A DNA stretch of 64,000 nucleotides, from the IMG/VR virus record IMGVR_UViG_3300042560_001323, positions 1-64,000 of that record; one strand, given 5' to 3'. Source of the DNA: a virus. Both the position numbers and the translations under genes were made by a program. The notes below the pieces were generated by a model. The model had not been told where the DNA came from and searched no databases. It saw nothing but the letters and a program-made list of their open reading frames with translations. Below, in pieces: positions 1-64,000 of this stretch; the stretch's first letter is position 1, and the number at the start of each line of letters is the position of its first letter.

Positions 1-462
1 GGCGGCAGACCCGGCGGCATTCCTGGCGGCAGACCAGGCGGCATAGTCTAGGGCGCGGTAGCGGCGGGCAACTTCTTTCCATTGGTCGGCAGTAAGACTA
101 TCCATGAACCACCAGAAGTTAAGGACCGCCCGGTAGTTCTTGCCGATGTATTTCTTGGGATTGGTTAGAACATCAGACGGGGCTCCAGGTTCACCATCGT
201 TAATTCTGCGAAGAAGAACCGAATGTGCAACTGAAATACCGAGCAGTCGGGCAACTTCTTGGTCGGCTTTAGATTGTTCGGTGTTGCGGAGCTGTTCCTC
301 GCTATAACCGCCAATCTTGTATAGTACCTGACCTTGAGCACACATACAGGTTGTTGGTTCTTTACCATCTTTAGGTGGTTCACTGGAGATAAGACTATTC
401 TTAAAGGGGATGTTGCGGGGATCTTCCCAGAAAGCCAGAAGTGTTTCGGCTGCGGTGTTCAT
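1..462 (-). CDS. LGPNY-family Ala-repeat protein, cut by window edge
   Basis: N-terminal 154 codons of a paralogue whose C-terminus lies outside the window. It begins [15 protein letters not shown], has a [15 protein letters not shown] segment, the core [18 protein letters not shown], and enters the AAxx array. The readable part appears base-for-base the same as 4330-4791, so this is a very recent duplicate. The start is the ATG at 460-462, downstream of promoter module 489-548. Function unknown. Confidence 0.8.
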   Translation of the reverse strand, partial: MNTAAETLLAFWEDPRNIPFKNSLISSEPPKDGKEPTTCMCAQGQVLYKIGGYSEEQLRNTEQSKADQEVARLLGISVAHSVLLRRINDGEPGAPSDVLTNPKKYIGKNYRAVLNFWWFMDSLTADQWKEVARRYRALDYAAWSAARNAAGSAA

Positions 463-488
463 TGGTGGTTGTTGCGGTTGACTTTTGA

Positions 489-548
489 AGTTTAGGCTAT
501 GGGTTGGGGCAGTTGAGCGTTGCTAGTGCCAGTTGCTCAAGTGTCCAC
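489..548 (-). promoter_or_regulatory. promoter module for the CDS at 1-462
   Basis: -10 TAAACT (489-494), 31-nt gap, palindrome 526-548 overlapping the stop codon of the upstream gene. This is one of about 37 such modules; see the findings. Confidence 0.6.
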
Positions 549-1106
549 CTTCAATAAAACTGGAAAGTCTAACTCTCTAATATCAACCAATTTCGGGCCG
601 TCATCAGTTTCTATCCATACTACCTTTGCAATAAAATCTTTCCTTACTTCGTTGCGAGTTAGTTCCTTTGCTATCATACACTTCTTGCCCTCATAATAAG
701 CCCAATCATTCATTATTTGTTCGGTAAATCCTAATTTGAATGTGATCTGAAAATCTTGCTCAAGGTCAAGATAATCTGGAATATAAACTTCTTCCTTATA
801 AAGAGTTTTCACAAAAGCCGAGACTCTATTAAAAACCTCTTCACTTGCCCATTGAATTTCAGTAGAACATTTACGACCCTGTTGAGATGTTATACAGATA
901 AACTCTTTATTCCAGTAAATTGCAGAGATTCCAACCCAGGCATCAGTGCATAACCATTTGTAAATTGGTCGTTCTGTAAATCCATTAACCTCTAAATCCG
1001 CATAATTATAGCCTGGTTTATTAAGACATTCATAAAAGAATTCTTCGCAACCACCATAAGGTGTTTCTTTTGAGTCTGGCCGGGAAAGAAGATCAAGAAG
1101 TTTCAT
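537..1106 (-). CDS. hypothetical protein, 189 aa
   Basis: Not recognised. It starts MKLLDLLSRPDSKETPYGG, is rich in aromatic and acidic residues, and has no membrane segment or obvious metal site. Its stop codon lies inside the palindrome at 526-548. It starts 21 bases after the stop of the next gene upstream and probably shares that gene's transcript. Confidence 0.7.
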   Translation of the reverse strand: MKLLDLLSRPDSKETPYGGCEEFFYECLNKPGYNYADLEVNGFTERPIYKWLCTDAWVGISAIYWNKEFICITSQQGRKCSTEIQWASEEVFNRVSAFVKTLYKEEVYIPDYLDLEQDFQITFKLGFTEQIMNDWAYYEGKKCMIAKELTRNEVRKDFIAKVVWIETDDGPKLVDIRELDFPVLLKVDT

Positions 1107-1127
1107 TTTGTTTTGGTTTGTGTGAAA

Positions 1128-1391
1128 TTAGAAAAATGAAACTATTCTTTTGAATGTTCCATTGAAGTTAAAACGAGTTACATTTTCCCGAAGAATCTTC
1201 TCCTGAAGAATCATACTAAAAACATCCCAAGTTACACCCTCTCCCCTGCCAAACAATCCGCGAAACATTGGATCATTCCTGAGTCGCATAAGAAAAACCC
1301 AGATAATAAAATCAAGTTCCGCAATAGTGAGCCTATCAATTTTGGATTGAATTGATTTGAACTGATAAAGACCTAGGGAAAACATAGCCAT
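1128..1391 (-). CDS. hypothetical protein, 87 aa
   Basis: Not recognised. The start MAMFSLGLYQF (ATG 1389-1391) is preferred over an upstream in-frame ATG at 1433, because the longer version would read back through the promoter at 1418-1446. The protein has a hydrophobic central stretch (ELDFIIWVFLMRL) and a basic C-terminus. Confidence 0.6.
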   Translation of the reverse strand: MAMFSLGLYQFKSIQSKIDRLTIAELDFIIWVFLMRLRNDPMFRGLFGRGEGVTWDVFSMILQEKILRENVTRFNFNGTFKRIVSFF

Positions 1392-1417
1392 CGGTGGTTG
1401 GAGCGGTTGACTTGTAA

Positions 1418-1446
1418 AGAATAACAGGCTCAACTGAATTTGTCAA
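1418..1446 (-). promoter_or_regulatory. sigma70-like promoter
   Basis: TTGACA (1441-1446), 17-nt spacer, TATTCT (1418-1423). The same -35, -10, spacer length and about 38 bases of surrounding sequence recur at 6968-6996. These two sites have a consensus -35 and lack the palindrome, and they anchor the reading of TATTCT as a -10 element in the palindrome modules. Confidence 0.75.
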
Positions 1447-1467
1447 GCCTGCAATGATAAGCAGTTC

Positions 1468-2085
1468 TTATGCCGGGCGCTCTTGTCTTTCTCTAAGATA
1501 TACTGCTATATTTGATAAGCGGATTCCTTTATCATTAAGGGCAGAATAAACCCAACTATCAACTTGACCACTACCACTAAGTTCTTCCATATATTTTTCT
1601 TCATCAAAATCTACTGCAACTGAAATAAGTGTTCCCAATTGATTGTGGTCCCATTTTGTAACATCTTCGGGCCATTCATTAAGATCCGGTGAGTAATATG
1701 AAATAAATCCAGACCTTGAGCTATATTCTTCTTTAATACGTTGACGTAATACATCTTTATCAACTAATGCAAATAGTTTGACTACGGATTTTGGTGTTAT
1801 GTTTACAAAAATGCGGTCGGACTGAAAATTATATTCTCTTGGCGAATTTAGTTCATCAAATGTTAGCTGAAGATTTGTTGCTATTGCAAAAGCCTGGGCA
1901 TAGTCCTTTGCATATTCATTCCTTACCTTATCAAAATTAATGCAATTGGAACTATAGAAGTGATTTACGAGAGCACTATTACAGTCGCCGTTATCATCTT
2001 CAAATAGACCTTCAATTGCCCGGTCTATTGCATTATCGTGAATGGTTTCATAAAAACCAAGAAAAGGAATGGTGCTTGTCAACAT
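1468..2085 (-). CDS. conserved phage-type hypothetical protein, 205 aa
   Basis: Contains FDELNSPREYNFQSDRIFV, a segment I associate with hypothetical proteins of tailed phages; I cannot name a function. An earlier in-frame ATG at 2121 exists, but the -10 (TATGAT, 2110-2115) lies inside that extension. The start MLTSTIPFLGF at 2085 is therefore chosen. Confidence 0.65.
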   Translation of the reverse strand: MLTSTIPFLGFYETIHDNAIDRAIEGLFEDDNGDCNSALVNHFYSSNCINFDKVRNEYAKDYAQAFAIATNLQLTFDELNSPREYNFQSDRIFVNITPKSVVKLFALVDKDVLRQRIKEEYSSRSGFISYYSPDLNEWPEDVTKWDHNQLGTLISVAVDFDEEKYMEELSGSGQVDSWVYSALNDKGIRLSNIAVYLRERQERPA

Positions 2086-2109
2086 TTGATTGTCTCGGTT
2101 GACTCTGTA

Positions 2110-2168
2110 ATCATACTGCACCTAAAGGGTTCCTATGAATGCCCCGGTGCCAGTTGCTGGACCGTCAG
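2110..2168 (-). promoter_or_regulatory. promoter module for 1468-2085
   Basis: -10 TATGAT (2110-2115), 31-nt gap, palindrome 2147-2168. It overlaps the 3' end of the upstream gene and fixes the downstream start. Confidence 0.6.
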
Positions 2169-2852
2169 GTTGTATATCATATCTCTATGTTTTGTTGTCC
2201 ATTCAAGATTAGAGTATCCTCCTTGTTCATATACCCTATCACATTCAATTTCATTATTAAGATAGTTCAACCAGGCAGTGCAAAAATTCATTGCAACTTC
2301 CCTCACACATCTCGGTGAGTTATCATTAAGTTCATAAACCAAAGAATACCCTTCAGAAAGAGGATAAGGTCTTACATACTTGTACTCGCCGCTTAACACT
2401 GTTCTCCTTGGGCTATTCTCTTCTTCTACAAGCTGTTGGTATAAACTATCAATAGTTAAGTCTTCAGGTGTAATATCGGGGAAGACATACTTTGCAAGTT
2501 CTTGTTCGATGAACTCTTCTTTATTCCAATTACTTTTTCTTTCTTTACCTAGTTCTTTGAGTAAATTCTCCATAGATTTTCGAGTTTCTTCCCCACGCTC
2601 GGCGCGTTGTTCAATATATTGCCTCCATACTGGCATTCTCTTCTTTATCATTTTCTCTTTATTGAATTTGGGAAACAAATGAATTGGCAGCTTATCTTCA
2701 ATGCCAATGGGCGACTGAGTTACTTCGTCAATATGATATCCGTTTCCAATGGTAAAGAAAATATGATTAAGAACACTTGCTGGACTAGGGAAAATACTAT
2801 GATATTCGCCCATTTGATATGAAATAAAATTGCAGATTGATTGAATTGTCAT
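2133..2852 (-). CDS. hypothetical protein, 239 aa
   Basis: Not recognised. It starts MTIQSICNFISYQMGEYHS and has a charged middle (KNLLKELGKERKSNWNKEEF) that may be helical. There is no signal peptide or transmembrane segment. It ends inside the palindrome at 2147-2168. Confidence 0.65.
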   Translation of the reverse strand: MTIQSICNFISYQMGEYHSIFPSPASVLNHIFFTIGNGYHIDEVTQSPIGIEDKLPIHLFPKFNKEKMIKKRMPVWRQYIEQRAERGEETRKSMENLLKELGKERKSNWNKEEFIEQELAKYVFPDITPEDLTIDSLYQQLVEEENSPRRTVLSGEYKYVRPYPLSEGYSLVYELNDNSPRCVREVAMNFCTAWLNYLNNEIECDRVYEQGGYSNLEWTTKHRDMIYNLTVQQLAPGHS

Positions 2853-2910
2853 TGAAGGTTTGGTTTTTGTTGTGGTTCTAGTGTATCACCTTAAGAGATG
2901 GCACATCTAT

Positions 2911-3309
2911 TCATTCCTTTTCAAGATAAAAGCCATACTTGGATACTTCCTCTTGAAGGTCTGATAACCTAGAGAAAGTGGTCAAATTCCTATAGAATTC
3001 ACTATTGGCAAATTCGTCAATCAAACGAATACATTCTTCTTTAGTTTGAAAATAGCGTCTGCACACAAGAAGACCATCATCAATGTTGCTAATGGTCATT
3101 TGAACACAGTGATCATATTCGACCCATTTATAGCCCCCATAGAAGTTGTAGCCAATCTTGAATTCTACAATTCCTGCACCATAATCTTGAAACTCAAGAT
3201 GACCAGTCCTGACAATTTTCACATAACGATAACCCTGTGCAGAATCATTGTAATGATGAACCTGGCTAACTGCATCTTCAATTAGTCTGTGTAGTTCGTA
3301 AAGATCCAT
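2911..3309 (-). CDS. hypothetical protein, 132 aa
   Basis: Not recognised. A soluble alpha/beta-looking protein starting MDLYELHRLIEDAVSQVHH. It is preceded by its own promoter module at 3340-3398. Confidence 0.65.
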   Translation of the reverse strand: MDLYELHRLIEDAVSQVHHYNDSAQGYRYVKIVRTGHLEFQDYGAGIVEFKIGYNFYGGYKWVEYDHCVQMTISNIDDGLLVCRRYFQTKEECIRLIDEFANSEFYRNLTTFSRLSDLQEEVSKYGFYLEKE

Positions 3310-3339
3310 TTGCTTTTTGTTAAGGTGTCGGACGTTGTT

Positions 3340-3398
3340 ATTCTACAGGATGGATTGGAGCAGTTATGGTTCTATTATGCCAGTTGCTCTAGTGGCAC
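3340..3398 (-). promoter_or_regulatory. promoter module for 2911-3309
   Basis: -10 TAGAAT (3340-3345), 31-nt gap, palindrome 3377-3398 at the end of the upstream gene. Confidence 0.6.
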
Positions 3399-3612
3399 AC
3401 ATTTTCTCAACTGTTTCCAACTCAATTCTTCCAGATTCAAGTTCATAAGGACTCGCCATATTAAGCCACAAAATGAATTGGTCACCAGTTAAATCTGTGA
3501 TGGGATTTACTTTAATAATTGAAGGGCGAATTGATTGGTAAAAACTACAATTCTCGAGCAATTTATCTATTTTGACTATCCGAATTTTATCTAACAATTC
3601 AAGGTCGGTCAT
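3364..3612 (-). CDS. hypothetical protein, 82 aa
   Basis: Not recognised. Starts MTDLELLDKIRIVKIDKLL. Its ATG overlaps the stop of the upstream gene as ATGA (3609-3612), which points to translational coupling. Confidence 0.6.
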   Translation of the reverse strand: MTDLELLDKIRIVKIDKLLENCSFYQSIRPSIIKVNPITDLTGDQFILWLNMASPYELESGRIELETVEKMCATRATGIIEP

Positions 3613-3863
3613 TGGTGATTGCCCATTTTAAGATCTAAGTGATTAATAGTCCAGTCAAGTGCTTCCTCATTGAAAGAAACTCCCACTTCATGGAGTCTAC
3701 AAAGTTCCTCTGCAGTTTCTTTATAACAACAAGTGTTGTACCCGTAACAATCAAACCAAAAGAAAGGGAACCACCAAGGCTTATATTGTGCGGTAAAGAA
3801 CTGGCATTTGCGACCCCCATCGAGGTTAAAATAAAACCAGTAAACACGATAAGTTGTTTTCAT
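3609..3863 (-). CDS. hypothetical protein, 84 aa
   Basis: Not recognised. Aromatic-rich, with four cysteines including a CC pair (FWFDCYGYNTCCYKETAEE). Overlaps the next gene by ATGA. Probably co-transcribed from the module at 4093-4151. Confidence 0.6.
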   Translation of the reverse strand: MKTTYRVYWFYFNLDGGRKCQFFTAQYKPWWFPFFWFDCYGYNTCCYKETAEELCRLHEVGVSFNEEALDWTINHLDLKMGNHQ

Positions 3864-3871
3864 AGTGCATA

Positions 3872-4072
3872 CTACAATACGGTGTTTCCATTTGGAGTGA
3901 GACGTACCCTCTTATTTTGGTGATCAAGTTCAGTCAGATCAGGATGGCTTTGTTCTACAACATGCCTCCAAAGTTTATCGTTAACTTGGCGCCACCCGTC
4001 GTCAATACCGGCAAAGCGTTCAATTAAACGAAGCATAATCCTTTGATTTTCTGTGACTTTTTGAGATTCCAT
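3872..4072 (-). CDS. hypothetical protein, 66 aa
   Basis: Not recognised. A charged helical protein starting MESQKVTENQRIMLRLIERF. The RLTPNGNTVL tail resembles the wing of small winged-helix proteins, but that is a weak impression only. Confidence 0.55.
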   Translation of the reverse strand: MESQKVTENQRIMLRLIERFAGIDDGWRQVNDKLWRHVVEQSHPDLTELDHQNKRVRLTPNGNTVL

Positions 4073-4092
4073 TGATGACTAGCAACGTTGTT

Positions 4093-4151
4093 ATTATACA
4101 GGATGGGTTGGAGTATCACCGCTCCTATTGTGCCAGTTAATCAACCGGCCG
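4093..4151 (-). promoter_or_regulatory. promoter module with consensus -10
   Basis: -10 TATAAT (4093-4098, perfect consensus), 31-nt gap, palindrome 4130-4151. Reads into the 3872, 3609 and 3364 genes. Confidence 0.65.
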
Positions 4152-4791
4152 CAAAACCTTCAAACATCGGCACAAAAACGGGATTCTCAATACCACCAAT
4201 TAGTTCCCAGGCGGCAGACCCGGCGGCATCCCAGGCGGCATCCCCGGCGGCATACCCGGCGGCATCCCAGGCGGCATCCCAGGCGGCAGACCCGGCGGCA
4301 TTCCTGGCGGCAGACCCGGCGGCATCCCTGGCGGCAGACCCGGCGGCATTCCTGGCGGCAGACCAGGCGGCATAGTCTAGGGCGCGGTAGCGGCGGGCAA
4401 CTTCTTTCCATTGGTCGGCAGTAAGACTATCCATGAACCACCAGAAGTTAAGGACCGCCCGGTAGTTCTTGCCGATGTATTTCTTGGGATTGGTTAGAAC
4501 ATCAGACGGGGCTCCAGGTTCACCATCGTTAATTCTGCGAAGAAGAACCGAATGTGCAACTGAAATACCGAGCAGTCGGGCAACTTCTTGGTCGGCTTTA
4601 GATTGTTCGGTGTTGCGGAGCTGTTCCTCGCTATAACCGCCAATCTTGTATAGTACCTGACCTTGAGCACACATACAGGTTGTTGGTTCTTTACCATCTT
4701 TAGGTGGTTCACTGGAGATAAGACTATTCTTAAAGGGGATGTTGCGGGGATCTTCCCAGAAAGCCAGAAGTGTTTCGGCTGCGGTGTTCAT
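4141..4791 (-). CDS. LGPNY-family Ala-repeat protein, 216 aa
   Basis: First intact member of a tandem trio. Residues 1-100 are the N-terminal domain specific to this subfamily ([32 protein letters not shown]). Then comes the family core ([25 protein letters not shown]), then 14 tetrapeptide units of the form AA[WRG][SNDY], and a short C-terminal cap ([18 protein letters not shown]). The array is encoded by a 12-bp repeat whose bases 7 and 10 vary and whose other bases barely change. Function unknown. Confidence 0.8.
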
Positions 4792-4818
4792 TGGTGTTGT
4801 TGAGCAGATGACTTTGTT

Positions 4819-4877
4819 AGTTTAGGCTATGGGTTGGGGCAGTTGAGCGTTGCTAGTGCCAGTTAATCAACCGGCCA
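4819..4877 (-). promoter_or_regulatory. promoter module for 4141-4791
   Basis: -10 TAAACT (4819-4824), 31-nt gap, palindrome 4856-4877. Confidence 0.6.
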
Positions 4878-5505
4878 CAAAACCTTCAAACAATGGCACG
4901 AAAACTGGATTATCAATACCGCCAATTAGTTCCCAAGTGGCAGACCAGGCGGCATCCCTGGCGGCATCCCTGGCGGCATACTTGGCGGCAATCCCGGCGG
5001 CATTCCCGGCGGCATTCCTGGCGGCATACCAGGCGGCAGACCCGGCGGCATTCCTGGCGGCATACCAGGCGGCAGACCCGGCGGCATAGTCTAGGGCGCG
5101 GTAGCGGCGGGCAACTTCTTTCCATTGGTCGGCAGTAAGACCATCCATGAACCACCAGAAGTTAAGGACCGCCCGGTAGTTCTTGCCGATGTATTTCTTG
5201 GGATTGGTTAGAACATCAGACGGGGCTCCCGGTTGGCCGTCGTTGATTAAGCGGAGCAGAACTGAATGGGCAACTGAAATACCGAGCAGTCGGGCAACTT
5301 CTTGGTCGGCTTTAGATTGTTCGGTGTTGCGGAGCTGTTCCTCGCTATAACCGCCAATCTTGTATAGTACCTGACCTTGAGCACACATACAGGTTGTTGG
5401 TTCTTTACCATCTTTAGGTGGTTCACTGGAGATAAGACTATTCTTAAAGGGGATGTTGCGGGGATCTTCCCAGAAAGCCAGAAGTGTTTCGGCTGCGGTG
5501 TTCAT
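4867..5505 (-). CDS. LGPNY-family Ala-repeat protein, 212 aa
   Basis: Second member of the tandem trio. The N-terminal domain is almost identical to that of 4141-4791, but the array differs (12 units, including rare AAGI and AAKY). Most differences between these paralogues are in the array, which suggests that the flanks are homogenised while the array drifts or is diversified. Confidence 0.8.
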
Positions 5506-5532
5506 TGGTGTTGTTGAGCAGATGACTTTGTT

Positions 5533-5592
5533 AGTTTAGGCTATGGGTTGGGGCAGTTGAGCGTTGCTAGTGCCAGTTAATCAACCGGCCAC
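5533..5592 (-). promoter_or_regulatory. promoter module for 4867-5505
   Basis: -10 TAAACT (5533-5538), 31-nt gap, palindrome 5570-5592. Confidence 0.6.
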
Positions 5593-6171
5593 AAAACCTT
5601 CAAACAATGGCACGAAAACTGGATTATCAATACCGCCAATTAGTTCCCAAGTGGCAGACCAGGCGGCATCCCTGGCGGCATCCCTGGCGGCATCCCAGGC
5701 GGCAATCCCGGCGGCAATCCCGGCGGCATTCCAGGCGGCAGACCAGGCGGCGGAATCTAGGGCGCGGTAGCGGCGAGCAACCTCTTCCCATTGGTCAGCG
5801 GTAAGACTATCTATAAACCGCCAAAACTTCATAACCGCATGGTAGTTCTCTCCTAGGTATTTCTCGGGATTTGTCAAAACATCAGACGGTGCTCCAGGTT
5901 CACCATCGTTAATTCTGCGAAGAAGAACCGAATGTGCAACTGAAATACCTAGCAGTCTGGCAACTTCGCGGTCTGCCTTAGTCTGTTCGGTGCTGCGAAG
6001 TTCCTCTTCACTATAACCGCCAATCTTGTATAGTACCTGTCCCTGAGCACACATACAGGTTGTTGGCTCTTCACCATCTTTAGGTGGTTCACTGGAGATA
6101 AGACTATTCTTAAAGGGGATGTTCCGGGGTTCTTTCCAGAAGGCCAGAATAGTTTCGGCTGCGGTGTTCAT
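5581..6171 (-). CDS. LGPNY-family Ala-repeat protein, 196 aa
   Basis: Third and most diverged member of the trio (for example [17 protein letters not shown] in the core). It has only 8 AAxx units, the shortest array in the window. Confidence 0.8.
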
Positions 6172-6198
6172 TGGTGTTGTTGAGCAGATGACTTTGTT

Positions 6199-6257
6199 AG
6201 TTTAGGCTATGGGCTAGTCGGTTTGTGTGGTGGTGGGCCAGTTGCTAAACTGACCAC
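6199..6257 (-). promoter_or_regulatory. promoter module for 5581-6171
   Basis: -10 TAAACT (6199-6204), 30-nt gap, palindrome 6235-6257. Confidence 0.6.
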
Positions 6258-6265
6258 TTAATAAA

Positions 6266-6646
6266 TTAAGAAAATTTTATGCTCCTTATTGCATCGGCTA
6301 GCGGAGTTTTTGGGCTTTCGGGCATACCCCACTTTTTAATTTCTCTGGCAGCTTCTCTAAGAATACAACCACTACTATACAAAGTTAGCTTGTCTCCTGC
6401 TGCCTTTAATAGTTCAATTGCATCTAAAGGAAACTCATTGTTTCTGAATATCGCATCCCATTCTCGGTTGGGGATATAATCACCTCGGGCAATTCGTTCT
6501 CTACCAATAGTCCAGCAGACAACACTAAGAACTCTAGGTGTAACAAATTGTCTATAGTATTGATTTAAGGGATGCTCAGAATTTAAAATTGATAAATCGG
6601 ATTTTGGTTGGGCCAGATAGTCTTTGCGGGTGATTAATGTTTTCAT
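6266..6646 (-). CDS. hypothetical protein, 126 aa
   Basis: Not recognised. Soluble, starting MKTLITRKDYLAQPKSDLS. Overlaps the upstream family gene by ATGA (6643-6646), so it is probably translated from the same message. Confidence 0.6.
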   Translation of the reverse strand: MKTLITRKDYLAQPKSDLSILNSEHPLNQYYRQFVTPRVLSVVCWTIGRERIARGDYIPNREWDAIFRNNEFPLDAIELLKAAGDKLTLYSSGCILREAAREIKKWGMPESPKTPLADAIRSIKFS

Positions 6647-6918
6647 TTCAGCGAGTTGAAGAATTTGATGAACTTCGGCAGATGTGAAGGATTCTTAATA
6701 TCTGCAATTAACTCATAAGTTGCCTCCCTTGCGTGAATCATCATATCACCATAAAGGCAGGCAAGTTCCTTCCATTCATCTTCGGTTATATCATCTAACC
6801 GCATCCAAAAGTCTAGGACTGCCTGAAAGTTTGGTCCTAGAAAATTCTGTGGACTTGTTAGGACTTCAGGGTTTTGAAGGCGGTTGGCGAAGTTTTGGTG
6901 AATTTTAGAGTAGCTCAT
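6643..6918 (-). CDS. LGPNY-family protein without Ala array, 91 aa
   Basis: Short family member: MSYSKIHQNFANRLQNPEVL, core LGPNFQAVLDFWMRLDDITEDEW, then a degenerate HAREATYELIADIKNP end with no AAxx array. It shows that the core can stand without the repeat. Start at 6918, because the upstream in-frame ATG at 6942 lacks the family N-terminus. Confidence 0.75.
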   Translation of the reverse strand: MSYSKIHQNFANRLQNPEVLTSPQNFLGPNFQAVLDFWMRLDDITEDEWKELACLYGDMMIHAREATYELIADIKNPSHLPKFIKFFNSLK

Positions 6919-6967
6919 AGGAACAAATGAGATGGTTAACAATTAAAAAAAAGGGGGTGTCAAATAA

Positions 6968-6996
6968 AGAATAGCAAGCCCGACAGAATTTGTCAA
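6968..6996 (-). promoter_or_regulatory. sigma70-like promoter
   Basis: TTGACA (6991-6996), 17-nt spacer, TATTCT (6968-6973). Twin of the promoter at 1418-1446, sharing about 38 bases upstream and across the -35. Confidence 0.75.
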
Positions 6997-7039
6997 GCCT
7001 GCAATGATAAGCAGTTCTTATGCTCGCTCAGAAGTTGAA

Positions 7040-7348
7040 TCAATCAAAAATTGGGCCAGCAACATCAAAAGTAACCCGGATTCTATTGCGATTAGCAATA
7101 CTAGCAGCCTCACCAAGAGCTGCACTCACATAAACCCAAAGAGAATCTTTCAGTCTTTCTGGTAGAGTAATGTAAACGCTCAAGCCATTACCAAAGAAAG
7201 TAAGGAGAGCCTTAGGATCATTACGGCTATTGTCCGCATTTTGTCAAAGTTCAATGATCCTCTCCATCTTTTCTTTGATGACAGAATCTCTAGAAAGATC
7301 CTTTTGAATGGAAACGGCAACGTGGGCAGGGTGAATCCAATTAGTCAT
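7040..7348 (-). pseudogene. hypothetical gene with one in-frame TGA
   Basis: From ATG 7346-7348 the frame reads MTNWIHPAHVAVSIQKDLSR to ...RIIEL, meets TGA at 7244-7246, then continues open for 67 codons (QNADNSRNDPKALLTFFGNG to VTFDVAGPIFD) to a TGA at 7040-7042. Both halves have ordinary protein composition and the frame is unbroken. Either a nonsense mutation or stop readthrough explains it. TGA is used as a normal stop throughout the window, so recoding of the whole genome is unlikely. Confidence 0.6.
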
Positions 7349-7380
7349 TTTGCTTTTGAGTAGGTGGGGTTGACTTTGAT

Positions 7381-7440
7381 AGTTTAGGCTATGGGTTGGT
7401 CGGTTTGTATGGTGGTGTGCCAGTTGTTCAGGTGTCCCAC
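7381..7440 (-). promoter_or_regulatory. promoter module for 7040-7348
   Basis: -10 TAAACT (7381-7386), 30-nt gap, palindrome 7417-7440. Confidence 0.6.
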
Positions 7441-7589
7441 ATACCTGGGCTAGTTGCATATTCACAACCGGCATCAAACATTGCCCTAGCAAACTTCAAA
7501 ATGTCTTCTTCTTTTCCTGAATAATCCATTACCGATACATTGCAGCAAAGATGTTCAGAGACAATTTCAAGGATTTCTTTATCACTAAT
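7428..7589 (-). CDS. small acidic protein with possible ATT start, 53 aa
   Basis: An open frame, SDKEILEIVSEHLCCNVSVM to YATSPGMWDT, lies directly after 7589-7786. There is no ATG at its head. The codon ATT (7587-7589) overlaps the upstream TAA where TAATG coupling would be expected, and AAGAGG lies a few bases before it. So either translation starts at ATT, or the ATG has mutated. The stop lies in the palindrome, as for neighbouring real genes. Confidence 0.4.
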   Translation of the reverse strand: MSDKEILEIVSEHLCCNVSVMDYSGKEEDILKFARAMFDAGCEYATSPGMWDT

Positions 7590-7786
7590 TATTGTGATAC
7601 CTCTTGAGCTTGGTTTTCTCGTAGAACTTTCACATTCAATTTAATTTCATTTCGAAGGATGGATTCACTAACATCATAGATTAAGGCCGGGTAAGATAAA
7701 TCTAGTCTACTATCACCACCATCCATATAAGTATGGAAGGCGTCTTTTGCTGCAAGTTCAATAAACTTAGTATAAGGCATTGTCAT
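7589..7786 (-). CDS. hypothetical protein, 65 aa
   Basis: Not recognised. Starts MTMPYTKFIELAAKDAFHTY. Overlaps the upstream membrane protein gene by ATGA and is part of the 8288-to-7428 operon. Confidence 0.55.
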   Translation of the reverse strand: MTMPYTKFIELAAKDAFHTYMDGGDSRLDLSYPALIYDVSESILRNEIKLNVKVLRENQAQEVSQ

Positions 7787-8115
7787 TGTCTTTTTTGAGG
7801 AAAATCAAAAATGGCGCTCTCAAACAGAACAGAAAGGGTGTAAATCGAGGCAAACAAGAAGTGTCCTTGGGATGCAAGTAGACAAATTGTAACAGTACCT
7901 ACAAAGTAAGAAAATTCTTTAGGTACAGAACGTCCTTTTTTGCGTATTGACTTTAATGAATCTGGAATGCCCAAACCTAGAAATAGAACAATTGTTGCAA
8001 ATGAAACCCAGAACTTAACCAGATTGCCGGCCCATTGAACATCATTAAAGAGCCACAGAAAGATAAGGTAGAGTTCTAGTGAACTTGTGGCGGTCCAGAC
8101 TAATGCTTTTTTCAT
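7783..8115 (-). CDS. membrane protein, 110 aa
   Basis: About four hydrophobic segments (around residues 8-25, 30-50, 65-80 and 85-103) separated by a basic loop (KSIRKKGRSVPKE). Probably a small inner-membrane protein. No family recognised. ATGA overlaps at both ends. Confidence 0.6.
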   Translation of the reverse strand: MKKALVWTATSSLELYLIFLWLFNDVQWAGNLVKFWVSFATIVLFLGLGIPDSLKSIRKKGRSVPKEFSYFVGTVTICLLASQGHFLFASIYTLSVLFESAIFDFPQKRQ

Positions 8116-8288
8116 TGTGATTGGTCTTCGGAACAGGCGTTTTTTAAGGATAAAAGAGCGGAAAGAGTGTGTCTAACCTCTGTTGAAGTTCTACACCATC
8201 CAAGAGCATTTAAAAGTTGCTTTCTTTGGGGTTGCAATTCGGTTGCAAAAAATCTGAATAGTTTGGCATCTTCAGAATCGTTGTCCAT
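8112..8288 (-). CDS. small hypothetical protein, 58 aa
   Basis: MDNDSEDAKLFRFFATELQP to ...KNACSEDQSQ, ending TGA that overlaps the next ATG. First gene of the operon driven by the module at 8386-8443. Not recognised. Confidence 0.6.
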   Translation of the reverse strand: MDNDSEDAKLFRFFATELQPQRKQLLNALGWCRTSTEVRHTLSALLSLKNACSEDQSQ

Positions 8289-8385
8289 TTTATATCAGAA
8301 AGAACTATGTAGAATGTTAATGGCACTTCCACCATTTTATTGAAAAAGGGTGTTTGCCATCGTGGGAATTGCTGTTGACTTACTA

Positions 8386-8443
8386 AGAATAACAGGGCTT
8401 TGGTTCAGATGGCGGTTGCTTGTGCCAGTTGAACAACTGGCAC
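8386..8443 (-). promoter_or_regulatory. promoter module with perfect palindrome
   Basis: -10 TATTCT (8386-8391), 30-nt gap, palindrome 8422-8443. This is the best palindrome in the window: both 9-base arms match exactly (GTGCCAGTT / AACTGGCAC). Followed downstream by AGTAAGTCAAC, as at several other modules. Confidence 0.7.
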
Positions 8444-8457
8444 AGTATTTCACGACA

Positions 8458-8933
8458 TTATTCTTTCGCTCTGGCAGTAAAACTATCAAACTGTGGAAGA
8501 AAGGTCAGTTTTTTATCCGAATCCATTAGAAGGTGAACACCCATTAGTTCTTGGGTTGCACTATAAGCAGCAAAACTGTTTGTAATTTTTAGTGCTGATA
8601 CGCCGGCTTCAATTCCACTTAAACCAATAACATTCCTAAGTTCTACGTCAAGTACATACTCATAACCAGCAGTTATTGCGGCATTAGTAGCGGAAACTTC
8701 GGCTGAAAATTTAGCAGATTTATTTAAGGAATCGTAGCCAGATTTTATTGTTTCCCATTGATTATGGTTTAATGTTTCAAGATGCCTCCAGAACGATAAT
8801 ACATTTCATAGTTTCTACCCAAATAATAACTGGGATTAACAAGGGGTTTAATAGTATGTTTTTCGCCCCCAATTCTGAAGGCTACCTCATTTACCCTCAG
8901 CGAAAAAAGTTGATGGATTTTGGAATGTTCCAT
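8458..8933 (-). pseudogene. frameshifted LGPNY-family gene
   Basis: Starts at ATG 8931-8933 as MEHSKIHQLFSLRVNEV and reads to YYLGRNYEM. The family core then continues one frame over as VLSFWRHLETLNHNQW, down to ATQELMGVHLLMDSDKKLTF and a TAA at 8458-8460. One base is missing near 8783, in the codon after YE. The rest of both halves is intact, so the damage is recent or the shift is programmed. Confidence 0.65.
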
Positions 8934-8957
8934 TTTAGTTTTAAGTTTGACTTACTA

Positions 8958-9014
8958 AGAATAACCGATAAGCGGCACCTAGCAATAACCAGTGTGCCAG
9001 TTACTCAGGTGCCC
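8958..9014 (-). promoter_or_regulatory. promoter module for 8458-8933
   Basis: -10 TATTCT (8958-8963), 30-nt gap, palindrome 8994-9014. Confidence 0.6.
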
Positions 9015-9220
9015 TTGTTGAATGGAGAAATAGCCAGAAAATATAACGAATCAAGCAACTCGCTAAGATAATTGATTCTTGAATCAAGAAACATAAAAAC
9101 TAATGCTCCAGTGGTAAAAACGACTCGCAGCAAACTAAGAATAATTAAAATAAGAGCAAATGGAAGGCCAATAAGAATATGGATCATCTTTCTCTTAAGT
9201 GAAAGTTTAGATGGTTTCAT
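9005..9220 (-). CDS. small membrane protein, 71 aa
   Basis: Basic N-terminus (MKPSKLSLKRKM) followed by a long hydrophobic stretch of about 35 residues, enough for one or two membrane spans. Not recognised. Follows 9228-9419 by 7 bases. Confidence 0.55.
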   Translation of the reverse strand: MKPSKLSLKRKMIHILIGLPFALILIILSLLRVVFTTGALVFMFLDSRINYLSELLDSLYFLAISPFNKGT

Positions 9221-9227
9221 TTGTTTT

Positions 9228-9419
9228 TTAAATAAAAGTGTCTAGTTCTTGTAATCTTCGTTCTTGTATATAAAGCCTCTCCTCGAGGTCTTCAATCTCG
9301 CCTCTAAGATCTAGAATTGTTGAAATCAGTTGACGATAATCTAACTGTTCAATTGGAATAACCTCTCGCTTCTCGTAACAGTCTGGAGTATAGTTCCATA
9401 AAGAATGTTCCTGGAACAA
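9228..9419 (-). CDS. coiled-coil protein, 63 aa
   Basis: C-terminal half (LISTILDLRGEIEDLEERLY) has heptad spacing and strong charge, typical of a short coiled coil. Not recognised. Confidence 0.5.
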   Translation of the reverse strand: MFQEHSLWNYTPDCYEKREVIPIEQLDYRQLISTILDLRGEIEDLEERLYIQERRLQELDTFI

Positions 9420-9471
9420 ATTTTTATATTCTTCTGTTGCCTCACCTGGATATACCTTTTCCTAAGACATT

Positions 9472-10113
9472 TCAATCTCTCCCTTTCGCAAGAAACATTC
9501 GGTCAAAAATCATAAACGGCAATTCACCATTTTCGGAGCCAAGATTCTTCTCTACAAACTCAATGATAAGAGCCTGCATCACCTCGGCATACCTTTCGTG
9601 GGATTCAATATACTTAATTGCTTCTGGTACGAGTGCAGTTGCAATAGCATCAAGAGTTTTAGACTCTAGAGCATTAAGAGTAATTTGTTTTGGTTCAGGA
9701 TTTACGAGTTCAATTTTTACAATGTCATGTTGATAACTTTTCCATAAATTAGTGCCATTTTGATTGTAAGATAGGTTACAGCGGTCAAAATAAAATTTGT
9801 AGCAATTTCCCCTAAGTTGTAACCGGCCAGTATGTGTGTTGCCATTTTTAAGAATGACTTTCACTTCTTTGTTGCCATACGGTGAAAGATCAATATTCAT
9901 TGGTTGTTCAGGATTTACGAGTTCAATTTTTACAATATCAAAATGACTGTTATTCCATAAATTAGTGCCATTTCCAAAGTAAGAGTAGTGACATTTGCCA
10001 AAATAAAAGTTGTAGTAATTTCCCCTAAGTTGTAACCTGCCAGTATGTGTGTTGCCATTTTTAAGAATGACTTTCACTTCTTTGTTGCCATACGGTGAAA
10101 GATCAATATTCAT
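9472..10113 (-). CDS. protein with duplicated Sm-like domain, 213 aa
   Basis: Two near-identical tandem copies of about 72 residues, each starting MNIDLSPYGNKEVKVILKNG and containing THTGRLQLRGN, then a helical C-terminal region (TLDAIATALVPEAIKYIESH). The V-x-LKNG-x(4)-G-x-L pattern resembles the Sm/Hfq fold, so RNA binding is possible but unproven. The start is the first repeat's ATG, because the longer frame runs back through the -10 at 10138-10143. Confidence 0.65.
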   Translation of the reverse strand: MNIDLSPYGNKEVKVILKNGNTHTGRLQLRGNYYNFYFGKCHYSYFGNGTNLWNNSHFDIVKIELVNPEQPMNIDLSPYGNKEVKVILKNGNTHTGRLQLRGNCYKFYFDRCNLSYNQNGTNLWKSYQHDIVKIELVNPEPKQITLNALESKTLDAIATALVPEAIKYIESHERYAEVMQALIIEFVEKNLGSENGELPFMIFDRMFLAKGRD

Positions 10114-10137
10114 TGGTTGTTCAGGATTAACTATTAA

Positions 10138-10195
10138 ATGATAGCATGATCTTAGAATGGTTAGAGAACCTGGGTGCCAGTTGTTCAAGCGGCAC
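10138..10195 (-). promoter_or_regulatory. promoter module for 9472-10113
   Basis: -10 TATCAT (10138-10143), 30-nt gap, palindrome 10174-10195. Confidence 0.6.
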
Positions 10196-10559
10196 ATTCA
10201 AAAAGTGGAAGCATAACAATATGCTCACCATCTTCAATAAGTTTGTGCATACAAATCAGTTCGTGAGTTGCCCAGGCTATTGCTATTCTCATAGTGTGAT
10301 GTAAAACTTCAGTTGCCTCAAAAACTTCGTGCCAAATATAAGCCTCATTAGTTAAAACTTTATTGGTATATTCAATAAGGCGAGTTCCATAATAGTCATA
10401 AGTATTTTCAAATTCTAAGAATCTTTCCGTAATAAGTTTTTCTTCTTCTGAACCAAGATCCTCTACAAATGACCAAAAATTAAACACCGCCTCATAATTT
10501 GGGCCAAGTGCTTTTTCTGGGTTATCAATATAACTTTGCTGAAGTTGGAACAATGTCAT
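10185..10559 (-). CDS. diverged LGPNY-family protein, 124 aa
   Basis: NPEKALGPNYEAVFNFWSFV marks the family core, and ATHELICMHKLIEDGEHIVM the family C-terminus. The middle lacks the AAxx array and carries ordinary helical sequence. Function unknown. Confidence 0.75.
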   Translation of the reverse strand: MTLFQLQQSYIDNPEKALGPNYEAVFNFWSFVEDLGSEEEKLITERFLEFENTYDYYGTRLIEYTNKVLTNEAYIWHEVFEATEVLHHTMRIAIAWATHELICMHKLIEDGEHIVMLPLFECAA

Positions 10560-10585
10560 TTTTTGTTAAAGACCAAACTAAAGGA

Positions 10586-10643
10586 ATTATAGGGGCAAAA
10601 GCTGCCCCTCGTGCTACAGTTGTGTCAGTTGTTTATGTGGCAC
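10586..10643 (-). promoter_or_regulatory. promoter module with consensus -10 and hairpin
   Basis: -10 TATAAT (10586-10591), 30-nt gap, palindrome 10622-10643. A GC hairpin (GGGGCA / TGCCCC, 10592-10608) sits just upstream of the -10, as at 20489-20544. Confidence 0.65.
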
Positions 10644-10662
10644 ACTGCATCGTTTCACCTAT

Positions 10663-10779
10663 TCATTGGTGAATGATAAAAAAACGAAACACTGTAACCA
10701 AAATAATGGCTGTGCTAATGATTCCAATAAATCCGAGAAAGGTGACAAAATCGCCGGAAAAATTGAGAGTGTCGGGCAT
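10663..10779 (-). CDS. single-span membrane peptide, 38 aa
   Basis: MPDTLNFSGDFVTFLGFIGI continues as a hydrophobic span into FRFFIIHQ. One transmembrane helix is very likely. Ends just before the palindrome, like the other genes here. Confidence 0.45.
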   Translation of the reverse strand: MPDTLNFSGDFVTFLGFIGIISTAIILVTVFRFFIIHQ

Positions 10780-10806
10780 AGTAATTAAGAGCGAGGGAGT
10801 AGCTGG

Positions 10807-11202
10807 TTAGGTTTTATCCAAACCAGAAAAAAGAGGAACGAACAACAAAGTCTTACCGGCATTCAATAAAGTGTGCATACCAATTAGTTCATAAGTTGCA
10901 TACCCGGCGGCATCCCTGGCGGCATACCAGGCGGCATTCCTGGCGGCATCCCTGGCGGCAGACCAGGCGGCATCCCCGGCGGCATACCCGGCGGCATACC
11001 TGGCGGCATCCCAGGCGGCATCGTCTAGGGCATCATAACGGCGGGCAACTTCATACCATTGGTTCTCGGTAAGACCGTCCATAAACCACCAGAAGTTAAG
11101 GACGGTTTCGTAGTTTGGTCCTAGAAAATTCTGTGGATTTTTTAGGGCTTCAGGGTTTTGAAGGCGGTTGGAGAAGTTTTGGTGGGCTTTTGAGTAATTC
11201 AC
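10807..11202 (-). CDS. LGPNY-family Ala-repeat protein, 131 aa
   Basis: Short-form member: [20 protein letters not shown], core [27 protein letters not shown], 10 AAxx units, and the cap [24 protein letters not shown] overlap with the upstream gene. Confidence 0.8.
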
Positions 11203-11411
11203 TTTGTTAAAATGCTAACTTTGGCATCTTGAATAGCCTCTTGTTTAGTTGCAAATGGGCCATTGAAATCTTCATAGTAATAACCCGGTGTTACTAATTT
11301 GTCGCCAGAAGTTTCATTCAACCTGTGGACAGTATTGTAATTGTCGCACTGATCTTGATTAAAGTAAAATACCTCAATTCTACAATATGGTGCAATGTTA
11401 ATGAAGGGCAA
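11199..11411 (-). CDS. hypothetical protein, 70 aa
   Basis: MPFINIAPYCRIEVFYFNQD to [18 protein letters not shown]. The layout recalls small phage proteins ending in a 'tkqEAi.dA' helix. No family assigned. Confidence 0.55.
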   Translation of the reverse strand: MPFINIAPYCRIEVFYFNQDQCDNYNTVHRLNETSGDKLVTPGYYYEDFNGPFATKQEAIQDAKVSILTK

Positions 11412-11430
11412 GGTTTTTGGGTGAACAATG

Positions 11431-11490
11431 GTAGTATGGCCGGTTAAATGGTTGTTTGGTTGGTTGGCGTGCCAGTTCTCGGATTGTCAC
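11431..11490 (-). promoter_or_regulatory. promoter module for 11199-11411
   Basis: -10 TACTAC (11431-11436), 32-nt gap, palindrome 11469-11490. The -10 is weak. Confidence 0.5.
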
Positions 11491-11496
11491 ATCATT

Positions 11497-11525
11497 AAAA
11501 AGGGAACTTTTATAGTTCCCTTTAA
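11497..11525 (-). terminator. rho-independent terminator
   Basis: On the minus strand AAAGGGAACT, a 4-base loop, AAGTTCCCTTTTT. The stem sits six bases after the stop codon of 11532-12071 and ends in a T run. Confidence 0.75.
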
Positions 11526-11531
11526 TTTTAG

Positions 11532-12071
11532 TTACTCTGGAAGAATAACCGTTTCATTAGTTGCCAGTTTAATGAGAATTCTACCAGAAATTTCTCCGCA
11601 GTGTGGACAGTTAGTTGCATATTTGATGCGGGACTTATAAATGGAGAAATTTGCGTCTTTGATTCCAGAAATGATAACTCTATTGTACCGATAAACTGCA
11701 TTGGTAAGTTTTAGAATTTGACGAAACTTCACATTGTCACGATATTTATGATAAAGGCCATTAAGATGTTGTAGATTATCTGTAATGCGAAGTTTTGTCC
11801 ATCCAGACTTCAATTGTTCAATAACTTCAGGAGATAGTTCGTCTTGAACACAATCAATCAAAGCAAGTTCAAGTTTTACAACTTGTTTCAGTTCATTAAG
11901 TTTAGCATTGAATCGTTCTTGTTTTCGTTCCTCAAGTTTTTTCCACTTTGGAACAATAACTTCATTGATGATTTCAACAACCGGGCGTTGATTTTTAAGT
12001 TTTTCCTTTCGAGCTTTCAGTTGTTCAATCAGATTGTGAACTTGGCTCGGTGTTGCTTGAGTTGCTTGCAT
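11532..12071 (-). CDS. coiled-coil protein with terminal CxxC, 179 aa
   Basis: MQATQATPSQVHNLIEQLKA start, long charged helix, and a C-terminal ATNCPHCGEISGRILIKLAT with a single CxxC knuckle. The in-frame extension to 12116 overlaps the upstream gene and is not needed. Not recognised. Confidence 0.55.
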   Translation of the reverse strand: MQATQATPSQVHNLIEQLKARKEKLKNQRPVVEIINEVIVPKWKKLEERKQERFNAKLNELKQVVKLELALIDCVQDELSPEVIEQLKSGWTKLRITDNLQHLNGLYHKYRDNVKFRQILKLTNAVYRYNRVIISGIKDANFSIYKSRIKYATNCPHCGEISGRILIKLATNETVILPE

Positions 12072-12100
12072 GGTTAAATGGTAATGAAGATGAAATGAGT

Positions 12101-12697
12101 TCAGACGAAATAACAACCGTTTTCTACATCATACTGTAGAACAGAAAGTTCGTTAAAAACTTCTGTAAAAAGCCTATTGTTATTTTTTGTAATTTCACGA
12201 AGCTTTTTACGGATATCCCTGGAATTTCCAAGAAATTTTTCACCAGTTACACCAAGGCGAAAAAATCGGTAAATATAAAAAACACCCCTCGCCATTTCTT
12301 GAATTTCGGGATCTGGATGTTTAGCATAAAAAGCCCTCGCCAGGGCAAAATTACGTTCAACTATACATTCTCCAATTGTACTAAAGATTTCTTTAGTGAT
12401 TTGTTCTCCAACTTTTTGTTGAAGAATGATCTCAAGGACATTTCGGTGAAAAAAGAGGTCGCGGTCACGCTTAATACTTGCTTCATATTGTTCAAATAAT
12501 GACTTTTCAACTTCTTCCCATTCTTTATTAAATTTTTCTTCCATACTTTCGGGTGGGATTTGCTCAATTACTACTTGAACTTGGGGCAATGGTTCCTGTG
12601 AAAATTGTTGAAGAGTTGATTCACATTGAGCCAACAGGGAATCAATTTCTTCAAGAGAAAGAGTTTCAATTGACTTGTCTTGTTGAATGATGCTCAT
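12101..12697 (-). CDS. acidic helical protein, 198 aa
   Basis: MSIIQQDKSIETLSLEEIDS with a Gln/Glu-rich helical first half and a C-terminal region (YIYRFFRLGVTGEKFLGNSR). No family recognised. Likely one operon with 11532-12071. Confidence 0.55.
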   Translation of the reverse strand: MSIIQQDKSIETLSLEEIDSLLAQCESTLQQFSQEPLPQVQVVIEQIPPESMEEKFNKEWEEVEKSLFEQYEASIKRDRDLFFHRNVLEIILQQKVGEQITKEIFSTIGECIVERNFALARAFYAKHPDPEIQEMARGVFYIYRFFRLGVTGEKFLGNSRDIRKKLREITKNNNRLFTEVFNELSVLQYDVENGCYFV

Positions 12698-12725
12698 AAA
12701 GTGGCGGGCGTCGGTTGACTCATTA

Positions 12726-12778
12726 AGAATATCCCAAAATCCTAGAGAGGGGTGTTTTTGTGCCAGTTCTCGGATTGG
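12726..12778 (-). promoter_or_regulatory. promoter module for 12101-12697
   Basis: -10 TATTCT (12726-12731), 28-nt gap, palindrome 12760-12778 (second arm degenerate). Confidence 0.6.
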
Positions 12779-12833
12779 TTTTTAAATGGTGCCTGGATCA
12801 ACTGAAGAGGCTAGAGGCTCCTTCTGGGGGCTT

Positions 12834-12974
12834 CTAGGTGCCTCTGGTGGCCAAAAAAGAAAGGGAACCGTTGAGGCTCCCCTGTTTGATATAATGACTA
12901 GTAGCTTTTAAAGCTCCGTAAATTGCAAGAACGCCTCCAAAATATGTTAAAAAATTTAAGGAACTTTTCATCAT
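12834..12974 (-). CDS. possible small membrane protein, 46 aa
   Basis: MMKSSLNFLTYFGGVLAIYG begins a short frame with one hydrophobic segment. It lies about 90 bases downstream of the -10 of the module at 13067-13125. An overlapping frame starting at the ATG near 13033 (MNFSLFSLLFSQIYFAVAF) is the alternative. The rest of 12780-12834 shows no gene. Confidence 0.35.
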   Translation of the reverse strand: MMKSSLNFLTYFGGVLAIYGALKATSHYIKQGSLNGSLSFLATRGT

Positions 12975-13066
12975 TTCTGAAAGCAACTGCAAAATAAATT
13001 TGTGAGAAAAGAAGTGAAAAGAGAGAAAAGTTCATTGTTTTTGTGAGAAGATCGGTTGACTCGTTA

Positions 13067-13125
13067 AGTTTACCCGTTAATCGGGAGGAGGGGATGATGC
13101 AGTGTGCCAGTTCCTATGGTGTCGC
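13067..13125 (-). promoter_or_regulatory. promoter module reading into 12834-12974
   Basis: -10 TAAACT (13067-13072), 31-nt gap, palindrome 13104-13125. Confidence 0.6.
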
Positions 13126-13127
13126 AT

Positions 13128-13409
13128 CTAAGAGTTTTGAATGAGCGTTTGTGCAACAACTTTACATAGACTAACCACAAAATGCTCACTACAAAAAACT
13201 CCAGATTCTCTGAGCAAGTCAAAATTCAACCACGGATAAATGTACCGACCGCAATTCAACCACCGGCTTCTATCAATGTCATTAAAGTATTTGTCAGTTG
13301 ATGCCTTAAGTTCTTCAGGAGAGAAGAAAATTGCAACGGAAGCGCGAATGCCATTGTTTGCAAACTGAAGGTAATAATCAGACCGAAGAAAGGTTGTGCG
13401 GGTAATCAT
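13128..13409 (-). CDS. hypothetical protein, 93 aa
   Basis: Not recognised. Starts MITRTTFLRSDYYLQFANNG. Soluble, with four cysteines spread along the chain. Last gene of the 13968-to-13128 operon. Confidence 0.55.
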   Translation of the reverse strand: MITRTTFLRSDYYLQFANNGIRASVAIFFSPEELKASTDKYFNDIDRSRWLNCGRYIYPWLNFDLLRESGVFCSEHFVVSLCKVVAQTLIQNS

Positions 13410-13454
13410 CGTGACTCAGTAAGACTAAAAGGTTGAAGATTGCTACAGTTAATT

Positions 13455-13670
13455 TTAATCATCTTCTTCATCTTCATCATCCTCTTCCTCATCTTCATCT
13501 TCTAGACCGTAATAATATGCATCGGTGATGGCGTGAATAAGACCATCAAAATCTTCTGAAGGTTGGTATCTCGGAAGCATATTGTCTACGAGTTCTCTAC
13601 CATAGTCCAATCGGAGCAGGTTGAGATATTCTTCGCGGCTTGAGTAGCCGTTTTCGGTGTAGATGCACAT
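13455..13670 (-). CDS. acidic-tailed protein, 71 aa
   Basis: MCIYTENGYSSREEYLNLLR body with a C-terminal tail of 18 residues that are nearly all Asp/Glu. Such tails often mimic nucleic acid or bind basic proteins. Starts 3 bases after the upstream stop. Confidence 0.6.
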   Translation of the reverse strand: MCIYTENGYSSREEYLNLLRLDYGRELVDNMLPRYQPSEDFDGLIHAITDAYYYGLEDEDEEEDDEDEEDD

Positions 13671-13672
13671 AA

Positions 13673-13819
13673 TCAGCCGTGAGAAACGTTAAAGTGAAGG
13701 TCAACAAAAGACTGAACTTGGTGTACTTCAAGAATGACAATTTCGCGGTCTTCTTGATTGTTCCATACCCAACGGGATTCGCGGGTTTGAATATCTTGTG
13801 CAGGAGAAAGAGAAAACAT
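13673..13819 (-). CDS. small hypothetical protein, 48 aa
   Basis: MFSLSPAQDIQTRESRWVWN to VQSFVDLHFNVSHG. Start overlaps the previous stop (TGATG). Not recognised. Confidence 0.5.
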   Translation of the reverse strand: MFSLSPAQDIQTRESRWVWNNQEDREIVILEVHQVQSFVDLHFNVSHG

Positions 13820-13968
13820 CAGTAGTTACTCCAATCGTTAGGGGTAAAAGACTGCAATACATCGTAGTGATTGTCGTTTTCAACAAGAGGCATTTTGTCT
13901 TGATGACGTTTGGTTCGGTGATCTTGTTTGCGTTCAAATTGTCGTTGGTCTTTGTAGGTTCTGCTCAT
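13819..13968 (-). CDS. small basic protein, 49 aa
   Basis: MSRTYKDQRQFERKQDHRTK, very basic in the first half, then acidic (LVENDNHYDVLQSFTPND). First gene after the module at 13994-14052. Confidence 0.5.
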   Translation of the reverse strand: MSRTYKDQRQFERKQDHRTKRHQDKMPLVENDNHYDVLQSFTPNDWSNY

Positions 13969-13993
13969 AAGCGGTTCCTTTGTTGACTTGGTT

Positions 13994-14052
13994 AGTTTAG
14001 GCTATTGGTTGGAGCAGTGAGGGGCTAGTGTGCCAGTTGATCAATCGGCCAC
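13994..14052 (-). promoter_or_regulatory. promoter module for 13819-13968
   Basis: -10 TAAACT (13994-13999), 30-nt gap, palindrome 14030-14052. Confidence 0.6.
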
Positions 14053-14062
14053 CAATACTCAA

Positions 14063-14196
14063 TCAGGGCAAGGTAATTGTAATGAAAATAATTCCAACAC
14101 ATAAAGCCAAAACTGCTAGGCAGGCGTTAAAAAGTGAAAAATGAAAAAGAAGAAGTGAAGATGGAACAAAAATAGTAAAGGCCACCACAATCGCTC
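14063..14196 (-). pseudogene. small membrane protein gene truncated by a TnpB remnant
   Basis: Minus-strand frame GAIVVAFTIFVPSSLLLFHF to VGIIFITITLP*, two hydrophobic spans. Its 5' end is replaced by antisense TnpB sequence at about 14197. The longer frame to 14311 is a chimera of the two. The original start is lost. Confidence 0.5.
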
Positions 14197-14980
14197 CCAA
14201 AACTCCAACTGGTAAATACTTTGTTTCTATTTTGATTAAACAAGAACTCAATCCAATACCCTCAACCGGCAAGGTAGTAGGTATTGATTTGGGTATTAAA
14301 GACTTGTTCATTCTTTCAAATGGTCAAGTTATCAACAACCCCAAGTGGTTTCGCAAGAACCAAGCGAAACTTAAAAAAGCCCAGAAACATTTAAGTAGGA
14401 AAAAGAAGGGAAGTAATCATTACAGCCGGCAACGAATTAAAGTTGCTAGGGTTCACGAATTCATTACCAATTCACGAACTTACTTTCTCCATAACGTGTC
14501 TACTGCCTTGGTTAGCACGTTTGACATGATAGTTCTTGAAGACTTGAATGTTTCTGGAATGCTAAAGAACCGTAAATTAGCGAAATCCATTAGCGATGCC
14601 TCGTGGTCTACTTTTGTTACTATGTTGAACTACAAGTGTAATTGGTATGGAAAAATGTTGGTTAAAATTAACCGATTCTTTCCTTCCAGTAAAACTTGTT
14701 CTAACTGTGGTCATAAAGAAGACAAGATGCGTCTTTCGGTTAGAGAATGGACTTGCCCCTCTTGCGGTTGTCAACACGATAGAGACTTGAATGCCTCTAT
14801 TAACATCTTAAAGGAAGGTTGGCGCAGCCTAACCGATAAAGAAATTTCATCGGCGGAGTACGCCGATTACGGGCGTGGAGCGGAATTAAGACTGAGCGGT
14901 GATTTTCACCACTTAGCATCTGCTGTGAAGCGTCTAAAAAATCAATAGAGTTTTTGACTCTTATTGGTTTTTGCTACTAT
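14197..14980 (+). mobile_element. tnpB: 5'-truncated TnpB element remnant (copy A)
   Basis: Carries the TnpB C-terminal two thirds from KTPTGKYFVSILIKQ to the stop at 14948, with the RuvC aspartate (GIDLGIKDLF), the LEDLNVSGM glutamate region, two CxxC pairs and HDRDLNASINIL. It then runs through the right end (ATTGGTTTTTGCTACTAT, ending 14980). The N-terminal domain and left end are missing, so it cannot be a working nuclease. The right-end RNA part may remain. Confidence 0.75.
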
Positions 14981-14988
14981 AGCGATAT

Positions 14989-15246
14989 TCACTCTGCATC
15001 TACAGGCATCTCACGCACAGGAAGATATTGCTCGTAAAGGGCATCTTCATTTGCAAGAATGAGGTCGTTAATCTCGTCTTCAGTTTCAGGTGCAACTGCA
15101 ATACCATTAGCCTCTGCAAGAGCGGCAATAGCATTTTCTTGTGCTTCAGTATCACCATCAAAAAGGTCTGCCATAATAAGAGCAACCTCTTCGGCAGCAG
15201 TCAGGTTCATTTCGGCGGTAGCTTCAGTTTGAATCAGGGCGATCAT
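14989..15246 (-). CDS. acidic protein, 85 aa
   Basis: MIALIQTEATAEMNLTAAEE to LPVREMPVDAE, rich in Ala and Glu, low in basic residues. Start at 15246 rather than 15279, because the upstream extension covers the promoter area. Not recognised. Confidence 0.6.
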   Translation of the reverse strand: MIALIQTEATAEMNLTAAEEVALIMADLFDGDTEAQENAIAALAEANGIAVAPETEDEINDLILANEDALYEQYLPVREMPVDAE

Positions 15247-15283
15247 AATATGAAAGGGGTTGTTTGGGAACAGAATCAATATA

Positions 15284-15301
15284 GGGCAGTTTTGGCTGCC
15301 C
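15284..15301 (-). terminator. GC hairpin between two small genes
   Basis: GGGCAG/CTGCCC stem shortly after the stop of 15308-15466. No clear T run on the minus strand, so it may be an attenuator or a processing hairpin. Confidence 0.4.
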
Positions 15302-15307
15302 AGTCAA

Positions 15308-15466
15308 TCAGGCAGACGGTTCAGCAACTGTAACAGTTGTTTCTTCTTCTGCCAGTTTTGCTACTACAAAATCAAGTTGATTCAGTAGTTCATCGCCAGT
15401 CTCCGCAGATTCTAGCGATTGCATTGCGGTTTTAAAGTCAAGTTCAGTCAGTGTTAAATTCATCAT
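15308..15466 (-). CDS. small acidic protein, 52 aa
   Basis: MMNLTLTELDFKTAMQSLES to EETTVTVAEPSA. Starts inside the 3' end of 15444-15569. Its MNLT... start resembles an inner segment of 14989-15246 (EMNLTAAEEVAL). Not recognised. Confidence 0.5.
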   Translation of the reverse strand: MMNLTLTELDFKTAMQSLESAETGDELLNQLDFVVAKLAEEETTVTVAEPSA

Positions 15467-15569
15467 TCAAAAGTTGTAAAAGGGCAGGGTCTAGTTTTTC
15501 TTGAAGTTGTGAGCCAAAGTCATTTTCTTCAAAAAGTTGATTGTCAAGTGCTTCAATGGGATGCATCAT
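15444..15569 (-). CDS. small acidic protein, 41 aa
   Basis: MMHPIEALDNQLFEENDFGS to LLQLLNDEFNTD. Overlaps its neighbours at both ends in different frames, which implies translational coupling in a run of tiny genes. Confidence 0.45.
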   Translation of the reverse strand: MMHPIEALDNQLFEENDFGSQLQEKLDPALLQLLNDEFNTD

Positions 15570-15678
15570 CAAACTCTGGTTGTTCTGTTTTTTCTTGTTG
15601 GTCATCATCAGTTTCCTCTGAATAAATGGTATAAAGAATGTCTGTTTGAGTTTGATCTTCTTTTAAAGTTGTTGGCAT
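15553..15678 (-). CDS. small acidic protein, 41 aa
   Basis: MPTTLKEDQTQTDILYTIYS followed by a Glu/Asp/Gln-rich stretch. First of three overlapping tiny frames. Not recognised. Confidence 0.45.
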   Translation of the reverse strand: MPTTLKEDQTQTDILYTIYSEETDDDQQEKTEQPEFDDASH

Positions 15679-15716
15679 ATTTTTAAGAGTAGAGAACAAA
15701 TGATACAAATCTAGAA

Positions 15717-15944
15717 TTAACTAGCATTTGCATCAAATAAGTAGTCTACAAAATCTTCAACCTTCCAGGAAAATGTAATGCGTGTTGATGCTTCATCCAT
15801 TTTAAATTCCTTTACCTCGTCGTGCATCTGCCCAACAGTAAGAAATCCATAGTCATCTGAAATACGATACAAGTAGTTTGTATAGTTGTCCCAAGTAAAC
15901 TCAGGGGAGAATGGAGATAGTTTCTCAATTGTAGTCGGAGCCAT
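15717..15944 (-). CDS. hypothetical protein, 75 aa
   Basis: MAPTTIEKLSPFSPEFTWDN to WKVEDFVDYLFDANAS. Soluble and acidic. Not recognised. Confidence 0.55.
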   Translation of the reverse strand: MAPTTIEKLSPFSPEFTWDNYTNYLYRISDDYGFLTVGQMHDEVKEFKMDEASTRITFSWKVEDFVDYLFDANAS

Positions 15945-15990
15945 AGTTTCAGGAGCGAGGGGATAAGTGTTATTTAGAAGAGTCCAATTC

Positions 15991-16209
15991 TCATGCTAAT
16001 TGTAGAGTGTTTTGTTGGATTTGAGAATTCACAAAGCGGCCGACTGAACCACCTGTGCTAACGATTTTAGTAAGATTAGACATAAACATTTCAGCATCGG
16101 AAAGGGTGTAGGTGTAAGTTGTCCCGCTTTTCCAGGTAATGTCTACTTTGTTTCCAACAACATCAGAAATGTTGGTGATCGCTGTAGACTTAGTGAAGTT
16201 GTAACTCAT
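15991..16209 (-). CDS. KTSC-like small protein, 72 aa
   Basis: MSYNFTKSTAITNISDVVGN followed by VDITWKSGTTYTYTLSDAEM. The W-x-SG-x-TYTY strand pair resembles the KTSC domain of small phage and bacterial proteins. Start at 16209; the in-frame ATG at 16269 lies upstream of the -10. Confidence 0.55.
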   Translation of the reverse strand: MSYNFTKSTAITNISDVVGNKVDITWKSGTTYTYTLSDAEMFMSNLTKIVSTGGSVGRFVNSQIQQNTLQLA

Positions 16210-16257
16210 AAAAGGTTTCTCCGTTAATATGGTTATCTGGATTTCTCCATTGACCCA

Positions 16258-16315
16258 AGAGTAACACATTAATTTTCCTTATGGGTGGAGTGGTGGACGG
16301 CTTGAGAACTGTCAC
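16258..16315 (-). promoter_or_regulatory. promoter module for 15991-16209
   Basis: -10 TACTCT (16258-16263), 29-nt gap, palindrome about 16293-16315. Confidence 0.55.
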
Positions 16316-16722
16316 AGGTCTTTGAGGTATTTAACAAAGAAAGGGGGCAAATCTTTTTTCAAAAGTTCGTGCATAACTAACAACTCGAGTGTTATCCAAC
16401 CCATTAAAAAATCAAATCCATTTCGTGGTGAAATTTCTTTGTCTTCACATGCACCAATAACATTATCCCATATATCGTCTCCAAATTCATATTTTTCAGT
16501 TTCAACGAATTCATTAACGTGTTTATATCCTTGTGCTCTTATTTCATAAATGGTTTCTTCGTAGTCTGTTCCCATTATTCTTGCTTGTTCACAATTCATT
16601 CCATCAACAAACCACCAGAAGTTCAAGATGGTTTCGTAGTTTGGGCCAAGATACTTTTATGGTTCTTCAATAATATCTGGATAATTTTCAGAAATTTTAA
16701 GGTGAATAGTGGAGTAGTTCAT
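16312..16722 (-). pseudogene. LGPNY-family gene with in-frame TAA
   Basis: Begins at ATG 16720-16722, which overlaps the upstream stop as ATGA, with [20 protein letters not shown] then P-TAA-KYLGPNYETILNFWWF. Paralogues have NPEKYLGPNY here, so one G-to-T change (GAA to TAA, near 16659) explains it. The remaining frame is open to 16312 and ends in the family cap (TLELLVMHELL). Confidence 0.7.
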
Positions 16723-17141
16723 AAGTCGTTAAAAAGAGGAACGAACAACAAAGTCTTACCAGCATTCAATAAAGTGTGCATACCAATTAGTTCATAAGTT
16801 GCATACCCGGCGGCATTCCTGGCGGCATACGCGGCGGCATCCCAGGCGGCATACGCGGCGGCATCCCAGGCGGCATCCCAGGCGGCATTCCTGGCGGCAT
16901 ACCCGGCGGCAGACCCGGCGGCATCCCTGGCGGCATACCAGGCGGCATCCCTGGCGGCATCGTCTAGGGCACGGTAGCGGCGGGCAACTTCATTCCATTG
17001 GTCGGCAGTAAGACCATCCATGAACCACCAGAAGTTAAGGACGGTTTCGTAGTTTGGTCCTAGAAAGTCTTGTGGACTTGTAAGAGCTTCAGGGTTTTGA
17101 AGTTCGTTGAAGAAGTTTTGGTGGGCTTTTGAGTAATTCAC
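16719..17141 (-). CDS. LGPNY-family Ala-repeat protein, 140 aa
   Basis: [20 protein letters not shown], core [20 protein letters not shown], 13 AAxx units including two AAAY units, and cap [24 protein letters not shown] overlaps with both neighbours. Confidence 0.8.
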
Positions 17142-17602
17142 TTTTGTTGCTCCACTTTAGAATCATTGAAATATTCCTGTTGAATCTTATCGCCAACAAG
17201 CAATCCAAATCCCCCACATAAAAGAGCAACAATAAGAACAATGCTATATTCCCTACTATTTTTGAGGCTCAAGAGTTCTTTAGAGGTTTTCGTTAATATT
17301 TTGGTTGCAAACCGGGCGCTACTAATACCAAATAAAAACGTCAAAAAGTATGGCGTATAAAATACAAAAAGCCATATAAAAATTCCCAATCCAATTAAGG
17401 TAAATGGCCCCGAGGGGCCATCGGCAATCGGACTTTGAATAGATTGTGAAGAAACTTCACGAATGTTTCGGATTTTATCTGGGGTAACGTGATAGATATT
17501 GCAAATTTGTTCTGTTACGCCATTATAACTGCTGGAGTTAATTTCTACAGTTTGCAGCCCAGAATTGCTCCCGAGCCAAACGTCTGCTTTATATTGTGCC
17601 AT
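17138..17602 (-). CDS. membrane protein, 154 aa
   Basis: [20 protein letters not shown] soluble N-domain (about 60 residues), then two hydrophobic segments around residues 67-95 and 122-140. Start at 17602, since 17638 adds residues that overlap the upstream gene. Not recognised. Confidence 0.55.
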   Translation of the reverse strand: MAQYKADVWLGSNSGLQTVEINSSSYNGVTEQICNIYHVTPDKIRNIREVSSQSIQSPIADGPSGPFTLIGLGIFIWLFVFYTPYFLTFLFGISSARFATKILTKTSKELLSLKNSREYSIVLIVALLCGGFGLLVGDKIQQEYFNDSKVEQQK

Positions 17603-18029
17603 CGTTAAAAAGAGGAACGAACAATAAGTCCTTACCATCGTCCAAAAGCGTGTGCATACTCATTAATTCCCAAGTGGCATCCCAGGCGGCATCCCCAGCG
17701 GCATTCCCAGCGGCATTCCCAGCGGCATTCCCAGCGGCATTCCCGGCGGCATCCCAGGCGGCATCCCCAGCGGCATACCAGGCGGCAGACCCGGCGGCAT
17801 CCCAGGCGGCATACCCGGCGGCATCCCTGGCGGCATTCCTGGCGGCAGAGTCTAGGGCACGGTAGCGGCGGGCAACTTCATTCCATTGGTCGGCAGTAAG
17901 ACCATCCATGAACCACCAGAAGTTAAGGACGGTTTCGTAGTTTGGTCCTAGAAAGTCTTGTGGACTTGTAAGAGCTTCAGGGTTTTGAAGTTCGTTGGAG
18001 AATTTTTGATGGGCTTTTGAGTAATTCAC
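17589..18029 (-). CDS. LGPNY-family Ala-repeat protein, 146 aa
   Basis: GTG start at 18027-18029 overlapping the upstream TAG. Same core as 16719-17141. Array of 14 AAxx units with a run of four identical AAGN units, a sign of very recent unit duplication. Cap [20 protein letters not shown]. Confidence 0.8.
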
Positions 18030-18178
18030 TACATTACCATTTCAATATCTTTGCAACCATTGTTCTCAATGTGTTGTTTCCATAGTTCTGCCCCTTCAGG
18101 ATCTAGAAATGTTGCTTCTTGACGAGAATAGTAACCTTTCCTTTTAAATTGTTTGTAGGTGATGGTGTAACGTAGCAT
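18029..18178 (-). CDS. small hypothetical protein, 49 aa
   Basis: MLRYTITYKQFKRKGYYSRQ to GCKDIEMVM, stop TAG overlapping the next GTG start. Basic N-terminus. Not recognised. Confidence 0.5.
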   Translation of the reverse strand: MLRYTITYKQFKRKGYYSRQEATFLDPEGAELWKQHIENNGCKDIEMVM

Positions 18179-18241
18179 AGTTTTGAAATGAAACTGTTAA
18201 TAGTTTTAAAGCAGTTGTTGCCGATAGTTCTTACATAGATT

Positions 18242-18275
18242 AAAGAGAGATTGGGTTCCGCTCAATCTCTCTTTT
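18242..18275 (-). terminator. strong hairpin terminator
   Basis: Twelve-base stem AAGAGAGATTG / CAATCTCTCTT with a 9-base loop, just after the stop of 18288-18761. It closes the ubiquitin-like operon. Confidence 0.7.
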
Positions 18276-18287
18276 GATCAAGGGTAA

Positions 18288-18761
18288 TCAGCCAGCCCAG
18301 GCATTATCGCCAGCGAGAATCCTGAAGCGTTCGGCAATATCCTCAACCGAATTGTAGGTCAACTCATCGAGACTCCTTTCTTCTGGTTCAAGAGTAGCAG
18401 GATCGGCGGTAATACCTGCAGCACGATTAGCAATAAGACGCTCAATACGAGCCCCAATGCTAGGTTCAGCCAGTTTAGTTTCAATGTATGCATCAATGTG
18501 GGCTTCAATCTCAGGCTTAACTTGACGGGCAACACCGTTAACAATAAGGGTTGAACCCATTCTGCTAACAATCCGGCGACAGATTTCGTTAACTCTATCC
18601 TCTTGACCGAGAACATTGGCAAACATTTCTTCGAGATGCTCATCGGTCAGAACAAGTTCTTTGCGAGTGCGAATCTCTTCAGTAAGAAGTTCTAGGCCAG
18701 CGAGCAGACTGTCAAACGTAACGAGTTTGTCAGCAATGGTGACTTTAGTAGTAGTAGACAT
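18288..18761 (-). CDS. hypothetical protein of the Ub-like operon, 157 aa
   Basis: MSTTTKVTIADKLVTFDSLL to ERFRILAGDNAWAG. Helical and acidic, with an AHIDAYIETKL helix pair. It starts 7 bases after the E1-like gene and is last in the operon. It is not a recognised part of ubiquitin-like systems; it could be a substrate or an accessory factor (inference from position only). Confidence 0.6.
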   Translation of the reverse strand: MSTTTKVTIADKLVTFDSLLAGLELLTEEIRTRKELVLTDEHLEEMFANVLGQEDRVNEICRRIVSRMGSTLIVNGVARQVKPEIEAHIDAYIETKLAEPSIGARIERLIANRAAGITADPATLEPEERSLDELTYNSVEDIAERFRILAGDNAWAG

Positions 18762-18768
18762 AGTTAAT

Positions 18769-19473
18769 TCAGGAAACGGAGGTTTTGAGGGTACGGACGT
18801 TGAAGTAGATGCCAGATTTTTTGGCTTCCAGTTTCCCATCCAGGAGATTTTGAATCACCGCCAAAGTAGCAGCGGCTGCCATAAAGTTGGCAGAGATAAG
18901 TTGCGGGCGCGATTCTTGAAGTCGGGCGCAACTACCAGCGTGAGGAATTTCATCCTCAGGTTGGATAATGTTTGGAAAAACATCCTTTGGATTCATTCCA
19001 ACATTCTCTCCATTGATACGACCAAACCAGAGAGTTTGACCGTGAACTTCTTCAATACCATCACTGTTGCCGGGAGTGATAAAGAAGAAGTCTTTCTCGG
19101 TGCAAGTAAGTTGAATCGCATCAATTACAGCAGCACGAGTTGCATCATTATCAACTGCTGCAATAATCAGTGGAGACTCACTTTCCTCCAGGAAAGGAAC
19201 AAAAGATGCCATCGTGATGTACTCACCAAATGCATTAACATTAGTGAGACCCATTGCACTACACATCTCAGCCATTGCATCAGCCTTATTCTGGCCAACG
19301 TGATCTGGTGTCATAAACTGTCGGCTTTGATTCTTATTCTCAAAGTCATCGCCATCAATGATTGTAACCATATTGTCGCAAGTTGCCGGATGATATTGAA
19401 GGGTTTTTACGAGAGGTGGAATCAAATAACCACCAGTACCACCAGTACCAATAACAAAGGTCTTGTCAAACAT
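18769..19473 (-). CDS. E1/ThiF-like adenylating enzyme, 234 aa
   Basis: Expected to adenylate the C-terminus of the ubiquitin-like protein. Rossmann nucleotide loop VIGTGGTGGYL (residues 7-17), acidic strand end IIDGDDFENKNQSRQFM (about 38-54), and a candidate catalytic cysteine in HAGSCARLQESRPQL (about 180). Closest in layout to ThiF proteins of PRTRC systems on plasmids. It has its own promoter module and follows the E2-like gene. Too short for a eukaryotic-type E1, but normal for the bacterial ThiF class. Confidence 0.8.
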   Translation of the reverse strand: MFDKTFVIGTGGTGGYLIPPLVKTLQYHPATCDNMVTIIDGDDFENKNQSRQFMTPDHVGQNKADAMAEMCSAMGLTNVNAFGEYITMASFVPFLEESESPLIIAAVDNDATRAAVIDAIQLTCTEKDFFFITPGNSDGIEEVHGQTLWFGRINGENVGMNPKDVFPNIIQPEDEIPHAGSCARLQESRPQLISANFMAAAATLAVIQNLLDGKLEAKKSGIYFNVRTLKTSVS

Positions 19474-19502
19474 AAAGAAGAAAGGGGGTGAAGGACAAAT
19501 GA

Positions 19503-19559
19503 ATCATAGAGCAAAGGCCGCCCTTAGGATTAGATGATGGACAGTCTCACAACTGTCCA
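19503..19559 (-). promoter_or_regulatory. promoter module for the E1-like gene
   Basis: -10 TATGAT (19503-19508), 29-nt gap, palindrome 19538-19559 (TGGACAG / CTGTCCA arms) overlapping the end of the E2-like gene. Confidence 0.6.
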
Positions 19560-20458
19560 ATCAGCTCTCCATTCTTGGTGACAAACCATTCCTTTTTACA
19601 GGAATCAGCCATCGTAAGATAACCAGGATATTTAACTCCTTCGTGCTCGAGAACGGTTTCGCGGAGAGGAAGAAGCATCATATATTTGGCATCTTTGATG
19701 GGTTTAAACCCGGCTGAAATCATCCAGAAAAATGCAGCAACGTTATCCTCGGCGTGGAGCATAAAAAGAGCATCTGCTTTTTCGGCAATAAAGTTATAGT
19801 TTTGAGCATACGTTCTAAAGAAATTGTCTGCGGTGATATCCGTTTTGACGATTTCATTATTCCGAACGAACTCGCGGATCTTAGTAAGATCGTTATTGAA
19901 AGGGGTTTCAAAGAACAACTTCACCATACTTTTAAGTGATTTTGGTTTCTCATTATTCCCCCAGCAAATAGAATGTGAACTATGGGTATTTGCAAGATGT
20001 TTGCGTTGCCTTGAGAATTTAATCCTATTATTAGAAACTTGTGTTGCCTGAAGGAATGCACTCTGGCGATCAGGTGAAACCTGAAATCTTTGATCCCGCG
20101 ACTTAATATTTAGCCCAATTTGAAAAACAGTAGGAGCAACATCAAATGTTACCCACTGTTCTTCGGGAAGTGTTAGTCCTTTGGGGCAGACAGTATCTGG
20201 ACCAATGCCATAATCACTCACCCAACGGCAACGACGACCATTCTCGTGAGTGCAATTGTGACAATTTGCTCGATAAAAGTCATCATAATCAGACCGCGAA
20301 CTTGGGTCTACTTGGTCTACTTTGGCAAAGTTTTCTTCCATATGTGCGGCTAAAAATAGCCGGTCTGGAGTAAAAGTGTAAGAAATTGCCGCAGTTTGTT
20401 GTGGAAGAAGATGTAGATTCCCCTTTGCGGGGGATTCAGAAAAGAGAACAGAATTCAT
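19547..20458 (-). CDS. E2-like (PRTRC-B type) protein, 303 aa
   Basis: The segment HSICWGNNEKPKSLKSMVKL (about 162-181), followed by FFETPFNNDLT, matches the 'CxGN ... FF.TPFN.DL' pattern I associate with PRTRC-B/E2-fold proteins. C165 is the candidate thioester cysteine. An insert at residues 66-91 has four cysteines (CHNC, C77, C91) that could bind zinc. It lies between the JAB and E1 genes, the normal order for such cassettes. The E2 call rests on this motif plus context; alignment would settle it. Confidence 0.65.
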   Translation of the reverse strand: MNSVLFSESPAKGNLHLLPQQTAAISYTFTPDRLFLAAHMEENFAKVDQVDPSSRSDYDDFYRANCHNCTHENGRRCRWVSDYGIGPDTVCPKGLTLPEEQWVTFDVAPTVFQIGLNIKSRDQRFQVSPDRQSAFLQATQVSNNRIKFSRQRKHLANTHSSHSICWGNNEKPKSLKSMVKLFFETPFNNDLTKIREFVRNNEIVKTDITADNFFRTYAQNYNFIAEKADALFMLHAEDNVAAFFWMISAGFKPIKDAKYMMLLPLRETVLEHEGVKYPGYLTMADSCKKEWFVTKNGELIGQL

Positions 20459-20488
20459 TATGGTTTAATGGGATGCGTGGTCATTTTT

Positions 20489-20544
20489 AGCATAGGGGCA
20501 AAATGCCCCAATGTGCTAACAGTGTGCCAGTTAATTGAGTGTCT
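20489..20544 (-). promoter_or_regulatory. promoter module with hairpin for the E2-like gene
   Basis: -10 TATGCT (20489-20494), 29-nt gap, palindrome 20524-20544. Hairpin GGGGC-AAAAT-GCCCC at 20495-20509 directly upstream of the -10. Confidence 0.6.
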
Positions 20545-20551
20545 ACGGAGA

Positions 20552-21969
20552 TCATTGTGACATTTCAATTTCAACTCCAATAAGAAAAGCAGCAAGTTGT
20601 TGCTTCATTTCTTCCAAGGCATCTGAATCATTGCGATTCTGCTTTAGATAATCCTCGAGCAAGTCAATAATGGGATAAATGTCTTCTGCAGTTGGAACAT
20701 CGTTAGATGCCCCCATTACATCAACAGTGCCATCATTGAAGTAGAACGGATCCCGATACTTATCTTGCCAAGTATCACGATATTCCCAATCTTCCCCATC
20801 ATTGATGCTATATACTTCATTATGATACCCATCATTGATGCCATATACTTCATTATGATACTCTTGATAAGAATTGTAAGTCTTTTTGGTTACAGGATTT
20901 TGCCTTGCTGGGGGAAGTTTCTTGAGAATGTTGCTCGTTGCAGCACGAACAGCCTGGCCACCCTTGAAACCATAGGTAACAGGAGTAGAGAAGTCAACAT
21001 ACTTGAGTACATTCTCGTGAAAGGTTACACCTTCTACGGGAGTTGCATCAATTAGATTATCATAATGGAGTTTGAAGCGGCGATTGTTACCAGTAACACT
21101 GGCAGCAATTTCGTACTTCATAGTCTTGGTATTAATCTTACCCACAGTAAGATGAATTCCAGGATCGCCTAGCTCATACTTATCATCAACGCCCGAGAAA
21201 AAGGCATTCATCGTATTCGTTTTGTTACCACACAAATTGATAAATTTGTGGGGTTAGGTCATTTCTGCCTAACTCTATGACTTTCACCATAGACCGGACT
21301 ATACCATACATAGAAGTATTTATCTATGCCCTCGGGTCTAGTCTCTGAACGCTCCCCATTTAAGGGTATCCGCTGCTGATTGCCCATTGTAATCCCCGAA
21401 CTTTTCAAACCATCACGCTTGTCGTTTCCAACTACGTTGTGGTATCAGGGCTTTAGGGTGTTCCAGCAATTTACCGAGGTTTTACTCGCACCACACAATT
21501 AATGCGAGTGGCTAGAACCTACAGGAACCCACCCTTCAGGAGGATAAGACGTAAATTCTTCGCCAGTAACAAGGTCGACACACTCATCAAAGTTATCAGC
21601 CTTGACGCTTGCGGCTGTTACTTTCTGTTTGGGAACAACTGCACGATATTGAGAAGGATTGGAAGCATTACGCAAGAAGCGAATAGATACTTCCATCTGT
21701 GAAGGAACCTTGTCTACAAAGTAGAAACAAAGTTTAATCCAACTGGACCAAAGATCAGCCGGAACGCGATGAATATCCTCCCTAACTTCAAAATGCCCAA
21801 GATGTTCTTTAGTAATGACAATGTTAGCCTCGGGGTCTGAGCAAGGTCGCAGATAACTAACCCACGGGCCTTTATAGACTTCCCAGGTTCCATCATCCGG
21901 TGTTCGTAGAATAGAAGGTGGAGCTTCAACCTTTGGAGATTCTTCAATTGTGAGAGTTTCTTCGGTCAT
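20552..21969 (-). CDS. JAB/JAMM deubiquitinase-like peptidase, split by a group I intron
   Basis: Exon 1 is 21502-21969 (from ATG, MTEETLTIEESPKVEAP) and ends with codons for GSSHSH. Exon 2 is 20552-21217 and begins NTMNAFFSGVDDKYELG. Joining them gives 377 residues with the complete metal site H-S-H-x7-S-x2-D. The likely motif glutamate lies in SQMEVSIRFLRN upstream. This zinc peptidase would cleave or process the ubiquitin-like partner. Unspliced message stops at TAA, the first intron codon. Near the C-terminus a YHNEVY-x-INDG unit is duplicated. Homologous to PRTRC-A proteins by motif and context. Confidence 0.85.
21218..21501 (-). other. group I self-splicing intron, 284 nt, no ORF
   Basis: The 5' splice site follows the U of CAU. 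The exon end ACUCGCAU pairs over 8 positions with the internal guide GUGCGAGU (near 21480-21487), including the expected final U-G wobble. Core elements are visible: P near 21461-21471 (AATTGCTGGAA), R at 21337-21349 (TTCAGAGACTAGA) and S at 21296-21305 (GGTATAGTCC). R and S pair as GACTA/TAGTC to form P7. The intron ends in G (21218). No homing endonuclease is encoded inside. Confidence 0.9.
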
Positions 21970-21984
21970 AATGTAATAGGAAAG

Positions 21985-22021
21985 AAAAACCCACCCAGTC
22001 GTTGAAAACAACCGGGCGGGC
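21985..22021 (-). terminator. rho-independent terminator after the Ub-like gene
   Basis: Stem CCCGCCCGGTTG / CAACGACTGGGTGGG (a few mismatches), loop TTTT, then TTTTT. Located between the Ub-like and JAB genes. It probably lets the small first gene be made in excess of the enzymes. Confidence 0.75.
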
Positions 22022-22044
22022 AATGTTAATCAAAGCGGACGGAA

Positions 22045-22314
22045 TCAGGCTGCGCCTTTGCCTTCAGCTTTGAGGATACCGCGCACGGTTTCACCGGGAC
22101 GGACTTGGGTAGTGCCAGGCACTTCAACGTTGTCGATAGCGAAGGTGCGAACGCGGGTGACATCGTTGATAAGGCGATGGCCATACTCACCGAACAGCTG
22201 TGATACGGTCTTACCGTTGTACTGTTCAAAGGTGAGAACCACCTCTTCCTCGTTCACCACAAGGGTAACGGCGGCGCCGGTATCTTGTTGACGGAGGGTT
22301 TCGTAGAAAGACAT
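22045..22314 (-). CDS. ubiquitin-like beta-grasp protein, 89 aa
   Basis: MSFYETLRQQDTGAAVTLVV, then YNGKTVSQLFGEYGHRL and IDNVEVPGTTQVRPGETVRG. A strand-helix-strand layout with the late 'PGETV' turn is typical of MoaD/ThiS/ubiquitin folds. First gene of a cassette with E1, E2 and JAB. The C-terminus ends EGKGAA rather than the usual GlyGly, so it may need trimming after a Gly by the JAB peptidase (inference). Small size and leading position match the PRTRC-C-type partner. Confidence 0.65.
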   Translation of the reverse strand: MSFYETLRQQDTGAAVTLVVNEEEVVLTFEQYNGKTVSQLFGEYGHRLINDVTRVRTFAIDNVEVPGTTQVRPGETVRGILKAEGKGAA

Positions 22315-22378
22315 AATGATTAATTTCGGGGTAAGGGACGGTTGTTGTGTTTGAGGCGTTTGCCTCGTTCACCCTTAT

Positions 22379-22434
22379 AAACTAACACAGATTGGTTGGT
22401 TTGGGGTGAATGGTGGACAGTTGATTTACTGGCC
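22379..22434 (-). promoter_or_regulatory. promoter module 3 of 3 before the Ub-like operon
   Basis: -10 TAGTTT (22379-22384), 28-nt gap, palindrome 22413-22434. Nearest to the Ub-like gene. Confidence 0.65.
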
Positions 22435-22480
22435 TTGGGGTTTGGTGAATGTTGCGGGAGGACCGCGATTCACTTTAAGA

Positions 22481-22536
22481 AGCATAACACCTTTTTCTAA
22501 GTTTGAGGTGAAATGTGGACAGTTGGTTAACTGGCC
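22481..22536 (-). promoter_or_regulatory. promoter module 2 of 3
   Basis: -10 TATGCT (22481-22486), 28-nt gap, palindrome 22515-22536. A GTGAATCGCGG hairpin follows (about 22446-22474). Confidence 0.65.
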
Positions 22537-22582
22537 TTTGGAGTTGATGAATGCTGCGGATGGCCCGCGATTCACTGGAAAC

Positions 22583-22640
22583 AACATAACAGGTTTTATG
22601 GGGTTGAGGAGTGGATGTTGGACGGTTGGTTGACTGGCAC
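22583..22640 (-). promoter_or_regulatory. promoter module 1 of 3
   Basis: -10 TATGTT (22583-22588), 30-nt gap, palindrome 22619-22640. The same hairpin type follows, with compensated loop-proximal bases. Confidence 0.65.
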
Positions 22641-22686
22641 GATGTAAATGGGTTCATTAAAAACTTCACTAAATAAAGATGCCTGG

Positions 22687-22767
22687 TTGGGTCGTGCTTT
22701 TCAGGTAGAGGGAGGATTATTTCTCCCTCTTAAAATATTAACTTCCATAAATAGTAGCACGACCCAA
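22687..22767 (+). ncRNA. structured leader in front of tnpB, copy B
   Basis: A 12-bp closing stem (22687-22698 with 22756-22767, TTGGGTCGTGCT/AGCACGACCCAA) encloses a 7-bp hairpin (GAGGGAG 22708-22714 with CTCCCTC 22723-22729). Both stems are changed but still paired in copy C, so the structure is under selection. Could be the transposon left-end hairpin, a translational control element, or both. Confidence 0.6.
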
Positions 22768-22778
22768 TAACAGAGCAG

Positions 22779-23975
22779 ATGCACTTAAAAGCATACAAGT
22801 TCAGGATTTATCCAGATAAAGAACAAGAAGTTTTACTAGCGAAGACTTTCGGTTGTTGCAGGTTTGTCTGGAACAAACTAGTTGAAAACTTCAATAATCA
22901 GTCAAAAGAAGTAGTTACAGAAAAGACATTAAAAGACACTCCAGAATTTGAGTTTCTTAAAGAAGTTTCAGCTTCTACACTTCAACAAAAGAGAAATGAC
23001 TTTATTGAGTTCAAGAAACAGTTTTTCAATAAGAAAAGAAAGGCCAAATTAGGACGGCCTTCTTTTAAGAAGAAATCAAATCGTCAGTCTTTTAGACTTC
23101 CCAATCAAAAGTTCAAGTTAGACCAAGAAAATTCAGTGGTTAGACTGGAGAAAATTGGTTGGGTTAAAGTTATTATTGACCGCGAAATCCCCGAAGATGC
23201 CGATTTTAGGAACATTACCGTTTCCAAAACTCCTACTGGTAAATATTTTGCTTCTATCCTAATCAAACAAGAACTCAATCCAATACCCTCTACTAGCAAG
23301 GTAGTAGGTATTGATTTGGGTATTAAAGACTTGTTCATTCTTTCAAATGGTCAAGTTATCAACAACCCCAAGTGGTTTCGCAAGAACCAAGCGAAACTTA
23401 AAAAAGCCCAGAAACATTTAAGTCGGAAAAAGAAGGGAAGTAATCGGTATAACCAGCAACGAATTAAAGTTGCTAAAGTACACGAATTCATTACTAATTC
23501 CCGAAATTACTTCCTTCATAACGTGTCTACTGCTTTAGTGAACACTTTTGATTTGATAGTTCTTGAAGACTTGAATGTTTCTGGAATGCTAAAGAACCGT
23601 AAATTAGCGAAATCCATTAGCGATGCCTCGTGGTCTACTTTTGTTACTATGTTGGAGTACAAGTGCAACTGGTATGGTAAAGTCTTGGTTAAGATTAACC
23701 GCTTCTTTCCTTCTAGTAAGACTTGTAGTTCTTGTGGACATAAGCAAGACAAGATGCCTCTTTCGGTTAGAGAATGGACTTGCCCCTCTTGCGGCTCAAA
23801 ACACGATAGAGATTTAAATGCCTCTATCAACATCTTAAAGGAAGGTTGGCGCAGTCTAACCGACCAAGAACTTTCATCTGCAGAGTATGCAGATTACGGG
23901 CGTGGAGCGGAATTAAGACTGAGCGGTGATTTTCACCCTTTAGCATCTGCTGTGAAGCGTTTAGGAAATCAATAG
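22779..23975 (+). CDS. tnpB: TnpB RNA-guided nuclease, 398 aa
   Basis: Full-length, with N-terminal OrfB helix-turn-helix region (MHLKAYKFRIYPDKEQE), RuvC aspartate in GIDLGIKDLFILSNG (about 178), glutamate in IVLEDLNVSGM, zinc knuckles CSSCGHK and CPSCGSKHDRD with the last catalytic aspartate, and LSSAEYADYGRGAELRL at the end. The family cuts DNA guided by an RNA made from the element's right end and the flanking sequence, and so favours retention of the element. Confidence 0.9.
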   Translation: MHLKAYKFRIYPDKEQEVLLAKTFGCCRFVWNKLVENFNNQSKEVVTEKTLKDTPEFEFLKEVSASTLQQKRNDFIEFKKQFFNKKRKAKLGRPSFKKKSNRQSFRLPNQKFKLDQENSVVRLEKIGWVKVIIDREIPEDADFRNITVSKTPTGKYFASILIKQELNPIPSTSKVVGIDLGIKDLFILSNGQVINNPKWFRKNQAKLKKAQKHLSRKKKGSNRYNQQRIKVAKVHEFITNSRNYFLHNVSTALVNTFDLIVLEDLNVSGMLKNRKLAKSISDASWSTFVTMLEYKCNWYGKVLVKINRFFPSSKTCSSCGHKQDKMPLSVREWTCPSCGSKHDRDLNASINILKEGWRSLTDQELSSAEYADYGRGAELRLSGDFHPLASAVKRLGNQ

Positions 23976-24008
23976 AGTTTTTGGACTCTTATTGGTTTTT
24001 GTTACTAT

Positions 24009-24135
24009 CAAGCCAGGACCAAAAGTTTAAAACTGTTTTATAATTTGGCCCCATAAGGCTCTCAGGTTGAGCTATAGCAGCATTATCACCACCAAAATGA
24101 TTATTAAAGTTTTGATGCGATTTAGAGTAGTTCAT
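24009..24135 (-). pseudogene. LGPNY-family gene truncated by TnpB insertion
   Basis: [20 protein letters not shown], core LMGPNYKTVLNFWSWLDS, then the element's right end. No matching C-terminal part was found on the far side of the element, so insertion was accompanied or followed by deletion. Confidence 0.7.
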
Positions 24136-24542
24136 AAGTCGGCAAAAAGAGGAACGAACAATAAGTCCTTACCATCGTCCAAAAGCGTGTGCATACCCAT
24201 TAGTTCATAAGTGGCATACCAGGCGGCATTCCTGGCGGCATACCCGGCGGCATACCCGGCGGCATACCCGGCGGCATCCCAGGCGGCATACCCGGCGGCA
24301 TCCCGGGCGGCATTCCTGGCGGCATACCCGGCGGCATCCCTGGCGGCATACCCGGCGGCATAGTCTAGGGCACGGTAGCGGCGGGCAACTTCATTCCATT
24401 GGTTGGCAGTAAGACCATCCGTAAACCACCAGAAGTTAAGGACGGTTTCGTAGTTTGGTCCTAGAAAGTCTTGTGGACTTGTAAGAGCTTCAGGGTTTTG
24501 AAGTTCGTTGGAGAATTTTTGATGGGCTTTTGAGTGTTTCAT
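24132..24542 (-). CDS. LGPNY-family Ala-repeat protein, 136 aa
   Basis: [20 protein letters not shown], 12 AAxx units, cap [20 protein letters not shown]. From residue 10 on it is identical to 36265-36675 although the two are 12 kb apart, which means recent duplication or gene conversion. Confidence 0.8.
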
Positions 24543-24561
24543 AATAAGAAAAATTCATTCA

Positions 24562-25257
24562 TCAAAACTGATGAAGGGCGCGAGAATTTACATCAAAGAT
24601 AGTAAGAATACCATCATTATCACCACAACAAGAATCTAGAACAATTGACTTATTGCCATATGAAATTGAGACGCGATGATAATGGCCGCCGCAACGAATC
24701 CAATCGTGTTTGGATTCTTGGTCCCACCATTGAATCCGATTGTTATCAGAATTTAAAACACCGTAAATGAGTTTATCCCGCATATGACGCGAAACTTCAT
24801 TAACAGTGTAGATGCCATCATATTGCTTCGGAACATATAGTTTGGAACTAAAATATGCGTGTGAGCAACGGTACTCCAAATCATCTGCACCTTTAAATGC
24901 AACTGCGAACGGAAGTGTCACAAGCCAATCCATTAATTCATTACTTGAAACATCAGAATATGCAAAATCATCTAGGGTTCTTTGTAAGGATTCATCAATC
25001 TTCACCGGATTTCCACGAAGATAACGTTGCAGTTTCCACTGATGATTAGAATGAATTAGTGTAACCTTTCCCTCATCTTGAAGTTGGCGAATAGCACGGT
25101 AAACTGCAACAGAATCAGATTCATCACAGCGAGAATCAAACACATCGCCGAGCATAACAAGATGGTAGTCTTGAATGTTATCGACAATAAAAGAGAGAGC
25201 ACGTTTAAACCGAGAGAAAATAGAATGAACGTCTCCCATCAGAACAAAGTTGGTCAT
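24562..25257 (-). CDS. calcineurin-like metallophosphoesterase, 231 aa
   Basis: Motifs in order: GDVHSIFSRF (D-x-H), MLGDVFDSRCDESD (GD...D/N), LIHSNHQWKLQRYL (N-H), and GGHYHRVSISYG (G-H-x-H). This is the two-metal phosphoesterase site. Start at 25257 (MTNFVLMGDVHS); an in-frame ATG at 25347 would overlap the upstream gene and the promoter. Next to a polynucleotide kinase, so 2',3'-cyclic or 3'-phosphate removal in RNA repair is plausible, but the substrate is unknown. Confidence 0.8.
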   Translation of the reverse strand: MTNFVLMGDVHSIFSRFKRALSFIVDNIQDYHLVMLGDVFDSRCDESDSVAVYRAIRQLQDEGKVTLIHSNHQWKLQRYLRGNPVKIDESLQRTLDDFAYSDVSSNELMDWLVTLPFAVAFKGADDLEYRCSHAYFSSKLYVPKQYDGIYTVNEVSRHMRDKLIYGVLNSDNNRIQWWDQESKHDWIRCGGHYHRVSISYGNKSIVLDSCCGDNDGILTIFDVNSRALHQF

Positions 25258-25279
25258 TGAAGTTTCCCGATTACACCAT

Positions 25280-25337
25280 ACTATATCATCAAGACCGACA
25301 GCGAGTTGATGGAATGTGACAGTTATTGAATTGTCAC
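25280..25337 (-). promoter_or_regulatory. promoter module for the phosphoesterase gene
   Basis: -10 TATAGT (25280-25285), 30-nt gap, palindrome 25316-25337. Confidence 0.6.
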
Positions 25338-25778
25338 AATGTTGCATTCTTCTCTGGTTGGGATTTGAAGAGATTTATACATTGATTCAATGACATAATC
25401 TGGAATATGTTTTCCTGGGCGACAATTGCGTTGTTTGATTAGTTTTAGTGGTGCATTAAAAAACACGATGGTTGGTTCGTGGTTTTGAAACAAATCAATC
25501 TTCAGTTTCCTTGTTTTAACATTAAGATTTGTTTGGTCAATCAGGACATTATTATTTGTTGTTGCGGCAATGCACATCAGACCATAGAAGACTTTGGCGG
25601 CATCTTTGATCGTATGCTCCCACACGTCGTTATATGTTTTATTTTGTAATTTTGCAACTTGTTCAATGTATGCATCTGTTGAAAGGTGATTGTAATTATC
25701 ATATTCAGGAGAAAGAGAAAACGTGCTCTTTCCTGAACAAGGGAGTCCACAAAGAATGATGAGTTGGGGTTTACTCAT
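25323..25778 (-). CDS. polynucleotide 5'-kinase-like protein, 151 aa
   Basis: P-loop LCGLPCSGKSTFSL (residues 9-22), acidic LSTDAYIEQ, DQTNLNVKTRK and a lid-like QRNCRPGKHIPD. This is the pattern of T4 Pnk-type and AAA_33 kinases. About the length of a kinase domain alone. The separate phosphoesterase gene downstream may supply the phosphatase activity that T4 Pnkp has fused. Confidence 0.75.
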   Translation of the reverse strand: MSKPQLIILCGLPCSGKSTFSLSPEYDNYNHLSTDAYIEQVAKLQNKTYNDVWEHTIKDAAKVFYGLMCIAATTNNNVLIDQTNLNVKTRKLKIDLFQNHEPTIVFFNAPLKLIKQRNCRPGKHIPDYVIESMYKSLQIPTREECNIVTIQ

Positions 25779-26131
25779 AGATTTTCTAGCAATTTAATGA
25801 AATATAGAGAATGGCCTTGATCTAATAAAACTTGCATCCCGATAATTTCGTAGCTAATCATTGCACAAGTCATATGAGAACCTAGATAAACTGATAAAAC
25901 AGCAGTTCTGCCAACAGTGCTACGGTAGGCAGCAAAAACTTTACTGCCATAAAATTCCGGGGAAAAATCTCCCTTCTTCGATAATTCTTCTTTTTGTTCT
26001 TGAGTAAGAGTGTCAAAAAATGACCAGCAATTAAAAACTGCTTCATAATTTGGGCCTAGCAATTTTTCCGGCCGCTCAAGAACATCTGGGAATACTGAGG
26101 CATACTTTGCTAGGGCTTTGGAGTGTGTCAT
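25775..26131 (-). CDS. diverged LGPNY-family protein, 118 aa
   Basis: RPEKLLGPNYEAVFNCWSFF core and ISYEIIGMQVLLDQGHSLYF cap, no AAxx array. ATGA overlaps on both sides. Confidence 0.75.
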   Translation of the reverse strand: MTHSKALAKYASVFPDVLERPEKLLGPNYEAVFNCWSFFDTLTQEQKEELSKKGDFSPEFYGSKVFAAYRSTVGRTAVLSVYLGSHMTCAMISYEIIGMQVLLDQGHSLYFIKLLENL

Positions 26132-26505
26132 AGATTTTCAAACAATGGAAGAGCTATGATTTTATAGCCGCGTTCAATAATTGAATGCATTGCGATAATT
26201 TCGTGAGAAGCATAGGCCATGATATGCGATTTTGGGCAATTGTCAAAAACAGTACAACCAAGGGTACCAACGCACCCATACCAATAATCTTTTGTGATAT
26301 TTCTTGATTCATCAAACACAGAATAGTTAGCAGAAACTACACTACTGGGGAGTTTTTCTACCTGCCATTTCGTTAAGTTTTCAAGAAAACTCCAAAAATT
26401 CAAGAGCGTTGCATAATTAGGCCCAAAATATTTTTCCGGGTTATCAAGAGCGTCTGAAAGTGCGTGGAATTTAAAAAAATTAAGATGATACTTGGAGGGT
26501 GTCAT
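26128..26505 (-). CDS. diverged LGPNY-family protein, 125 aa
   Basis: NPEKYFGPNYATLLNFWSFL core and SHEIIAMHSIIERGYKIIAL cap, no AAxx array. ATGA-coupled to the frameshifted paralogue upstream. Confidence 0.75.
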   Translation of the reverse strand: MTPSKYHLNFFKFHALSDALDNPEKYFGPNYATLLNFWSFLENLTKWQVEKLPSSVVSANYSVFDESRNITKDYWYGCVGTLGCTVFDNCPKSHIMAYASHEIIAMHSIIERGYKIIALPLFENL

Positions 26506-26854
26506 AGATTTTCGTAGAGTTTGGTGTAAAGGGGTTCTATACCCTTGAGAAGAATTTTATCAATCAGATAGATTTCAAAGGATGTAGTCTGTAAGGTTAC
26601 ATCCTCGTTTTTATAATCCGAGCTATAGTTCCTCCGTGATATACACAAATCCCTTCCAATAAAATCCAATAATCAAACCTGCGGATATTGTGCCTCCGTC
26701 GTCTATTTGCTTCATCTTTTTGAATATCCGAAAGACTACCATAATAACCCCAAAAGTTTAGGAGCAACTTATAATTTGGTCCAAGGGATTCTTCTAGTGG
26801 TTTTCCACCATCAACGGAGTGAAGCTCGTTAAGAATCCGGTCGCGCAAGTTCAT
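26502..26854 (-). pseudogene. frameshifted LGPNY-family gene
   Basis: MNLRDRILNELHSVDGGKPL and core SLGPNYKLLLNFWGYYGSL read in one frame to a stop at 26597. The family C-terminus (TTSFEIYLIDKILLKGIEPL) is in another frame and ends exactly at the ATGA overlap with the next gene (26502-26505). One base is lost between about 26620 and 26690. Confidence 0.65.
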
Positions 26855-26875
26855 GTGAATTTTACCAACAAAGGA

Positions 26876-26932
26876 AGAATAGCACCAAGACCTTCCGGGT
26901 TTTGGTGCCGGTGGACAGTTCAAACATCGTCC
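26876..26932 (-). promoter_or_regulatory. promoter module for the 26854-to-25323 operon
   Basis: -10 TATTCT (26876-26881), 29-nt gap, palindrome 26911-26932. A hairpin (GGCACCAAAA...TTGGTGC) fills the gap. Confidence 0.65.
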
Positions 26933-28407
26933 ACTTGTTCAGACTCAATTGTTTCGATATCAATTTCACCTCTATCTGCCTCGGCAGTTTCGCGCATTTT
27001 AAAGGCGAAACTCTTGAACTTATAAGGTTGAATATCAATGACTTCTTTACGAAGAACAATGCCTTCATCTGGAACCTTATTGACACACATATCACAATCT
27101 TTTTCAAGATAAGTATCACTCATCTTTTGAACAAAGTTTTCGTGCCAATGTTGGTCGGTAGGAATATCAAACAAGTTTTTTGCCTTGCCCCAATAAAGTT
27201 CGGGAACAACATTAAGACCATACTTTCGGCAAAAATCCTTCACTTGTTGTGTTGAAAACTCAAACACTCTACCAGACGGGCTAGTGAATGTGATGCGGTA
27301 GATATAAGTAGCAAACTCTCCAAGTTTACAACCATAGTCATATTCTTTTTGAATCCAGCCACCATCTTTAGTGTATCCTACTGCCTCACAATAGAAAGTA
27401 AGACCATCGCTCAGATAATCTTCAAGAGAAAGGGCAATATCCCGCCAAAGGTCATATGCATAGAAATGATTGGGCGATGGAGCAGCCTGAATAAACTTAA
27501 TCCAATCTTGAATATTTCTATATGCAGCTTTTGGATTTTTGATTGCCTGGATAATATCGCTTGCAAAATGGCCAGGATTCTTTACCCAATGAACAGCATT
27601 ACGTCCAAGGGTTTCATACCAAGTAAAATAATAGTTGCCGTTTTTAACAACCTTACGAGAACTCCAGATAAGTTGATACTCAGTTTCTTTAACTTTTGCA
27701 CCAAGAAGTTTAGCCAGTTTGTCTTTGGTTGTGAGCCTACGGTTACACAAAACTTTACCTGCAATTGCAGAGGTTCCGTGTAGTTTTTTAGAAATATGAA
27801 TTACATCATCAGGATTAATATTGTATGCATACTTTGCAAGATGCATCGTATCAACGTGAAATGCAAACTGACCTTCAATTAGTTTAGACTCACGGGCGAG
27901 TTTCTTTTGGCCTTTTGGAGCCTTTGCCCGTGCTAGTTTTTGAAGTGCTTCCAGATTGATATACTTCTCGCACAGAAGAACACCAGCAACCATATCAAAA
28001 TCTGCGTCGGCGTGTTCTCCAGTGATTACAAAGTTGTGCCGGCGTTCCGACAGCCATTTATTGATTGAATGTGCCGGAACAATATAACCACTTGATTTCT
28101 CCGAACGAAGATTAATTGCCCTTACCCGACCTTTAGACGTAAAGAATCCTTTGGCTTCTTTATTCTCATTTAGGGAACTTTCTTGAAAACTATTAGTGTG
28201 GGCAAGAAAATCCTTATTGATTGAGCATTCCAGCGGAAAGTACACATAAAGGTCATCTTCTTTTGCTTCTAGGCCAGTAATTACATTGTTACCATCAATC
28301 GTGGTAACCTGCAAACGGTCGGCATTAGAATGTTTACGAAGATTCTTTAGTTTTACAACTTTGGCAAGATAATTGGGATTTGCCTTTTCAGAGATTTTAA
28401 GTGTCAT
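26920..28407 (-). CDS. RNA ligase, 495 aa
   Basis: Residues 1-180 form an N-terminal module (LAKVVKLKNLRKHSNADRLQ, an OB/tRNA-binding-like start). The nucleotidyltransferase domain has motif I SKKLHGTSA (lysine 208), motif IV DEGIVLRKE and motif V KFKSFAFKMRE. Seals RNA through enzyme-AMP. Placed with the kinase, phosphoesterase and RlaP-like genes, it suggests repair of tRNA cut by host anticodon nucleases. The architecture resembles the Rnl/Deinococcus-type ligases rather than T4 Rnl1. Confidence 0.8.
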   Translation of the reverse strand: MTLKISEKANPNYLAKVVKLKNLRKHSNADRLQVTTIDGNNVITGLEAKEDDLYVYFPLECSINKDFLAHTNSFQESSLNENKEAKGFFTSKGRVRAINLRSEKSSGYIVPAHSINKWLSERRHNFVITGEHADADFDMVAGVLLCEKYINLEALQKLARAKAPKGQKKLARESKLIEGQFAFHVDTMHLAKYAYNINPDDVIHISKKLHGTSAIAGKVLCNRRLTTKDKLAKLLGAKVKETEYQLIWSSRKVVKNGNYYFTWYETLGRNAVHWVKNPGHFASDIIQAIKNPKAAYRNIQDWIKFIQAAPSPNHFYAYDLWRDIALSLEDYLSDGLTFYCEAVGYTKDGGWIQKEYDYGCKLGEFATYIYRITFTSPSGRVFEFSTQQVKDFCRKYGLNVVPELYWGKAKNLFDIPTDQHWHENFVQKMSDTYLEKDCDMCVNKVPDEGIVLRKEVIDIQPYKFKSFAFKMRETAEADRGEIDIETIESEQVDDV

Positions 28408-28815
28408 TGTTTTGCTCCGTAGGTTTTTTGAAGATACTCAGAAAGATCTTTTAGTGCATCCAACTGAGATGCGAAATTATTAGATGAAGTTTTAAAATAT
28501 TTTACATATCCAAAATGATCTTTTAACCACCATTCCCAATTGCGAGTGGTGCTCTTATGATCGGTAATCTCGTGACCATATGGAATTGAAAATGAATCTC
28601 TAATAGTATATGAATATCCTATTGGCCATTGCCTCGGCCATTGAGACAAAAGTTTCCTCAGACAAATAAGTAGCAGGACCACAAAAAGAATCTGTATGGT
28701 CATTAAATGCCCAGAACCAGGGTTTTTCTGGATCTAGACTTCTATTCAATTCAAATGAACATTCAAACGGAATAAGAATGTCGGGGAATCCACTGAAGGT
28801 TTCAGTTTTGGGCAA
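28404..28815 (-). pseudogene. hypothetical gene with a +1 frameshift
   Basis: TTG start at 28815: MPKTETFSGFPDILIPFECS to VSMAEAMANRI, then stop at 28600. The protein continues one base over from about YSYTIRDSFSIPYGHEIT to the C-terminus (LSEYLQKTYGAKQ) at 28404, which is ATGA-coupled to the RNA ligase gene. The in-frame ATG of the second half (28703) gives an implausible hydrophobic N-terminus, so one gene with a shift near 28640 fits better. Confidence 0.5.
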
Positions 28816-29001
28816 TCACAGGATATCAAGTTTACCCGCAAGTTGCCTTACAAGATTTACCAAATCATAGATATTTCGATGTGGTTTGTTTACCCATTCT
28901 CTGCCTAAATCAGTATCATCCCAAATCGCATTTTTATATTGCTGGGCAATATTTAGGAGGTCGTCTGTTGTCTGCCAATTGTGAATGTTTAGCTCAGTCA
29001 T
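28816..29001 (-). CDS. hypothetical protein, 61 aa
   Basis: MTELNIHNWQTTDDLLNIAQ to LVRQLAGKLDIL. Soluble and acidic. Start just after the upstream stop. Not recognised. Confidence 0.55.
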   Translation of the reverse strand: MTELNIHNWQTTDDLLNIAQQYKNAIWDDTDLGREWVNKPHRNIYDLVNLVRQLAGKLDIL

Positions 29002-29003
29002 AA

Positions 29004-29393
29004 TCAAGAAAGAAGATTTTTGATCTCAAGAATCAACCAGACCTTAGGTGCAGTGATGTTAAGAATAAGACTTTCAACTGATGGGTAAAATTCACCACAG
29101 AAGGTGAAAATGATACCCATAGCCATAAACACTAGGCCAGGGATTTCTGCACCAGACAAATCGTGATTTGGATTATTTACTGCCCATCTCAAAAGTCGTT
29201 TAAAACAAAAAATCAAGGCGATTATAAATGCGCCAGAGATAACCATACCAAGAAGATTACTCCAGAAACCATACCGAACATATTGCAATGCAATGTCTGG
29301 AAGTTCTTTCATAGAGAAATCTTTCGTTGCATTAACAGCAACTAGCATTTGCTTAAGAATCTCGGCAAGTTGAGCCTGAAGTTGTTGGTTCAT
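29004..29393 (-). CDS. membrane protein, 129 aa
   Basis: Amphipathic N-terminus (MNQQLQAQLAEILKQML) and two membrane spans around residues 46-66 and 84-104, with a short C-terminal tail. Size and layout are compatible with a holin-like protein, but nothing proves it. Confidence 0.55.
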   Translation of the reverse strand: MNQQLQAQLAEILKQMLVAVNATKDFSMKELPDIALQYVRYGFWSNLLGMVISGAFIIALIFCFKRLLRWAVNNPNHDLSGAEIPGLVFMAMGIIFTFCGEFYPSVESLILNITAPKVWLILEIKNLLS

Positions 29394-29413
29394 TGTTTGT
29401 TATGTTGTTGACT

Positions 29414-29477
29414 ATAGTAGACTAGGGCATCTAGAGGAAACTGGATGCCCTAGGTGTGCCAGTTTGTCAGGTGTCAC
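29414..29477 (-). promoter_or_regulatory. promoter module with inserted hairpin
   Basis: -10 TACTAT (29414-29419), 36-nt gap, palindrome 29456-29477. The gap holds a perfect 10-bp hairpin (CTAGGGCATC / GATGCCCTAG), which accounts for the longer spacing. Confidence 0.5.
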
Positions 29478-30186
29478 TCGGGAGATTAAAAATTAATGGA
29501 GTTGTGGTAGTAATTACCTCTCCGCGTTTGGGGAAATATGCATCTTTTTCAGCAACATATGCGAATTCTTCTTTATAAATGGTGAACAATAGTAGTTCAC
29601 CATTAAACTTTTCAGTATAAATATATTCGGGAACGTTAAAATGTTCCGAAATCATTTTCAACATCGTTCTGATGAGTTTTGGACGGCCTTTAGTTCTAGG
29701 GAGCATATCTAAAGAAGGAATGTGCAATTCAATCTTGTCTTCCTTGAACACCGCCAAGCTATAAGGAGTTTTATAATGTTTCCCTCCGCTTGGAAAAGTA
29801 TAAATTTTTACATTAGGGTGAATGATCAAAATGGCATCATTATTTTCAGTGATTTTAACAATGAATTTACGATCTTTGCTGCTATTTGGTTGATGGTCGT
29901 TTGAATCAAATGGTTCTCGGTTTTTAATCGCTTCCATCATCAGAGGAAACATCTCCTCATTGCTAAGGTCAAACTTTAAACTTTTTGGTTTAATGTAATC
30001 TTGATAAGCATCTTCGAGTTCCTTTACCAACTCAAACTTCATTACACCTTCATTTGTGAGAAGTTGCATAGTATCCGTAAAAAACTCATATTCATACCAG
30101 TTGTAGCCAGGAAATTCACAAAGCCTGAAATATCGCTTACCTTCGTAATCAATACGAATAAAAGAGCCGTGACCTTTAATGTCCAT
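29467..30186 (-). CDS. hypothetical protein, 239 aa
   Basis: MDIKGHGSFIRIDYEGKRYF to TTTTPLIFNLPSDT. Start at 30186, because the -10 (30211-30216) lies inside the longer frame. Basic, beta-rich C-terminal half. Not recognised. Confidence 0.6.
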   Translation of the reverse strand: MDIKGHGSFIRIDYEGKRYFRLCEFPGYNWYEYEFFTDTMQLLTNEGVMKFELVKELEDAYQDYIKPKSLKFDLSNEEMFPLMMEAIKNREPFDSNDHQPNSSKDRKFIVKITENNDAILIIHPNVKIYTFPSGGKHYKTPYSLAVFKEDKIELHIPSLDMLPRTKGRPKLIRTMLKMISEHFNVPEYIYTEKFNGELLLFTIYKEEFAYVAEKDAYFPKRGEVITTTTPLIFNLPSDT

Positions 30187-30210
30187 TGAAAATTGGTGGT
30201 GAACTTCAGT

Positions 30211-30265
30211 AGAATACGGGACTAATTCAAAAAAGCATCCATAGGTGTGCCAGTTTTCAGAGTGG
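30211..30265 (-). promoter_or_regulatory. promoter module for 29467-30186
   Basis: -10 TATTCT (30211-30216), 29-nt gap, palindrome 30246-30265. Confidence 0.6.
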
Positions 30266-30802
30266 CGTGGTTGAGATTCGGGCACCCTTAAACTTTGCCT
30301 TGGCTGTCTTAAACTTTGTATTCACACCAGTCACGACAACCATAACAGGAGGATTTTGTCCAGTATAAAGAAGAACTTCACCAGTTGTCACTTTGCCTTC
30401 TTCACTGGCGAAGTGTTCGGTGCGACCGTTAATGTTAACCGAGAAAGTGTAAGGAACAACTTCCGTAAAATTGTCTTTGGGGAGAGTATGGAGCGTTCCG
30501 GCAGAATCACCAGAACCTTTTTCTTCTACCACCCAATCTCCCGTACTATTTGTGGCAAGATAGGTCACATAACCAGTGGTGCCATCTTCCTTGACGAAGG
30601 AATAGAGTTGAGTCGGATTGGTCATAGTTTCGGGGTCTCCTGTGTAGTGAATGATGTTGCTTTTTGTGAATTTAACTGTCTTATTATTATGCAGATATGC
30701 TGCATTAACATAATAATCGCCATTGTAAGTAGTATAAGTTACTCGCGCCGGCCTTGTGCCAGTTTTGGAGATAATAATATCCCCTACTTTAAATTCAGCC
30801 AT
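30257..30802 (-). CDS. beta-rich protein, possibly SH3/KOW-like, 181 aa
   Basis: MAEFKVGDIIISKTGTRPAR is typical of small SH3-like barrels (KVGD-x-I). A second barrel-like segment starts near GEVLLYTGQNPPVMVVVTGV. Role unknown. Confidence 0.55.
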   Translation of the reverse strand: MAEFKVGDIIISKTGTRPARVTYTTYNGDYYVNAAYLHNNKTVKFTKSNIIHYTGDPETMTNPTQLYSFVKEDGTTGYVTYLATNSTGDWVVEEKGSGDSAGTLHTLPKDNFTEVVPYTFSVNINGRTEHFASEEGKVTTGEVLLYTGQNPPVMVVVTGVNTKFKTAKAKFKGARISTTPL

Positions 30803-30828
30803 TCATAGTCTGTTGGTGTGGGACTCTG

Positions 30829-30887
30829 TTAGTATGGCACGTTTTCAGATGCTTAGATCGTCTAGTGTGCCAATTGTTCAACTGTCC
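30829..30887 (-). promoter_or_regulatory. promoter module for 30257-30802
   Basis: -10 TACTAA (30829-30834), 32-nt gap, palindrome 30867-30887. Confidence 0.5.
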
Positions 30888-30935
30888 TGGTGTTAAATTG
30901 GTTAAATAAAAACTTGAATAAATAAAGATGCCTGG

Positions 30936-31015
30936 TTGGTTCGCACTTTTCAGGTTGAGGAGGATTTATTCCTCCTCTTAAACTATTAAGTTTTATAAAT
31001 AGTATTGCGAACCAA
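30936..31015 (+). ncRNA. structured leader in front of tnpB, copy C
   Basis: Closing stem TTGGTTCGCA (30936-30945) with TGCGAACCAA (31006-31015). Inner hairpin GAGGAGGA (30957-30964) with TCCTCCTC (30970-30977). Relative to copy B both stems differ in sequence but keep pairing. Confidence 0.6.
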
Positions 31016-31027
31016 TAATCAGAGCAG

Positions 31028-32224
31028 ATGCACTTAAAAGCATACAAGTTCAGGATTTATCCAAATAAAGAGCAGGAATTTATACTGGCAAAGACCTTCG
31101 GTTGTTGCAGGTTTGTTTGGAACAAACTCGTTGAAAACTTCAACAGTAACTCTAAGGAATTTATTAACGAAAAGACATTAAAAGACACTCCCGAATTTGA
31201 GTTTCTTAAAGAAGTTTCTGCTGCCGCCATTCAAGGAAAAAGAAGAGATTTTGACGAGTTCAAAAAACAGTTCTTTAACAAGAAAAGAAAGAAAAAACTA
31301 GGGAGACCCAAATACAAGAAAAAATCAAATCGGCAGTCTTTTGGATTACCCAATCAGAAGTTCAAGTTAGACCAAGAAAAGTCTTTACTAAGATTGGAGA
31401 AAATTGGTTGGGTTAAAGTTGTTATTGACCGTGAAATCCCGGAGGATGCAGATTTCAGGATCATCACGGTTTCTAAAACTCCAACAGGAAAGTATTTTGT
31501 TTCTATTCTGGTTAAGCAAGAACTCAATCCAATACCCTCTACTGGTAAGGTAGTAGGTATTGATTTGGGTATTAAAGACTTGTTCATTTTAAGTAATGGT
31601 CAAGCAATTAACAACCCCAAGTGGTTTCGCAAGAACCAAGCGAAACTCAAAAAAGCCCAGAAACATTTAAGCCGCAAGAAAAAAGGTAGTAATGGGTATA
31701 ACCGTCAACGAATTAAAGTTGCTGAAATACACGAATTCATTACTAATTCCCGAAATTACTTCCTTCATAGCGTGTCTACTGCTTTAGTGAACACTTTTGA
31801 TGTAATTTCGGTTGAAGACCTTAATGTTTCTGGAATGTTGAAGAACCGCAAGTTATCTAAATCAATCTCGGATGCTTCTTGGTCTACTTTTGTTACTATG
31901 TTGGAATACAAGTGCAATTGGTATGGTAAAGTCTTAGTTAAGATTAACCGATTCTTTCCTTCTAGTAAGACTTGTAGTTCTTGTGGTCATAAAGAAGACA
32001 AGATGCAGCTTTCGGTTAGGGAATGGACTTGTCCTTCTTGTGGTTCTCAACACGATAGAGACTTAAATGCCTCTATCAACATCTTAAAGGAAGGTTGGCG
32101 CGGTCTAACCGACCAAGAACTTTCATCGGCGGAGTACGTCGATTACGGACGTGGAGCGGAATTAAGACTAAATGGTGAAAATCATCATTTAGCATCTGCT
32201 ATGAAACTTCTAGAGAATCAATAG
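31028..32224 (+). CDS. tnpB: TnpB RNA-guided nuclease, 398 aa
   Basis: Intact, about as long as and closely similar to the copy at 22779, with GIDLGIKDLFILSNG, VEDLNVSGM (Val for Leu beside the glutamate), CSSCGHK, CPSCGSQHDRDLNAS. Most differences from copy B are scattered, so both copies may be active. Confidence 0.9.
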   Translation: MHLKAYKFRIYPNKEQEFILAKTFGCCRFVWNKLVENFNSNSKEFINEKTLKDTPEFEFLKEVSAAAIQGKRRDFDEFKKQFFNKKRKKKLGRPKYKKKSNRQSFGLPNQKFKLDQEKSLLRLEKIGWVKVVIDREIPEDADFRIITVSKTPTGKYFVSILVKQELNPIPSTGKVVGIDLGIKDLFILSNGQAINNPKWFRKNQAKLKKAQKHLSRKKKGSNGYNRQRIKVAEIHEFITNSRNYFLHSVSTALVNTFDVISVEDLNVSGMLKNRKLSKSISDASWSTFVTMLEYKCNWYGKVLVKINRFFPSSKTCSSCGHKEDKMQLSVREWTCPSCGSQHDRDLNASINILKEGWRGLTDQELSSAEYVDYGRGAELRLNGENHHLASAMKLLENQ

Positions 32225-32250
32225 AGTTTTACTTTTATTGGTTTTTGTTA

Positions 32251-32838
32251 CTATGATAGCAATTTTGCAGTTTGGTACATTTCATCCAGTTTACGTTGCC
32301 GCTGTATAAGATGAAAGAAGAACCTCAAAGTGTTAAATGCATCATCTGCGGCTCGGTGTGGATTGCCAATAAAAGACAATTTATGTTTACCCATTGAAGC
32401 CCGCAATCCACCGGAAAGTGCCCGACCATTTGCCGCCTCAATAAAGAGAAAAAAGTGTTTTACATCTATAAATCGTCTACCAAAATATGGAAAGTGGATG
32501 CCATTATTTTTAAACTCATCAAGAAGTTCATTAGAATCACCTACTCCCCATTGGACCGCATTGACAAATGGCTTATGGGTGTCAATAAGATTTGATAGCC
32601 ATTCAGCGGCTTCTTGAAGTTCTACTCCACCGTCAACATCTTCTTGTGTAATTCCTGTAATTTCGGTTGTTCTGGGGTGAAGCGGCTTTTTGATTTTAAT
32701 AAGTTTGGAGTCTTTCAGAAAAATATTACCAGGAGAACCAATAGCAATACCCACTTCACATATTTCATCAGTTTGTTGACCATTTGTATTAAGTTCCAAA
32801 TCCAAGGATAAATAATTAATATCGCGCAAATTGTTCAT
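32251..32838 (-). CDS. DEDDh 3'-5' exonuclease, 195 aa
   Basis: YLSLDLELNTNGQQTDEICE holds the D-x-E site. GVGDSNELLDEF and HRAADDAFNTLRFF supply the later aspartates and the H-x4-D histidine. DnaQ/RNase T superfamily. The stop codon (TAG, 32251-32253) and one base of the last codon are part of the TnpB right end, so the natural C-terminus has been replaced by the insertion. Confidence 0.75.
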   Translation of the reverse strand: MNNLRDINYLSLDLELNTNGQQTDEICEVGIAIGSPGNIFLKDSKLIKIKKPLHPRTTEITGITQEDVDGGVELQEAAEWLSNLIDTHKPFVNAVQWGVGDSNELLDEFKNNGIHFPYFGRRFIDVKHFFLFIEAANGRALSGGLRASMGKHKLSFIGNPHRAADDAFNTLRFFFHLIQRQRKLDEMYQTAKLLS

Positions 32839-33233
32839 AAGTCGTTAAAAAGAGGAACAAACAATAAGTCCTTACCATCGTCCAAAAGCGTGTGCATACC
32901 AATTAGTTCATAAGTGGCATTCCTGGCGGCATACCCGGCGGCAGACCAGGCGGCATCCCAGGCGGCAGACCCGGCGGCATCCCAGGCGGCATCCCTGGCG
33001 GCATCCCTGGCGGCATTCCTGGCGGCAGACCCGGCGGCATACCAGGCGGCATAGTCTAGGGCACGGTAGCGGCGGGCAACTTCATTCCATTGGTTGGCAG
33101 TAAGACTATCCATGAACCACCAGAAGTTAAGGACGGTTTCGTAGTTTGGTCCTAGAAAGTCTTGTGGACTTGTAAGAGCTTCAGGGTTTTGAAGTTCGTT
33201 GGAGAATTTTTGATGGGCTTTTGAGTAGTTCAT
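32835..33233 (-). CDS. LGPNY-family Ala-repeat protein, 132 aa
   Basis: [20 protein letters not shown], standard core, 11 AAxx units, cap [24 protein letters not shown] overlap with the exonuclease gene. Start at the family ATG at 33233. Confidence 0.8.
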
Positions 33234-33235
33234 AT

Positions 33236-33745
33236 TCAGAGCCAATTCGGTTTGCGTTGAGGAGATTTAACGTAGTTATCGTGAATCCAAGGCTTTGTTG
33301 CAAGATACATTTTATATGCAGTGAATGTATCAATTGTTTTATCAAACTTCAACTCATCTGGCATTGCACGTTCAAATGGTGTAAATTTATCGAGATTGCC
33401 GTTGGGAAATATTTCAAGTGCCCGAAGAAGAGTATCATAACAAGCATGTTTCTTATTGTATCTACGCTCAAATTCTTCGCAGAGCATAAACCCATGATAA
33501 ATTAACCAATGGGCATTATGAATAGAGCGCGATGCCCAGATAGTGCAAGGATGCTTAAGATGTGGGTTCTTTTTGGTTGAATATGAAGTGCCGTCCTTTT
33601 TAGGGAGTGCGCCATAATTATGAAACCAAGGCGATGCAATATATGCGAGCATCTGACAACACTCAACTGGCATCTTGTTAATATGAAGATCTGGGAGCAC
33701 AATGGCGCTCTGTTCGGGGCAAGAAGATGTTGCAAAGATGTTCAT
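33236..33745 (-). CDS. conserved phage protein of unknown function, 169 aa
   Basis: MNIFATSSCPEQSAIVLPDL, then HINKMPVECCQML, KHPCTIWASRSIHNAHWLIY and TPFERAMPDELK. This set of motifs is familiar from a conserved protein of T4-like and other large phages. His, Cys and Trp are strongly conserved, which suggests an enzyme, but I do not know its activity. Confidence 0.65.
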   Translation of the reverse strand: MNIFATSSCPEQSAIVLPDLHINKMPVECCQMLAYIASPWFHNYGALPKKDGTSYSTKKNPHLKHPCTIWASRSIHNAHWLIYHGFMLCEEFERRYNKKHACYDTLLRALEIFPNGNLDKFTPFERAMPDELKFDKTIDTFTAYKMYLATKPWIHDNYVKSPQRKPNWL

Positions 33746-33766
33746 AGGATTTGCTTCAACGGTCTT

Positions 33767-33822
33767 AACCTAGCACTCTTAATGGTGCTCCCAGCTTTCG
33801 GTGGACAGTTTTAAGACTGGCA
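33767..33822 (-). promoter_or_regulatory. promoter module for 33236-33745
   Basis: -10 TAGGTT (33767-33772), 28-nt gap, palindrome 33801-33822. Confidence 0.6.
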
Positions 33823-34194
33823 TTCGTTGAAAATTTTAGGGAGATAAAAAAGAGACTCTCCTTCATCTAAAATTCGGTGCATACAAATAAGTTCAACCGT
33901 TGCCCAACCATACCATTCGCCACTATTCAGAGATATTTGAGTTGCATACCAGGCTTGGGCTTGATATGGTGTAAGAAGTGTAGCTTCCTTCACAATAAAA
34001 CTATTAAATCCATAAGGTTTTGTTGCAGAATTTTCAATATAATTAATTTTAGTGATTTCCGGGAGAGATTCAAGATACAACCAGTAATTTAGAACCGTTT
34101 CATAATTTGGTCCCAGGTACTGTTCTGGATAATCGTTAATTTCCTCGGTTAAATAATTTTCCAGCAGCGTTTGGTGAATTTTAGAGTAGTTCAT
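33811..34194 (-). CDS. diverged LGPNY-family protein, 127 aa
   Basis: [20 protein letters not shown] core and ATVELICMHRILDEGESLFY cap, no array. ATGA coupling to the broken paralogue upstream. Confidence 0.75.
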   Translation of the reverse strand: MNYSKIHQTLLENYLTEEINDYPEQYLGPNYETVLNYWLYLESLPEITKINYIENSATKPYGFNSFIVKEATLLTPYQAQAWYATQISLNSGEWYGWATVELICMHRILDEGESLFYLPKIFNECQS

Positions 34195-34568
34195 AATTTG
34201 TCAAAAAGAGGGAGAAAAGTTAGTCTGTGTCCATCGTCAAGAAGTATATCCATTACTACAAGTTCCAATGTTGCATAACCTAAGACAGATGAATTATTAT
34301 ATTTCGTTTTTTCAGGTTCCGGGCCATAATACCTGGCACATCTCCAGACTTCAAATTGTTGGTGAACCCGCTGTCATGCAAAATCCTCCAATATAGCCAG
34401 CGACCAATCTAGTTCTCGTATGGACCTAATGAATTCTCTATCAAGACTATCAACAAAATACCAAAAATCAAACACCGTCTTATAATTAGGTCCGAAGTGT
34501 TTTACAACAACATCAAGAGCATCCGGGTATTTTTCGAGATAATATCTAAGGGCAGTAGGATGGTTCAT
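34191..34568 (-). pseudogene. LGPNY-family gene with in-frame TGA
   Basis: MNHPTALRYYLEKYPDALDV and core HFGPNYKTVFDFWYFVDSL read to TGA at 34374-34376. The same frame then continues QRVHQQFEVWRCARYYG to the family cap ATLELVVMDILLDDG and a TGA that overlaps the next ATG (34191-34194). Whole length equals an intact paralogue (125 codons). Confidence 0.7.
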
Positions 34569-34590
34569 AAGAAAGTGGTTTAACAAAACG

Positions 34591-34647
34591 ATACTAACAG
34601 ATGGCGGGCAGTTTGAAGGATCAAGTGGCCAGTCTTAAAACTGTCAC
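34591..34647 (-). promoter_or_regulatory. promoter module for the 34568 operon
   Basis: -10 TAGTAT (34591-34596), 28-nt gap, palindrome 34625-34647 at the end of the helicase gene. Confidence 0.6.
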
Positions 34648-35867
34648 ACACGATCTTGCATAATCGGGATTTCTCCGTTTTCATAGACACTTTCAACAGT
34701 TGAATGAATTGTATCTGAAACTGCCTGAAGATTCTTATTGTAAACCGGGATAATTACTTTACCTTCAGGCTTAAGATATCTTTCATAATCACCAACCTCA
34801 AGTGTTCCTTCTTCAATAGCCTTTGAATCTTCAGTAGAGATACGCAAAGTTCTTCCAATGTTTTGGACCAACTTAATAAGATTGAGTTGTCGCATCAAAA
34901 GAACAGCATCCAAAGATTTAACGTTGATTCCTTCTCCAAGAATAGAGTAGTTAAGAATCACATACTTACGCTCAGTGGAACTTCCAAGTTCATCTAGAAC
35001 TTCAAAGAACATATCGCGTTCAATCTTTTGACCATTATGAAATGCCCCGTGTTGTGCAGTGATATGAAGAAGGTCATAATCAAGTTCTTCTAGTTTTACT
35101 GCAAAGTTGGTTTCGCTTAACATTTCCATCATCTTTTTTGTTGACTTAACACAAACGAGAAGTTTAGACAGGTCATACTCTTGAATGATATTTAAAATAT
35201 CATATGCATCGTGTTGGGGTTGCCTTTCCTCAATCCATTCAAGAGGATGTGAAATAACTCTCGGTTTAAGAATGTAACCGCCTTTAATCAGTTCAGATGC
35301 GGTTGCTTTTACAATGATACTACCATAAACAGGATCATTCATTCCTGCTTTCTTGATTGTTGAACTAAATCTTGGAGTTGCGGTAAAATGATAACAACGT
35401 TTAGTGGCCTCACTGACATTCTTTACATACTCGTGAAACCCTGCAGATGTTGAGTTGTGTGATTCATCAAACATAAAGGTATCTACCTTAATGTCGGATG
35501 CATAAATCTTCTTTAGAGAGTGATAAGTTGCGAAGATTAGTTTATGATGGGATTTATGAATCTCAGTCCACTCTTTAATAGTTTTTGCATTGGTAGTATG
35601 ATAATGCCTCACCTTACCGTTTTTTGTATGAACGTGTAGAAACTTGGCATTATCAATATGTTTGCCGTAATCAAACGATAATTGGGATGCAAGAAGAATC
35701 CTCGGTGCAACAACAACTACAGTTTGCGGTTCATCTTTTTCAAACTCTCGTTTAGTATCAAAAATCTGAACATTAGTTTTTCCTGCACCAGTTGCCATTG
35801 CAATGATACCACGATCCGTTTCAGAAAGCACCTCAAGTGCCTGCTCTTGATGAGGGCGAAGTTGCAT
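34644..35867 (-). CDS. UvsW-like superfamily 2 helicase, 407 aa
   Basis: MQLRPHQEQALEVL Q-like start, motif I MATGAGKT, motif Ia APRILLA, motif II DESH, motif III FTATP, and motif VI QNIGRTLR. T4 UvsW remodels replication forks and R-loops and switches replication mode; this protein has the helicase core of that group. Confidence 0.8.
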   Translation of the reverse strand: MQLRPHQEQALEVLSETDRGIIAMATGAGKTNVQIFDTKREFEKDEPQTVVVVAPRILLASQLSFDYGKHIDNAKFLHVHTKNGKVRHYHTTNAKTIKEWTEIHKSHHKLIFATYHSLKKIYASDIKVDTFMFDESHNSTSAGFHEYVKNVSEATKRCYHFTATPRFSSTIKKAGMNDPVYGSIIVKATASELIKGGYILKPRVISHPLEWIEERQPQHDAYDILNIIQEYDLSKLLVCVKSTKKMMEMLSETNFAVKLEELDYDLLHITAQHGAFHNGQKIERDMFFEVLDELGSSTERKYVILNYSILGEGINVKSLDAVLLMRQLNLIKLVQNIGRTLRISTEDSKAIEEGTLEVGDYERYLKPEGKVIIPVYNKNLQAVSDTIHSTVESVYENGEIPIMQDRV

Positions 35868-36268
35868 TAAAAAGAAAGCATAGGAATAAAAATTAATTCT
35901 TCGCCTTTATCAAGAATAGTTTGTAGGGCAATTAGTTCAAGAGTGACTGGTGCAGGAATGCTTGGAAACTTTCCTATAATATTTCTAACGAGGCTTCTAG
36001 ATGCACTTGCGGCAGTAGCTCGTCTGCCCCAATCTAATAATTCTTCAACATGATCAACGATCTCACAATATCTATTACTATATTGCATTTGTTTTAAACT
36101 ATACTTACCTTCAAGTTCTAATAGTTGTTCTTTTGTCAACGTTTCAAGATACCACCAAAAGTTAAGGACTGCTTCATAGTTTGGTCCTAGATAATTTTCA
36201 GGATTATCATATACTTCGTGAGTGCCATTGCGCTCAGCAAGATCTTGATGGGCTTTAGAGTAATTCAT
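35867..36268 (-). CDS. diverged LGPNY-family protein, 133 aa
   Basis: NPENYLGPNYEAVLNFWWYL core, then AATAASASRSLVRNIIG in place of the array (a possible eroded array), cap APVTLELIALQTILDKGEEL. Confidence 0.75.
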   Translation of the reverse strand: MNYSKAHQDLAERNGTHEVYDNPENYLGPNYEAVLNFWWYLETLTKEQLLELEGKYSLKQMQYSNRYCEIVDHVEELLDWGRRATAASASRSLVRNIIGKFPSIPAPVTLELIALQTILDKGEELIFIPMLSF

Positions 36269-36675
36269 AAGTCGGCAAAAAGAGGAACGAACAATAAGTC
36301 CTTACCATCGTCCAAAAGCGTGTGCATACCCATTAGTTCATAAGTGGCATACCAGGCGGCATTCCTGGCGGCATACCCGGCGGCATACCCGGCGGCATAC
36401 CCGGCGGCATCCCAGGCGGCATACCCGGCGGCATCCCGGGCGGCATTCCTGGCGGCATACCCGGCGGCATCCCTGGCGGCATACCCGGCGGCATAGTCTA
36501 GGGCACGGTAGCGGCGGGCAACTTCATTCCATTGGTTGGCAGTAAGACCATCCGTAAACCACCAGAAGTTAAGGACGGTTTCGTAGTTTGGTCCTAGAAA
36601 GTCTTGTGGACTTGTAAGAGCTTCAGGGTTTTGAAGTTCGTTGGAGAAGTTTTGATGGGCTTTTGAGTGGTTCAT
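36265..36675 (-). CDS. LGPNY-family Ala-repeat protein, 136 aa
   Basis: Near-perfect copy of 24132-24542, differing only in the first nine residues (MNHSKAHQN). 12 AAxx units in the same order. ATGA overlap with 35867-36268. Confidence 0.8.
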
Positions 36676-36677
36676 AT

Positions 36678-37154
36678 TCAGATACAATAAAGTTCAAGTT
36701 CAAATTCACGGTCTTTCAAGTTTTTAATTTTTTGAAGAACCTCCTGGCGATGATTTTCAAATCCCGAAATCCAAAAAACTCCCTCAAACGTTTCTACAAA
36801 ATTGGGATAATTTTTCCACTCTTTTTCTACATATTCATCAAACTCTTTTTCACCTTTCCAATGAACTCTATCAATAATAACTCCTTCTTCTAGCATTTTA
36901 AAAAATGATTCTTTAGTCCAGCCACTGTTGTTGCTTTCAGTGAAGATAATTCTATCTTCTATCTGAAAATCAATAGTTTTATTCCACTCAAAATATGCCC
37001 CAATTTGGGCATCGAAAGTTGGAATAGACATAATTGAGTCTGTTACAGTGGTTGGTGTCTGCCAAAAAATGTCGTGCCGTTCTACTTGTTCTTCAGGCTC
37101 ACCCGAAGGTAGAGTAACAATTCTGGTTGCCAAAAGATAAAGGTTGAAACTCAT
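36678..37154 (-). CDS. hypothetical protein, 158 aa
   Basis: MSFNLYLLATRIVTLPSGEP, acidic, Trp- and Phe-rich C-terminal half (FEGVFWISGFENHRQEVLQK). Not recognised. Start at 37154, close to the promoter. Confidence 0.6.
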   Translation of the reverse strand: MSFNLYLLATRIVTLPSGEPEEQVERHDIFWQTPTTVTDSIMSIPTFDAQIGAYFEWNKTIDFQIEDRIIFTESNNSGWTKESFFKMLEEGVIIDRVHWKGEKEFDEYVEKEWKNYPNFVETFEGVFWISGFENHRQEVLQKIKNLKDREFELELYCI

Positions 37155-37177
37155 TTCGTTTAAGAGGTTGCCCAATG

Positions 37178-37234
37178 GTTATAGGAGATTTTTGACGAGA
37201 ATTGTGATTTGGTGTGCCAGTTTATCAATTGTCT
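37178..37234 (-). promoter_or_regulatory. promoter module for 36678-37154
   Basis: -10 TATAAC (37178-37183), 30-nt gap, palindrome 37214-37234. Confidence 0.6.
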
Positions 37235-37255
37235 TCTTAGGAATTTCGGCAGTGA

Positions 37256-38548
37256 TTATTCTGGCCCAGAGAGACGTTCTACTCCACCCATATATGGAAT
37301 CAATGCGGTAGGTAAGGTAACACTACCATCACTTTGTTGTCCATATTCTAATATTGCTGCCATTGTGCGACCAACCGCTAGACCGCTACCATTAAGAGTG
37401 TGTAACAATTGAACATTCTTGTTATCCCTAAAGCGAATAGATGAGCGGTTAGCCTGAAAATCAGTACAAGTGCTACAACTAGAAATCTCGCGGTAAGTAC
37501 CGGCGCCAGCCATCCAGACCTCTAAATCATAAGTGCGAGCAGCAGAAAATCCTAAATCTCCGCCACATAGTTCCATACGGCGATAAGGTAATTCTAGCGC
37601 CTCTAATATACCTTCAGCATCGCGGGTAAGCTGTTCGTGAGCTTCCAACGATTTTTCAGGATGACAGAACCAATACAACTCAACTTTATTAAACTGATGT
37701 AAGCGAATTAAACCTCTTGTATCTCTTCCATAAGAACCAGCCTCACGACGGAAGCAGGGTGTATGCGCCACATATTTTAAGGGTAGGCGATCTATATTAA
37801 TGATCTCGTCACGATGTAGGGCAGTGATAGGAACCTCGGCCGTGGGAGTAAGCCATAGATCATCGTCAGCACACTTAAAACTTTCATCCGCAAATTTGGG
37901 GAGTTGTCCAGAACCAGTCAGACTTGTGCTATTTACTAAAATTGGTGGCATAACCTCTTTATAACCATTGCCAGTATGACGATCTAGCATAAAAGAAATC
38001 AAAGCCCTTTCTAATTTAGCCCCTTGTCCTAATAAAGTCACAAAACGACTTTGTGCAATACGCACGGAACGTTCAACGTCAAGCAAACCCAAACGTTCAG
38101 CAATCTGCCAGTGTTCTTGTAAGGTTTCTCCAAGATTTGGTTTGCGGAGACTACCCCATACTTTCACTATTACATTGTCATCTTCTCCACTGCCGGTTGG
38201 AACTTGAGGATACGGTAAGTTGGGTATAGTGAGCAGTTGTTCTTGTAATTTCTGCTGTAGGCCATTCTCTTCTGCTATAAGATCGCTAACTTGTTGTTTA
38301 ATAGAACTTCCCCTCTCACGCAATTTTTGCAACTCTGGCTCATCACGATTAACTCCAAGTTGGACTTGTTGACCAATTTCTTTACCGATTGAATTACCTT
38401 CGGCTTGTAATTTTTCTCGTTTTTGTTGTATATCTTTTTCAGCAGTTGCAAGTTTTTGCAACTCTTTTAAGTCAATCTCTAATCCGCGAAGAGTCAATAA
38501 ATCACTAATAACTTTGGGGTTTTCGCGTAACATACGATAATTGAGCAT
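37256..38548 (-). CDS. serS: seryl-tRNA synthetase, 430 aa
   Basis: Complete class II enzyme of normal length. N-terminal coiled-coil arm (about 30-105) for tRNA-Ser, motif 2 with FRREAGSYGRDTRGLIRLHQ, and motif 3 GSGLAVGRTMAAILEYGQQ. Attaches serine to tRNA-Ser. Unusual in a phage-like context; likely taken from a cyanobacterial host. No tRNA-Ser gene was seen in the window. Confidence 0.9.
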   Translation of the reverse strand: MLNYRMLRENPKVISDLLTLRGLEIDLKELQKLATAEKDIQQKREKLQAEGNSIGKEIGQQVQLGVNRDEPELQKLRERGSSIKQQVSDLIAEENGLQQKLQEQLLTIPNLPYPQVPTGSGEDDNVIVKVWGSLRKPNLGETLQEHWQIAERLGLLDVERSVRIAQSRFVTLLGQGAKLERALISFMLDRHTGNGYKEVMPPILVNSTSLTGSGQLPKFADESFKCADDDLWLTPTAEVPITALHRDEIINIDRLPLKYVAHTPCFRREAGSYGRDTRGLIRLHQFNKVELYWFCHPEKSLEAHEQLTRDAEGILEALELPYRRMELCGGDLGFSAARTYDLEVWMAGAGTYREISSCSTCTDFQANRSSIRFRDNKNVQLLHTLNGSGLAVGRTMAAILEYGQQSDGSVTLPTALIPYMGGVERLSGPE

Positions 38549-38580
38549 TGGTGTTTATTTTTGGTTGGCTGACTATTTAA

Positions 38581-38638
38581 TCTTAACAGTTTGAATGTTC
38601 GTTAGTGGTTATGGTATGCCAGTTTGGGAAGTGTCCCC
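38581..38638 (-). promoter_or_regulatory. promoter module for serS
   Basis: Palindrome 38616-38638 with a weak -10 (TTAAGA, 38581-38586) at 29 nt. The -10 is the poorest of the set. Confidence 0.45.
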
Positions 38639-38673
38639 ATTCACTTCCAAGAAATGGTTGTAATATAAGTGTA

Positions 38674-38877
38674 TTAATTAACATCTACTTCATAACATCT
38701 ATCTCTTAATACTTTAGTAGCCGCTTGTGCAAGTGGAGTCCATTCCCCGAAATCTGTATTATCATACAAAGTAATTTCAAACTTTTCATCTTCAACTGCT
38801 TCTTCAATATCCATCATAATATTTTTAAAAAGTTGAGAGTTCTCAACAGTTTTTAGTCTTGCGTCTGGTGCGAACAT
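38674..38877 (-). CDS. small acidic protein, 67 aa
   Basis: MFAPDARLKTVENSQLFKNI to KVLRDRCYEVDVN. AGGAG six bases before the ATG at 38877 decides the start over the longer frame to 38901. Not recognised. Confidence 0.6.
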   Translation of the reverse strand: MFAPDARLKTVENSQLFKNIMMDIEEAVEDEKFEITLYDNTDFGEWTPLAQAATKVLRDRCYEVDVN

Positions 38878-38900
38878 AATTCTCCTGCGATTGCAAATCA

Positions 38901-38957
38901 ATCATAGCACAAGGCACACTGTTCTTTGCGAGCAGTGTGCCAGTTTGGGAAGTGTCT
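38901..38957 (-). promoter_or_regulatory. promoter module for 38674-38877
   Basis: -10 TATGAT (38901-38906), 30-nt gap, palindrome 38937-38957. A hairpin (GGCACACTG / CAGTGTGCC, 38912-38940) overlaps the palindrome arm. Confidence 0.6.
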
Positions 38958-38966
38958 ACACAAGAA

Positions 38967-39065
38967 TCAGTCTTGTGGTTGTTTTGCCATATTCAGTTGT
39001 GCAATGTGAAGAAGTTTTTCTTTCCTTGCTTTTTGCTTTAGATAGAGAACGAATAGGGTATTCAT
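38967..39065 (-). CDS. small basic peptide, 32 aa
   Basis: MNTLFVLYLKQKARKEKLLH to NMAKQPQD. Its ATG overlaps the upstream TGA (ATGA), which is its main support. Not recognised. Confidence 0.35.
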   Translation of the reverse strand: MNTLFVLYLKQKARKEKLLHIAQLNMAKQPQD

Positions 39066-39220
39066 TTTGATACCTCCACATTTTTGCAAGGGCGATAATC
39101 TACTCCACGATAAGTGTTTGTTGGATGTGACGGAGAATGAGTTTGGGCATACCAAGCCTCATACTCTTTCTTTACATTATCGGTATCATAAGCGACACCG
39201 CGATAAACTGCTTTGGACAT
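39062..39220 (-). CDS. DUF4278-like protein, 52 aa
   Basis: MSKAVYRGVAYDTDNVKKEY then TYRGVDYRPCKN. The YRGv-Y pattern at both ends is that of the cyanobacterial DUF4278 family. GGAGG before the ATG fixes the start. Supports a cyanobacterial host. Confidence 0.65.
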   Translation of the reverse strand: MSKAVYRGVAYDTDNVKKEYEAWYAQTHSPSHPTNTYRGVDYRPCKNVEVSK

Positions 39221-39399
39221 TGTTTTCCTCCAGATTGCGATCGTAAGTCCCGTTCCTTCGGGCGGCAGTTCAGTTTTTAAGATTCTACTCTTAAAAATGA
39301 ACCTCGTCGTCCTACTTGCGTCCACTATTTACAAATAGAGGATGAACGAAAGAAGTTTGCACCTCTTACAACTTATGTAGCATAAAATTATCCACTAAC

Positions 39400-39687
39400 T
39401 CATTCTCCAAACTCATTCTTAAGTTGCTCATACATCCTTTTGTGGTTTTCCATCATCTGATTTTCACAAGCAATGCGCTTGTTATACTCAGAGTCAGTTT
39501 CAAGGCGAATTTTAGTTGCTCGGATGTAATAATACACGCCATCATATTCACTTTCCTTTTCTAGTTCAATATTTCTCCATCCTTTTGATTGAAGTTCTTG
39601 AAGTTCTTTAATAAACTCGGAAATGTTGCGGGAACCATATTCCGTCATAATCGTTGTATGGTCTTTAACTTGTTTACGGTCAGTCAT
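39400..39687 (-). CDS. hypothetical protein, 95 aa
   Basis: MTDRKQVKDHTTIMTEYGSR, GWRNIELEKESEYDGVYYYI, and a helical acidic end. Resembles short phage proteins with an alpha/beta N-domain. Not recognised. 39221-39399 holds only the tail of the longer frame and no clear gene. Confidence 0.55.
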   Translation of the reverse strand: MTDRKQVKDHTTIMTEYGSRNISEFIKELQELQSKGWRNIELEKESEYDGVYYYIRATKIRLETDSEYNKRIACENQMMENHKRMYEQLKNEFGE

Positions 39688-39693
39688 TTGTTT

Positions 39694-39822
39694 TTATTGT
39701 GGGAGGAGGTTAAGTACCATTGCGATATGCCAACAAAGGACTAGGGTTTGACAAGCATTTAGAATGTTATAGAAATTAGTAGATTGCTCGTTTGGATTTC
39801 TAATATAGAAAGAAGGTTTCAT
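39694..39822 (-). CDS. small hypothetical protein, 42 aa
   Basis: MKPSFYIRNPNEQSTNFYNI to MVLNLLPQ. Supported by its position 30 bases after a strong promoter module and directly before 39400-39687. Confidence 0.4.
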   Translation of the reverse strand: MKPSFYIRNPNEQSTNFYNILNACQTLVLCWHIAMVLNLLPQ

Positions 39823-39850
39823 AGGGTGGCCTTTGTGGGTTTTCGTTAAT

Positions 39851-39908
39851 AATATAGCACCTCTTCGGCTTCTGTTGCAAGTATGTGTGCCAGCTCAAAG
39901 AGTGGCAC
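39851..39908 (-). promoter_or_regulatory. promoter module
   Basis: -10 TATATT (39851-39856), 30-nt gap, palindrome 39887-39908. Confidence 0.65.
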
Positions 39909-41026
39909 TATTGAAGAATGCCACTCTTCTCAACAATTTCTTCACATAGACTATTAACAAAATTGTAATCAATTCGGTCGGGAAGAACACATTCATTATG
40001 AAGGGTATACTCCGCTTCAGTAAACAGTTTATTGACCATATTGTGAACCTCCTCATAAGAAAGTCTACCCAATTTAATGTCTAGAAGTAGATTAGCATCA
40101 CCCGCTTTTTTGCGGTTAACAAGTAATTCACCAGTTCGCAGTCCTTCAATAGCCATTTTCATCAGTCTTACACAATGGCTGGCATTTTTACCATCATAGC
40201 CACAAATCCTTTCAATTTCAGAACGTTTTACATTTCTATTGACAAGCCAATCTTGATAATTACTCCATCTTTTTAAGTCGGCTCTGTATTGTTGGCTAGA
40301 GCGAAGTAAACTCATATAGTCTTCACTTGCCCTAGTAATTTGCTGGGTCATTTCAATACATTCTTCTGGCAATACACTTTGCTTCAGAACACCTTTCCAA
40401 TCAACCTTCTCATTAAGAATCTGATAAAGGTCAATGGACGGTTGATAATATTCAATCCTATCTTTAATCAAAAGATACAGATACTCGATAAATGCCTCAA
40501 TCTGTGTAGAGGTTAGACAAGATGTTGAAACACCATAATCTTCCCATTCTGGGCGTTTTGTCGGGGGATTCAATAGCCATTTGCGATGAGTCTCCATTTT
40601 CTTAATCTGTGCCCGTGCATACTGGATGAAGGTTCCAGAAATTCTTCTTGATAGAAGTTTTTTCTTATTACCAATAAGGGTTTTACTCAAATCTGTTAAG
40701 AAAATATAATCTTCCGGGTCTTGCCAGAGCATTTCAAGAATGTTAGGATTTTGCGATTGCAAAAGTGCAAGATATCTTCTAATATCGTAGACGACAGTAT
40801 CAGAATTATCTAGTTGTGGAAACAAAGAATCTTCAGTTGACTCAACTCCCCAACCTTTATCTTTTTGTTCAAAGGTTTTAAAGGTGATGTAGAATCTTTT
40901 TGGGGCAATACAAATACCTTTATAATCTAAGTCGGAATTTTCACTATTCAACCCATAGGCGTGGCTGCCGGATTTACAGAAAAGAATCATCCCGTCTTCA
41001 ATTTCTTTACGAGTAATATCGGCCAT
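39908..41026 (-). CDS. RlaP-like nucleotidyltransferase, 372 aa
   Basis: MADITRKEIEDGMILFCKSG then GSHAYGLNSENSDLDYKGIC is the GS-x(n)-D-x-D site of the polymerase-beta superfamily in the RNA-repair-associated nucleotidyltransferase form (Pfam Nuc-transf, RlaP). It likely acts with the RNA ligase, kinase and phosphoesterase in RNA end repair (inference). Start 7 bases after the upstream stop. Confidence 0.75.
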   Translation of the reverse strand: MADITRKEIEDGMILFCKSGSHAYGLNSENSDLDYKGICIAPKRFYITFKTFEQKDKGWGVESTEDSLFPQLDNSDTVVYDIRRYLALLQSQNPNILEMLWQDPEDYIFLTDLSKTLIGNKKKLLSRRISGTFIQYARAQIKKMETHRKWLLNPPTKRPEWEDYGVSTSCLTSTQIEAFIEYLYLLIKDRIEYYQPSIDLYQILNEKVDWKGVLKQSVLPEECIEMTQQITRASEDYMSLLRSSQQYRADLKRWSNYQDWLVNRNVKRSEIERICGYDGKNASHCVRLMKMAIEGLRTGELLVNRKKAGDANLLLDIKLGRLSYEEVHNMVNKLFTEAEYTLHNECVLPDRIDYNFVNSLCEEIVEKSGILQ

Positions 41027-41033
41027 ACAATCC

Positions 41034-41294
41034 TCAACGGTAATAAAAATAACGCAGTTCATCTAGAACCACTTTGGTTCCTTCTTTTGTTGTAATGATT
41101 TGTTCTGGAATCTGAAGATTCAAATGCTTATTGGCAGTTTTCATCCAATGTTGCATATTGGATTTATCCCCACCACACATTGAGTGAAGATACTTATAGA
41201 TGCGAATAAAGTCCAAATCATCATACCATTCGGTAAGATTCAAAATAGTTCCTGCTTTTTGGGAAGATTGTTTAATAAAATCAAAGTCGTTCAT
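41034..41294 (-). CDS. hypothetical protein, 86 aa
   Basis: [20 protein letters not shown] to VVLDELRYFYYR. Next to the RlaP-like gene and ATGA-coupled to the family gene upstream. Not recognised. Confidence 0.55.
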   Translation of the reverse strand: MNDFDFIKQSSQKAGTILNLTEWYDDLDFIRIYKYLHSMCGGDKSNMQHWMKTANKHLNLQIPEQIITTKEGTKVVLDELRYFYYR

Positions 41295-41779
41295 AAGTCG
41301 TTAAAAAGAGGAACGAACAACAAAGTCTTACCAGCATTCAATAAAGTGTGCATACCAATTAGTTCATAAGTGGCATTCCTGGCGGCATCCCTGGCGGCAT
41401 ACCAGGCGGCATACCAGGCGGCATTCCTGGCGGCATCCCTGGCGGCATACCAGGCGGCATCCCAGGCGGCATTCCTGGCGGCATACCCGGCGGCAGACCC
41501 GGCGGCATCCCTGGCGGCATACCCGGCGGCAGACCCGGCGGCATAGTCTAGGGCACGGTAGCGGCGGGCAACTTCTTTCCATTGGTCGGCAGTAAGACCA
41601 TCCATGAACCACCAGAAGTTAAGGACGGTTTCGTAGTTTGGTCCTAGAAAGTCTTGTGGACTTGTAAGAGCTTCAGGGTTTTGAAGTTCGTTGGAGAATT
41701 TTTGATGGGCTTTTGAGTAGTTCACAGGTCTTTCTTTAGGAAACAGAAAGTCGGTTATTTTATTGAAGAAGTTTGACAT
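41291..41779 (-). CDS. LGPNY-family Ala-repeat protein with fused N-terminus, 162 aa
   Basis: Begins [19 protein letters not shown], a leader almost the same as the start of 42174-42428 (MNLFNKINDFLFPKKEPI), then joins the family at [14 protein letters not shown]. 14 AAxx units, cap [20 protein letters not shown]. The fusion shows one gene start being copied onto another gene. Confidence 0.75.
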
Positions 41780-42172
41780 TTAGGGTGTAGGCAGAAAGAC
41801 TCTGTTATTTTGACACGAGTTTGATGGTTTTGGAGTTTGCAGGGCCGGTTTGAAAAGTGTCCATTTAACCAAAACACAAATAGGGCGGAAAGATGCTATT
41901 AGATGGTTCTTAGTTTTATGAATTTCCGGTAAATAATCCGTAAACACAACGTAAATATCATTGTTTTTATAATCATCTAAAGAATATTCTAGGGGAAGCA
42001 AATCATATGCCTCTTTTAGTTTATCTTCATTGAGAGGATGCCATTGATTTGGAGTAAACCCATCCTTCTTAAGTTCATTATAAATTTCTGGGTAACCTTG
42101 AGACCATATACAATGGAATTCCTTACACATTACGATTGGTGCAAGAAATTCACCCAGTTCTTCTTTCACCAT
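41780..42172 (-). CDS. DUF1566-like protein with extended C-terminus, 130 aa
   Basis: KEFHCIWSQGYPEIYNELKK to LLPLEYSLDDY resembles 44782-45261. After PICVLVKWTL the frame runs through a palindrome (41842-41863), where neighbouring genes stop, and ends only at the next start codon. The original stop seems to have mutated, adding about 20 odd residues. Confidence 0.55.
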   Translation of the reverse strand: MVKEELGEFLAPIVMCKEFHCIWSQGYPEIYNELKKDGFTPNQWHPLNEDKLKEAYDLLPLEYSLDDYKNNDIYVVFTDYLPEIHKTKNHLIASFRPICVLVKWTLFKPALQTPKPSNSCQNNRVFLPTP

Positions 42173-42173
42173 C

Positions 42174-42428
42174 CTAATCCGACAACAGCAAATTTTCTTT
42201 TTCTTGAAAATTAAAGATGGCTTCCCGTAATGTTTTATATTTCTGCTCTATTTCATTTTTATTGCAACCAGAAAAATAGTAACCTAAAAGGTATGCAATA
42301 ATATATTCATCCCTACCATTAGTGCGCAAATCAAACACTAAATTTTCCGCTTCTCTGTCTGTGAGTTGGAATTTTATTGGTTCTTTTTTAGGGAACAGAA
42401 AATCGTTGATTTTATTAAAAAGGTTCAT
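42174..42428 (-). CDS. hypothetical protein, 84 aa
   Basis: MNLFNKINDFLFPKKEPIKF to FQEKENLLLSD. GGAGGAGAAG before the ATG fixes the start at 42428. Donor or sister of the leader fused to 41291-41779. Confidence 0.6.
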   Translation of the reverse strand: MNLFNKINDFLFPKKEPIKFQLTDREAENLVFDLRTNGRDEYIIAYLLGYYFSGCNKNEIEQKYKTLREAIFNFQEKENLLLSD

Positions 42429-42576
42429 TCTTCTTCTCCTCCTCAAGCAATTGTATGGCTTCGTCATAACCTGCCCAATTGTCCACGCCAACGGCAAATA
42501 GACAGTTAAGAAAGGTACTGTCTTCTAAGAGTTGATTGAATTCCTTTACGGAAATTGTGATTGTTTCATTTGTCAT
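42415..42576 (-). CDS. hypothetical protein, 53 aa
   Basis: MTNETITISVKEFNQLLEDS to LLEEEKKNEPF. AGGAG before the ATG at 42576. VKEFNQLLEDSTFLNCL resembles small phage helical proteins. Overlaps both neighbours. Confidence 0.55.
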   Translation of the reverse strand: MTNETITISVKEFNQLLEDSTFLNCLFAVGVDNWAGYDEAIQLLEEEKKNEPF

Positions 42577-42895
42577 TTTGATTCTCCTTTTTAGCTTCAT
42601 CTAAACATCTTTGAATGTAGACTAATTTCCATTCATTATTCTCATCTACTCTTTTATCACAATTTAAATTTCGCTCATCTAACCAAAAATTATGCCACCC
42701 AACAGAATTACGCAATTTTTCTGGCTTATTAATTTCTTCTGGAATTTCTTCGCCTTGTGAGAGAAATTTCATTTTAGCCCAAACTTCAAGACATTCATCT
42801 AATTTAGATACAGCATAGTCCTTATCATTGTAGATTCCATAGACGTGACAGCCTAGGTCAACATCTTCACAGATTAGATAAATTTTGGTTGTCAT
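42566..42895 (-). CDS. hypothetical protein, 109 aa
   Basis: MTTKIYLICEDVDLGCHVYG, then ISKLDECLEVW-like helical part. The start recalls small phage proteins of the 'kvYlv...d...gi...' type. Not recognised. Confidence 0.55.
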   Translation of the reverse strand: MTTKIYLICEDVDLGCHVYGIYNDKDYAVSKLDECLEVWAKMKFLSQGEEIPEEINKPEKLRNSVGWHNFWLDERNLNCDKRVDENNEWKLVYIQRCLDEAKKENQNDK

Positions 42896-43095
42896 TTTAA
42901 TTCATCCATAACTTGGGTTTTAATGTCTTTGATGTCTGCACTTTTTAAGATAATAGGTTTAATGGTTTCATCATCACTAACTGCAAGAAAAGCATACTCC
43001 GAAAGTTTCCTTCCCCACATAAAAACATCAATTTTTTCGGAATTGAAATAAGTTGATTTTTCTGGGTGTTTTAGTGATACTATAAGAAGTTTCAT
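42892..43095 (-). CDS. hypothetical protein, 67 aa
   Basis: MKLLIVSLKHPEKSTYFNSE to IKTQVMDELK. ATGA overlaps at both ends. Not recognised. Confidence 0.55.
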   Translation of the reverse strand: MKLLIVSLKHPEKSTYFNSEKIDVFMWGRKLSEYAFLAVSDDETIKPIILKSADIKDIKTQVMDELK

Positions 43096-43361
43096 TTTAC
43101 TTTCTCCATAAATCCCTCAAAGTATTCCGTAAAAAAGTAAAAAGCAAGACACTGTTTGTTATTATTCAATTCTACCCCAAAAAGTGAATCAGATTGAAGA
43201 AATGAAAGTTCTATATGAAATCCACCAGAAGAATAGAAGTGGTTGGTTGGATTTTCATAATTCACCCAAAGCAATGAACGTTTTTTTAGAATGCCAAACT
43301 GCCAAGTGTGAGAGGTTTCGCCGTTGTCCCAAGTTTTTTCATCGTACTGGAGAAGTTTCAT
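43092..43361 (-). CDS. hypothetical protein, 89 aa
   Basis: MKLLQYDEKTWDNGETSHTW to EYFEGFMEKVK, Trp- and Phe-rich, beta-like. Not recognised. Confidence 0.55.
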   Translation of the reverse strand: MKLLQYDEKTWDNGETSHTWQFGILKKRSLLWVNYENPTNHFYSSGGFHIELSFLQSDSLFGVELNNNKQCLAFYFFTEYFEGFMEKVK

Positions 43362-43676
43362 TTCACTTTCTCAAACTTTTTCTTAAGGCGCAAATACTCT
43401 TTATGCTCTTTATCGTCTTTCTGTTTCAGGTAATTTTGAATGGTCTGTTTAATAAGGACGCTCTTATCAACTTCTTCACAAACGATAATGTTGTCCATTA
43501 CTTCTTCATAATCTTCTTCAGTTGGGTCTTCATATCGGTCTTGAATATAATGATTGAATGTGCTGATGATTCCATCTTTTAGGTCCTCTTCACCTTCTAA
43601 AGGGGGCAATCTCAGTCGTTTCTATTCCTTTATAGTCGGCATAGAGAATAAAGTAGTTTTTAGTTTCTTCGGTCAT
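43358..43676 (-). CDS. hypothetical gene with a possible +1 frameshift
   Basis: ATG at 43676 overlaps the upstream stop as ATGA and reads MTEETKNYFILYADYKGIET-TEIAPF-stop. Shifting +1 around CCC-CCT-TTA (about 43593-43599) joins it to LEGEEDLKDGIISTFNHYIQ and on to 43358, itself ATGA-coupled. The alternative is a separate gene starting at TTG 43609. The CCC-U context is known to favour +1 slippage, so a programmed event is possible. Confidence 0.45.
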
Positions 43677-43906
43677 TTTACTTTCTCGTTAAATTTTTCA
43701 ATAGAGCTAAGTCTAAAGGTTTTAATCTTATCGTCAATTAAAACCTTGGCGTGAGGAATCTTGGGTGCCATTGCACCACTATTATGTGGATAAAAAATTT
43801 CCACAATCTCCCCAGTGTCACCTTCTTCTGCATATGTTTCCAGTTCAGGTGAATAGCGATAAATGTCTCGCTTGAGTCTGACTTTATCCCCAGGTTTAAA
43901 TGTCAT
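43673..43906 (-). CDS. KOW/SH3-like small protein, 77 aa
   Basis: MTFKPGDKVRLKRDIYRYSP, EEGDTGEIVEIFYP and KVLIDDKIKTFRL are the strands of a small barrel of the 'PGDkVr' type. Start at 43906, just after the upstream stop. Confidence 0.6.
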   Translation of the reverse strand: MTFKPGDKVRLKRDIYRYSPELETYAEEGDTGEIVEIFYPHNSGAMAPKIPHAKVLIDDKIKTFRLSSIEKFNEKVK

Positions 43907-43907
43907 T

Positions 43908-44267
43908 TCAATCCTCGTCATCTTGTGTTGAATAAATGGCATTACTTGAACGTTTGTACTCTTGTTCAGCCTTATTTTCTCTGGCAGTTTCTAAGACGCT
44001 TTTTGCTTCTTCAGGTGTGTCAAAATACATCACATTGCAAACAGATTTATAAACTGGGTCAAAAGTATAAAAAATCTTCCCTTCATTCTTAAAATAGGAA
44101 CATACATATAGTGGAGAACAACATTTTTCATCTTTAGGGGCACGTTTTGGAATTCTGCGAATATAATAAGAGGTTTTTTCTGCCAACCAAAGAAAACCAG
44201 TAGGAATCCTCTCTGCTGCCACCTCATAATGATAAGCGTTAAAGTTGAATGTTTTAGATGGAATCAT
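43908..44267 (-). CDS. hypothetical protein, 119 aa
   Basis: MIPSKTFNFNAYHYEVAAER to SSNAIYSTQDDED. Soluble. ATGA overlap with 44264. Not recognised. Confidence 0.55.
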   Translation of the reverse strand: MIPSKTFNFNAYHYEVAAERIPTGFLWLAEKTSYYIRRIPKRAPKDEKCCSPLYVCSYFKNEGKIFYTFDPVYKSVCNVMYFDTPEEAKSVLETARENKAEQEYKRSSNAIYSTQDDED

Positions 44268-44512
44268 TTCTCCTCCTTACCAGGCTTAAGTTTCATATTC
44301 TCCAGTAGATTTTCGCGGTAAGAATTCCAACCGTTTACATTTTCACAAATGTATTCGTAGTCTCGTAGTGGTACTTCATCGATAGAAGGGTTCGGTTTCT
44401 CTTTTGGCATCCATTCTTCAAATGCATTCATAATATCATTGAGTAGGTTTGGGTCATATCTCCCACCACTCTTTTTCATAAAATAAAAAACGAAGGAATC
44501 TTTGTTAATCAT
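44264..44512 (-). CDS. hypothetical protein, 82 aa
   Basis: MINKDSFVFYFMKKSGGRYD to ENMKLKPGKEEK. Helical and charged. Separated from the next gene by one base. Confidence 0.55.
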   Translation of the reverse strand: MINKDSFVFYFMKKSGGRYDPNLLNDIMNAFEEWMPKEKPNPSIDEVPLRDYEYICENVNGWNSYRENLLENMKLKPGKEEK

Positions 44513-44513
44513 T

Positions 44514-44765
44514 TTATTTGCTCTCCCTTATAAACTCGGACCATTGTGGAATTTTACCACAGATGGCATCAATATTAGTTGAAGTTTTGACTCTTTCACG
44601 GCATTCCATCGTTCGGTCAAAAGATTTTCGGTAGTTGTCTCGTGAAGTTCCGTGGTTAAAAAGAAAAGCCACTGCAAAAAGTAATGAAGCAGCACCTCCA
44701 AACATAAAACCAACGGATAGAAAGCCCGCGATGGCCTCCTCAGATTCTCGGCTGTTAAAAGACAT
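44514..44765 (-). CDS. single-span membrane protein, 83 aa
   Basis: MSFNSRESEEAIAGFLSVGF into one hydrophobic segment (about residues 12-32), then a basic soluble part with two cysteines. Not recognised. Confidence 0.55.
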   Translation of the reverse strand: MSFNSRESEEAIAGFLSVGFMFGGAASLLFAVAFLFNHGTSRDNYRKSFDRTMECRERVKTSTNIDAICGKIPQWSEFIRESK

Positions 44766-44781
44766 AATTTTAGCTCAAAAT

Positions 44782-45261
44782 TCAATAAGAAATACAACGG
44801 ACTGCGCGAACGGCACTAGGGGTTCTCCTATAGTTTTGACATTGGGAAGCTCCACCTTGATCCGAGACTGAGAGGGAGTATGCGCCTAGCTCACCACTCT
44901 CGTTAGAACTCCAATAGTAATGATAACCAAATTCGTTGGGTATGACTCTATATGCAAGATGTAGTTGTTCTATTGTAGGAATGAACCATTGAGAAGGTAT
45001 AAAACCTTGTTCAGAAAGTTTTGAGTACACTTCTGGAAATTCTTTTGTCCACTTCATGTGGTAAACTTCAGTTGATTTAGGTGAAATCAACAGGGTAAGA
45101 CCGTTTTCTTTCTTTAGGAGAATAGAACCGTCTTCAAGAACATCTCCTGCAGATGCTTCTTGAATGGTTGGAGGGTTATGTGACTCAAGTTCCTGTTTCA
45201 GTTTATTTAGTTGTTGCTCCGTTTCATTAATAGATTGGAGCAGTTGTTCTTTGGTTGTCAT
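44782..45261 (-). CDS. DUF1566-type domain protein with coiled-coil start, 159 aa
   Basis: N-terminal coiled coil (LQSINETEQQLNKLKQELES), then GDVLEDGSILL, and the C-terminal YYWSSNE ... VRAVRCISY pattern of DUF1566/Lcl C-type domains, which often sit on phage surface or receptor-related proteins. Confidence 0.65.
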   Translation of the reverse strand: MTTKEQLLQSINETEQQLNKLKQELESHNPPTIQEASAGDVLEDGSILLKKENGLTLLISPKSTEVYHMKWTKEFPEVYSKLSEQGFIPSQWFIPTIEQLHLAYRVIPNEFGYHYYWSSNESGELGAYSLSVSDQGGASQCQNYRRTPSAVRAVRCISY

Positions 45262-45308
45262 GGTATCAGTTCAAAGGTCAGTTGTAGTATGGAACGGTTT
45301 TGAGAACT

Positions 45309-45764
45309 TCAGCTAGAAGCTGTGTCAATAAACTCCAGATTTTTTCCTACCCATTCAGGGCTATACGAATAGACCTCGCCTTCAATGCCCAGGGCAATAT
45401 AATTAGGATGCGAAACAACTCTTGTTCCCTCCAGAGTTTCAAGAGTAACAGTAGTGTCCTCTGGAATAGGAATACACCTACAAAGTTCTTTCCTACGATA
45501 AATTCCAGAATCTTTTTCGGTTTCTTCCCAGGTTTTATGAAAAATGTCAATCTTACAGGGATATGGATCAGCACCATCAACTGGAATGACGACAAAATCA
45601 ATTCCTTGCTCTGCTACTAGGTTTCCTTCGCCGTATTTGGATTCAAATACCTCAGTTCCATTTACTTCACGAATCCTTACAAGAGTTTTCCGCCTTGCAA
45701 CTTTAGGCTCGCCAAAATGAGTGATTGCTTCTTTAGCGTTTGAGATGGTGATCGGGGTGCTCAT
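45309..45764 (-). CDS. hypothetical protein, 151 aa
   Basis: MSTPITISNAKEAITHFGEP, then QGIDFVVIPVDGADPYPCKI and DIFHKTWEET, a segment familiar from phage proteins of unknown role. Start at 45764; the frame to 45854 crosses the promoter. Confidence 0.6.
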   Translation of the reverse strand: MSTPITISNAKEAITHFGEPKVARRKTLVRIREVNGTEVFESKYGEGNLVAEQGIDFVVIPVDGADPYPCKIDIFHKTWEETEKDSGIYRRKELCRCIPIPEDTTVTLETLEGTRVVSHPNYIALGIEGEVYSYSPEWVGKNLEFIDTASS

Positions 45765-45783
45765 AGTAGTGTTTTTATAGACA

Positions 45784-45847
45784 ATGGTATTGTGGCACAG
45801 TTTTAGAGGCTTTTGTTGGGTGTGGGACAGTTTGAAAAGTGTCTCAC
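45784..45847 (-). promoter_or_regulatory. promoter module for 45309-45764
   Basis: -10 TACCAT (45784-45789), 32-nt gap, palindrome 45822-45847. Confidence 0.5.
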
Positions 45848-46110
45848 CAATCAATTGTCATTTTCCACAAAACATCATTATAATGCACAGTATAGCCATC
45901 TTTCTCTAGTTCTTCTTTGATTTTTCTCCAAATGATATGAAATCTATAGTTTTTTCCATAATCAATAGTTACAGAACTTCTACCAAATTCTGGTTCGGTT
46001 ACAGTATTAATTTTCTTATAAATTTGGGTAAGGGCAAGGTCTAAGACTGCCTCATCGGTATTCACTTTGTCTGTTCTTTCTCTTGCTTCTTTTGCGGTGA
46101 TTCGTTCCAT
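45844..46110 (-). CDS. hypothetical protein, 88 aa
   Basis: MERITAKEARERTDKVNTDE to GYTVHYNDVLWKMTIDW. The ITAKEAr..T...... start with a later 'Y.v.y....w.m.I.W' end is a common phage layout. Function unknown. 46111-46253 shows no gene. Confidence 0.6.
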   Translation of the reverse strand: MERITAKEARERTDKVNTDEAVLDLALTQIYKKINTVTEPEFGRSSVTIDYGKNYRFHIIWRKIKEELEKDGYTVHYNDVLWKMTIDW

Positions 46111-46253
46111 TTGTTTTCCTTATTTAATAGTATTGAATACCTGGGTGGTATCACTTTTGACAAAGCGGAGCGTAGCAGACTTTGAATGTCTTGTCAATAG
46201 GTAGAAATACTATGTTAGCGGATGCCAACAAAACCCACAAGCACTTGACAAAA

Positions 46254-46670
46254 TTAACCGAGTGTGCGACAGTAAAGGTCACAGAAAACTTCTTCTAACT
46301 GATTAGCCCTGATTTCCCAAGGCTGATTATCATAGTCATCGCTTTCATAAAAAACTCCGTTCCAATAGCGTTTACCGTCTTGTTCAGTAAGATTACCCTT
46401 GATGTAATCTTCAATATGAATCATCTCGTGAATTAGAGTCATTATATACTCTTTTCCGTTGAGATAATGGTGAATTTCAATAGTAAACTCTCTGGGGTCT
46501 TCAAGTTCGCCCGAAACATACATTATGGCAGAATCTTCTGACAAGAATAAATGTTCAATTGTTACATCGTATTCATATTCCTTGAGGAATGTTTTGTCAA
46601 ACCAGGAGAGAACACTTCTGCAAACAATCTCTTGTTGAGCGGTTGCTCCAATTACATCAGTAAAGAGCAT
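46254..46670 (-). CDS. SprT-like zinc metallopeptidase, 138 aa
   Basis: YIMTLIHEMIHIEDYIKGN holds the HExxH zinc site, followed by a later acidic/aromatic region (WNGVFYESDDYDNQPWEIRA). Small SprT-like proteins are common in large phages. Substrate unknown. Confidence 0.75.
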   Translation of the reverse strand: MLFTDVIGATAQQEIVCRSVLSWFDKTFLKEYEYDVTIEHLFLSEDSAIMYVSGELEDPREFTIEIHHYLNGKEYIMTLIHEMIHIEDYIKGNLTEQDGKRYWNGVFYESDDYDNQPWEIRANQLEEVFCDLYCRTLG

Positions 46671-46758
46671 ATCTCACAAAAACTTCTACAACTCTTGTTC
46701 CCCAGTTCATCATCCACAAAAATGAGGCAATGAAAATGAGTTTTTCTTTGGTAGTCAT
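46657..46758 (-). CDS. small membrane peptide, 33 aa
   Basis: MTTKEKLIFIASFLWMMNWG to YALY, one hydrophobic helix. Its stop overlaps the start of the SprT-like gene and it lies about 20 bases after a promoter module, so it may couple translation. Confidence 0.4.
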   Translation of the reverse strand: MTTKEKLIFIASFLWMMNWGTRVVEVFVRYALY

Positions 46759-46780
46759 TGTCTTATTGTTAGGCTTTTTT

Positions 46781-46838
46781 ATGCTAAGGGATTTTTGTGG
46801 AGTTTGGGGTTGTCTGTGGACAGTTGAAAAAGTGACAC
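46781..46838 (-). promoter_or_regulatory. promoter module for 46657 and SprT-like gene
   Basis: -10 TAGCAT (46781-46786), 29-nt gap, palindrome 46816-46838. Confidence 0.6.
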
Positions 46839-46839
46839 C

Positions 46840-46985
46840 TAAAGAAAAAGAGCAGCTTAAGAGCCCACCAACTCTCTCACCGCTCTCCCTCTTACGCTAT
46901 AAGATAACGGAAGAACGAGGCGAAATCTTCCGTTATCTTATAGCATTCCGGGGGTGCCCTAGGCGCCTCTCTCAGAACATTGTTA
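46840..46985 (-). ncRNA. candidate hairpin RNA
   Basis: About 145 bases downstream of the -10 at 46985-46990, with no protein-coding frame. It contains an inverted repeat at about 46897-46943 with some 18-20 matched pairs (GCTATAAGATAACGGAAG and its complement) around a 13-base loop. A short stem and TTTTT (near 46848-46860) precede the next module. Could also act as a two-way terminator. Confidence 0.45.
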
Positions 46986-47042
46986 ATGTAGCACGTTCGC
47001 CTCCGTTTTGTTGCATCGTGTGGCCAGTTCGTCTAGTGTCCC
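46985..47042 (-). promoter_or_regulatory. promoter module with no downstream protein gene
   Basis: -10 TACATT (46985-46990), 29-nt gap, palindrome 47020-47042. Confidence 0.6.
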
Positions 47043-47070
47043 AAAAGAAAAGGGGCTAGTTAAGCCCCTC
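47043..47070 (-). terminator. rho-independent terminator of the small RNA
   Basis: GAGGGGCTTAAC / TAGCCCC stem followed by TTTTCTTTT on the minus strand. Confidence 0.7.
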
Positions 47071-47125
47071 GGTAACCCATTTAATAAGAGGTATGCACAC
47101 CTCATTGGGGAACAACCCCCAACTC
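47043..47125 (-). ncRNA. candidate small RNA with terminator
   Basis: About 80 bases from the -10 TATTCT (47130-47135) to a textbook terminator (GGGGCTTAACTAGCCCCTTTTCTTTT, given in two parts: stem GGGGC/GCCCC, then the T run, 47043-47070). Two more hairpins (GGGGGTTGTTCCCC, GAGGTGTGCATACCTC) fill it. A 23-codon frame starting right at the transcription start (MSWGLFPNEVC) would need leaderless translation. Confidence 0.55.
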
Positions 47126-47129
47126 ATTA

Positions 47130-47187
47130 AGAATACCACAAAACCATCAAAACAGTGAAAGCGTGTGCCAGTTCCACAACCGGCTCC
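47130..47187 (-). promoter_or_regulatory. promoter module of the small RNA
   Basis: -10 TATTCT (47130-47135), 29-nt gap, palindrome 47165-47187. Last copy of the module in the window. Confidence 0.6.
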
Positions 47188-47189
47188 AA

Positions 47190-47196
47190 CTAAATA
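47190..47196 (+). promoter_or_regulatory. T4-like late promoter motif
   Basis: CTAAATA on the plus strand, 21 bases before the ATG of 47218-47568. It matches the (N)ATAAATA-type late -10 of T4-like cyanophages in form. Confidence 0.55.
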
Positions 47197-47217
47197 GCTA
47201 TACTAAACTTAAGTAAT

Positions 47218-47568
47218 ATGGCCGCGACTGTTTTAAGAGGTAAACTTGGCACCGGTTCTTCAAATGGAACTGTAAATTATACCAATACAACTGGTGGAAA
47301 TGCCAGACTTATCATCAATTATGCAGATTCTATTACATCAACTGCAAATATTTTAATGTCTTGGGGCGGTTCTGCAAGTATCACCGAAACAAATGTTAGG
47401 GCTTTCGGCAAATATGTTGCAACAGCTAGTAATCTACAAAACATCTCAGTATTTTCTGCCAATAGTTCACCTCAGGTGCTACCAACAGAGATTTATTTAC
47501 AGCCAGCAGATACTTTTAGCATAACCTGTAACAATTACAATATTGTTGTTATCCCGGAAGACGGTTAA
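47218..47568 (+). CDS. probable virion protein, 116 aa
   Basis: MAATVLRGKLGTGSSNGTVN, Ser/Thr/Asn/Gly-rich and beta-type, as in small decoration or neck/tail proteins. Apart from the transposons it is the only convincing plus-strand gene. Its stop overlaps the stop of 47565-47738. Role inferred from composition and place. Confidence 0.6.
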   Translation: MAATVLRGKLGTGSSNGTVNYTNTTGGNARLIINYADSITSTANILMSWGGSASITETNVRAFGKYVATASNLQNISVFSANSSPQVLPTEIYLQPADTFSITCNNYNIVVIPEDG

Positions 47569-47738
47569 ACCGGAATATTAAATCCTCGGGTTGTAAACGG
47601 TGAGGGTTTTACTGAATCTGCAAGTTTTTCCATTGTTACCGCACCATTTTGAACTTTACTTGTGGAAACTGCATTATCAGCAAGATCTTCTGCAATAATG
47701 ATGCCGTCTTTGATTGTTTCGGCTTGTGTTTGTGACAT
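47565..47738 (-). CDS. small tail-fibre-like protein, 57 aa
   Basis: MSQTQAETIKDGIIIAEDLA then DNAVSTSKVQNGAVTMEKLA, the 'DnAVtt.KI.dgaVt..KLa' repeat of phage tail fibre and collar proteins. Too short for a whole fibre, so likely an adaptor or remnant. Confidence 0.6.
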   Translation of the reverse strand: MSQTQAETIKDGIIIAEDLADNAVSTSKVQNGAVTMEKLADSVKPSPFTTRGFNIPV

Positions 47739-47776
47739 TTTATTCCTCGGGTTTATCTATAAAAATTAAAGGTTAA

Positions 47777-50700
47777 TCAATGATAATGTACAGTTACATT
47801 ACCAGAATTAAAAACAGTGGAGCCAGTATTGCCTAAGAAAATTCTAGTAACTGGAAAATTTGCAGAAGTTTGAAGACGACCACCGGTAAATCCAATAACA
47901 TCTATATTAGTTTCATATATAAAAGTTCCGTTAGCAATCCAAATGTGGTCATTAGATGTGCTTATAAGTTTTTTAAGTGTGACTTGGCCGGTAATACTAT
48001 TCCCGGCATTACCAAGAAAGAAAACTAAACTATCGGTACGAGTAACCTTACCGGCTGTAACTCCCACACTAATATAAGTAGAATTTGACTTATGTATAGA
48101 AGTACCTATTGTTGGTTGTGCGAAAATTTGAAAATGTCCATCATCAGGCAATGAAATATCATTAAACAATATTGTAATTTCATTTGCCCAAGTTGGGATA
48201 TTGGAAAATTGAGTAAATGATGATGGAAATACCCCACCAAGCGAGATAGTTGGAAGTGAAATAAGACTAGGCTTCCAACTTACACCGGTTGCCGCAGTTG
48301 GATCTACAGTAAGAATATAACCAGTTGTACCAATACCTAGAATACTAGCATTATTATCAGTAATACCAACCGCTAAATCACCTTTGGCGTTCCAAGATGT
48401 GTTGCCAAGTAGTGAACTTTGACCACCAAGAGCAACAATGAAGTGTGATAATCCAGCAGCGGGAGCACTAGTAAAGGTAATAGAAGAGGTATTAATACCA
48501 GAATTTTGATTAATATAAAAATCTGTTCCGGGTTTTTGAGTAATGCCCCCAAGAGATACAATTAAATTTGCCGAGCTACCAAATGGAACATATGGCGAGC
48601 CATTAAGGAGTAGATTAAATACAGTTGTTACACCATTGAATGGCACAAGAGAATCAAGAATAACAGAGTTACCACTGGCAGGGTCACCAATAATTGATGC
48701 AGAGTTTGCGGGAGTAAAGCCAAGGGCAGTTGTTACGTCAGATGAGGTAAGAGCAGCATCCGCGCCACCGGCCTTTAAGAAATTAGTTGTTGTTACGCCA
48801 GCCTTTATAAAACTGCGGGCGATAATGGGCGCAGAGGAAGATATTCCGACATTAATAGTTACGATGCCGCTTACTGGAGGGGTACCAGAAATGCTGATAT
48901 TTGAAGTTCCCGCAAAGTTAAACTGTGTAGCCATTCCAACGAAAGTATTAGAACCTGTTGAAACCCCAACAGAGTTTCCTAATGGTGATGCGCCCGCAAA
49001 ATTTAAGGTAGTAATACCGCTTGAGCTATCAAAAGAAGAAGTTAATACAATACCAGTTGTTTTAAAATCAATAAGAGTTGAAAGGCCAACAAATGAACCG
49101 TTACTTGAAACTCCTACAACTGGTTCAACGCTACTACCATAATTGCCAATTCTACCAAATTTCTCCCAACGATTATTAGAAGTAAATACCCAACCAAGGA
49201 AACCGCCACTTAATGGATTTGCATTGTATTGAACATCGCCAGGACTTCCGGCAAGGGTTGGGATAGAATCACCAACGGTGTATTGTCTTGGGGTATTAGA
49301 TGTTCCTTGCAAGAAGAGTGAAAGTGCCTCAATACCTTTTGGTGAATTTGAGATTACCTTGTTATTAAGAACAACTGGACCATCAAATTGTGAAATGAGG
49401 TCTTTATTTGAACCACCTTCAACGAAAAGTGATCGGCTAATGATTGCATCCGTTGTATTTAAGACGTTGAATCCAGTATCAGAATTATTTGTTGCTGGAT
49501 CTTCACCTGTTACCGATGGAATAGGAACATCAAATAGTTCTTCTACACCCAATGCGGAATTAACTTTCTTATTACCAATAAAGAAATTTCCATTAGCATT
49601 CATACCCTGAAAAACTACAATACCACCATCTTCTTTGGTTGATTGTGAAATAAGTTCTTCTTGGGGTGAAAGAGTTCTATCTTGTCTATCCGGTAGGGCT
49701 GAAGAATAGTTGCCAGAGCCGTAACCTGTATATTCAAAAGTCTGGGCACTTGCACGAGTTAAAGAGTTTCTTCTTAGTTCAATAGGAATAGGAAGAATTT
49801 TACTGACATATGCTCCAGACAAATGTGAATTACTACGAGTTCCGAACATTCCCCGGAATACCGTAACTGTATCATTAGCAACAGTTGTGGAAATTCTAAT
49901 AATTTCTTCATCAACCAATAGATAATCACCAAGTTTTAGGCCAGCATTTAGTGCATTAAGAATTGAAGCTGTTGTTGAAGTTGAGTTTAGACTTGCACTT
50001 AAAGTTGTAGTAATACCGGCATAGTTGGTGACCATTCTGCCGCCAAGGTTTTCCTTAGCCTTAGTAATAGTTCCACCATTAGAAGATGCGCCTTGTCTAA
50101 ATATATAAGGAGTTCCAACATAAGATACATTTACATTAGTGGTTCCAGTTGAAATAGTAATGGTATTTAAACCAACAACACTAGCAACAGTAAAAGTATT
50201 ATTGAGAACGCTACTAGTAAATCCACCGAAAAGAAACTTACTGTCAACAAATAATCCGTGAGGGTTTATAGTTGTAACAGTTGCAATACCGGTTCCTGGT
50301 CCATAAACTAACGAGGAAATGCCTATAGTTCTACCTGTTAATTCGGCATAACCTTGAGCAGTTGCAGTTGAACCAATACCACTAACAAATGAGGGGAAAA
50401 TAGAAGATGCAGAAGCAACATTTATAGATTTACTACTAGAAATACCGGTAATTCTATAACTTGTATTGTATGCATCTAAAGTTTTACTAACTTTTAAAGA
50501 TTCACCAATATGATTATAAGTTGATACTACGCTGACAATACCGACAGTATGGCCAGTAGTTGTTGCAATACCAACAACATTTAATCTATCGCCGACTGCA
50601 TAATTACTACCGCCATCCATAATGCTGATACCAGAAATAGATCCGGCAGATGTTACGGTAACGTGGGCCGTTGCATTTTCACCAGAAGATACTGAATTTA

Positions 50701-53700
50701 CCAATCTTGCATTATAGTAAAATTCAGTAGTTCCAGAACCAATGCCATATCCAACACCGGGGCTTGTAATAGAAAGCCGTGTGACTGGATTCAAGCCGTG
50801 GTCAATTGTTGTATAAATTGTGTGGGCAGTTCCGGCACTATTTGAAATAATATTAGTAATGCCAATACCAATTGATTGTTCTAAGAATGTTTTCTGTAAT
50901 GTTTCTTTTGTGACCGAATATTGAGGTTCATCAACAATAACTTGCCCCAAAGGTTCCGATAGTGCAAAAGAAGTTGTTTCCTTTGGATCTGAAGATGGAT
51001 TGTTTCTATTCTTCTGGGGATATAGATTTTGAACAGGCTGTGAATAATTTAAAGAGGTAAATGGTGTAGTTACCGGGGCATTTGATGCATTAAGAACAAT
51101 TAGATAATAGATACCATCTTGAGTTCCGGGAACGTGTTTTTGGACTTCCTCCGCTCTATAAACATAGAATGTATTTTTATATTTCTTTCTAGTAAAATAT
51201 GGAGAAGAGGTATTTCTTGAGGAAGTATTGCTAGTAAATGTGCCAGGATTTGTTGCAAGCGCGACCGCAAATTGCTTGCGATCGGGAATTCCGATAACGG
51301 TAAATGAACCATTGAAACCAAGATTATCTAAGCCTATATTATTACTTGTACTCTTAATATTCTTGAGTTCAACATATGAACCGACAGAAAGATTATGAGC
51401 CAATTCTGATCTATAGGTTGCGGTTCCACCGCTCCAAACTGCATCGGCAATGAGTTTTTGATTTCTTAGTTGTAATGGAGTCGTTAGGGTGGTTGTAGTT
51501 GGATTAAACTGGGCAGCAATTTCCGCATCTGTCGCGCCAATCGTGCTGTTAGATTCTTGAATGACAAAGCCCTCGGTTGGCGGTCTTGCAACTGTTGTAG
51601 AGGAAGGAATAACATAGCGCAGTTTATAAATTGTATCCGCAAAACTGCGAGAATCTATTTTCCGGCTAAGGTAGGTTCGCTGCGTAATTCGCTGTGAGAG
51701 GCCACTGAGAGCCCCGTAGATGCCGTTCCCTGCCTCCACTGTAATATACCAGCCATTAGAGTCATATTGAATTGGGTGGCCGATATCGCCAGCATTTTTA
51801 TCTGAAACCCTACTAACAACCGATAAAGAGCCGCCACGATTATTAAGGGCAATTGCATTTCCGGCAATTGCATCGTTTAAGGTTTGGGCAAGTTTAATCT
51901 GTGTTAGATTAGCAGTGGTAATTGCATAATAAAGTTGATTTGGGGATGCACCATCTGGTAGTTGTGCATTGTCACTGATAACCCTTACAGATTCACCATT
52001 TAAGAGAGTGTGATTTTGAGTTAGGGATAAAACATTAAAACTTACACTGTTTATACCAACATTACTTCTACCGACAGTGAATAACTTTTCAGAAGAACTT
52101 GTACTATTGGGTAGAACAACTCTTGCTGTATATTCTGTTGAGTTAATAACAGCTTTAAGTTGTTCATTGCGCCTTGCTCCAACTTTGTAACCTTCAATAA
52201 CTGAATCTGGCGGTGAAGATTGCGCCGTTCTATTATAGAAATAAAGATGAGTTGATAGACCAACTGCTAGTGTAGTAGCTACATCAATTGCCTCATATGT
52301 AACGGTGGTCTCTTCAATGTCAAGCTCTTTTGGTGGGATAACGTGGGTTATATAACCAGCATCGTCACGAATGAATGCATCATTTCTATACCCCCGAGCA
52401 ACAAGAGCCTTTGCCCCAAAGTTAGAGTTGGAAGCATTAATGGATTGGTCTGCACCACTTTCAGTTAAGAACTGATTGGCATAACCAATTGCAAATACTG
52501 AAACTACCTGTATATAGCCATCATTACTTGCCTTAACGTGGAAGTTCTCATAAGATGGTTTATACCGTGCCCGACTATCAGTTGGAATATTTTCGTTGCC
52601 CGTTGCAGTATTATCTTCAAATATACCGGAAGTTGAATTATACTTTACAAATGCTTTTGGATCTTTCTGTAGACCAATACCTGTATATTGTGCAACAACA
52701 ACTGACCTAAATCCAGTTGTCTTAGAACCATCATTATGAAGACTGTTTCGGCCCCATACAGTTTTACTGGCAAGATTAAAAAGATACGGTGAAGATGATG
52801 AAACAGTATCTACTGAAATATTAAGAGTGGCATTTGTTACAGTCGGGGCAGCAATTATCGGCGGGGTTGCTACTTCATAAACAACTTGAGTTGGACTGAT
52901 AACTCGCTTGACTACATACTGGCCGTCATAGCCGCCAGCAGGAATACCCTCAATTCGGATTGGGGTATCAACATCAAGTTCAGTAATGGCTTGAGCTAGA
53001 GTTACAGTAATAGAAATCGTTGGAGTTATACCATCGCCAGCTCTAATTGCCGAAATGCTTACCTCTCTACCTCTAGAACCTACAATACGGTATTCATCAA
53101 GTCTAGGTTGAATATCAATAGAAGCTGAAGGATAGTCTGGTTGAATTTCTCTACCAGAGGATGCACCAAATGCAAGACCAATCTTTTCATAATACATCTG
53201 AAGGTCAGTTCTAGATGTTGTATAAGATTGGAATGTATCATTAATAACTACTGGATTGGCACCATCGGCATTTTCGTGATTAGTTAGTTTATGCTGTGAG
53301 AATAATGGAGCATACCTATTAGAAGTGTAATCTTTATATACGGTTACATCGGGGTCTTCAATTGTGATTTCATTGAAGAAGTTTTGTCCAGTAAGAAGGA
53401 AGATTGCCGCCCTTTCAATTGAATCATTTTCAGGATTAGGAATATAATCTGGAATGATAATCGTCTTACGATAATCTTCGCCAATAATACTGACACCACG
53501 GGGCAAGAAAATACCACCGTGAATTGAGTTTAATTTGTATAGGGCATTATTGTTGGTGGTAATATCAAAATTTGTATTACTATCCCATTGTGTAAAATCA
53601 CTTGAGGTTGTTCCGTCTCTTAGCCTAAAGTTGTTTGCTCCATCTGGAATCCAACCTGGGCGGTTTGTTACTCTGTGGATACCAGGAGAAAGAATGATTG

Positions 53701-53908
53701 TGCAACGGGCAAAACGGTCATTGTTTGGGCCAACTTGGTATGAAAATCTTACTGCTTCTGCAATAGCCCGGTTTAGATTATAAAACGGGCGAGTTGGCGA
53801 ATTGCCACGATTATCAATAGTGTCTGTAGAGTCTATTGAATCTGGGTTTACATATAAACATCTTCCAGTTGTATTTGAAAGCAGTTGGCTAAGTCTTGAT
53901 AACCCCAT
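47777..53908 (-). CDS. giant virion structural protein, 2043 aa
   Basis: The N-terminus (MGLSRLSQLLSNTTGRCLYV, then RPFYNLNRAIAEAVRFSYQ and IILSPGIHRV) is that of a large structural protein conserved in T4-like cyanophages. It is followed by long beta-rich, Gly/Ser/Thr repeats (VGISS/ITTT-type) and a C-terminal part (about 1930-2043) that may be a fibre tip. Probably a tail-fibre or baseplate-associated protein for host contact. Confidence 0.8.
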   Translation of the reverse strand: MGLSRLSQLLSNTTGRCLYVNPDSIDSTDTIDNRGNSPTRPFYNLNRAIAEAVRFSYQVGPNNDRFARCTIILSPGIHRVTNRPGWIPDGANNFRLRDGTTSSDFTQWDSNTNFDITTNNNALYKLNSIHGGIFLPRGVSIIGEDYRKTIIIPDYIPNPENDSIERAAIFLLTGQNFFNEITIEDPDVTVYKDYTSNRYAPLFSQHKLTNHENADGANPVVINDTFQSYTTSRTDLQMYYEKIGLAFGASSGREIQPDYPSASIDIQPRLDEYRIVGSRGREVSISAIRAGDGITPTISITVTLAQAITELDVDTPIRIEGIPAGGYDGQYVVKRVISPTQVVYEVATPPIIAAPTVTNATLNISVDTVSSSSPYLFNLASKTVWGRNSLHNDGSKTTGFRSVVVAQYTGIGLQKDPKAFVKYNSTSGIFEDNTATGNENIPTDSRARYKPSYENFHVKASNDGYIQVVSVFAIGYANQFLTESGADQSINASNSNFGAKALVARGYRNDAFIRDDAGYITHVIPPKELDIEETTVTYEAIDVATTLAVGLSTHLYFYNRTAQSSPPDSVIEGYKVGARRNEQLKAVINSTEYTARVVLPNSTSSSEKLFTVGRSNVGINSVSFNVLSLTQNHTLLNGESVRVISDNAQLPDGASPNQLYYAITTANLTQIKLAQTLNDAIAGNAIALNNRGGSLSVVSRVSDKNAGDIGHPIQYDSNGWYITVEAGNGIYGALSGLSQRITQRTYLSRKIDSRSFADTIYKLRYVIPSSTTVARPPTEGFVIQESNSTIGATDAEIAAQFNPTTTTLTTPLQLRNQKLIADAVWSGGTATYRSELAHNLSVGSYVELKNIKSTSNNIGLDNLGFNGSFTVIGIPDRKQFAVALATNPGTFTSNTSSRNTSSPYFTRKKYKNTFYVYRAEEVQKHVPGTQDGIYYLIVLNASNAPVTTPFTSLNYSQPVQNLYPQKNRNNPSSDPKETTSFALSEPLGQVIVDEPQYSVTKETLQKTFLEQSIGIGITNIISNSAGTAHTIYTTIDHGLNPVTRLSITSPGVGYGIGSGTTEFYYNARLVNSVSSGENATAHVTVTSAGSISGISIMDGGSNYAVGDRLNVVGIATTTGHTVGIVSVVSTYNHIGESLKVSKTLDAYNTSYRITGISSSKSINVASASSIFPSFVSGIGSTATAQGYAELTGRTIGISSLVYGPGTGIATVTTINPHGLFVDSKFLFGGFTSSVLNNTFTVASVVGLNTITISTGTTNVNVSYVGTPYIFRQGASSNGGTITKAKENLGGRMVTNYAGITTTLSASLNSTSTTASILNALNAGLKLGDYLLVDEEIIRISTTVANDTVTVFRGMFGTRSNSHLSGAYVSKILPIPIELRRNSLTRASAQTFEYTGYGSGNYSSALPDRQDRTLSPQEELISQSTKEDGGIVVFQGMNANGNFFIGNKKVNSALGVEELFDVPIPSVTGEDPATNNSDTGFNVLNTTDAIISRSLFVEGGSNKDLISQFDGPVVLNNKVISNSPKGIEALSLFLQGTSNTPRQYTVGDSIPTLAGSPGDVQYNANPLSGGFLGWVFTSNNRWEKFGRIGNYGSSVEPVVGVSSNGSFVGLSTLIDFKTTGIVLTSSFDSSSGITTLNFAGASPLGNSVGVSTGSNTFVGMATQFNFAGTSNISISGTPPVSGIVTINVGISSSAPIIARSFIKAGVTTTNFLKAGGADAALTSSDVTTALGFTPANSASIIGDPASGNSVILDSLVPFNGVTTVFNLLLNGSPYVPFGSSANLIVSLGGITQKPGTDFYINQNSGINTSSITFTSAPAAGLSHFIVALGGQSSLLGNTSWNAKGDLAVGITDNNASILGIGTTGYILTVDPTAATGVSWKPSLISLPTISLGGVFPSSFTQFSNIPTWANEITILFNDISLPDDGHFQIFAQPTIGTSIHKSNSTYISVGVTAGKVTRTDSLVFFLGNAGNSITGQVTLKKLISTSNDHIWIANGTFIYETNIDVIGFTGGRLQTSANFPVTRIFLGNTGSTVFNSGNVTVHYH

Positions 53909-53937
53909 TCTTAATCCACAAATAATACCTTATGGAT

Positions 53938-53944
53938 TATTTAG
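53938..53944 (-). promoter_or_regulatory. T4-like late promoter motif
   Basis: CTAAATA on the minus strand, 30 bases before the ATG of the giant structural gene. Confidence 0.5.
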
Positions 53945-54022
53945 GCTGAGTTTATTATTTTAATTTAGTAATGCTTAAGAGTAAACAACTTGCGGCAAAA
54001 ACTTCCAGTAGAGATGAAGTTG

Positions 54023-54301
54023 TCATTCTACTGGAAGTTCTTCGGGGTTTTTAATGTTTAGTTCAAACAGAAGTGGATGAGCTTCTTCTGAAATCAAATA
54101 GTCAGACCACTTTAACATTTGTTCAGATTTTATTCCAATCTTTTGATTTGCTTCCGTAAAGATTGTTGGGTCGCTTTTTGCAATTTCAGGAAGAATATCA
54201 AAGGAAAAGGGAATTCCTTCAATGCAATACACCTTTACTAACTCATTTGGAGTTTTTGGAGCAATAAACCACCGGTAACAAGTTGTTATGGAATATTGCA
54301 T
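54023..54301 (-). CDS. hypothetical protein, 92 aa
   Basis: MQYSITTCYRWFIAPKTPNE to NIKNPEELPVE. Preceded by a late motif and AAGGAGG further upstream. Not recognised. Confidence 0.55.
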   Translation of the reverse strand: MQYSITTCYRWFIAPKTPNELVKVYCIEGIPFSFDILPEIAKSDPTIFTEANQKIGIKSEQMLKWSDYLISEEAHPLLFELNIKNPEELPVE

Positions 54302-54322
54302 TTTTGATGCTGCGGCTGATAC

Positions 54323-54329
54323 TATTTAG
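54323..54329 (-). promoter_or_regulatory. T4-like late promoter motif
   Basis: CTAAATA on the minus strand, 22 bases before the ATG of 54023-54301. Confidence 0.5.
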
Positions 54330-54357
54330 CCTCCTTAACATATTTAAGCCGATAAAA

Positions 54358-54870
54358 TCACCTAGGAAGTTCAAACGGTGAAACCGTAATGCGGTTTTCT
54401 TCGTAAACTACTGCAGGTTCACCACCAGTGGGATTTACACAGAGAACCCAAGTTGCATCTGTACTTGTGGGAGAATATAGTTGATTCGGGTCAGCCTGTG
54501 GAATCACAAATTGACCAGGGATATTTGGGGGATTCTCAATCTTCTGGGGATTAGTATATTGAGTGGCATAAGGAATTCCATATCCAAAGGACTTACAGAG
54601 AAGTTTTCTTTCACCAGTTCCAGGAACCATAACATATGTGTATGTTACAAACTTTGCTCTATCACGAAGTTCAAGAATACGCTTAAGATTTTTGCGTTCA
54701 GTAAATTGTGTAATGGCTGGCATACCTGTTTGTGCTGTTGCTTCTTTGCCCATTTGTTCTTGTTGCTCCCGTTGAATGTCATCGCTAGAATAACGAGTTT
54801 GAATGCAGCCAGTCAAAGACAAACCGCAGAACAGAACTGCCGGAATCAGAAGTGCTTTAGAGAATTTCAT
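54358..54870 (-). CDS. lipoprotein, 170 aa
   Basis: Signal peptide MKFSKALLIPAVLFCGLSLT ending in the lipobox LTGC, so predicted lipid-anchored. The mature part has conserved-looking LLCKSFGYGIPYATQY. Start overlaps the stop of the membrane protein upstream (ATGA). The pair could be a spanin-like lysis unit, but the lipoprotein is long for an o-spanin. Confidence 0.65.
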   Translation of the reverse strand: MKFSKALLIPAVLFCGLSLTGCIQTRYSSDDIQREQQEQMGKEATAQTGMPAITQFTERKNLKRILELRDRAKFVTYTYVMVPGTGERKLLCKSFGYGIPYATQYTNPQKIENPPNIPGQFVIPQADPNQLYSPTSTDATWVLCVNPTGGEPAVVYEENRITVSPFELPR

Positions 54871-55175
54871 TGGTTAAGAGAAAAAATAAAGGAACGAAGG
54901 TCGAATGGAAGAAGATTAGAAGGAACTTGAGCGGCAGTTTGACGAATTACACTAGCAAGTGCCTCTTTTGTTGCTGGGTCTTTTTCTTTCAAGTATTCAA
55001 TTTGTTGTCTTTGAAGGTCAATAATAGTTCCCCGAACGTGTGATTCGGATTGAACATAAGTGTCACGACGAATCTGCTCATACTTAGGAGCAAAGACTGA
55101 ACGAAAGATTACATCGTGATATGCACCGGCCCAAGTGAGACCTAGAAGTGCTACAATGGGAAGAATGAATGGCAT
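54867..55175 (-). CDS. membrane-anchored helical protein, 102 aa
   Basis: N-terminal membrane segment (MPFILPIVALLGLTWAGAYH), then a long charged helix (TIIDLQRQQIEYLKEKDPAT). Topology like an i-spanin and coupled to a lipoprotein gene. Hypothesis only. Confidence 0.55.
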   Translation of the reverse strand: MPFILPIVALLGLTWAGAYHDVIFRSVFAPKYEQIRRDTYVQSESHVRGTIIDLQRQQIEYLKEKDPATKEALASVIRQTAAQVPSNLLPFDLRSFIFSLNQ

Positions 55176-55194
55176 AATTTTGTTGAAGGGTGAT

Positions 55195-55201
55195 TATTTA
55201 T
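55195..55201 (-). promoter_or_regulatory. T4-like late promoter motif
   Basis: ATAAATA on the minus strand, part of GATAAATAATCACCC; the following ATCACCCTTC also occurs at 56000-56023. Lies 20 bases before the ATG at 55175. Confidence 0.55.
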
Positions 55202-55623
55202 CAATCGTGATCAAATCTACTAATAGAAAAACCTTCCCTAGTAGCAACAACTCTTACGTGGTCTCCAAACATGGCAAGCATTACGTCTTCCATTCCCGAT
55301 GATACCATAAGTCGTTCAACTTCCCTATACTCTGAAAATACGCATACATCTTCGTTCTCTCCATCATAACCCCCATAACTAATAAGATCCAAGTCATCGC
55401 CAGTAGCATTCGTAAATACAACTTCAGTTAGAGCAAAATAGCAAGTGTTACCATCGTTAAAGTAGGGAGTATATTGCTCCCAAACAATTGCTTTAAGTTC
55501 TGAATTTTCTTCAAACAATTTTGTAATTACTGCTTTAAACTCTTTTTTTAGTTTTTCTTGAACTGATTGTCTGTATTCAGTAAAAGACTTAATAATCTCA
55601 TTCATATCATCAATGTAAGTCAT
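55201..55623 (-). CDS. hypothetical protein, 140 aa
   Basis: MTYIDDMNEIIKSFTEYRQS to FSISRFDHD. GGAGG before the ATG at 55623 decides the start over 55698. Acidic alpha/beta. Not recognised. Confidence 0.6.
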   Translation of the reverse strand: MTYIDDMNEIIKSFTEYRQSVQEKLKKEFKAVITKLFEENSELKAIVWEQYTPYFNDGNTCYFALTEVVFTNATGDDLDLISYGGYDGENEDVCVFSEYREVERLMVSSGMEDVMLAMFGDHVRVVATREGFSISRFDHD

Positions 55624-55990
55624 TATTAATCCTCCAATGGAATAAATTTTTTGTTTTGTTGTTAAATTTTTTGGCTGTTCCTGACATCCAAGGTTCAATC
55701 GTCATACAGTTGAGATATTTTTCAACCGTGGGAATAAATCCTAAATCCTGCAGAATATGGTCTTCTGCAACGTCTCGGGGAGAATATTCAATACCACTTG
55801 AATTTGTTCGCGTTCTTCCAAACAATTGTTCCACAAGAAAGCAACCAAAAGAAGAATGTAGAATAGCTCTATGTCTCACATCAGCTAAACAAGCCTTTGT
55901 GGAGTCAATGAAATCATCAATGTCCGCATAATCATTTGGTGAACCTCCATATTTTTTTGCGTGAATTCTTCCGTGAAGAAAGGGCTTCAT
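55610..55990 (-). CDS. DUF6915-like protein, 126 aa
   Basis: HGRIHAKKYGGSPNDYADID, FIDSTKACLADVRHRAILHS, SFGCFLVEQLFG and VAEDHILQDLGFIPTVEKYL match the DUF6915 pattern found in phages and bacteria. His- and Asp-rich, possibly enzymatic. Activity unknown. Confidence 0.7.
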   Translation of the reverse strand: MKPFLHGRIHAKKYGGSPNDYADIDDFIDSTKACLADVRHRAILHSSFGCFLVEQLFGRTRTNSSGIEYSPRDVAEDHILQDLGFIPTVEKYLNCMTIEPWMSGTAKKFNNKTKNLFHWRINNDLH

Positions 55991-56021
55991 AGTATTTTTA
56001 AGTCATTTTACAGAAGGGTGA

Positions 56022-56456
56022 TTATTTAGTAGTCTGAGAGGCTTTAGCACTCTCCACAACTTGCCTTAGCCGAAACCTAGTTGCGCGGTCTGGTAGTTTA
56101 TCTCCATATGCTTGCTCACATTCTTTCTCGTGATTAAGAAAATTAACTAGTAATTCCCACCTTTCTGTGTGTGGTTCTAAAAAGATAAGCTCATTAATGG
56201 CGGCTTCTATGTAGTAAGGCTTATAGTAATCTCCATATGCGTATGGAAAATTGCCAACCCAAAGACTCAATCCACCCAGACGTATTCTATAATCACTTTC
56301 AATGACAAGCTCGGTATTCGGATCATCTAGAAGTTGATTTATTTTTTTAGACAATGCTTTAGAAGTTTCATAGTTGCTAATATACACATAAGGATTGATC
56401 CAGTATAAAAATTTCTGCAATTTGCTGGATTTGATTGTGATGTCAGAGATTTTCAT
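56022..56456 (-). CDS. hypothetical protein, 144 aa
   Basis: MKISDITIKSSKLQKFLYWI to VESAKASQTTK. TAATG-type overlap with the next gene. Not recognised. Confidence 0.55.
   Translation of the reverse strand: MKISDITIKSSKLQKFLYWINPYVYISNYETSKALSKKINQLLDDPNTELVIESDYRIRLGGLSLWVGNFPYAYGDYYKPYYIEAAINELIFLEPHTERWELLVNFLNHEKECEQAYGDKLPDRATRFRLRQVVESAKASQTTK
56023..56029 (-). promoter_or_regulatory. T4-like late promoter motif
   Basis: CTAAATA on the minus strand within CTAAATAATCACCCTTC, 33 bases before the ATG at 55990. Confidence 0.55.
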
Positions 56457-56686
56457 TAGAGTCCCAGTAGGTATGCAAGAGCTGTTTTAGTTTTTATAGT
56501 GGTAGACTCATAATATACAAGTCTCTCAATAAGTTGTTCTTGGTCTGCCACATATGCTCCACCGTGATTTGTCATTTTTAGATAGCGGGTTCCATCTGAT
56601 TTTTCCATTACCCAGGCCGTTCCATCACATTCCCATTCGTGCCATAGAACGGGAAATGTGAAGATGATTTTATCTTCTTCGTTCAT
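56456..56686 (-). CDS. hypothetical protein, 76 aa
   Basis: MNEEDKIIFTFPVLWHEWEC to IKTKTALAYLLGL. Soluble, Trp-rich first half. Not recognised. Confidence 0.55.
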   Translation of the reverse strand: MNEEDKIIFTFPVLWHEWECDGTAWVMEKSDGTRYLKMTNHGGAYVADQEQLIERLVYYESTTIKTKTALAYLLGL

Positions 56687-56922
56687 AAGGTTTCTAGGGC
56701 TCGGCGAAGGATGTGTCGGGCTTCAGATGTTGCAATGTTGTCACCGCGAAGGATAGCATCATCAAGAGCCTTAATGGCTTTTCCCCTAAGTGTCACATCA
56801 TAATTTTCCAAAATGTCCTTTGCTTCATTAAACAGAATATCGGCATCGTGTTCAGGATGAACAATCGAATATTCTTGAATTCTTGAAGCCATTTTCCAGC
56901 AGAGCTTAAAGAGTGAATTCAT
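56683..56922 (-). CDS. hypothetical protein, 79 aa
   Basis: MNSLFKLCWKMASRIQEYSI to ARHILRRALETL, all-helical. ATGA-coupled. Not recognised. Confidence 0.55.
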   Translation of the reverse strand: MNSLFKLCWKMASRIQEYSIVHPEHDADILFNEAKDILENYDVTLRGKAIKALDDAILRGDNIATSEARHILRRALETL

Positions 56923-56953
56923 CGGTGGTTGTTCAAGACTCTTATAGAATACA

Positions 56954-56979
56954 CGAAATCCCCCAAAAGGGGGAAATCG
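56954..56979 (-). terminator. hairpin terminator after the NAMPT gene
   Basis: CGATTTCCCCC-TTTT-GGGGGATTTCG, a perfect stem with no long T run, 10-35 bases after the NAMPT stop. Confidence 0.6.
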
Positions 56980-56988
56980 TGTGCCGCT

Positions 56989-59304
56989 TCAGAAAGTGAC
57001 CCTGTTCCTGACGGTTTCAAAGTCTACAAGATTGTGTAACTGTCCATTTTCAAAGACAGTTTGAAGAGCAATCGGATAATCCAATGCACCTTCAACATCT
57101 GTTACAAAACCATTTTCTGTCTTATAAAGGGTTACACGACCTTTCTTGGATTCCTTACCGAAATCTGTGATTGGTTGCTTGTAAACATCTCGCCATTCAC
57201 CATTGACTCTTGCGGCAGAACATTTCATTGCAAACTTTAAGGTATCCCTATCAACTTGCTGAAGAAGTCCACCGCCTTGACCGAAGGTGATATTATCTGC
57301 CGAGAATCCTGCCGTGGTTGCACGATAGAGAATTCGGTCAATTGTTGCCTGGTTAATGCCATCACCTTGAATAACACTAACATTGTTAAGAACTTTATAG
57401 CCCTTATCGTTGATGGTATGCCCAAAGTGTTCGTCAAGAATTTGTAGGCATTCGGTTACAACTTGTGGGGGATGACCAGAGTTTCCGGTAACCATTATAC
57501 ATCTATTTCTCTTAACCAAAATCATTCCGGTTGGAACTTTTACGCAATGCACTGTTCCCTTATACATTACTTTAGTTTTGGAAATAGATTGTCCGCCAAC
57601 AAAAGGATTATCTAGAATATGGGCAGTATAGACATCGGAAAAATATTCTTTTCTTTTATCTTCTGATTTTGAAATTAGTATTCCTTTTCCGGCGGAAATT
57701 GCTATATACTCAACAATATCAATGTTTTCTTTGACCGTGGTATCATATTTAAATCTACCTCCATCCCTAATAGTTGAATCCCAGTGCTTTAATTCTTCAA
57801 TAAATTGTTCACACCAAAGACTATCTAAGTTTGAGATATCTACCCAGTTAAAAGTTTTTGAAATAACTTCATTCGAGTTAACCGGAATTCTAATGCAAAT
57901 TGTAGATTGACCTCCTCTAGAATTTAGATAATAAATTTTATACTCGTATTCTAAATGATTGAGAATGGTTAACAGTCTATCGTGCTTTCTTTCTTTTTGA
58001 AAGTTGAACTCAATTATAATTGAAGAAGAATTAACCTTTTTAATACAACCATCAGCTTGCAGGGCGATTAAAAATCGTTCGTGCCAAGTCAATTGTTTAC
58101 CGTTTGTTTGAGATTTTGCCGCCCTTATTTTCTTATACTGATAATTGTTTTGTTTATACTCGGAAGCCTCTTTAATTTGTATTCCCCTTTCAGGATTAAT
58201 ATAAACCATTCTATGATTTGGTGTAACTAATAAATCTACTTTTCCGTGAAAATCACGAAATTCATACATTTCACCTTCATAAGGCTGATTTATGATTTCT
58301 AATGGCTTAACAAATTCGTAAGTTTGGTCTTCTTTTACTTGTGCAACTAAATCTTGATCAGTTAATTCGGTAAAAAACTTCCAACCCGATGGGGTTAAAA
58401 TTTGACTCTTACTATCCAGGCAATCTGGTCGAATTCCGATGACTGCACCAGAATTGATAACTTCATCTTTCAACTCTGTTCCCCAGAGTTTACTACAGGC
58501 ATCATAGATGTTGTAACTATCACTAACAGCGGCTAGAACTGCTCCAGGTTTACCGAAGAGTTTTAGCATATTGCGAAAAGCCTCAACCTCGTTTTCTCTA
58601 CCCCAAGATGTAACAGTGCTATGTTCCATAGCGGGAATAGAGAGCCCCGCCATCTTGGCATCATAATACCTTCTTGCATAGAGAAGGGCTGCTACGGTAT
58701 CAGTTCCTTTGAAGTTGACAAGATGGGCTGCTCCACCAATGCCAGCAGATTCATAAGAAGAGACTCCTCTCGATCCAAAATCGTGTAACTTGAAGTCAAT
58801 AAGTTCTGGAGTTCCCGTTTTATGAAGATACTCCAAGATAATTTTCTTACTTGTGTAAGAATTCGTACAGACTGTCGTTGGATACCATACCGCTCGTTGC
58901 AATGCCGCCTCCAAGAAAGAACTTAACCACCAGCACTTGGGGTTAGTTGGTTCAATCGTAACAAGAACATTCTTCGTTGGAACAACTGTTCCTTCTGGAA
59001 CTGCCTTGATTATAACTGGAAGCCAGCCATTATGCTCTTTGAGAATGTATTCCCAAAGTTCACGGTAGAATGGCTCACCGTGAGCAGTGATAATCTCGTC
59101 TGCAACATCAATGTCTTCTTGTGTGATTGGCTTAGACATATATTCCATGAGGAACATCTGTAAACCAAAGAACACAGTTTCATCCCATTTACCACCTCTA
59201 CTCTCAATGTAAGAGTAGACGCTTTCAGTTCCAGGAGGATACTGATAAGGTTGGGAATACTTGTAGGAATCAGCGTTGAGCAGAAGATTTTTAAAAAGGT
59301 CCAT
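56989..59304 (-). CDS. nampt: nicotinamide phosphoribosyltransferase with intein, 771 aa (457 after splicing)
   Basis: Makes NMN from nicotinamide and PRPP. The spliced protein has normal NAMPT length, with FGSRGVSSYESAGIGGAAHL, MAGLSIPAMEHSTVTSWG (catalytic His near 228) and, after splicing, GIRPD-SGHPPQVVTECL, the phosphate-binding RPDSG motif. The intein (residues 295-608) lies between that Asp and Ser, so no activity is expected before splicing. Strong AAGGAG and a special hairpin precede the start. With the NMN adenylyltransferase gene it completes nicotinamide to NAD+. Confidence 0.9.
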   Translation of the reverse strand: MDLFKNLLLNADSYKYSQPYQYPPGTESVYSYIESRGGKWDETVFFGLQMFLMEYMSKPITQEDIDVADEIITAHGEPFYRELWEYILKEHNGWLPVIIKAVPEGTVVPTKNVLVTIEPTNPKCWWLSSFLEAALQRAVWYPTTVCTNSYTSKKIILEYLHKTGTPELIDFKLHDFGSRGVSSYESAGIGGAAHLVNFKGTDTVAALLYARRYYDAKMAGLSIPAMEHSTVTSWGRENEVEAFRNMLKLFGKPGAVLAAVSDSYNIYDACSKLWGTELKDEVINSGAVIGIRPDCLDSKSQILTPSGWKFFTELTDQDLVAQVKEDQTYEFVKPLEIINQPYEGEMYEFRDFHGKVDLLVTPNHRMVYINPERGIQIKEASEYKQNNYQYKKIRAAKSQTNGKQLTWHERFLIALQADGCIKKVNSSSIIIEFNFQKERKHDRLLTILNHLEYEYKIYYLNSRGGQSTICIRIPVNSNEVISKTFNWVDISNLDSLWCEQFIEELKHWDSTIRDGGRFKYDTTVKENIDIVEYIAISAGKGILISKSEDKRKEYFSDVYTAHILDNPFVGGQSISKTKVMYKGTVHCVKVPTGMILVKRNRCIMVTGNSGHPPQVVTECLQILDEHFGHTINDKGYKVLNNVSVIQGDGINQATIDRILYRATTAGFSADNITFGQGGGLLQQVDRDTLKFAMKCSAARVNGEWRDVYKQPITDFGKESKKGRVTLYKTENGFVTDVEGALDYPIALQTVFENGQLHNLVDFETVRNRVTF
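57481..58422 (-). mobile_element. intein with LAGLIDADG-type endonuclease region
   Basis: 314 codons. Starts with Cys (CLDSKSQILTPSGWKFF), has block-B-like LLVTPNHRMVY, an endonuclease motif FLIALQADGCIK (about residues 411-422) and a weaker second one (EYIAISAGKGILI), and ends VTGN with Ser as first extein residue. Splicing residues are all present, so it is probably active. It inserts in the most conserved codons of the host gene. Confidence 0.9.
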
Positions 59305-59337
59305 TTTAAACTCCTTAAAATGTAGTATGTATTTGTG

Positions 59338-59356
59338 CCTCCCGTCTATCGGGAGG
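59338..59356 (-). promoter_or_regulatory. leader hairpin before NAMPT
   Basis: CCTCCCG-ATAGA-CGGGAGG on the minus strand, 7-bp stem and 5-nt loop, 19 bases, followed after about 18 bases by AAGGAG and the ATG. Its twin is at 63012-63030. Confidence 0.6.
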
Positions 59357-59386
59357 ACTTTTGTGTTTTATAGTCTTTACACCTGA

Positions 59387-59740
59387 CTATGATAATGGAG
59401 ATTTTACATATTCAATAGGTATGCCATTCTTTTCGGCAAATTCAATCTCATCTAAAACTCCGATAGATAAATCCCAACCGGGAAGAGTAAGAACGTGCAT
59501 AATGTCGGACTTACCTAGTAGTGTTAAAGAATGGTTACACCAAAACTCATAATCTTTTGGCAATTCAACTCCACTATCAAGACAATAATGCATTAGCAAT
59601 GGTGAAAATGCAATTTGTCTCCTTGCCGCCAACACGGCTAAATACTTAGTTACGCTATCAATCCGAGTCTTGACAACTTGGATATCAGAATCACTATAAG
59701 GACATGCGACGTAAATTAAATTAAAAGAAATTTCTTCCAT
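59387..59740 (-). CDS. DUF1937-like protein, 117 aa
   Basis: LIYVACPYSDSDIQVVKTRI, FSPLLMHYCLDSG and LTLPGWDLSIGVLDEIEFAE match the DUF1937 pattern, related in fold to nucleoside deoxyribosyltransferases. It lies between NAMPT and the macro-domain gene, so a nucleoside or ADP-ribose substrate is likely (inference). Confidence 0.75.
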   Translation of the reverse strand: MEEISFNLIYVACPYSDSDIQVVKTRIDSVTKYLAVLAARRQIAFSPLLMHYCLDSGVELPKDYEFWCNHSLTLLGKSDIMHVLTLPGWDLSIGVLDEIEFAEKNGIPIEYVKSPLS

Positions 59741-60231
59741 TAGTGATACTCTACAACCGTAACAACTGCAAAGTCTTTGACTCTTTCAGAGAACTCTTCA
59801 ATCATTTTAGAAATTCTACTCCAATCGCCACCAGCAAGACCAGCGCCAATCATTGGGAATCCGATTCTTTTTCTTCTTAGAGATGATGGGCTATAATACC
59901 CTAGAAATTCTACTTGATTATCTAAGAACTTTTGAAAGGCGTCATACTCAAATACATCCGAACCTGAACTCCATTTGTATTGGGTGTAAACATTTACAAC
60001 GGTAAATATCTTATCATTTATTTCAACTACTGCCGAAGTGTAAGTCCCGAGTTTCCCCTTATCACCGTATTTGGATTGTTTTTTATCTGCTTCCAATACT
60101 CGTGGGTATTTGGTTGCGAGTTGCCCAGCCAAACCGGAAGATTGGGTATGAAAGCAATTACACCCCTGCACAATCGTATCAAACTCACCTTGTTCAGCAA
60201 GTTTGATTAGGTCTCCTTTAATAATTTTCAT
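59740..60231 (-). CDS. macro-domain ADP-ribose hydrolase-like protein, 163 aa
   Basis: MKIIKGDLIKLAEQGEFDTI, VQGCNCFHTQSSGLAGQLA and the ligand loop GFPMIGAGLAGGDW are the macro-domain landmarks. Members bind ADP-ribose and remove it from proteins, DNA, or phosphorylated ends. Could reverse host ADP-ribosylation, or recycle ADP-ribose for the NAD+ pathway. Confidence 0.8.
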   Translation of the reverse strand: MKIIKGDLIKLAEQGEFDTIVQGCNCFHTQSSGLAGQLATKYPRVLEADKKQSKYGDKGKLGTYTSAVVEINDKIFTVVNVYTQYKWSSGSDVFEYDAFQKFLDNQVEFLGYYSPSSLRRKRIGFPMIGAGLAGGDWSRISKMIEEFSERVKDFAVVTVVEYH

Positions 60232-60253
60232 TGAAATAATTTAATTGTAAATT

Positions 60254-61309
60254 TTAACATTCTAATTTTCCGCTATAAATTCTTTTTGATAATTTACCAT
60301 AATTATAATCATTTTCCCACAAATAGCAAATATTATACCCCAATTCATATAAATTTTGAAATCTGATTTTAGTAGATTCAAATAAATTTATGAAAGATAT
60401 ACCATTTCTTTGATTAATTCCATTAAATTTATCGTGCCAAGATGGATGTCCGTGCCAAAAATCTCCTAAAAATTCATATACTGTATTTGTTTCAGAATCA
60501 TACCCATCTACAATTACCATTTTCCCATCTTGTAACATTATACGATGTTGTTTAATAGAAATATTGAAATTATTCAACCACAATTCTTCTACTTTTGATT
60601 TATTGTTTATTGCACATTTAGGACATCCGTGTTTAGAAACTTCGTGCTCTTTTCCTAACATTGACACTTCACCGTGCTTTGGGCATATGAAAGATATAAC
60701 TTTAGAAATTCCTGCGTATGAACTTTCATAGTATTCAAACTTGTCCCCGTGAACTGCCTTAAATCTATTAACAGCATCATTAAAGTTTAATTTTCTTTTT
60801 TTATTAGCATTAATTCTATTTACTCTTGATGTGCAATTCCTTTGTTCTGTTGATATTTTATACATGTATGTTTTTGTGGATTCGTGCCTACACTTTTGAC
60901 ATTGATGCGGGCGTTTATTTTGCAATAATACAAATAAATGTTTACTAAAAATTCCGTGAATTGGACATTCCACATCTACTTTATCTTGCACCGACCCTTC
61001 AAATTTATCTGGAAATATGTAACGATTGTCATACATTTCAATCAACTCGCTTTTAATATGATTCCAATTTTTTTTACTTTTAGTGTTTCTCTCACGAATT
61101 TTTAATGAACGATATTCATTGCCACACTGAGGACACCCATACTTAGAGTTGAGATGTGAATGCCCAGTTATAATAAACTCACCGTGGTCTGGACATATGA
61201 TTAATTGTTTTTCATTGTGTTTGTATGGGTCATTTACTTGGTAAATATATCGATTATTAAATTTAGTAGAAGCAGCAGATAAGTACGTGTCGGCCGTATA
61301 GGATTTCAT
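60254..61309 (-). CDS. free-standing homing endonuclease, EDxHD/Vsr-like, 351 aa
   Basis: Several zinc-ribbon repeats of the form 'C-P-x-HG-E-F ... H-L-x(2)-x-GCP-x-C' (DUF723-like DNA-binding units), then EELWLNNF and the nuclease motif NTVYEFLGDFWHGHPSWHD. Such enzymes spread their own gene and linked introns or markers. It sits between the macro and NADAR genes and splits the NAD+ cassette. ATG at 61309 is taken over GTG at 61318. Confidence 0.8.
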   Translation of the reverse strand: MKSYTADTYLSAASTKFNNRYIYQVNDPYKHNEKQLIICPDHGEFIITGHSHLNSKYGCPQCGNEYRSLKIRERNTKSKKNWNHIKSELIEMYDNRYIFPDKFEGSVQDKVDVECPIHGIFSKHLFVLLQNKRPHQCQKCRHESTKTYMYKISTEQRNCTSRVNRINANKKRKLNFNDAVNRFKAVHGDKFEYYESSYAGISKVISFICPKHGEVSMLGKEHEVSKHGCPKCAINNKSKVEELWLNNFNISIKQHRIMLQDGKMVIVDGYDSETNTVYEFLGDFWHGHPSWHDKFNGINQRNGISFINLFESTKIRFQNLYELGYNICYLWENDYNYGKLSKRIYSGKLEC

Positions 61310-61418
61310 AAAACTCACTTTATTAATTATTTATAATAATTTATCCCGTGACACATAGTTTTCGGGTTTTGAATGTATGAAAGTAATTGTAACCGTAAAC
61401 AATCATACATTGATTCCA

Positions 61419-61949
61419 TCAAAACATTACCAATTCAGGTTTACCAATAATATCCTCTCGTAGTTGAGTAAGAACTTGACCCAACCAATTAGTTCCTTGC
61501 CAGTTTTTGGGGTCTTTAATTTCTTTCTCATAACTTCCCATTCCGACACCCCATACAGTATCAGTTGGAGAGGCTTCTACAAGAAGATAACCATCAGTTT
61601 CCATCAGGTAATTGTAAGCATCCTCGTTTTGAGTGAACTTGTAATAACACCCTTCATAAACAATCTGACGAGCGTGTTGGTCCCAAACGGTTTTATCAAA
61701 TCCCTTCACCTTTCGCCCCAATGCTTTTTGGTCGCCAGGGGAAGTCTTGGTCATAATACGTTTGGCGATTTCATAGTCTTGAAAGAGAAAAGCCTTTTTC
61801 TCCATCATATACTGTTCTGCACAGTTATAAGGTGTTCCTGAACGAGTATCCAAGAAAGGGGTATTCGCCCAGTTGGACAAAAAGCCATTGTAGAAAAACA
61901 TATACTGATTGTATTTTTCAAGAAAGTTCTGTTCTGTAAATTGTAACAC
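61419..61949 (-). CDS. NADAR (YbiA-like) domain protein, 176 aa
   Basis: FYNGFLSNWANTPFL, YNCAEQYMMEKKAFLFQD, GFDKTVWDQHARQIVYEGC and GVGMGSYEKEI are the NADAR landmarks. The family removes ADP-ribose from modified guanine in DNA or acts on riboflavin intermediates. GTG start at 61949, 2 bases after the upstream stop. Fits the NAD+/ADP-ribose theme. Confidence 0.85.
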   Translation of the reverse strand: MLQFTEQNFLEKYNQYMFFYNGFLSNWANTPFLDTRSGTPYNCAEQYMMEKKAFLFQDYEIAKRIMTKTSPGDQKALGRKVKGFDKTVWDQHARQIVYEGCYYKFTQNEDAYNYLMETDGYLLVEASPTDTVWGVGMGSYEKEIKDPKNWQGTNWLGQVLTQLREDIIGKPELVMF

Positions 61950-61951
61950 AA

Positions 61952-62983
61952 TTAAACTCCAGTAAAATAAGAAATAATTTCGTAGTGGTCTTCAAAAGTC
62001 TGTGCAGAATCTACTTGAGAAAGAGGAATCCAGGTTGCAGAAGTTGCATCGGAACCTCCCCGAACTTTCGGTAGTTCACCATCAGGAAGACAAATGTTAA
62101 AGGCGTGAGTAATAGTCCTACCCCTTGAACTGCGTTGAATGGCATCAAAAACGTGAGTGTTCTTAATGTTTCCGCGAAGAACAGGAGAAGGAACTTTAAG
62201 ACCAGTTTCTTCTCGGAGTTCTCTAATCATTGCATCCTCAAGAGATGCATCACTATTTGCATCCAAGAAGCCTCCTGGAAGTGCAAGCAATCCTCGCCCT
62301 GGTTCAGAACGACGATTAATCATTAAGATGTGGCCAGATTGAATAACTACTGCATCTACAGTCACAAATGTTGGAGGATAAGGATATGATGCAAATTGTT
62401 GCTTATACATTTCCTCAAACTGCCGCTCTCGGACAACTTGAGCAAACTCTTCAGTTTTCTTAAACACTTCAAGATATTCTAGGATACGTTGTGGAATAAC
62501 TCCTTGAATAAAATTAAGATTGGAGTCATCCCTGAAATACAAATTCCTAATGTTAGTTGCACTCAATTCTTCAACAAGAGGAACCTCAACAAGTTCCCAC
62601 TGGGGGAACATTTCAAGATAGTAAGAACTTTCATCTTTTTTGTGACCGATGATAGCCACCTTATCAGTGGGTGCAGTTTCGGCCTTTACAATTTCTTGAA
62701 CTCGGACTGCCCAGGCAGTGTCATTGTATAGACTATCTCGAGTTCCTACAACTACAAAATCCAGTTCTTCTTCGTATCCAAGAATGGATAGAGTAGGAGA
62801 AATCATATCATAACGGTCGCAGAGTGTAAATGGATTCTTATAGGTTCGCGGTTGATGAGCAGAACCGACCACAAGAATAACTTTATCTGCTAGTGCTGCT
62901 GCTTGTTTGAAAATTTCTAGGTGTGCATTGTGAAACGGCTGAAATCTACCGATGAACACAATGGCATCGTATTGTTTGGTCAT
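61952..62983 (-). CDS. nadM: bifunctional NMN adenylyltransferase / Nudix hydrolase, 343 aa
   Basis: N-domain: FIGRFQPFHNAHLEIFKQAA with the H-x-x-H nucleotidyltransferase site, and VGSAHQPRTYKNPFTLCDRY. C-domain: Nudix box GGFLDANSDASLEDAMIREL-REETGL (residues about 238-263). Same two-domain layout as the cyanobacterial NadM-Nudix protein. Converts NMN to NAD+; the Nudix part cleaves ADP-ribose. Preceded by AAGGAG and the twin hairpin. Partner of NAMPT. Confidence 0.9.
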   Translation of the reverse strand: MTKQYDAIVFIGRFQPFHNAHLEIFKQAAALADKVILVVGSAHQPRTYKNPFTLCDRYDMISPTLSILGYEEELDFVVVGTRDSLYNDTAWAVRVQEIVKAETAPTDKVAIIGHKKDESSYYLEMFPQWELVEVPLVEELSATNIRNLYFRDDSNLNFIQGVIPQRILEYLEVFKKTEEFAQVVRERQFEEMYKQQFASYPYPPTFVTVDAVVIQSGHILMINRRSEPGRGLLALPGGFLDANSDASLEDAMIRELREETGLKVPSPVLRGNIKNTHVFDAIQRSSRGRTITHAFNICLPDGELPKVRGGSDATSATWIPLSQVDSAQTFEDHYEIISYFTGV

Positions 62984-63011
62984 TGTAAGCTCCTTACAAA
63001 TGGTTTATGTG

Positions 63012-63030
63012 TGGAGCGTCTATCGCTCCA
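63012..63030 (-). promoter_or_regulatory. leader hairpin before nadM
   Basis: TGGAGCG-ATAGA-CGCTCCA on the minus strand. Same size, loop and closing G-C pairs as 59338-59356, with five compensated stem pairs, and the same place relative to AAGGAG. Confidence 0.6.
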
Positions 63031-63041
63031 GGATTATATAG

Positions 63042-63219
63042 TAGTAACAAAAACCAATAAAAGTTCAAAAACTCTATTGGTTTTCTAGACGCTTCATGGC
63101 AGATGCTAAGTGGTGATAATCACCGCTCAGTCTTAATTCCGCTCCACGTCCGTAATCTGCATACTCTGCAGATGAAAGTTCTTTATCGGTTAGATTTCTC
63201 CAACCTTCTTTAAGAATGT
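63042..63219 (-). mobile_element. TnpB element remnant (copy D)
   Basis: Only the last 48 codons of TnpB (ILKEGWRNLTDKELSSAEYA to MKRLENQ, stop at 63075-63077) and the right end TTGGTTTTTGTTACTA remain, on the minus strand, 12 bases before the nadM leader hairpin. Confidence 0.8.
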
Positions 63220-63341
63220 GACAGATTCCGAAGTGGCACACAGAAAACAATCACATCGCAAATCCAATAGCTCGGGCTTCTTTCTTCTTGGTGGTGTGGT
63301 TAATGAGTTATTGTTAAAGAATTTCTTGGGTTTCATTTGTT

Positions 63342-63626
63342 TTAATCGATAATAATAGCAGGAATTTCTTCTTCGGTCCACCCTAGACTTTCGGGGGTGA
63401 CTTGCTTATTGCAGCTAAACCAATGTCCTAGTTTTTTAAACGAATACTTGAATATATAACCTTTATTGTCTGTAGTCTTTACTACATTGTTGGTATAGAT
63501 GTCAATTTCATCCTCTAAGTCCTCGTCTCCTTCGTAGTTGCCGTCACTTTTATAGAAGAGAACTTCTACATCATCCATTTCTTCAGGAAATTCATTCAGT
63601 TTTTGTTTTAAGTCTTTGAGTTTCAT
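63342..63626 (-). CDS. conserved phage-type hypothetical protein, 94 aa
   Basis: MKLKDLKQKLNEFPEEMDDV-EVLFYKSDG pattern is common in phage proteins of unknown role. TAATG overlap with 63626-63937. 63220-63341 may hold the truncated start of another frame (MKPKKFFNNNSLTTPPRRKK) fused into the TnpB remnant; not convincing. Confidence 0.6.
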   Translation of the reverse strand: MKLKDLKQKLNEFPEEMDDVEVLFYKSDGNYEGDEDLEDEIDIYTNNVVKTTDNKGYIFKYSFKKLGHWFSCNKQVTPESLGWTEEEIPAIIID

Positions 63627-63937
63627 TAGTCTTTCATCCAACGGTTAGAGGAAGTCAAAAATCCAATTTTCAGAGTGCTCCTTTTATGAGTAAAAGTAAA
63701 AGAAAGAACCTCATCCTCGCTTAAAACATTAGAGGTAAAATTAAAGAAGGGAATGGACCAAGGGTACTCTTCTCTTCCAAAAAAAACTTTAAAGAAACAG
63801 AGGTCACAAGATGTTCCACCCCGAGGATTTTCAGTTTGAATGAATTCACAAAAATAAACAAGATTCTCTTCATCACAAACATTGATGAAATCAAAGAATT
63901 TTACAAATTTCATCGGGTAGTATTTATTAAATTTCAT
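63626..63937 (-). CDS. hypothetical protein, 103 aa
   Basis: MKFNKYYPMKFVKFFDFINV to LTSSNRWMKD, Phe-rich. GGAGG before ATG 63937, which also overlaps the upstream TGA. Not recognised. Confidence 0.55.
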   Translation of the reverse strand: MKFNKYYPMKFVKFFDFINVCDEENLVYFCEFIQTENPRGGTSCDLCFFKVFFGREEYPWSIPFFNFTSNVLSEDEVLSFTFTHKRSTLKIGFLTSSNRWMKD

Positions 63938-64000
63938 TGATTGAGTTCCTCCATTAGGTTTGCGATGTGATGAAGGTCTGTGCATTTTACTGCGGCAATT
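63934..64000 (-). CDS. C-terminal end of a gene cut by the window edge
   Basis: Last 21 residues (IAAVKCTDLHHIANLMEELN-Q) ending in TGA that overlaps the next ATG. Too short to identify. Confidence 0.55.
   Translation of the reverse strand, partial: IAAVKCTDLHHIANLMEELNQ

Follow-up and report, generated by a model that had tools for sequence, protein, structure and literature searches.

A phage protein family with 12-bp arrays encoding Ala-Ala-x-x units that probably turn over while a mixture of residues appears to be retained

The window analyzed here spans the opening 64 kb of a virus record of 243,166 bp (IMGVR_UViG_3300042560_001323) and harbors ten complete array genes and one truncated gene, all of them on the minus strand. 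Their arrays consist of in-frame tandem 12-bp units, which in this record read GCC GCC NGG followed by NAT or TCT, and range from 8 to 14 units in the window and up to 16 elsewhere in the record. Three genes are of a long form: 4141-4791 (216 aa; array 4216-4371, 13 units), 4867-5505 (212 aa; array 4942-5085, 12 units) and 5581-6171 (196 aa; array 5656-5751, 8 units). The short-form genes are located at 10807-11202 (131 aa; array 10900-11019, 10 units), 16719-17141 (140 aa; array 16803-16958, 13 units), 17589-18029 (146 aa; array 17679-17846, 14 units), 24132-24542 (136 aa; array 24216-24359, 12 units), 32835-33245 (136 aa; array 32919-33050, 11 units), 36265-36687 (140 aa; array 36349-36492, 12 units, identical to the array of 24132-24542) and 41291-41779 (162 aa; array 41375-41542, 14 units). 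The truncated gene (1-522) is cut by the end of the record, with its frame open to base 1 and its array beginning near base 42.

Five further array genes lie outside the window, at record positions 81776, 109272, 111269, 144377 and 242550, bringing the total in the record to approximately 16; the gene at 4141-4791 served as the query (100%) in the search for these additional copies. Tandem Repeats Finder detected the arrays independently, and a two-unit pattern matched 90 times in the 243-kb record versus none for the reversed control pattern, indicating that the arrays are not the product of chance. These results confirm that the observation is real and that it extends well past the two genes named in an earlier sequence-only reading, which had placed a 12-bp tandem repeat at 4141-5092. 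The repeat itself is borne out by both ORFs (13 exact units in 4141-4791 and 12 in 4867-5505), but the proposed span leaves out the 5' part of the second gene. The 8 to 14 units given in that reading for the paralogues agree with the counts in the window, and the run of four AAGN units it described at 17589-18029 is present, with GCT as the second Ala codon in three of the four. The two ends of the record (window 1-522 and record 242550-243166) fall in near-identical array genes, with 300 of 300 bases shared before the array, suggesting that the assembly probably broke in the repeat and that the record is probably a piece of a larger or circular genome.

The proteins belong to a family that we designate here the CAQG-domain phage protein family. 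The long form presents, in order, an N-terminal domain with the motif C[ML]CAQGQ...ISxAHxxLLRxxND...GAP, an FWxxxD stretch, the array and a short C-terminus of the E-x-x-G...FxPxF type (EIQG or ELIG...FxPxF). Long-form window proteins can be aligned over the whole CAQG domain, which places them in the family, and the short-form genes lack the first half of that domain. Relatives were identified on at least 101 viral contigs and in 6 of 84,980 genomes. Some homologs lack a perfect array, which in two of them (L009 and L010) looks decayed, and two others (L012 and L076) carry a unique Ala-rich sequence at its place. These imperfect or replaced arrays indicate that the segment varies between conserved parts, and that the fold does not depend on the array. 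The family had no match among INPHARED phages, and one long-form protein had none among PLSDB plasmids, in BLAST searches that mask low-complexity sequence and in which the array itself is hence undetectable. Sequence searches of Pfam, NCBIfam and PDB returned no relatives, and the assignment of the N-terminal domain as a distant relative of DUF6197 found no support in Pfam. Matches of the window proteins to PHROG profiles are located at the core end and in the array, and have little bearing on homology. At the structural level, an uncharacterized protein of an uncultured Caudovirales phage (A0A6J7XDA0, BFVD) matches a window protein over its full length (E 5e-13, TM 0.72, 44% identity).

AlphaFold models suggest that the array forms a helical arm, an assignment that we hold moderately, and that this arm is probably a hairpin. 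The window protein (pLDDT 76.5) is predicted to contain helices at residues 125-149, 165-182 and 184-199, interrupted by a stretch of low confidence, and a homolog (L019, pLDDT 78.3) two long helices at 129-165 and 170-211, with confidence dropping inside the array; the low-confidence breaks of the models (150-163 and 186-196) fall in the arrays, and helix prediction for Ala-rich sequence is in itself weak evidence. Foldseek returned no PDB match with E below 1, and for the second model VIA-align listed a single weak hit, located in the array helices (5c8e, Z 3.1, rmsd 5.2, 52 aligned). The models are consistent with the constant Ala scaffold and variable face put forward in the sequence-only reading, provided that the predicted alpha-helical arm is correct.

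To describe the unit, we tallied base counts in all complete genes of the window (ten genes, 119 units). Positions 1-5, 9 and 12 are invariant, position 6 is C in 114 units and T in 5, and position 8 is G in 116 of 119, in agreement with the earlier statement that the six Ala bases and the GG are nearly fixed. Position 7 (G47, A36, T34, C2) likewise shows the reported A, G or T with rare C, and position 10 is T54, G39, A26 and C0. The two hypervariable bases of the sequence-only reading are thus recovered at positions 7 and 10, but position 11 (A98, C18, T3) also varies, through TAT, TCT and ATT, so that the variable bases are three. Pooled diversity is 0.67, 0.63 and 0.35 at positions 7, 10 and 11, respectively, and positions 7 and 10 are not, as would have spoken against that reading, as conserved as the third-codon sites of the 30 core codons preceding the array (0.16). 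The claim that they vary freely did not hold: position 7 is largely restricted to three of the four bases, position 10 is never C in the window, and the residues at x1 and x2 depend on each other, with a mutual information of 0.528 bits versus a shuffled mean of 0.116 (maximum 0.237 in 2000 shuffles). Of the 51 units with Arg (AGG) at x1, 47 have Asp or Asn at x2, and Tyr or Ser occupies x2 in 49 of the 65 with Gly (GGG); seven unit types account for 142 of the 171 units of the record. The units are a small alphabet rather than free variation, and the earlier interpretation is partly supported.

Comparison of paralogs and homologs revealed signs of unit turnover. Several sets of contigs with identical or near-identical flanks carry different arrays (L065-L067, L072/L078, L116/L117, L122/L123 and L080/L082), and others carry the same array (L014-L016, L104/L105 and L128/L129). 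In the record itself, the genes at 4141 and 242550 share 300 of 300 bases before arrays that differ, and the gene at 109272 contains one six-unit block twice. The longest repeated block inside arrays is 2.14, versus 1.43 in shuffled arrays (top of 200 shuffles, 1.86). Short-read assembly may distort array lengths, so that no turnover rates can be read from these comparisons and some length differences may be artifacts. Paralogs fall into different groups by their 5' and by their 3' flanks, those of 16719, 41291 and 111269 being identical on the 3' side and different on the 5' side, and blocks of up to 7 units are common to paralogs (shuffled maximum, 6). Both of the latter observations would also be expected if the DNA repeat were itself selected, as a recombination site for the exchange of gene halves among paralogs and related phages. 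We consider this quite improbable, since selection on the DNA repeat gives no reason for changes to alter amino acids and avoid silent sites, and arrays of identical units would be better substrates for recombination.

The distribution of changes within arrays points instead to the protein. Ala codons are nearly always uniform inside one array and differ from array to array, and the NGG codons for Trp, Arg and Gly are varied in every array. Among 40 CAQG-family arrays, picked by their N-terminal domain only and regardless of the array, position 7 is varied in all, position 3 is constant in 95% and position 6 in 88%. Within-array pooled pN/pS, which carries no simple error bar since unit pairs of one array are not independent, is 9.0 in this record (14 arrays, 171 units), 5.0 in the 40 CAQG-family arrays and 3.0 in 58 arrays of other families, the latter picked by a pattern that fixes NGG. 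In the same three sets, unit pairs that differ by one base do so nonsynonymously rather than synonymously in 90 versus 2, 162 versus 7 and 279 versus 10 cases. In a further array (L073), AGC GCA (Ser-Ala) takes the first two codons of all 17 units, and the NGG and GMC bases are still varied. These figures bear on the possibility that the segment is a neutral low-complexity spacer, built by slippage and mirroring the composition of its first few units. The variable unit number and the unrelated Ala-rich sequence found in its place in some homologs would fit such a spacer, but drift predicts at least as many silent as amino-acid differences, the opposite of what all three sets show, and many proteins that have no relation to each other show the same Trp/Arg/Gly alphabet alongside different Ala codons; a neutral spacer hence seems rather unlikely, although it retains some weight.

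The two Arg codons available at position 7 serve as a built-in control, by which targeted mutation and selection can be distinguished on sequence data only. Most arrays combine T, G and either A or C at this position, encoding Trp, Gly and Arg, yet AGG and CGG Arg codons occur together in only 3 of the 89 arrays with at least three AGG or CGG Arg units, versus approximately 77 (76.9) expected if they were independent. This exclusion argues for selection on the protein and against a mutator aimed at the base, which could not tell A from C, and suggests that selection maintains a varied mixture of residues. Targeted hypermutation, in which a diversity-generating retroelement, or an enzyme like it, edits every unit at positions 7 and 10/11, would account for the clustering of changes at the same bases in every array, and the adenine-free GCC GCC together with adenines at the variable positions of some units is compatible with it. 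It is strongly opposed by the A/C exclusion and was rejected as scarcely credible; in addition, some arrays use only CGG and have no A at position 7, and a search of the 243-kb record, which is possibly incomplete, identified no reverse transcriptase domain (PF00078), with positive controls.

Arrays of this type are not restricted to the CAQG family. Scanning IMG/VR for four consecutive GCNGCNNGGGMN units returned at least 120 stretches, and among the matches listed, 69 of 75 array frames from 80 loci, some of them cut by the end of the locus, lack the CAQG motif. The pattern (GCN GCN NGG GMN)n recurs in several phage proteins that are unrelated to each other, among them phrog_18326 and carriers of DUF7666, DUF6745 or DUF6197 domains, the last exemplified by L205. 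It is also present in isolated phages (Burkholderia phage Bcep176 gp36, Curvibacter phage P26059A_0094, Pseudomonas phage AF AF_046 and PPpW-3 ORF-54), and the arrays as such are therefore not a product of assembly. In the family of a Sphingobium locus, comprising 199 genomes, the pattern occurs only in that locus's own genome, and DNA related to an Erwinia phage gene was not found in E. coli genomes. Within what was searched, the arrays are nearly confined to phages. Searches of the open-licence literature with array peptides and descriptive terms found no description of such arrays, and the main text of a paper on Bcep176 infection (PMC12584637) makes no mention of gp36. Two loci deviate from the common pattern: a phage protein at L223:1344-2123 combines a short AAWD/AARD array with a longer, irregular stretch rich in Ala-Ala-Tyr-Asn, which is perhaps a second array type, and a Vibrio phage 367.14 relative of phrog_18326 (L292:2931-3680) carries AARS, AAWS and AESA units instead.

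The four isolate proteins are members of phrog_18326, which resembles the window proteins in presenting an Ala-Ala-x-x array with NGG codons after a conserved N-terminal domain, and in being encoded among small early or accessory genes. Its N-terminal domain (LDDALW...RLFAVWCARQVEHLM) is nevertheless different, and the window proteins match the profile only from position 106 on, over the core end and the array, which places them outside this group; L190, in contrast, matches over 2-201 of 203 profile positions. As in coding minisatellites (VNTRs), the units are in frame, are gained and lost, and are more alike within than between arrays, as judged by their Ala codons; unit number differs between close relatives, with the caveat of short-read assembly. 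Unlike in coding minisatellites, homogenization and amino-acid diversification affect neighboring bases of one 12-bp unit, and the same Trp/Arg/Gly alphabet appears in many unrelated phage proteins. Diversity-generating retroelements also vary amino acids at fixed positions on a constant phage-protein scaffold, but the variation here lies in a tandem array, follows no adenine rule and was found without a reverse transcriptase in the possibly incomplete 243-kb record. Instead of any base appearing at template adenines, the synonymous alternatives A and C are exclusive in 86 of 89 arrays, and CGG-only arrays exist. TAL effector repeats, which span approximately 34 residues and read DNA bases through a residue-pair code, offer an analogy only, in their near-identical units with two variable residues each; the units described here have 4 residues, the window proteins have no Pfam match, and the arrays are not known to bind a ligand.

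Together, unit turnover and amino-acid selection are well supported, and our preferred reading as a whole, with a probability of roughly 0.6, is that of an array homogenized by turnover, with a residue mixture kept by selection, in a helical arm. In this reading, conserved parts at the N-terminus and, over a short stretch, at the C-terminus flank an Ala-rich segment of variable length, predicted to be a helical arm and probably a hairpin, which in many members is made of tandem 12-bp Ala-Ala-x1-x2 units. Units would be gained, lost and swapped by slippage, unequal crossing-over and exchange between paralogs, and this turnover would homogenize silent sites and both Ala codons within an array; on the simplest reading, each unit type arose once per array and then spread by duplication. 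Selection at the protein level would keep x1 mixed among Trp, Arg and Gly, each one change apart in NGG, and x2 among Asn, Asp, Tyr and Ser here and Asp, Ala and Glu elsewhere. It speaks against this explanation that the three residues mixed at x1 have little chemistry in common, and that Lys, Ser and Ala are rare there despite being one mutation away. Selection could also act on composition and not on recognition, with Trp and Arg as cation-pi stickers and Gly and Ala as spacers in a scaffold that self-assembles or forms condensates. The near-zero net charge per unit in all sets (-0.02, -0.12 and -0.09) and the similar shares of Trp, Arg and Gly across sets are in line with this alternative, but the array presents an ordered 4-residue lattice and predicted helices, which are not typical of disordered sticker-spacer proteins, and we regard it as unlikely.

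As regards function, the genes neighboring the relatives encode transcriptional repressors, HNH endonucleases, DNA methyltransferases, a primase, a helicase and a single-strand annealing protein, each type in one to three of 80 neighbors, and the array genes of the isolates lie near repressors, ERF or RecT, an exonuclease and Lar. This context points to early, non-structural accessory genes. Under the preferred reading of turnover and selection, our likeliest guess is that the array would be a fast-changing binding or oligomerization module of such proteins; that these deal with a changing host partner is a tentative suggestion. It is a good deal more doubtful that the Ala-Ala-x1-x2 units constitute a portable recognition alphabet, in which each unit type would supply one contact along a helical rod, and phages would reshuffle the units of several early proteins, unrelated to one another, to keep pace with a changing host target, for instance a defense protein. 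If the preferred reading is correct, phages would own a widespread, quickly reshuffled and probably helical module on many uncharacterized proteins, missing as a module from protein-family libraries, whose target would be worth finding; Burkholderia phage Bcep176 and Pseudomonas phages AF and PPpW-3, which carry arrays, are already in culture.

Besides the array genes, the window contains tail fiber, nicotinamide phosphoribosyltransferase, RNA ligase and RlaP genes. The nicotinamide phosphoribosyltransferase gene (56989-59304) has its nearest named relative in Synechococcus phage B23 (62.7% over 60% of the query) and harbors an insert of approximately 300 residues that weakly matches an intein splicing domain. 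A group I intron was identified at 21275-21511 (Rfam RF00028, E 3.7e-11), and a glutamine riboswitch (glnA leader, Rfam RF01739) at 39247-39350, barely over the gathering score, would fit a cyanobacterial host. Two plus-strand ORFs of 398 codons (22779-23975 and 31028-32224) lie amid minus-strand genes, the first encoding an IS605 OrfB/TnpB-like protein. A complete seryl-tRNA synthetase-like gene is present at 37256-38548, and the ORF at 9472-10197 contains a 213-bp tandem duplication (9693-10128) whose copies are 89% alike.

Follow-up and report, generated by a model that had tools for sequence, protein, structure and literature searches.

Does a phage of cyanobacteria carry a protein-tagging system of its own? 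The question is raised by a 64-kb stretch of viral DNA (hereafter, the window), in which an earlier note had placed genes for a ubiquitin-like protein (Ubl), a JAB peptidase, an E2-like protein and an E1/ThiF-like enzyme, tightly linked to an extra gene of 157 codons (X). The answer argued here is that the cassette is probably a working, reversible, virus-adapted Ubl-conjugation system, of the kind represented by the core of PRTRC systems and by the "type 6d" operons of Iyer and co-workers.

The window makes up the opening 64 kb of a 243,166-bp virus record, IMGVR_UViG_3300042560_001323, which may be incomplete. The record encodes a gp23-type major head protein and a tail sheath, in agreement with the cyanophage-type structural genes claimed earlier, as well as a gp32-type SSB, a T4-type DNA polymerase and a ribonucleotide reductase. 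The tail sheath was 65% identical to that of Synechococcus phage B23 (Kyanoviridae), a subarctic lake isolate (PMC7171214), while the gp23 proteins of three relatives (L033, L021 and L017) shared 75-80% identity with that of the window virus, and another relative (L018) encodes a cyanobacterial-type tmRNA. These comparisons mark the source as a T4-like cyanophage related to B23; the virus is a large phage of freshwater cyanobacteria. No match to the cassette E1 or JAB was found in B23 itself, which thus lacks the cassette.

Reading of the ORFs confirmed the genes, strand, order and outer coordinates given earlier: five genes on the minus strand, in the order Ubl-JAB-E2-E1-X, extend from the Ubl start at 22314 to the last stop at 18288. 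JAB had been taken for a single ORF, which was wrong, since it consists of two exons (21969-21502 and 21217-20555) around a group I intron. The features are the following:

22048..22314, minus strand: Ubl, 89 aa, C-terminus ...KAEGKG/AA, stop at 22045 (AlphaFold2, Foldseek and alignment)
21989..22021, minus strand: terminator-like hairpin and T run in the Ubl/JAB gap, a 15-pair stem followed by TTTTCTTT
21502..21969, minus strand: JAB exon 1, 156 aa, with a JAB-N-like region, ending ...VGSSHSH
21218..21501, minus strand: group I intron (Rfam RF00028), 284 nt, lacking a noteworthy ORF and placed between the His and Asn codons of HSH^NTMNAFFSGVDD
20555..21217, minus strand: JAB exon 2, 221 aa, stop at 20552
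19550..20458, minus strand: E2-like protein, 303 aa, with candidate catalytic C165 in ICWG (profiles and alignment)
18772..19473, minus strand: E1/ThiF-like adenylating enzyme, 234 aa (Pfam ThiF, PRTRC_ThiF, alignment and tree)
18291..18761, minus strand: X, fifth cassette gene, 157 aa, possibly helical (alignment and dN/dS)
18242..18274, no strand assigned: 12-bp palindrome 3' of the last gene (read from the sequence)

A shared terminator had been described at each end of the cassette. The strong hairpin lies instead between Ubl and JAB, not at the outer 5' end, and the sequence after the last gene is a weaker palindrome, at which the terminator scan made no call. Most relatives also have hairpins in the Ubl/JAB gap, unlike in sequence, and this recurrent placement of a terminator-like element between the two genes suggests that more tag than enzymes would be produced. 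A TnpB gene adjoins the cassette in the window virus. A search of the cassette proteins against PHROGs returned no functional match, only matches that were weak or of unknown function, and the PADLOC models matched E1 only, weakly (E1-E2, 9.6e-7; BilD, 0.015).

The proposed tag and its enzymes

In order to examine the fold of the 89-aa protein, a check proposed in the earlier note, an AlphaFold2 model was built from a 14-row alignment. The model (pLDDT 78) displayed the strand-strand-helix-strands order of a beta-grasp fold, and its best Foldseek matches in the PDB included SUMO, MoaD, NEDD8 and ubiquitin (probability 0.95-1.00, TM about 0.6), with modest E-values (0.004 and up). The GKGAA terminus, remarked upon for its lack of Gly-Gly, is real but not peculiar to this virus: K86-G87 was invariant across the 14 aligned viral Ubls, with 0, 1 or 2 residues beyond. 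The suggestion that processing may differ was therefore half right, in that the family norm is not Gly-Gly but Lys-Gly with a short tail, and this terminus looks like the processing site of the family. More distant viral cassettes contain small proteins ending in RTGTKG or similar, and tandem Ubls with units ending in ...KG were found in Bacillus phage KLEB27-3 (four units) and in relatives L070 (two) and L041 (about five). Since free tags could arise from such precursors only by cutting after KG, JAB would be the natural candidate to make this cut. K-G also occurs, ahead of a longer tail, in the PRTRC_C protein of plasmid pMOL28 (...AGAKG/AYAQI) and a Gloeothece plasmid protein (...RAGTKG/SN...).

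The spliced JAB (377 aa) aligned over its full length with intronless relatives. Its family matches, to TIGR03735 PRTRC_A (7e-5; 22.4 bits for a cut-off of 101.8) and Prok-JAB (2e-4), were both under the curated cut-offs, while a profile-profile comparison with a plasmid and phage PRTRC-A set that included pMOL28 PRTRC_A gave a probability of 99.3 (E 9.8e-21). E93 and the JAMM residues H154, H156, S164 and D167 were invariant in 12 sequences, as were W36, R22 and R100 in the alignment; in our reading, the last three would correspond to the conserved R and W of the JAB-N region described by Iyer and co-workers in 2006.

The 303-aa protein is likely an E2, an assignment drawn from profiles and motifs. 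Its Prok-E2_D match (0.003) was under the curated cut-off, the model matching four of the 16 family members (best relative, 5e-6), and the region around C165 matched PRTRC_B-type E2s in a profile comparison (probability 96, E 3.9e-9). C165, N157, W166, N188 and D190 were invariant in all 16 viral proteins, and four conserved Cys (66, 69, 77 and 91) suggest a metal-binding insert. The E2 identity claimed earlier thus gained profile matches and an invariant candidate catalytic Cys, but not a structural match: a Foldseek search of the PDB with the whole model (pLDDT 86) returned no UBC fold (best probability 0.30), and extra domains may mask the core. The matches that were returned, unrelated and of low probability, were discounted. 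Moreover, the 16-sequence alignment contained no invariant His column equivalent to the downstream conserved His of type 6d E2s.

The E1 matched Pfam ThiF (2.6e-11) and PRTRC_ThiF (TIGR03736; 2.5e-15), the latter under the cut-off (56.5 bits for 144.75), and residues conserved across phages comprised GxGGxG, D40-G-D, KN, RQ, K63, D108 and C182 in an SCA motif. When solved structures were searched by sequence, the profiles of JAB, Ubl and E2 produced no useful match, and E1 matched yeast Ube1 weakly. Family searches returned no match for X, the close linkage of which was borne out: in the close relatives aligned it is 109-131 aa long and comes immediately after E1 or is separated from it by a GIY-YIG-like gene.

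A different role for the same proteins would be sulfur transfer, with E1 making a Ubl thiocarboxylate, as in ThiS/MoaD-like carriers, for cofactor or tRNA sulfuration, and with JAB only trimming the carrier. The match of the Ubl model to MoaD, weak matches of single relatives to ThiS and Ub-Mut7C, and the ThiF type of the E1 are all compatible with this role. ThiS and MoaD carriers end in Gly-Gly, however, whereas the cassette Ubl ends in Lys-Gly; all aligned cassettes of the clade include an E2-like protein in which a Cys is invariant, and no rhodanese or cofactor gene was seen within the cassette. Sulfur transfer is consequently considered unlikely, and the conjugation system proposed at the outset is retained in what follows.

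Viral relatives and known systems

Profile-guided scans of viral contigs recovered 68 JAB-bearing and 35 E1-bearing loci; alignment queries were needed, as a single-sequence E1 scan found nothing. The search for the gene order in other viruses, also proposed earlier, was successful: Ubl-JAB-E2-E1 was present in the window and in about 13 distinct related IMG/VR viruses. In a tree of 87 E1 rows, obtained by a quick search and containing several long branches, so that its deeper joins are tentative, the window sequence fell within a clade of 12 cyanophage-type sequences (SH-aLRT 97), nested in an all-viral group of 28 rows (98) apart from plasmid and genome rows. By this phylogeny, the viral E1s are a virus-only clade distinct from plasmid PRTRC. 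All five cassette genes are under purifying selection, with dN/dS values of 0.02-0.27 in close pairs (0.06-0.14 for X), pairs with saturated silent sites being excluded. A survey of the open-access literature turned up no description of PRTRC or Ubl-conjugation cassettes carried by phages, which is no proof of absence.

The closest described kinds are the type 6d operons (Iyer, Burroughs and Aravind 2006, PMC1779556) and the PRTRC system. As in type 6d operons, the cassette combines a small standalone beta-grasp protein with a conserved C-terminal Gly, a JAB that, once its exons are joined, has the JAMM motif and the R and W of JAB-N, a separate E1, and an E2-like protein with a conserved candidate Cys (C165, 16/16 sequences, and the profile match). 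Unlike them, it is phage-borne and its E2 lacks the invariant downstream His, and there is no evident identity between X and their helical protein. The PRTRC system of Cupriavidus metallidurans pMOL28 has a related JAB (PRTRC_A), E2-like protein (PRTRC_B) and ThiF, together with a Ubl (PRTRC_C) that ends in KG and a short tail; the cassette differs in the N-terminal part and four-Cys insert of its E2, in the extra small gene X and in its virus-only E1 clade. The earlier identification of a PRTRC set in a phage therefore holds for a PRTRC-related Ubl cassette but not for the full system. No match to PRTRC ParB (TIGR03734) was found in the 243-kb record, which may be incomplete, the gene order differs from that of pMOL28 (ParB-E-C-F-B-A-ThiF), and the E2 His is not invariant, for which reasons the cassette is, on its gene content, PRTRC-core-like and not a complete PRTRC system. 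A plasmid-type maintenance module, serving phage segregation or replication rather than protein tagging, would agree with PRTRC proteins being the top family matches, but the missing ParB, the order unlike pMOL28 and the separation of the viral clade from plasmid rows in the E1 tree make it very improbable.

The conjugation reading also draws on phages that have been isolated. In Vibrio phage D69, Bacillus phage KLEB27-3 and Salmonella phage Arash, E2-JAB-E1 has upstream of it a Ubl that ends in KG and that comprises several units in D69 and KLEB27-3; these phages differ in having E2 before JAB, no intron at the window site, and E1s only 30-32% identical in the alignment. Their cassette proteins are annotated mostly as hypothetical or structural. 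In the Arash GenBank record, the E1 (gp246c) and E2 (gp248c) homologues are labelled "structural protein", a label that the authors gave to proteins represented by two or more unique peptides when purified particles were analysed by LC-MS (PMC10585845). In Table 2 of the same paper, Gp247 is named as well; in GenBank numbering this is the JAB, which GenBank annotates as hypothetical; the GenBank labels and the table disagree in places. The authors noted that abundant enzymes may be carried over into particles (PMC10585845). The true Arash Ubl (MSTSIRATVVHIPGRD...RRTGTKG) lies in another frame than the annotated gp251c, and because of this it may have been outside their search database. The virion label on these distantly related enzymes is the only lead on tagging targets, for which the earlier note had suggested host defence or virion proteins. 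E1, E2 and JAMM-type components also take part in bacteria-phage conflict in CBASS Cap2/Cap3 and BilABCD, but those systems guard the host, and the PADLOC matches obtained here were weak and confined to E1.

The intron in the JAB gene

Unspliced, the JAB frame meets a TAA straight after GSSHSH and resumes 284 nt on. The intervening sequence matched Rfam RF00028 (54.8 bits, gathering cut-off 50; E 3.7e-11), and its RNA folded better than shuffled versions (z = -4.0). As read from the sequence, the end of exon 1, ACTCGCAT, can pair with the intron stretch GTGCGAGT, U.G being located at the 5' splice site; P1 is formed by ACUCGCAU/GUGCGAGU, the last letter of the intron is G, and the exons join in frame as HSHNTMNAFFSGVDD, an exact HxHx7SxxD JAMM motif. 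The intron is predicted to be self-splicing, and JAB would work only if it is removed.

The same intron was found at the same codon in the JAB of relative L030 (63.3 bits) and in a third virus (L157/L174; 59.2 bits for the L174 intron against Rfam group I). The window intron was 93% identical to that of L030, with flanking exons of 67% and 61% identity, and 94% identical to that of the third virus, with exons of 66% and 60%; exon 1 of the intronless L025 and that of L030 were 97% identical. As introns of 93-94% identity are set in exons of 60-67%, recent lateral spread fits these patterns. Co-conversion of the flanking codons held for L030 (TCG CAT/AAT ACG, compared with AGC CAC/AAC ACC in L025) and only in part for L157 (AAC ACG). 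Matches to intron DNA in other phages covered at most 55% of the intron and were uninformative on its origin. A gene that by eye resembles GIY-YIG adjoins the cassette in L030, L018 and L026, and was considered as a candidate homing endonuclease for the intron; it is absent from the record of the window virus, and the two copies tested had no Pfam GIY-YIG match, so that it is a lead and no more.

In a fourth virus (L181, 190 kb), the group I intron (83.1 bits) is an unlike one that has an ORF for a LAGLIDADG endonuclease and is inserted 12 nt downstream of the window site, at HSHNTMG^AFFSG. The JAMM motif was unbroken in nearly all other fetched viral loci, and intronless relatives read HSHNTM continuously. 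Given a same-site intron in three viruses and an unlike one 12 nt away in a fourth, the catalytic motif of JAB is, on the sequences compared, a repeated insertion target.

Phage group I introns occur in the catalytic sites of conserved genes, a topic that has been reviewed (PMC3984707). Like such introns, the window intron is small, lies where the codons of an enzyme gene are most conserved and occupies one site across viruses; unlike them, it has a JAMM peptidase as host gene, and two unlike introns lie 12 nt apart in different viruses. The least favoured account, together with the maintenance module, is a decaying cassette in which the intron and the nearby TnpB insertion broke JAB and left the locus partly dead in the window virus: JAB is split over two ORFs, a TnpB gene adjoins and exon 2 has a 33-nt duplication, but the intron exceeds the Rfam threshold with a good P1 and a 3' G, splicing would give HxHx7SxxD exactly, the intron is kept with intact exons in three viruses, and close relatives show purifying selection on all cassette genes.

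Proposed mechanism and meaning

A reversible conjugation system is thus the best reading, based on the gene order and identities, the conserved candidate catalytic residues, the Ubl model with its invariant K-G, the tandem Ubls, the low dN/dS, the virus-only E1 clade, the exact JAMM motif on splicing and the particle label in Arash. Against it stand the JAB and E1 scores under the PRTRC cut-offs, the lack of a Foldseek UBC match and of an invariant E2 His, and the fact that no E3 is known. Under this mechanism, the group I-spliced mRNA would yield the JAB peptidase, which would trim the Ubl after Lys86-Gly87, removing AA. E1 would adenylate the Ubl glycine, perhaps holding the Ubl on C182, and the E2-like protein would then receive it on C165, by thioester chemistry, and hand it to a target, possibly a host protein or the phage particle; JAB would also take the tag off again. 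The Ubl/JAB hairpin would keep tag output above enzyme output. The most likely account of the intron is a mobile element, for which the near-invariant JAMM codons would be a stable site, with splicing required for JAB activity.

On a wider and more tentative view, for which we hold less than even confidence, tailed phages would possess a long-established, virus-only Ubl-conjugation lineage with single-Gly (Lys-Gly) tags and polyubiquitin-like precursors, used for tagging host or virion proteins at the lytic stage, and the cyanophage deconjugase would be splicing-dependent, with tag removal timed or conditional. If so, the tags could have escaped notice, since trypsin would leave one glycine (+57.02 Da) on lysine, identical in composition to the routine iodoacetamide adduct. 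The compact cassette, the natural tandem Ubls, the conserved fifth gene and the isolated relatives (D69, KLEB27-3 and Arash) would make substrates directly searchable. That group I introns have entered the JAMM codons more than once is an independent sign of a near-invariant peptidase active site, and raises the possibility of splicing-dependent deconjugation. Studies of bacterial ubiquitin-like conjugation have dealt chiefly with defence of the host against viruses; if lytic phages do hold a virus-only lineage of this chemistry, it would follow that phages, too, tag proteins.

Variation in the JAB and ubiquitin-like genes

In exon 2 of the JAB peptidase gene, a tandem duplication of 33 nt (window 20795-20860) adds 11 residues (YHNEVYGINDG/YHNEVYSINDG). 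In a related virus (IMGVR_UViG_3300035681_000001), the JAMM motif of the JAB gene is split by a group I intron (L181:4388-5508) unlike that of the window, inserted 12 nt downstream of the window intron's site and carrying a LAGLIDADG endonuclease ORF.

Polyubiquitin-like genes, composed of tandem ubiquitin-like (Ubl) units each ending in ...GTKG or ...AGVKG, were detected in other viruses:
L041:4054-5160
L070:4204-4593
L003:748-1455

Since the Ubl gene of Salmonella phage Arash (L004, about 100-300) lies in a different frame from the annotated gp251c, the public annotation at this locus appears to be wrong.

Genes adjoining the cassettes and repeat proteins

Mutually related genes, judged GIY-YIG-like by eye, were located within or adjoining the cassettes of three related viruses; two were tested against Pfam, with no matches. 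At L018, part of the E1 C-terminus is duplicated on the far side of such a gene. Four similar TnpB-type genes (398 aa) were found, one immediately adjoining the cassette, and several mutually similar window proteins share a common N-terminus and Ala-rich repeats of DAAGYAA type.

GIY-YIG-like: L026:5991-6878 and 9979-10977; L030:5448-6503; L018:10045-10854
TnpB-type: window 22779-23972 and 31028-32221; whole-genome record 190307-191503 and 220801-221997
Ala-rich repeat proteins: window 16719-17141, 17589-18029 and 24132-24542

Riboswitch, synthetase-like and NAD-related genes

The window also holds a glutamine riboswitch aptamer (39350-39247, minus strand; RF01739, 37.6 bits) and a seryl-tRNA synthetase-like gene (37259-38548). 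The nicotinamide phosphoribosyltransferase gene (56992-59304) contains a large insertion, at about residues 300-610, that looks intein-like. A neighboring gene suggests NAD salvage:
window 61955-62983, cytidylyltransferase-NUDIX gene

Follow-up and report, generated by a model that had tools for sequence, protein, structure and literature searches.

A predicted group I intron within the JAMM-motif codons of a phage JAB peptidase gene and its patchy occurrence among related phages

The window (64,000 nucleotides, positions 1 to 64,000 of IMG/VR record IMGVR_UViG_3300042560_001323) is part of a 243,166-base virus record with tail-fibre genes, and the attribution of this DNA to a phage in an earlier sequence-only reading holds. 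The same record also contains PhotoRC-II RNAs and the N-terminal exon of psbA, which, together with the tail-fibre genes and the record length, indicate that the genome is probably that of a jumbo cyanophage. The minus strand carries a cassette of genes for a ubiquitin-like (Ub-like) protein, a JAB/JAMM peptidase, an E2-like protein, a ThiF/E1-like adenylyltransferase, and a small protein (Table 1). This order is kept in the related contigs L013, L014, L030, L039, and L042, and L032 has at least the first four genes. Among phages, the last Gly of the Ub-like protein is invariant and is followed by a variable tail of 0 to 2 residues, which suggests that the JAB protein may trim it.

Table 1. 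Cassette genes and intron elements in the window
Feature	Position	Strand	Basis and remarks
Ub-like protein, 89 aa	22045..22314	-	AlphaFold model resembles SUMO/MoaD-type beta-grasp folds; syntenic homologues
Exon 1, JAB/JAMM peptidase gene	21502..21969	-	Translation; 156 aa, ends ...GSSHSH; aligns to intron-less homologues
5' exon half of P1, ACUCGCAU	21502..21509	-	Recoded synonymous codons TCG CAT; perfect in 3 carriers
Group I intron (predicted)	21218..21501	-	RF00028 match, empty allele L015, fold z -3.75; starts UAA, ends G
P10 half in guide	21493..21496	-	GUGU (GUAU in L014); pairs with exon 2 nt 2-5, AUAC (ACAC in L013)
Internal guide, intron half of P1, GUGCGAGU	21484..21491	-	U.G at splice site
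Exon 2	20552..21217	-	Translation; NTMNAFFSGVD... to stop; brings JAMM S and D
E2-like protein (Prok-E2_D)	19547..20458	-	PF14460 17.6 bits, under cut-off 25; syntenic
ThiF/E1-like adenylyltransferase	18769..19473	-	PF00899 43.6 bits; PRTRC_ThiF 56.5 bits, under cut-off 144.75
Fifth conserved cassette gene, small protein	18288..18839	-	Weak homologues at same position in relatives

The JAB/JAMM gene is interrupted between the codons for HSH and those for NTMNAFFSGVD. Exon 1 ends in CAC TCG CAT (HSH) and exon 2 begins with AAT ACG ATG; removal of 21501-21218 gives a continuous frame of 377 aa (...GSSHSH-NTMNAFFSGVD...) in which HxHx7Sx2D is intact (HSH-NTMNAFF-S-GV-D). As had been proposed from the letters alone, the JAMM motif is complete only once the exons are joined, with HSH from exon 1 and x7-S-x2-D from exon 2. 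The Pfam Prok-JAB (PF14464) match crosses the exon junction; the window protein scores 21.8 bits against a cut-off of 25, its sister protein in L042 scores 27.5 bits, above the cut-off, and the profile matches 11 of 12 homologues at an E value of ≤0.01. Sequence-profile searches of the PDB returned chance matches only, and it was fold comparison that proved informative: the AlphaFold model of the L042 protein (mean pLDDT, 68.7) aligns with the bacterial Ubl-deubiquitinase 8tyx over 144 residues (Z, 10.9) and also with Pyrococcus JAMM1 and AMSH. The window protein appears to be a JAMM-fold relative, and the joined protein is predicted to be an active peptidase. With regard to the suggested comparison to the PRTRC-A and JAB families, kinship with the JAMM fold is likely, but the NCBIfam cut-off does not admit the protein as a PRTRC-A equivalog (TIGR03735, 22.4 bits against a cut-off of 101.8). 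Since its scores fall short of the PRTRC cut-offs in NCBIfam, we call it only “PRTRC-like.”

The 284-nt insert has the features of a group I intron. The Rfam covariance model RF00028 matches the minus strand at 21511-21275 over its full length, with 54.8 bits (E = 3.7e-11) against a gathering score of 50, as the sequence-only reading had anticipated, and the fold of the intron RNA beats all 100 shuffles (z = -3.75). Group I hallmarks are present: P1 places a U.G pair at the 5' splice site, a P10 can form, and the last intron nucleotide is G. The boundaries, pinned by the empty allele L015, are exactly those first proposed, down to the TAA stop codon directly after exon 1. The postulated P1 of 8 pairs closing in U.G is seen as ACUCGCAU/GUGCGAGU, and the reported lack of an endonuclease is upheld, as the longest intron open reading frame (ORF) encodes only 49 aa. 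An IStron (group I intron plus transposon) was ruled out because there is no tnpA or tnpB ORF within the intron, a nearby TnpB gene (22779-23975, opposite strand) falling outside it. A second copy of the intron was not found elsewhere in the same genome, and an Rfam search found no riboswitch or other regulatory RNA within it. Splicing is predicted from these features.

Other interrupted genes and structured RNAs occur in the same record. The psbA N-terminal exon (L001 1440-1910; record C1:227320-227556, minus strand) encodes 62 aa (...AAPPVDI). One group I intron (66.2 bits), with a long G run within it, comes next, and beyond it a D1-like C-terminal tail, DLAAVSTQEIALKAPTIG, is all that remains, without the middle of D1; this locus may reflect either recombination between two introns or an assembly artefact. 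The anticodon of a phage tRNA-Arg(UCU) is interrupted after U34 by a group I intron of ∼209 nt (55.2 bits; L002 about 1476-1765, reverse complement; record C1:116376-116570, minus strand), and ARAGORN detects this tRNA only with the intron removed. A 2014 review describes phage introns as known only in protein genes (PMC3984707). At 56989-59304 (minus strand), a nicotinamide phosphoribosyltransferase gene has an apparent intein inside the conserved IRPD|SG motif (junctions ...IRPD-CLDSKSQ...MVTGN-SGHPP), which makes it the genome's second active site to require splicing, there at the protein level. The window also contains a glutamine riboswitch (37.6 bits; 39247-39350, minus strand), a complete phage-encoded seryl-tRNA synthetase gene (37256-38548, minus strand), and, in 4141-42000, about a dozen paralogues with a common 15-letter motif followed by alanine-rich repeats of the AA-x-DAA type. 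Elsewhere, tmRNA-like genes lie on phage contigs L065 (835-1093; cyano_tmRNA, 104.8 bits) and L044 (1-323; permuted tmRNA, 86.8 bits).

Relatives were found in IMG/VR via alignments of exon parts, whereas searches of IMG/VR with single JAB, E1, or E2-like proteins found nothing; at the DNA level there was no match to plasmids and no near match to phages. The same intron lies at the identical nucleotide in two further IMG/VR contigs, L013 (RF00028, 59.2 bits) and L014 (63.3 bits). Against these 3 carriers, the motif is uninterrupted in ∼26 contigs, some of them near-identical (L015, L030-L050, L064, L065, L072, and L073), and it is also continuous in Vibrio phage D69, Salmonella phage Arash, Bacillus phage KLEB27-3, and MT835919. 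GSSHSHNT reads straight through in the intron-less alleles L015, L030, L042, L073, and others. L015, which is continuous at CAC AGC CAC|AAC ACC ATG, is 90.4% identical in coding DNA to the carrier L014. No homologue was found with the ∼95 extra residues at this site that the sequence-only reading had named in advance as evidence against an intron, and the intron-less relatives prove the insertion point of the predicted intron exactly.

The exon codons around the junction differ between occupied and empty alleles. All 3 carriers share CAC TCG CAT|AAY ACG ATG, with exon ACUCGCAU pairing with guide GUGCGAGU over all 8 nt (last pair, U.G), while the tabulated intron-less relatives have 1 to 3 P1 mismatches in all but the distant L049; the intron-less L064, which is outside that table, has the similar codons CAT TCG CAT. 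P1 energy is -12.2 kcal/mol with carrier codons and -3.6 to -6.2 kcal/mol with those of L042 and L015. Of the 18 nt that flank the junction (9 nt per side), 6 are different between L014 and L015, each change being synonymous, compared to 9% elsewhere (binomial p = 0.004). P10 covaries, being GUGU/ACAC in L013 and GUAU/AUAC in L014. It appears that the intron came with, or imposed, compatible codons and left the protein unchanged. Since P1 with L015-type sequence is weak (-6.2 versus -12.2 kcal/mol), direct reverse splicing into such an allele is unlikely, and homologous transfer with short co-conversion would best fit these patterns, although constraint from P1 and P10, instead of co-conversion, could account for the short stretch of flank identity.

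The carriers are not a single lineage. Intron identities (window-L013, 93.3%; window-L014, 92.9%; L013-L014, 97.5%) far exceed the corresponding coding identities (57.5%, 58.1%, and 81.1%). In the protein tree, the window pairs with the intron-less L073 (96/99) and L014 pairs with the intron-less L015 (98/96); monophyly of the carriers is rejected, the constraint costing 123.7 log-likelihood units (AU p = 1.6e-90). High identity among the introns could be due partly to structural constraint, but with introns far more alike than coding sequences and carriers that do not form a clade, we conclude that the intron has moved horizontally.

The same motif is interrupted in Acinetobacter phage vB_AbaM_ME3 (KU935715, L008), whose annotated PRTRC_A protein ends after VVVMDIH. 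SHVNMSAFFSSV (36 nt) follows 668 nt later and DLKDETATRYFGVIGKI... after a further 1327 nt; the joined segments encode 371 aa, and the alignment of this protein spans its full length. The ME3 gene appears to carry two introns in its JAMM motif (H|SHVNMSAFFSSV|D), which have no annotation in GenBank. A terminal G is present in each insert. Intron 2 reaches 81.0 bits and holds endonuclease-like ORFs, and intron 1 reaches 29.2 bits, under the Rfam cut-off. Intron 1 (L008 5220-5887) also holds tRNA-Met(CAT), tRNA-Leu(TAG), and a third tRNA-like sequence. If both introns splice, the three metal ligands (His, His, and Asp) would lie on three separate exons, and skipping of the 36-nt middle exon would leave an in-frame protein without a metal site. 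As introns cut such genes precisely at the diagnostic motif, annotation can overlook or truncate phage JAMM genes, as in ME3. All three insertion positions known for the family lie inside a 36-nt stretch of a gene of ∼1.1 kb; the probability of this for three random points, calculated post hoc, is ∼0.003.

We propose that the insert in the JAMM site is an ORF-less, self-splicing group I intron gained by the phage JAB gene through homologous transfer, a reading to which we assign a probability of about 0.9. The ribozyme guide would form P1 with the 8 nt at the end of exon 1 and P10 with exon 2, and cutting after the U of the U.G pair followed by exon ligation would restore HSH-x7-S-x2-D. The gene probably acquired the intron from an intron-bearing relative in a transfer that would have brought ∼9 nt of compatible exon codons per side. 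An endonuclease acting in trans may have assisted this transfer (collaborative homing), a route on which we would place about an even bet. In our view, active-site codons harbor the intron because they offer the most conserved target DNA.

Candidates for such a partner were sought near the cassettes. In L042, two homing-endonuclease-like genes lie within the cassette (2520-3407 and 6508-7506; phrog_314), and a gene beside the cassette in L014 (3307-4362) has an N terminus like theirs but no homing-endonuclease match of its own. In the window, no endonuclease was found within 5 kb of the intron, and no homologue of the L014 candidate was found in the whole viral record. The window has three copies of TnpB, one of them truncated (14232-14948, 22779-23975, and 31028-32224, plus strand), with the common right end TTGGTTTTTGYTACTAT. 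TnpB was rejected as a homing agent, as the flanks at the right ends of the 3 copies, judged by eye, are unlike the JAB site.

Different accounts of the insert must be weighed against intron gain by homologous transfer. The window is a single metagenomic contig, but L013 and L014, two more independent contigs with diverged exons, share the intron down to the nucleotide of insertion, which makes an assembly artefact exceedingly improbable. It is also very unlikely that the intron is degenerate and the gene broken, yielding two half-proteins or nothing: translation of a C-terminal piece could begin from an in-frame ATG or from a TTG, which lie at or close to the beginning of exon 2, yet both exons are open and match homologues, P1, P10, the core, and the terminal G are kept in three phages, and intron and exon codons covary.

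Another idea is that splicing is a switch, with the intron kept or removed according to conditions and the JAMM enzyme made at certain times only. Unspliced mRNA would stop at the first intron codon and give a 156-aa protein without the catalytic Asp, and introns recur in the JAMM motif of the unrelated phage ME3. Against this, most relatives are intron-less yet have the gene in the same cassette, which therefore needs no switch, no regulatory RNA, riboswitches included, was detected in the intron, and the distribution fits a mobile parasite; we consider a switch improbable. The earlier suggestion that the enzyme depends on RNA splicing conditions holds solely in the trivial sense that splicing is needed. 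As regards regulation, no finding apart from the intron's position points to it, and the patchy distribution of a mobile element favors a constitutively splicing parasite. JAMM-motif insertions occupy at least three separate positions in two unrelated phage groups, and it is conceivable, though doubtful, that splicing elements repeatedly settle in this motif of phage Ub-like cassettes and that their splicing gates deubiquitinase-type activity by time or environment. The close relatives provide matched intron-plus and intron-minus alleles, with which homing, exon recoding, and splicing cost could be tested cleanly.

According to established work, phage introns prefer conserved protein genes since conserved DNA is what endonucleases target, and in collaborative homing an intron that lacks an ORF is served by a free-standing endonuclease (PMC3984707, PMC6083498). 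In the literature, we found no report of an intron in such a JAMM gene or of a group I intron with PRTRC. In a close parallel, the ME3 PRTRC_A gene also has apparent group I introns in its JAMM motif, but two of them, at other positions and with a 36-nt middle exon. Like the psbA intron of cyanophage S-PM2, for which F-CphI is the free-standing endonuclease (PMC6083498), the JAB intron interrupts a conserved protein gene, is sporadic among relatives, and lacks an internal endonuclease; it differs in the gene occupied, in its place inside catalytic metal-ligand codons, and in that no partner endonuclease was found. As a predicted self-splicing type in a conserved phage enzyme, it also resembles the introns of Twort nrdE and the SPO1 DNA polymerase gene (PMC3984707), and its core is 74% identical to the Twort nrdE intron region over ∼100 nt (BLAST), but unlike in Twort and SPO1, the host gene encodes a JAMM peptidase of a Ub-like cassette. 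Phage group I introns are now extended to an enzyme of a Ub-like system, and the JAB intron is a clear further example of mobile elements favoring conserved active-site DNA.
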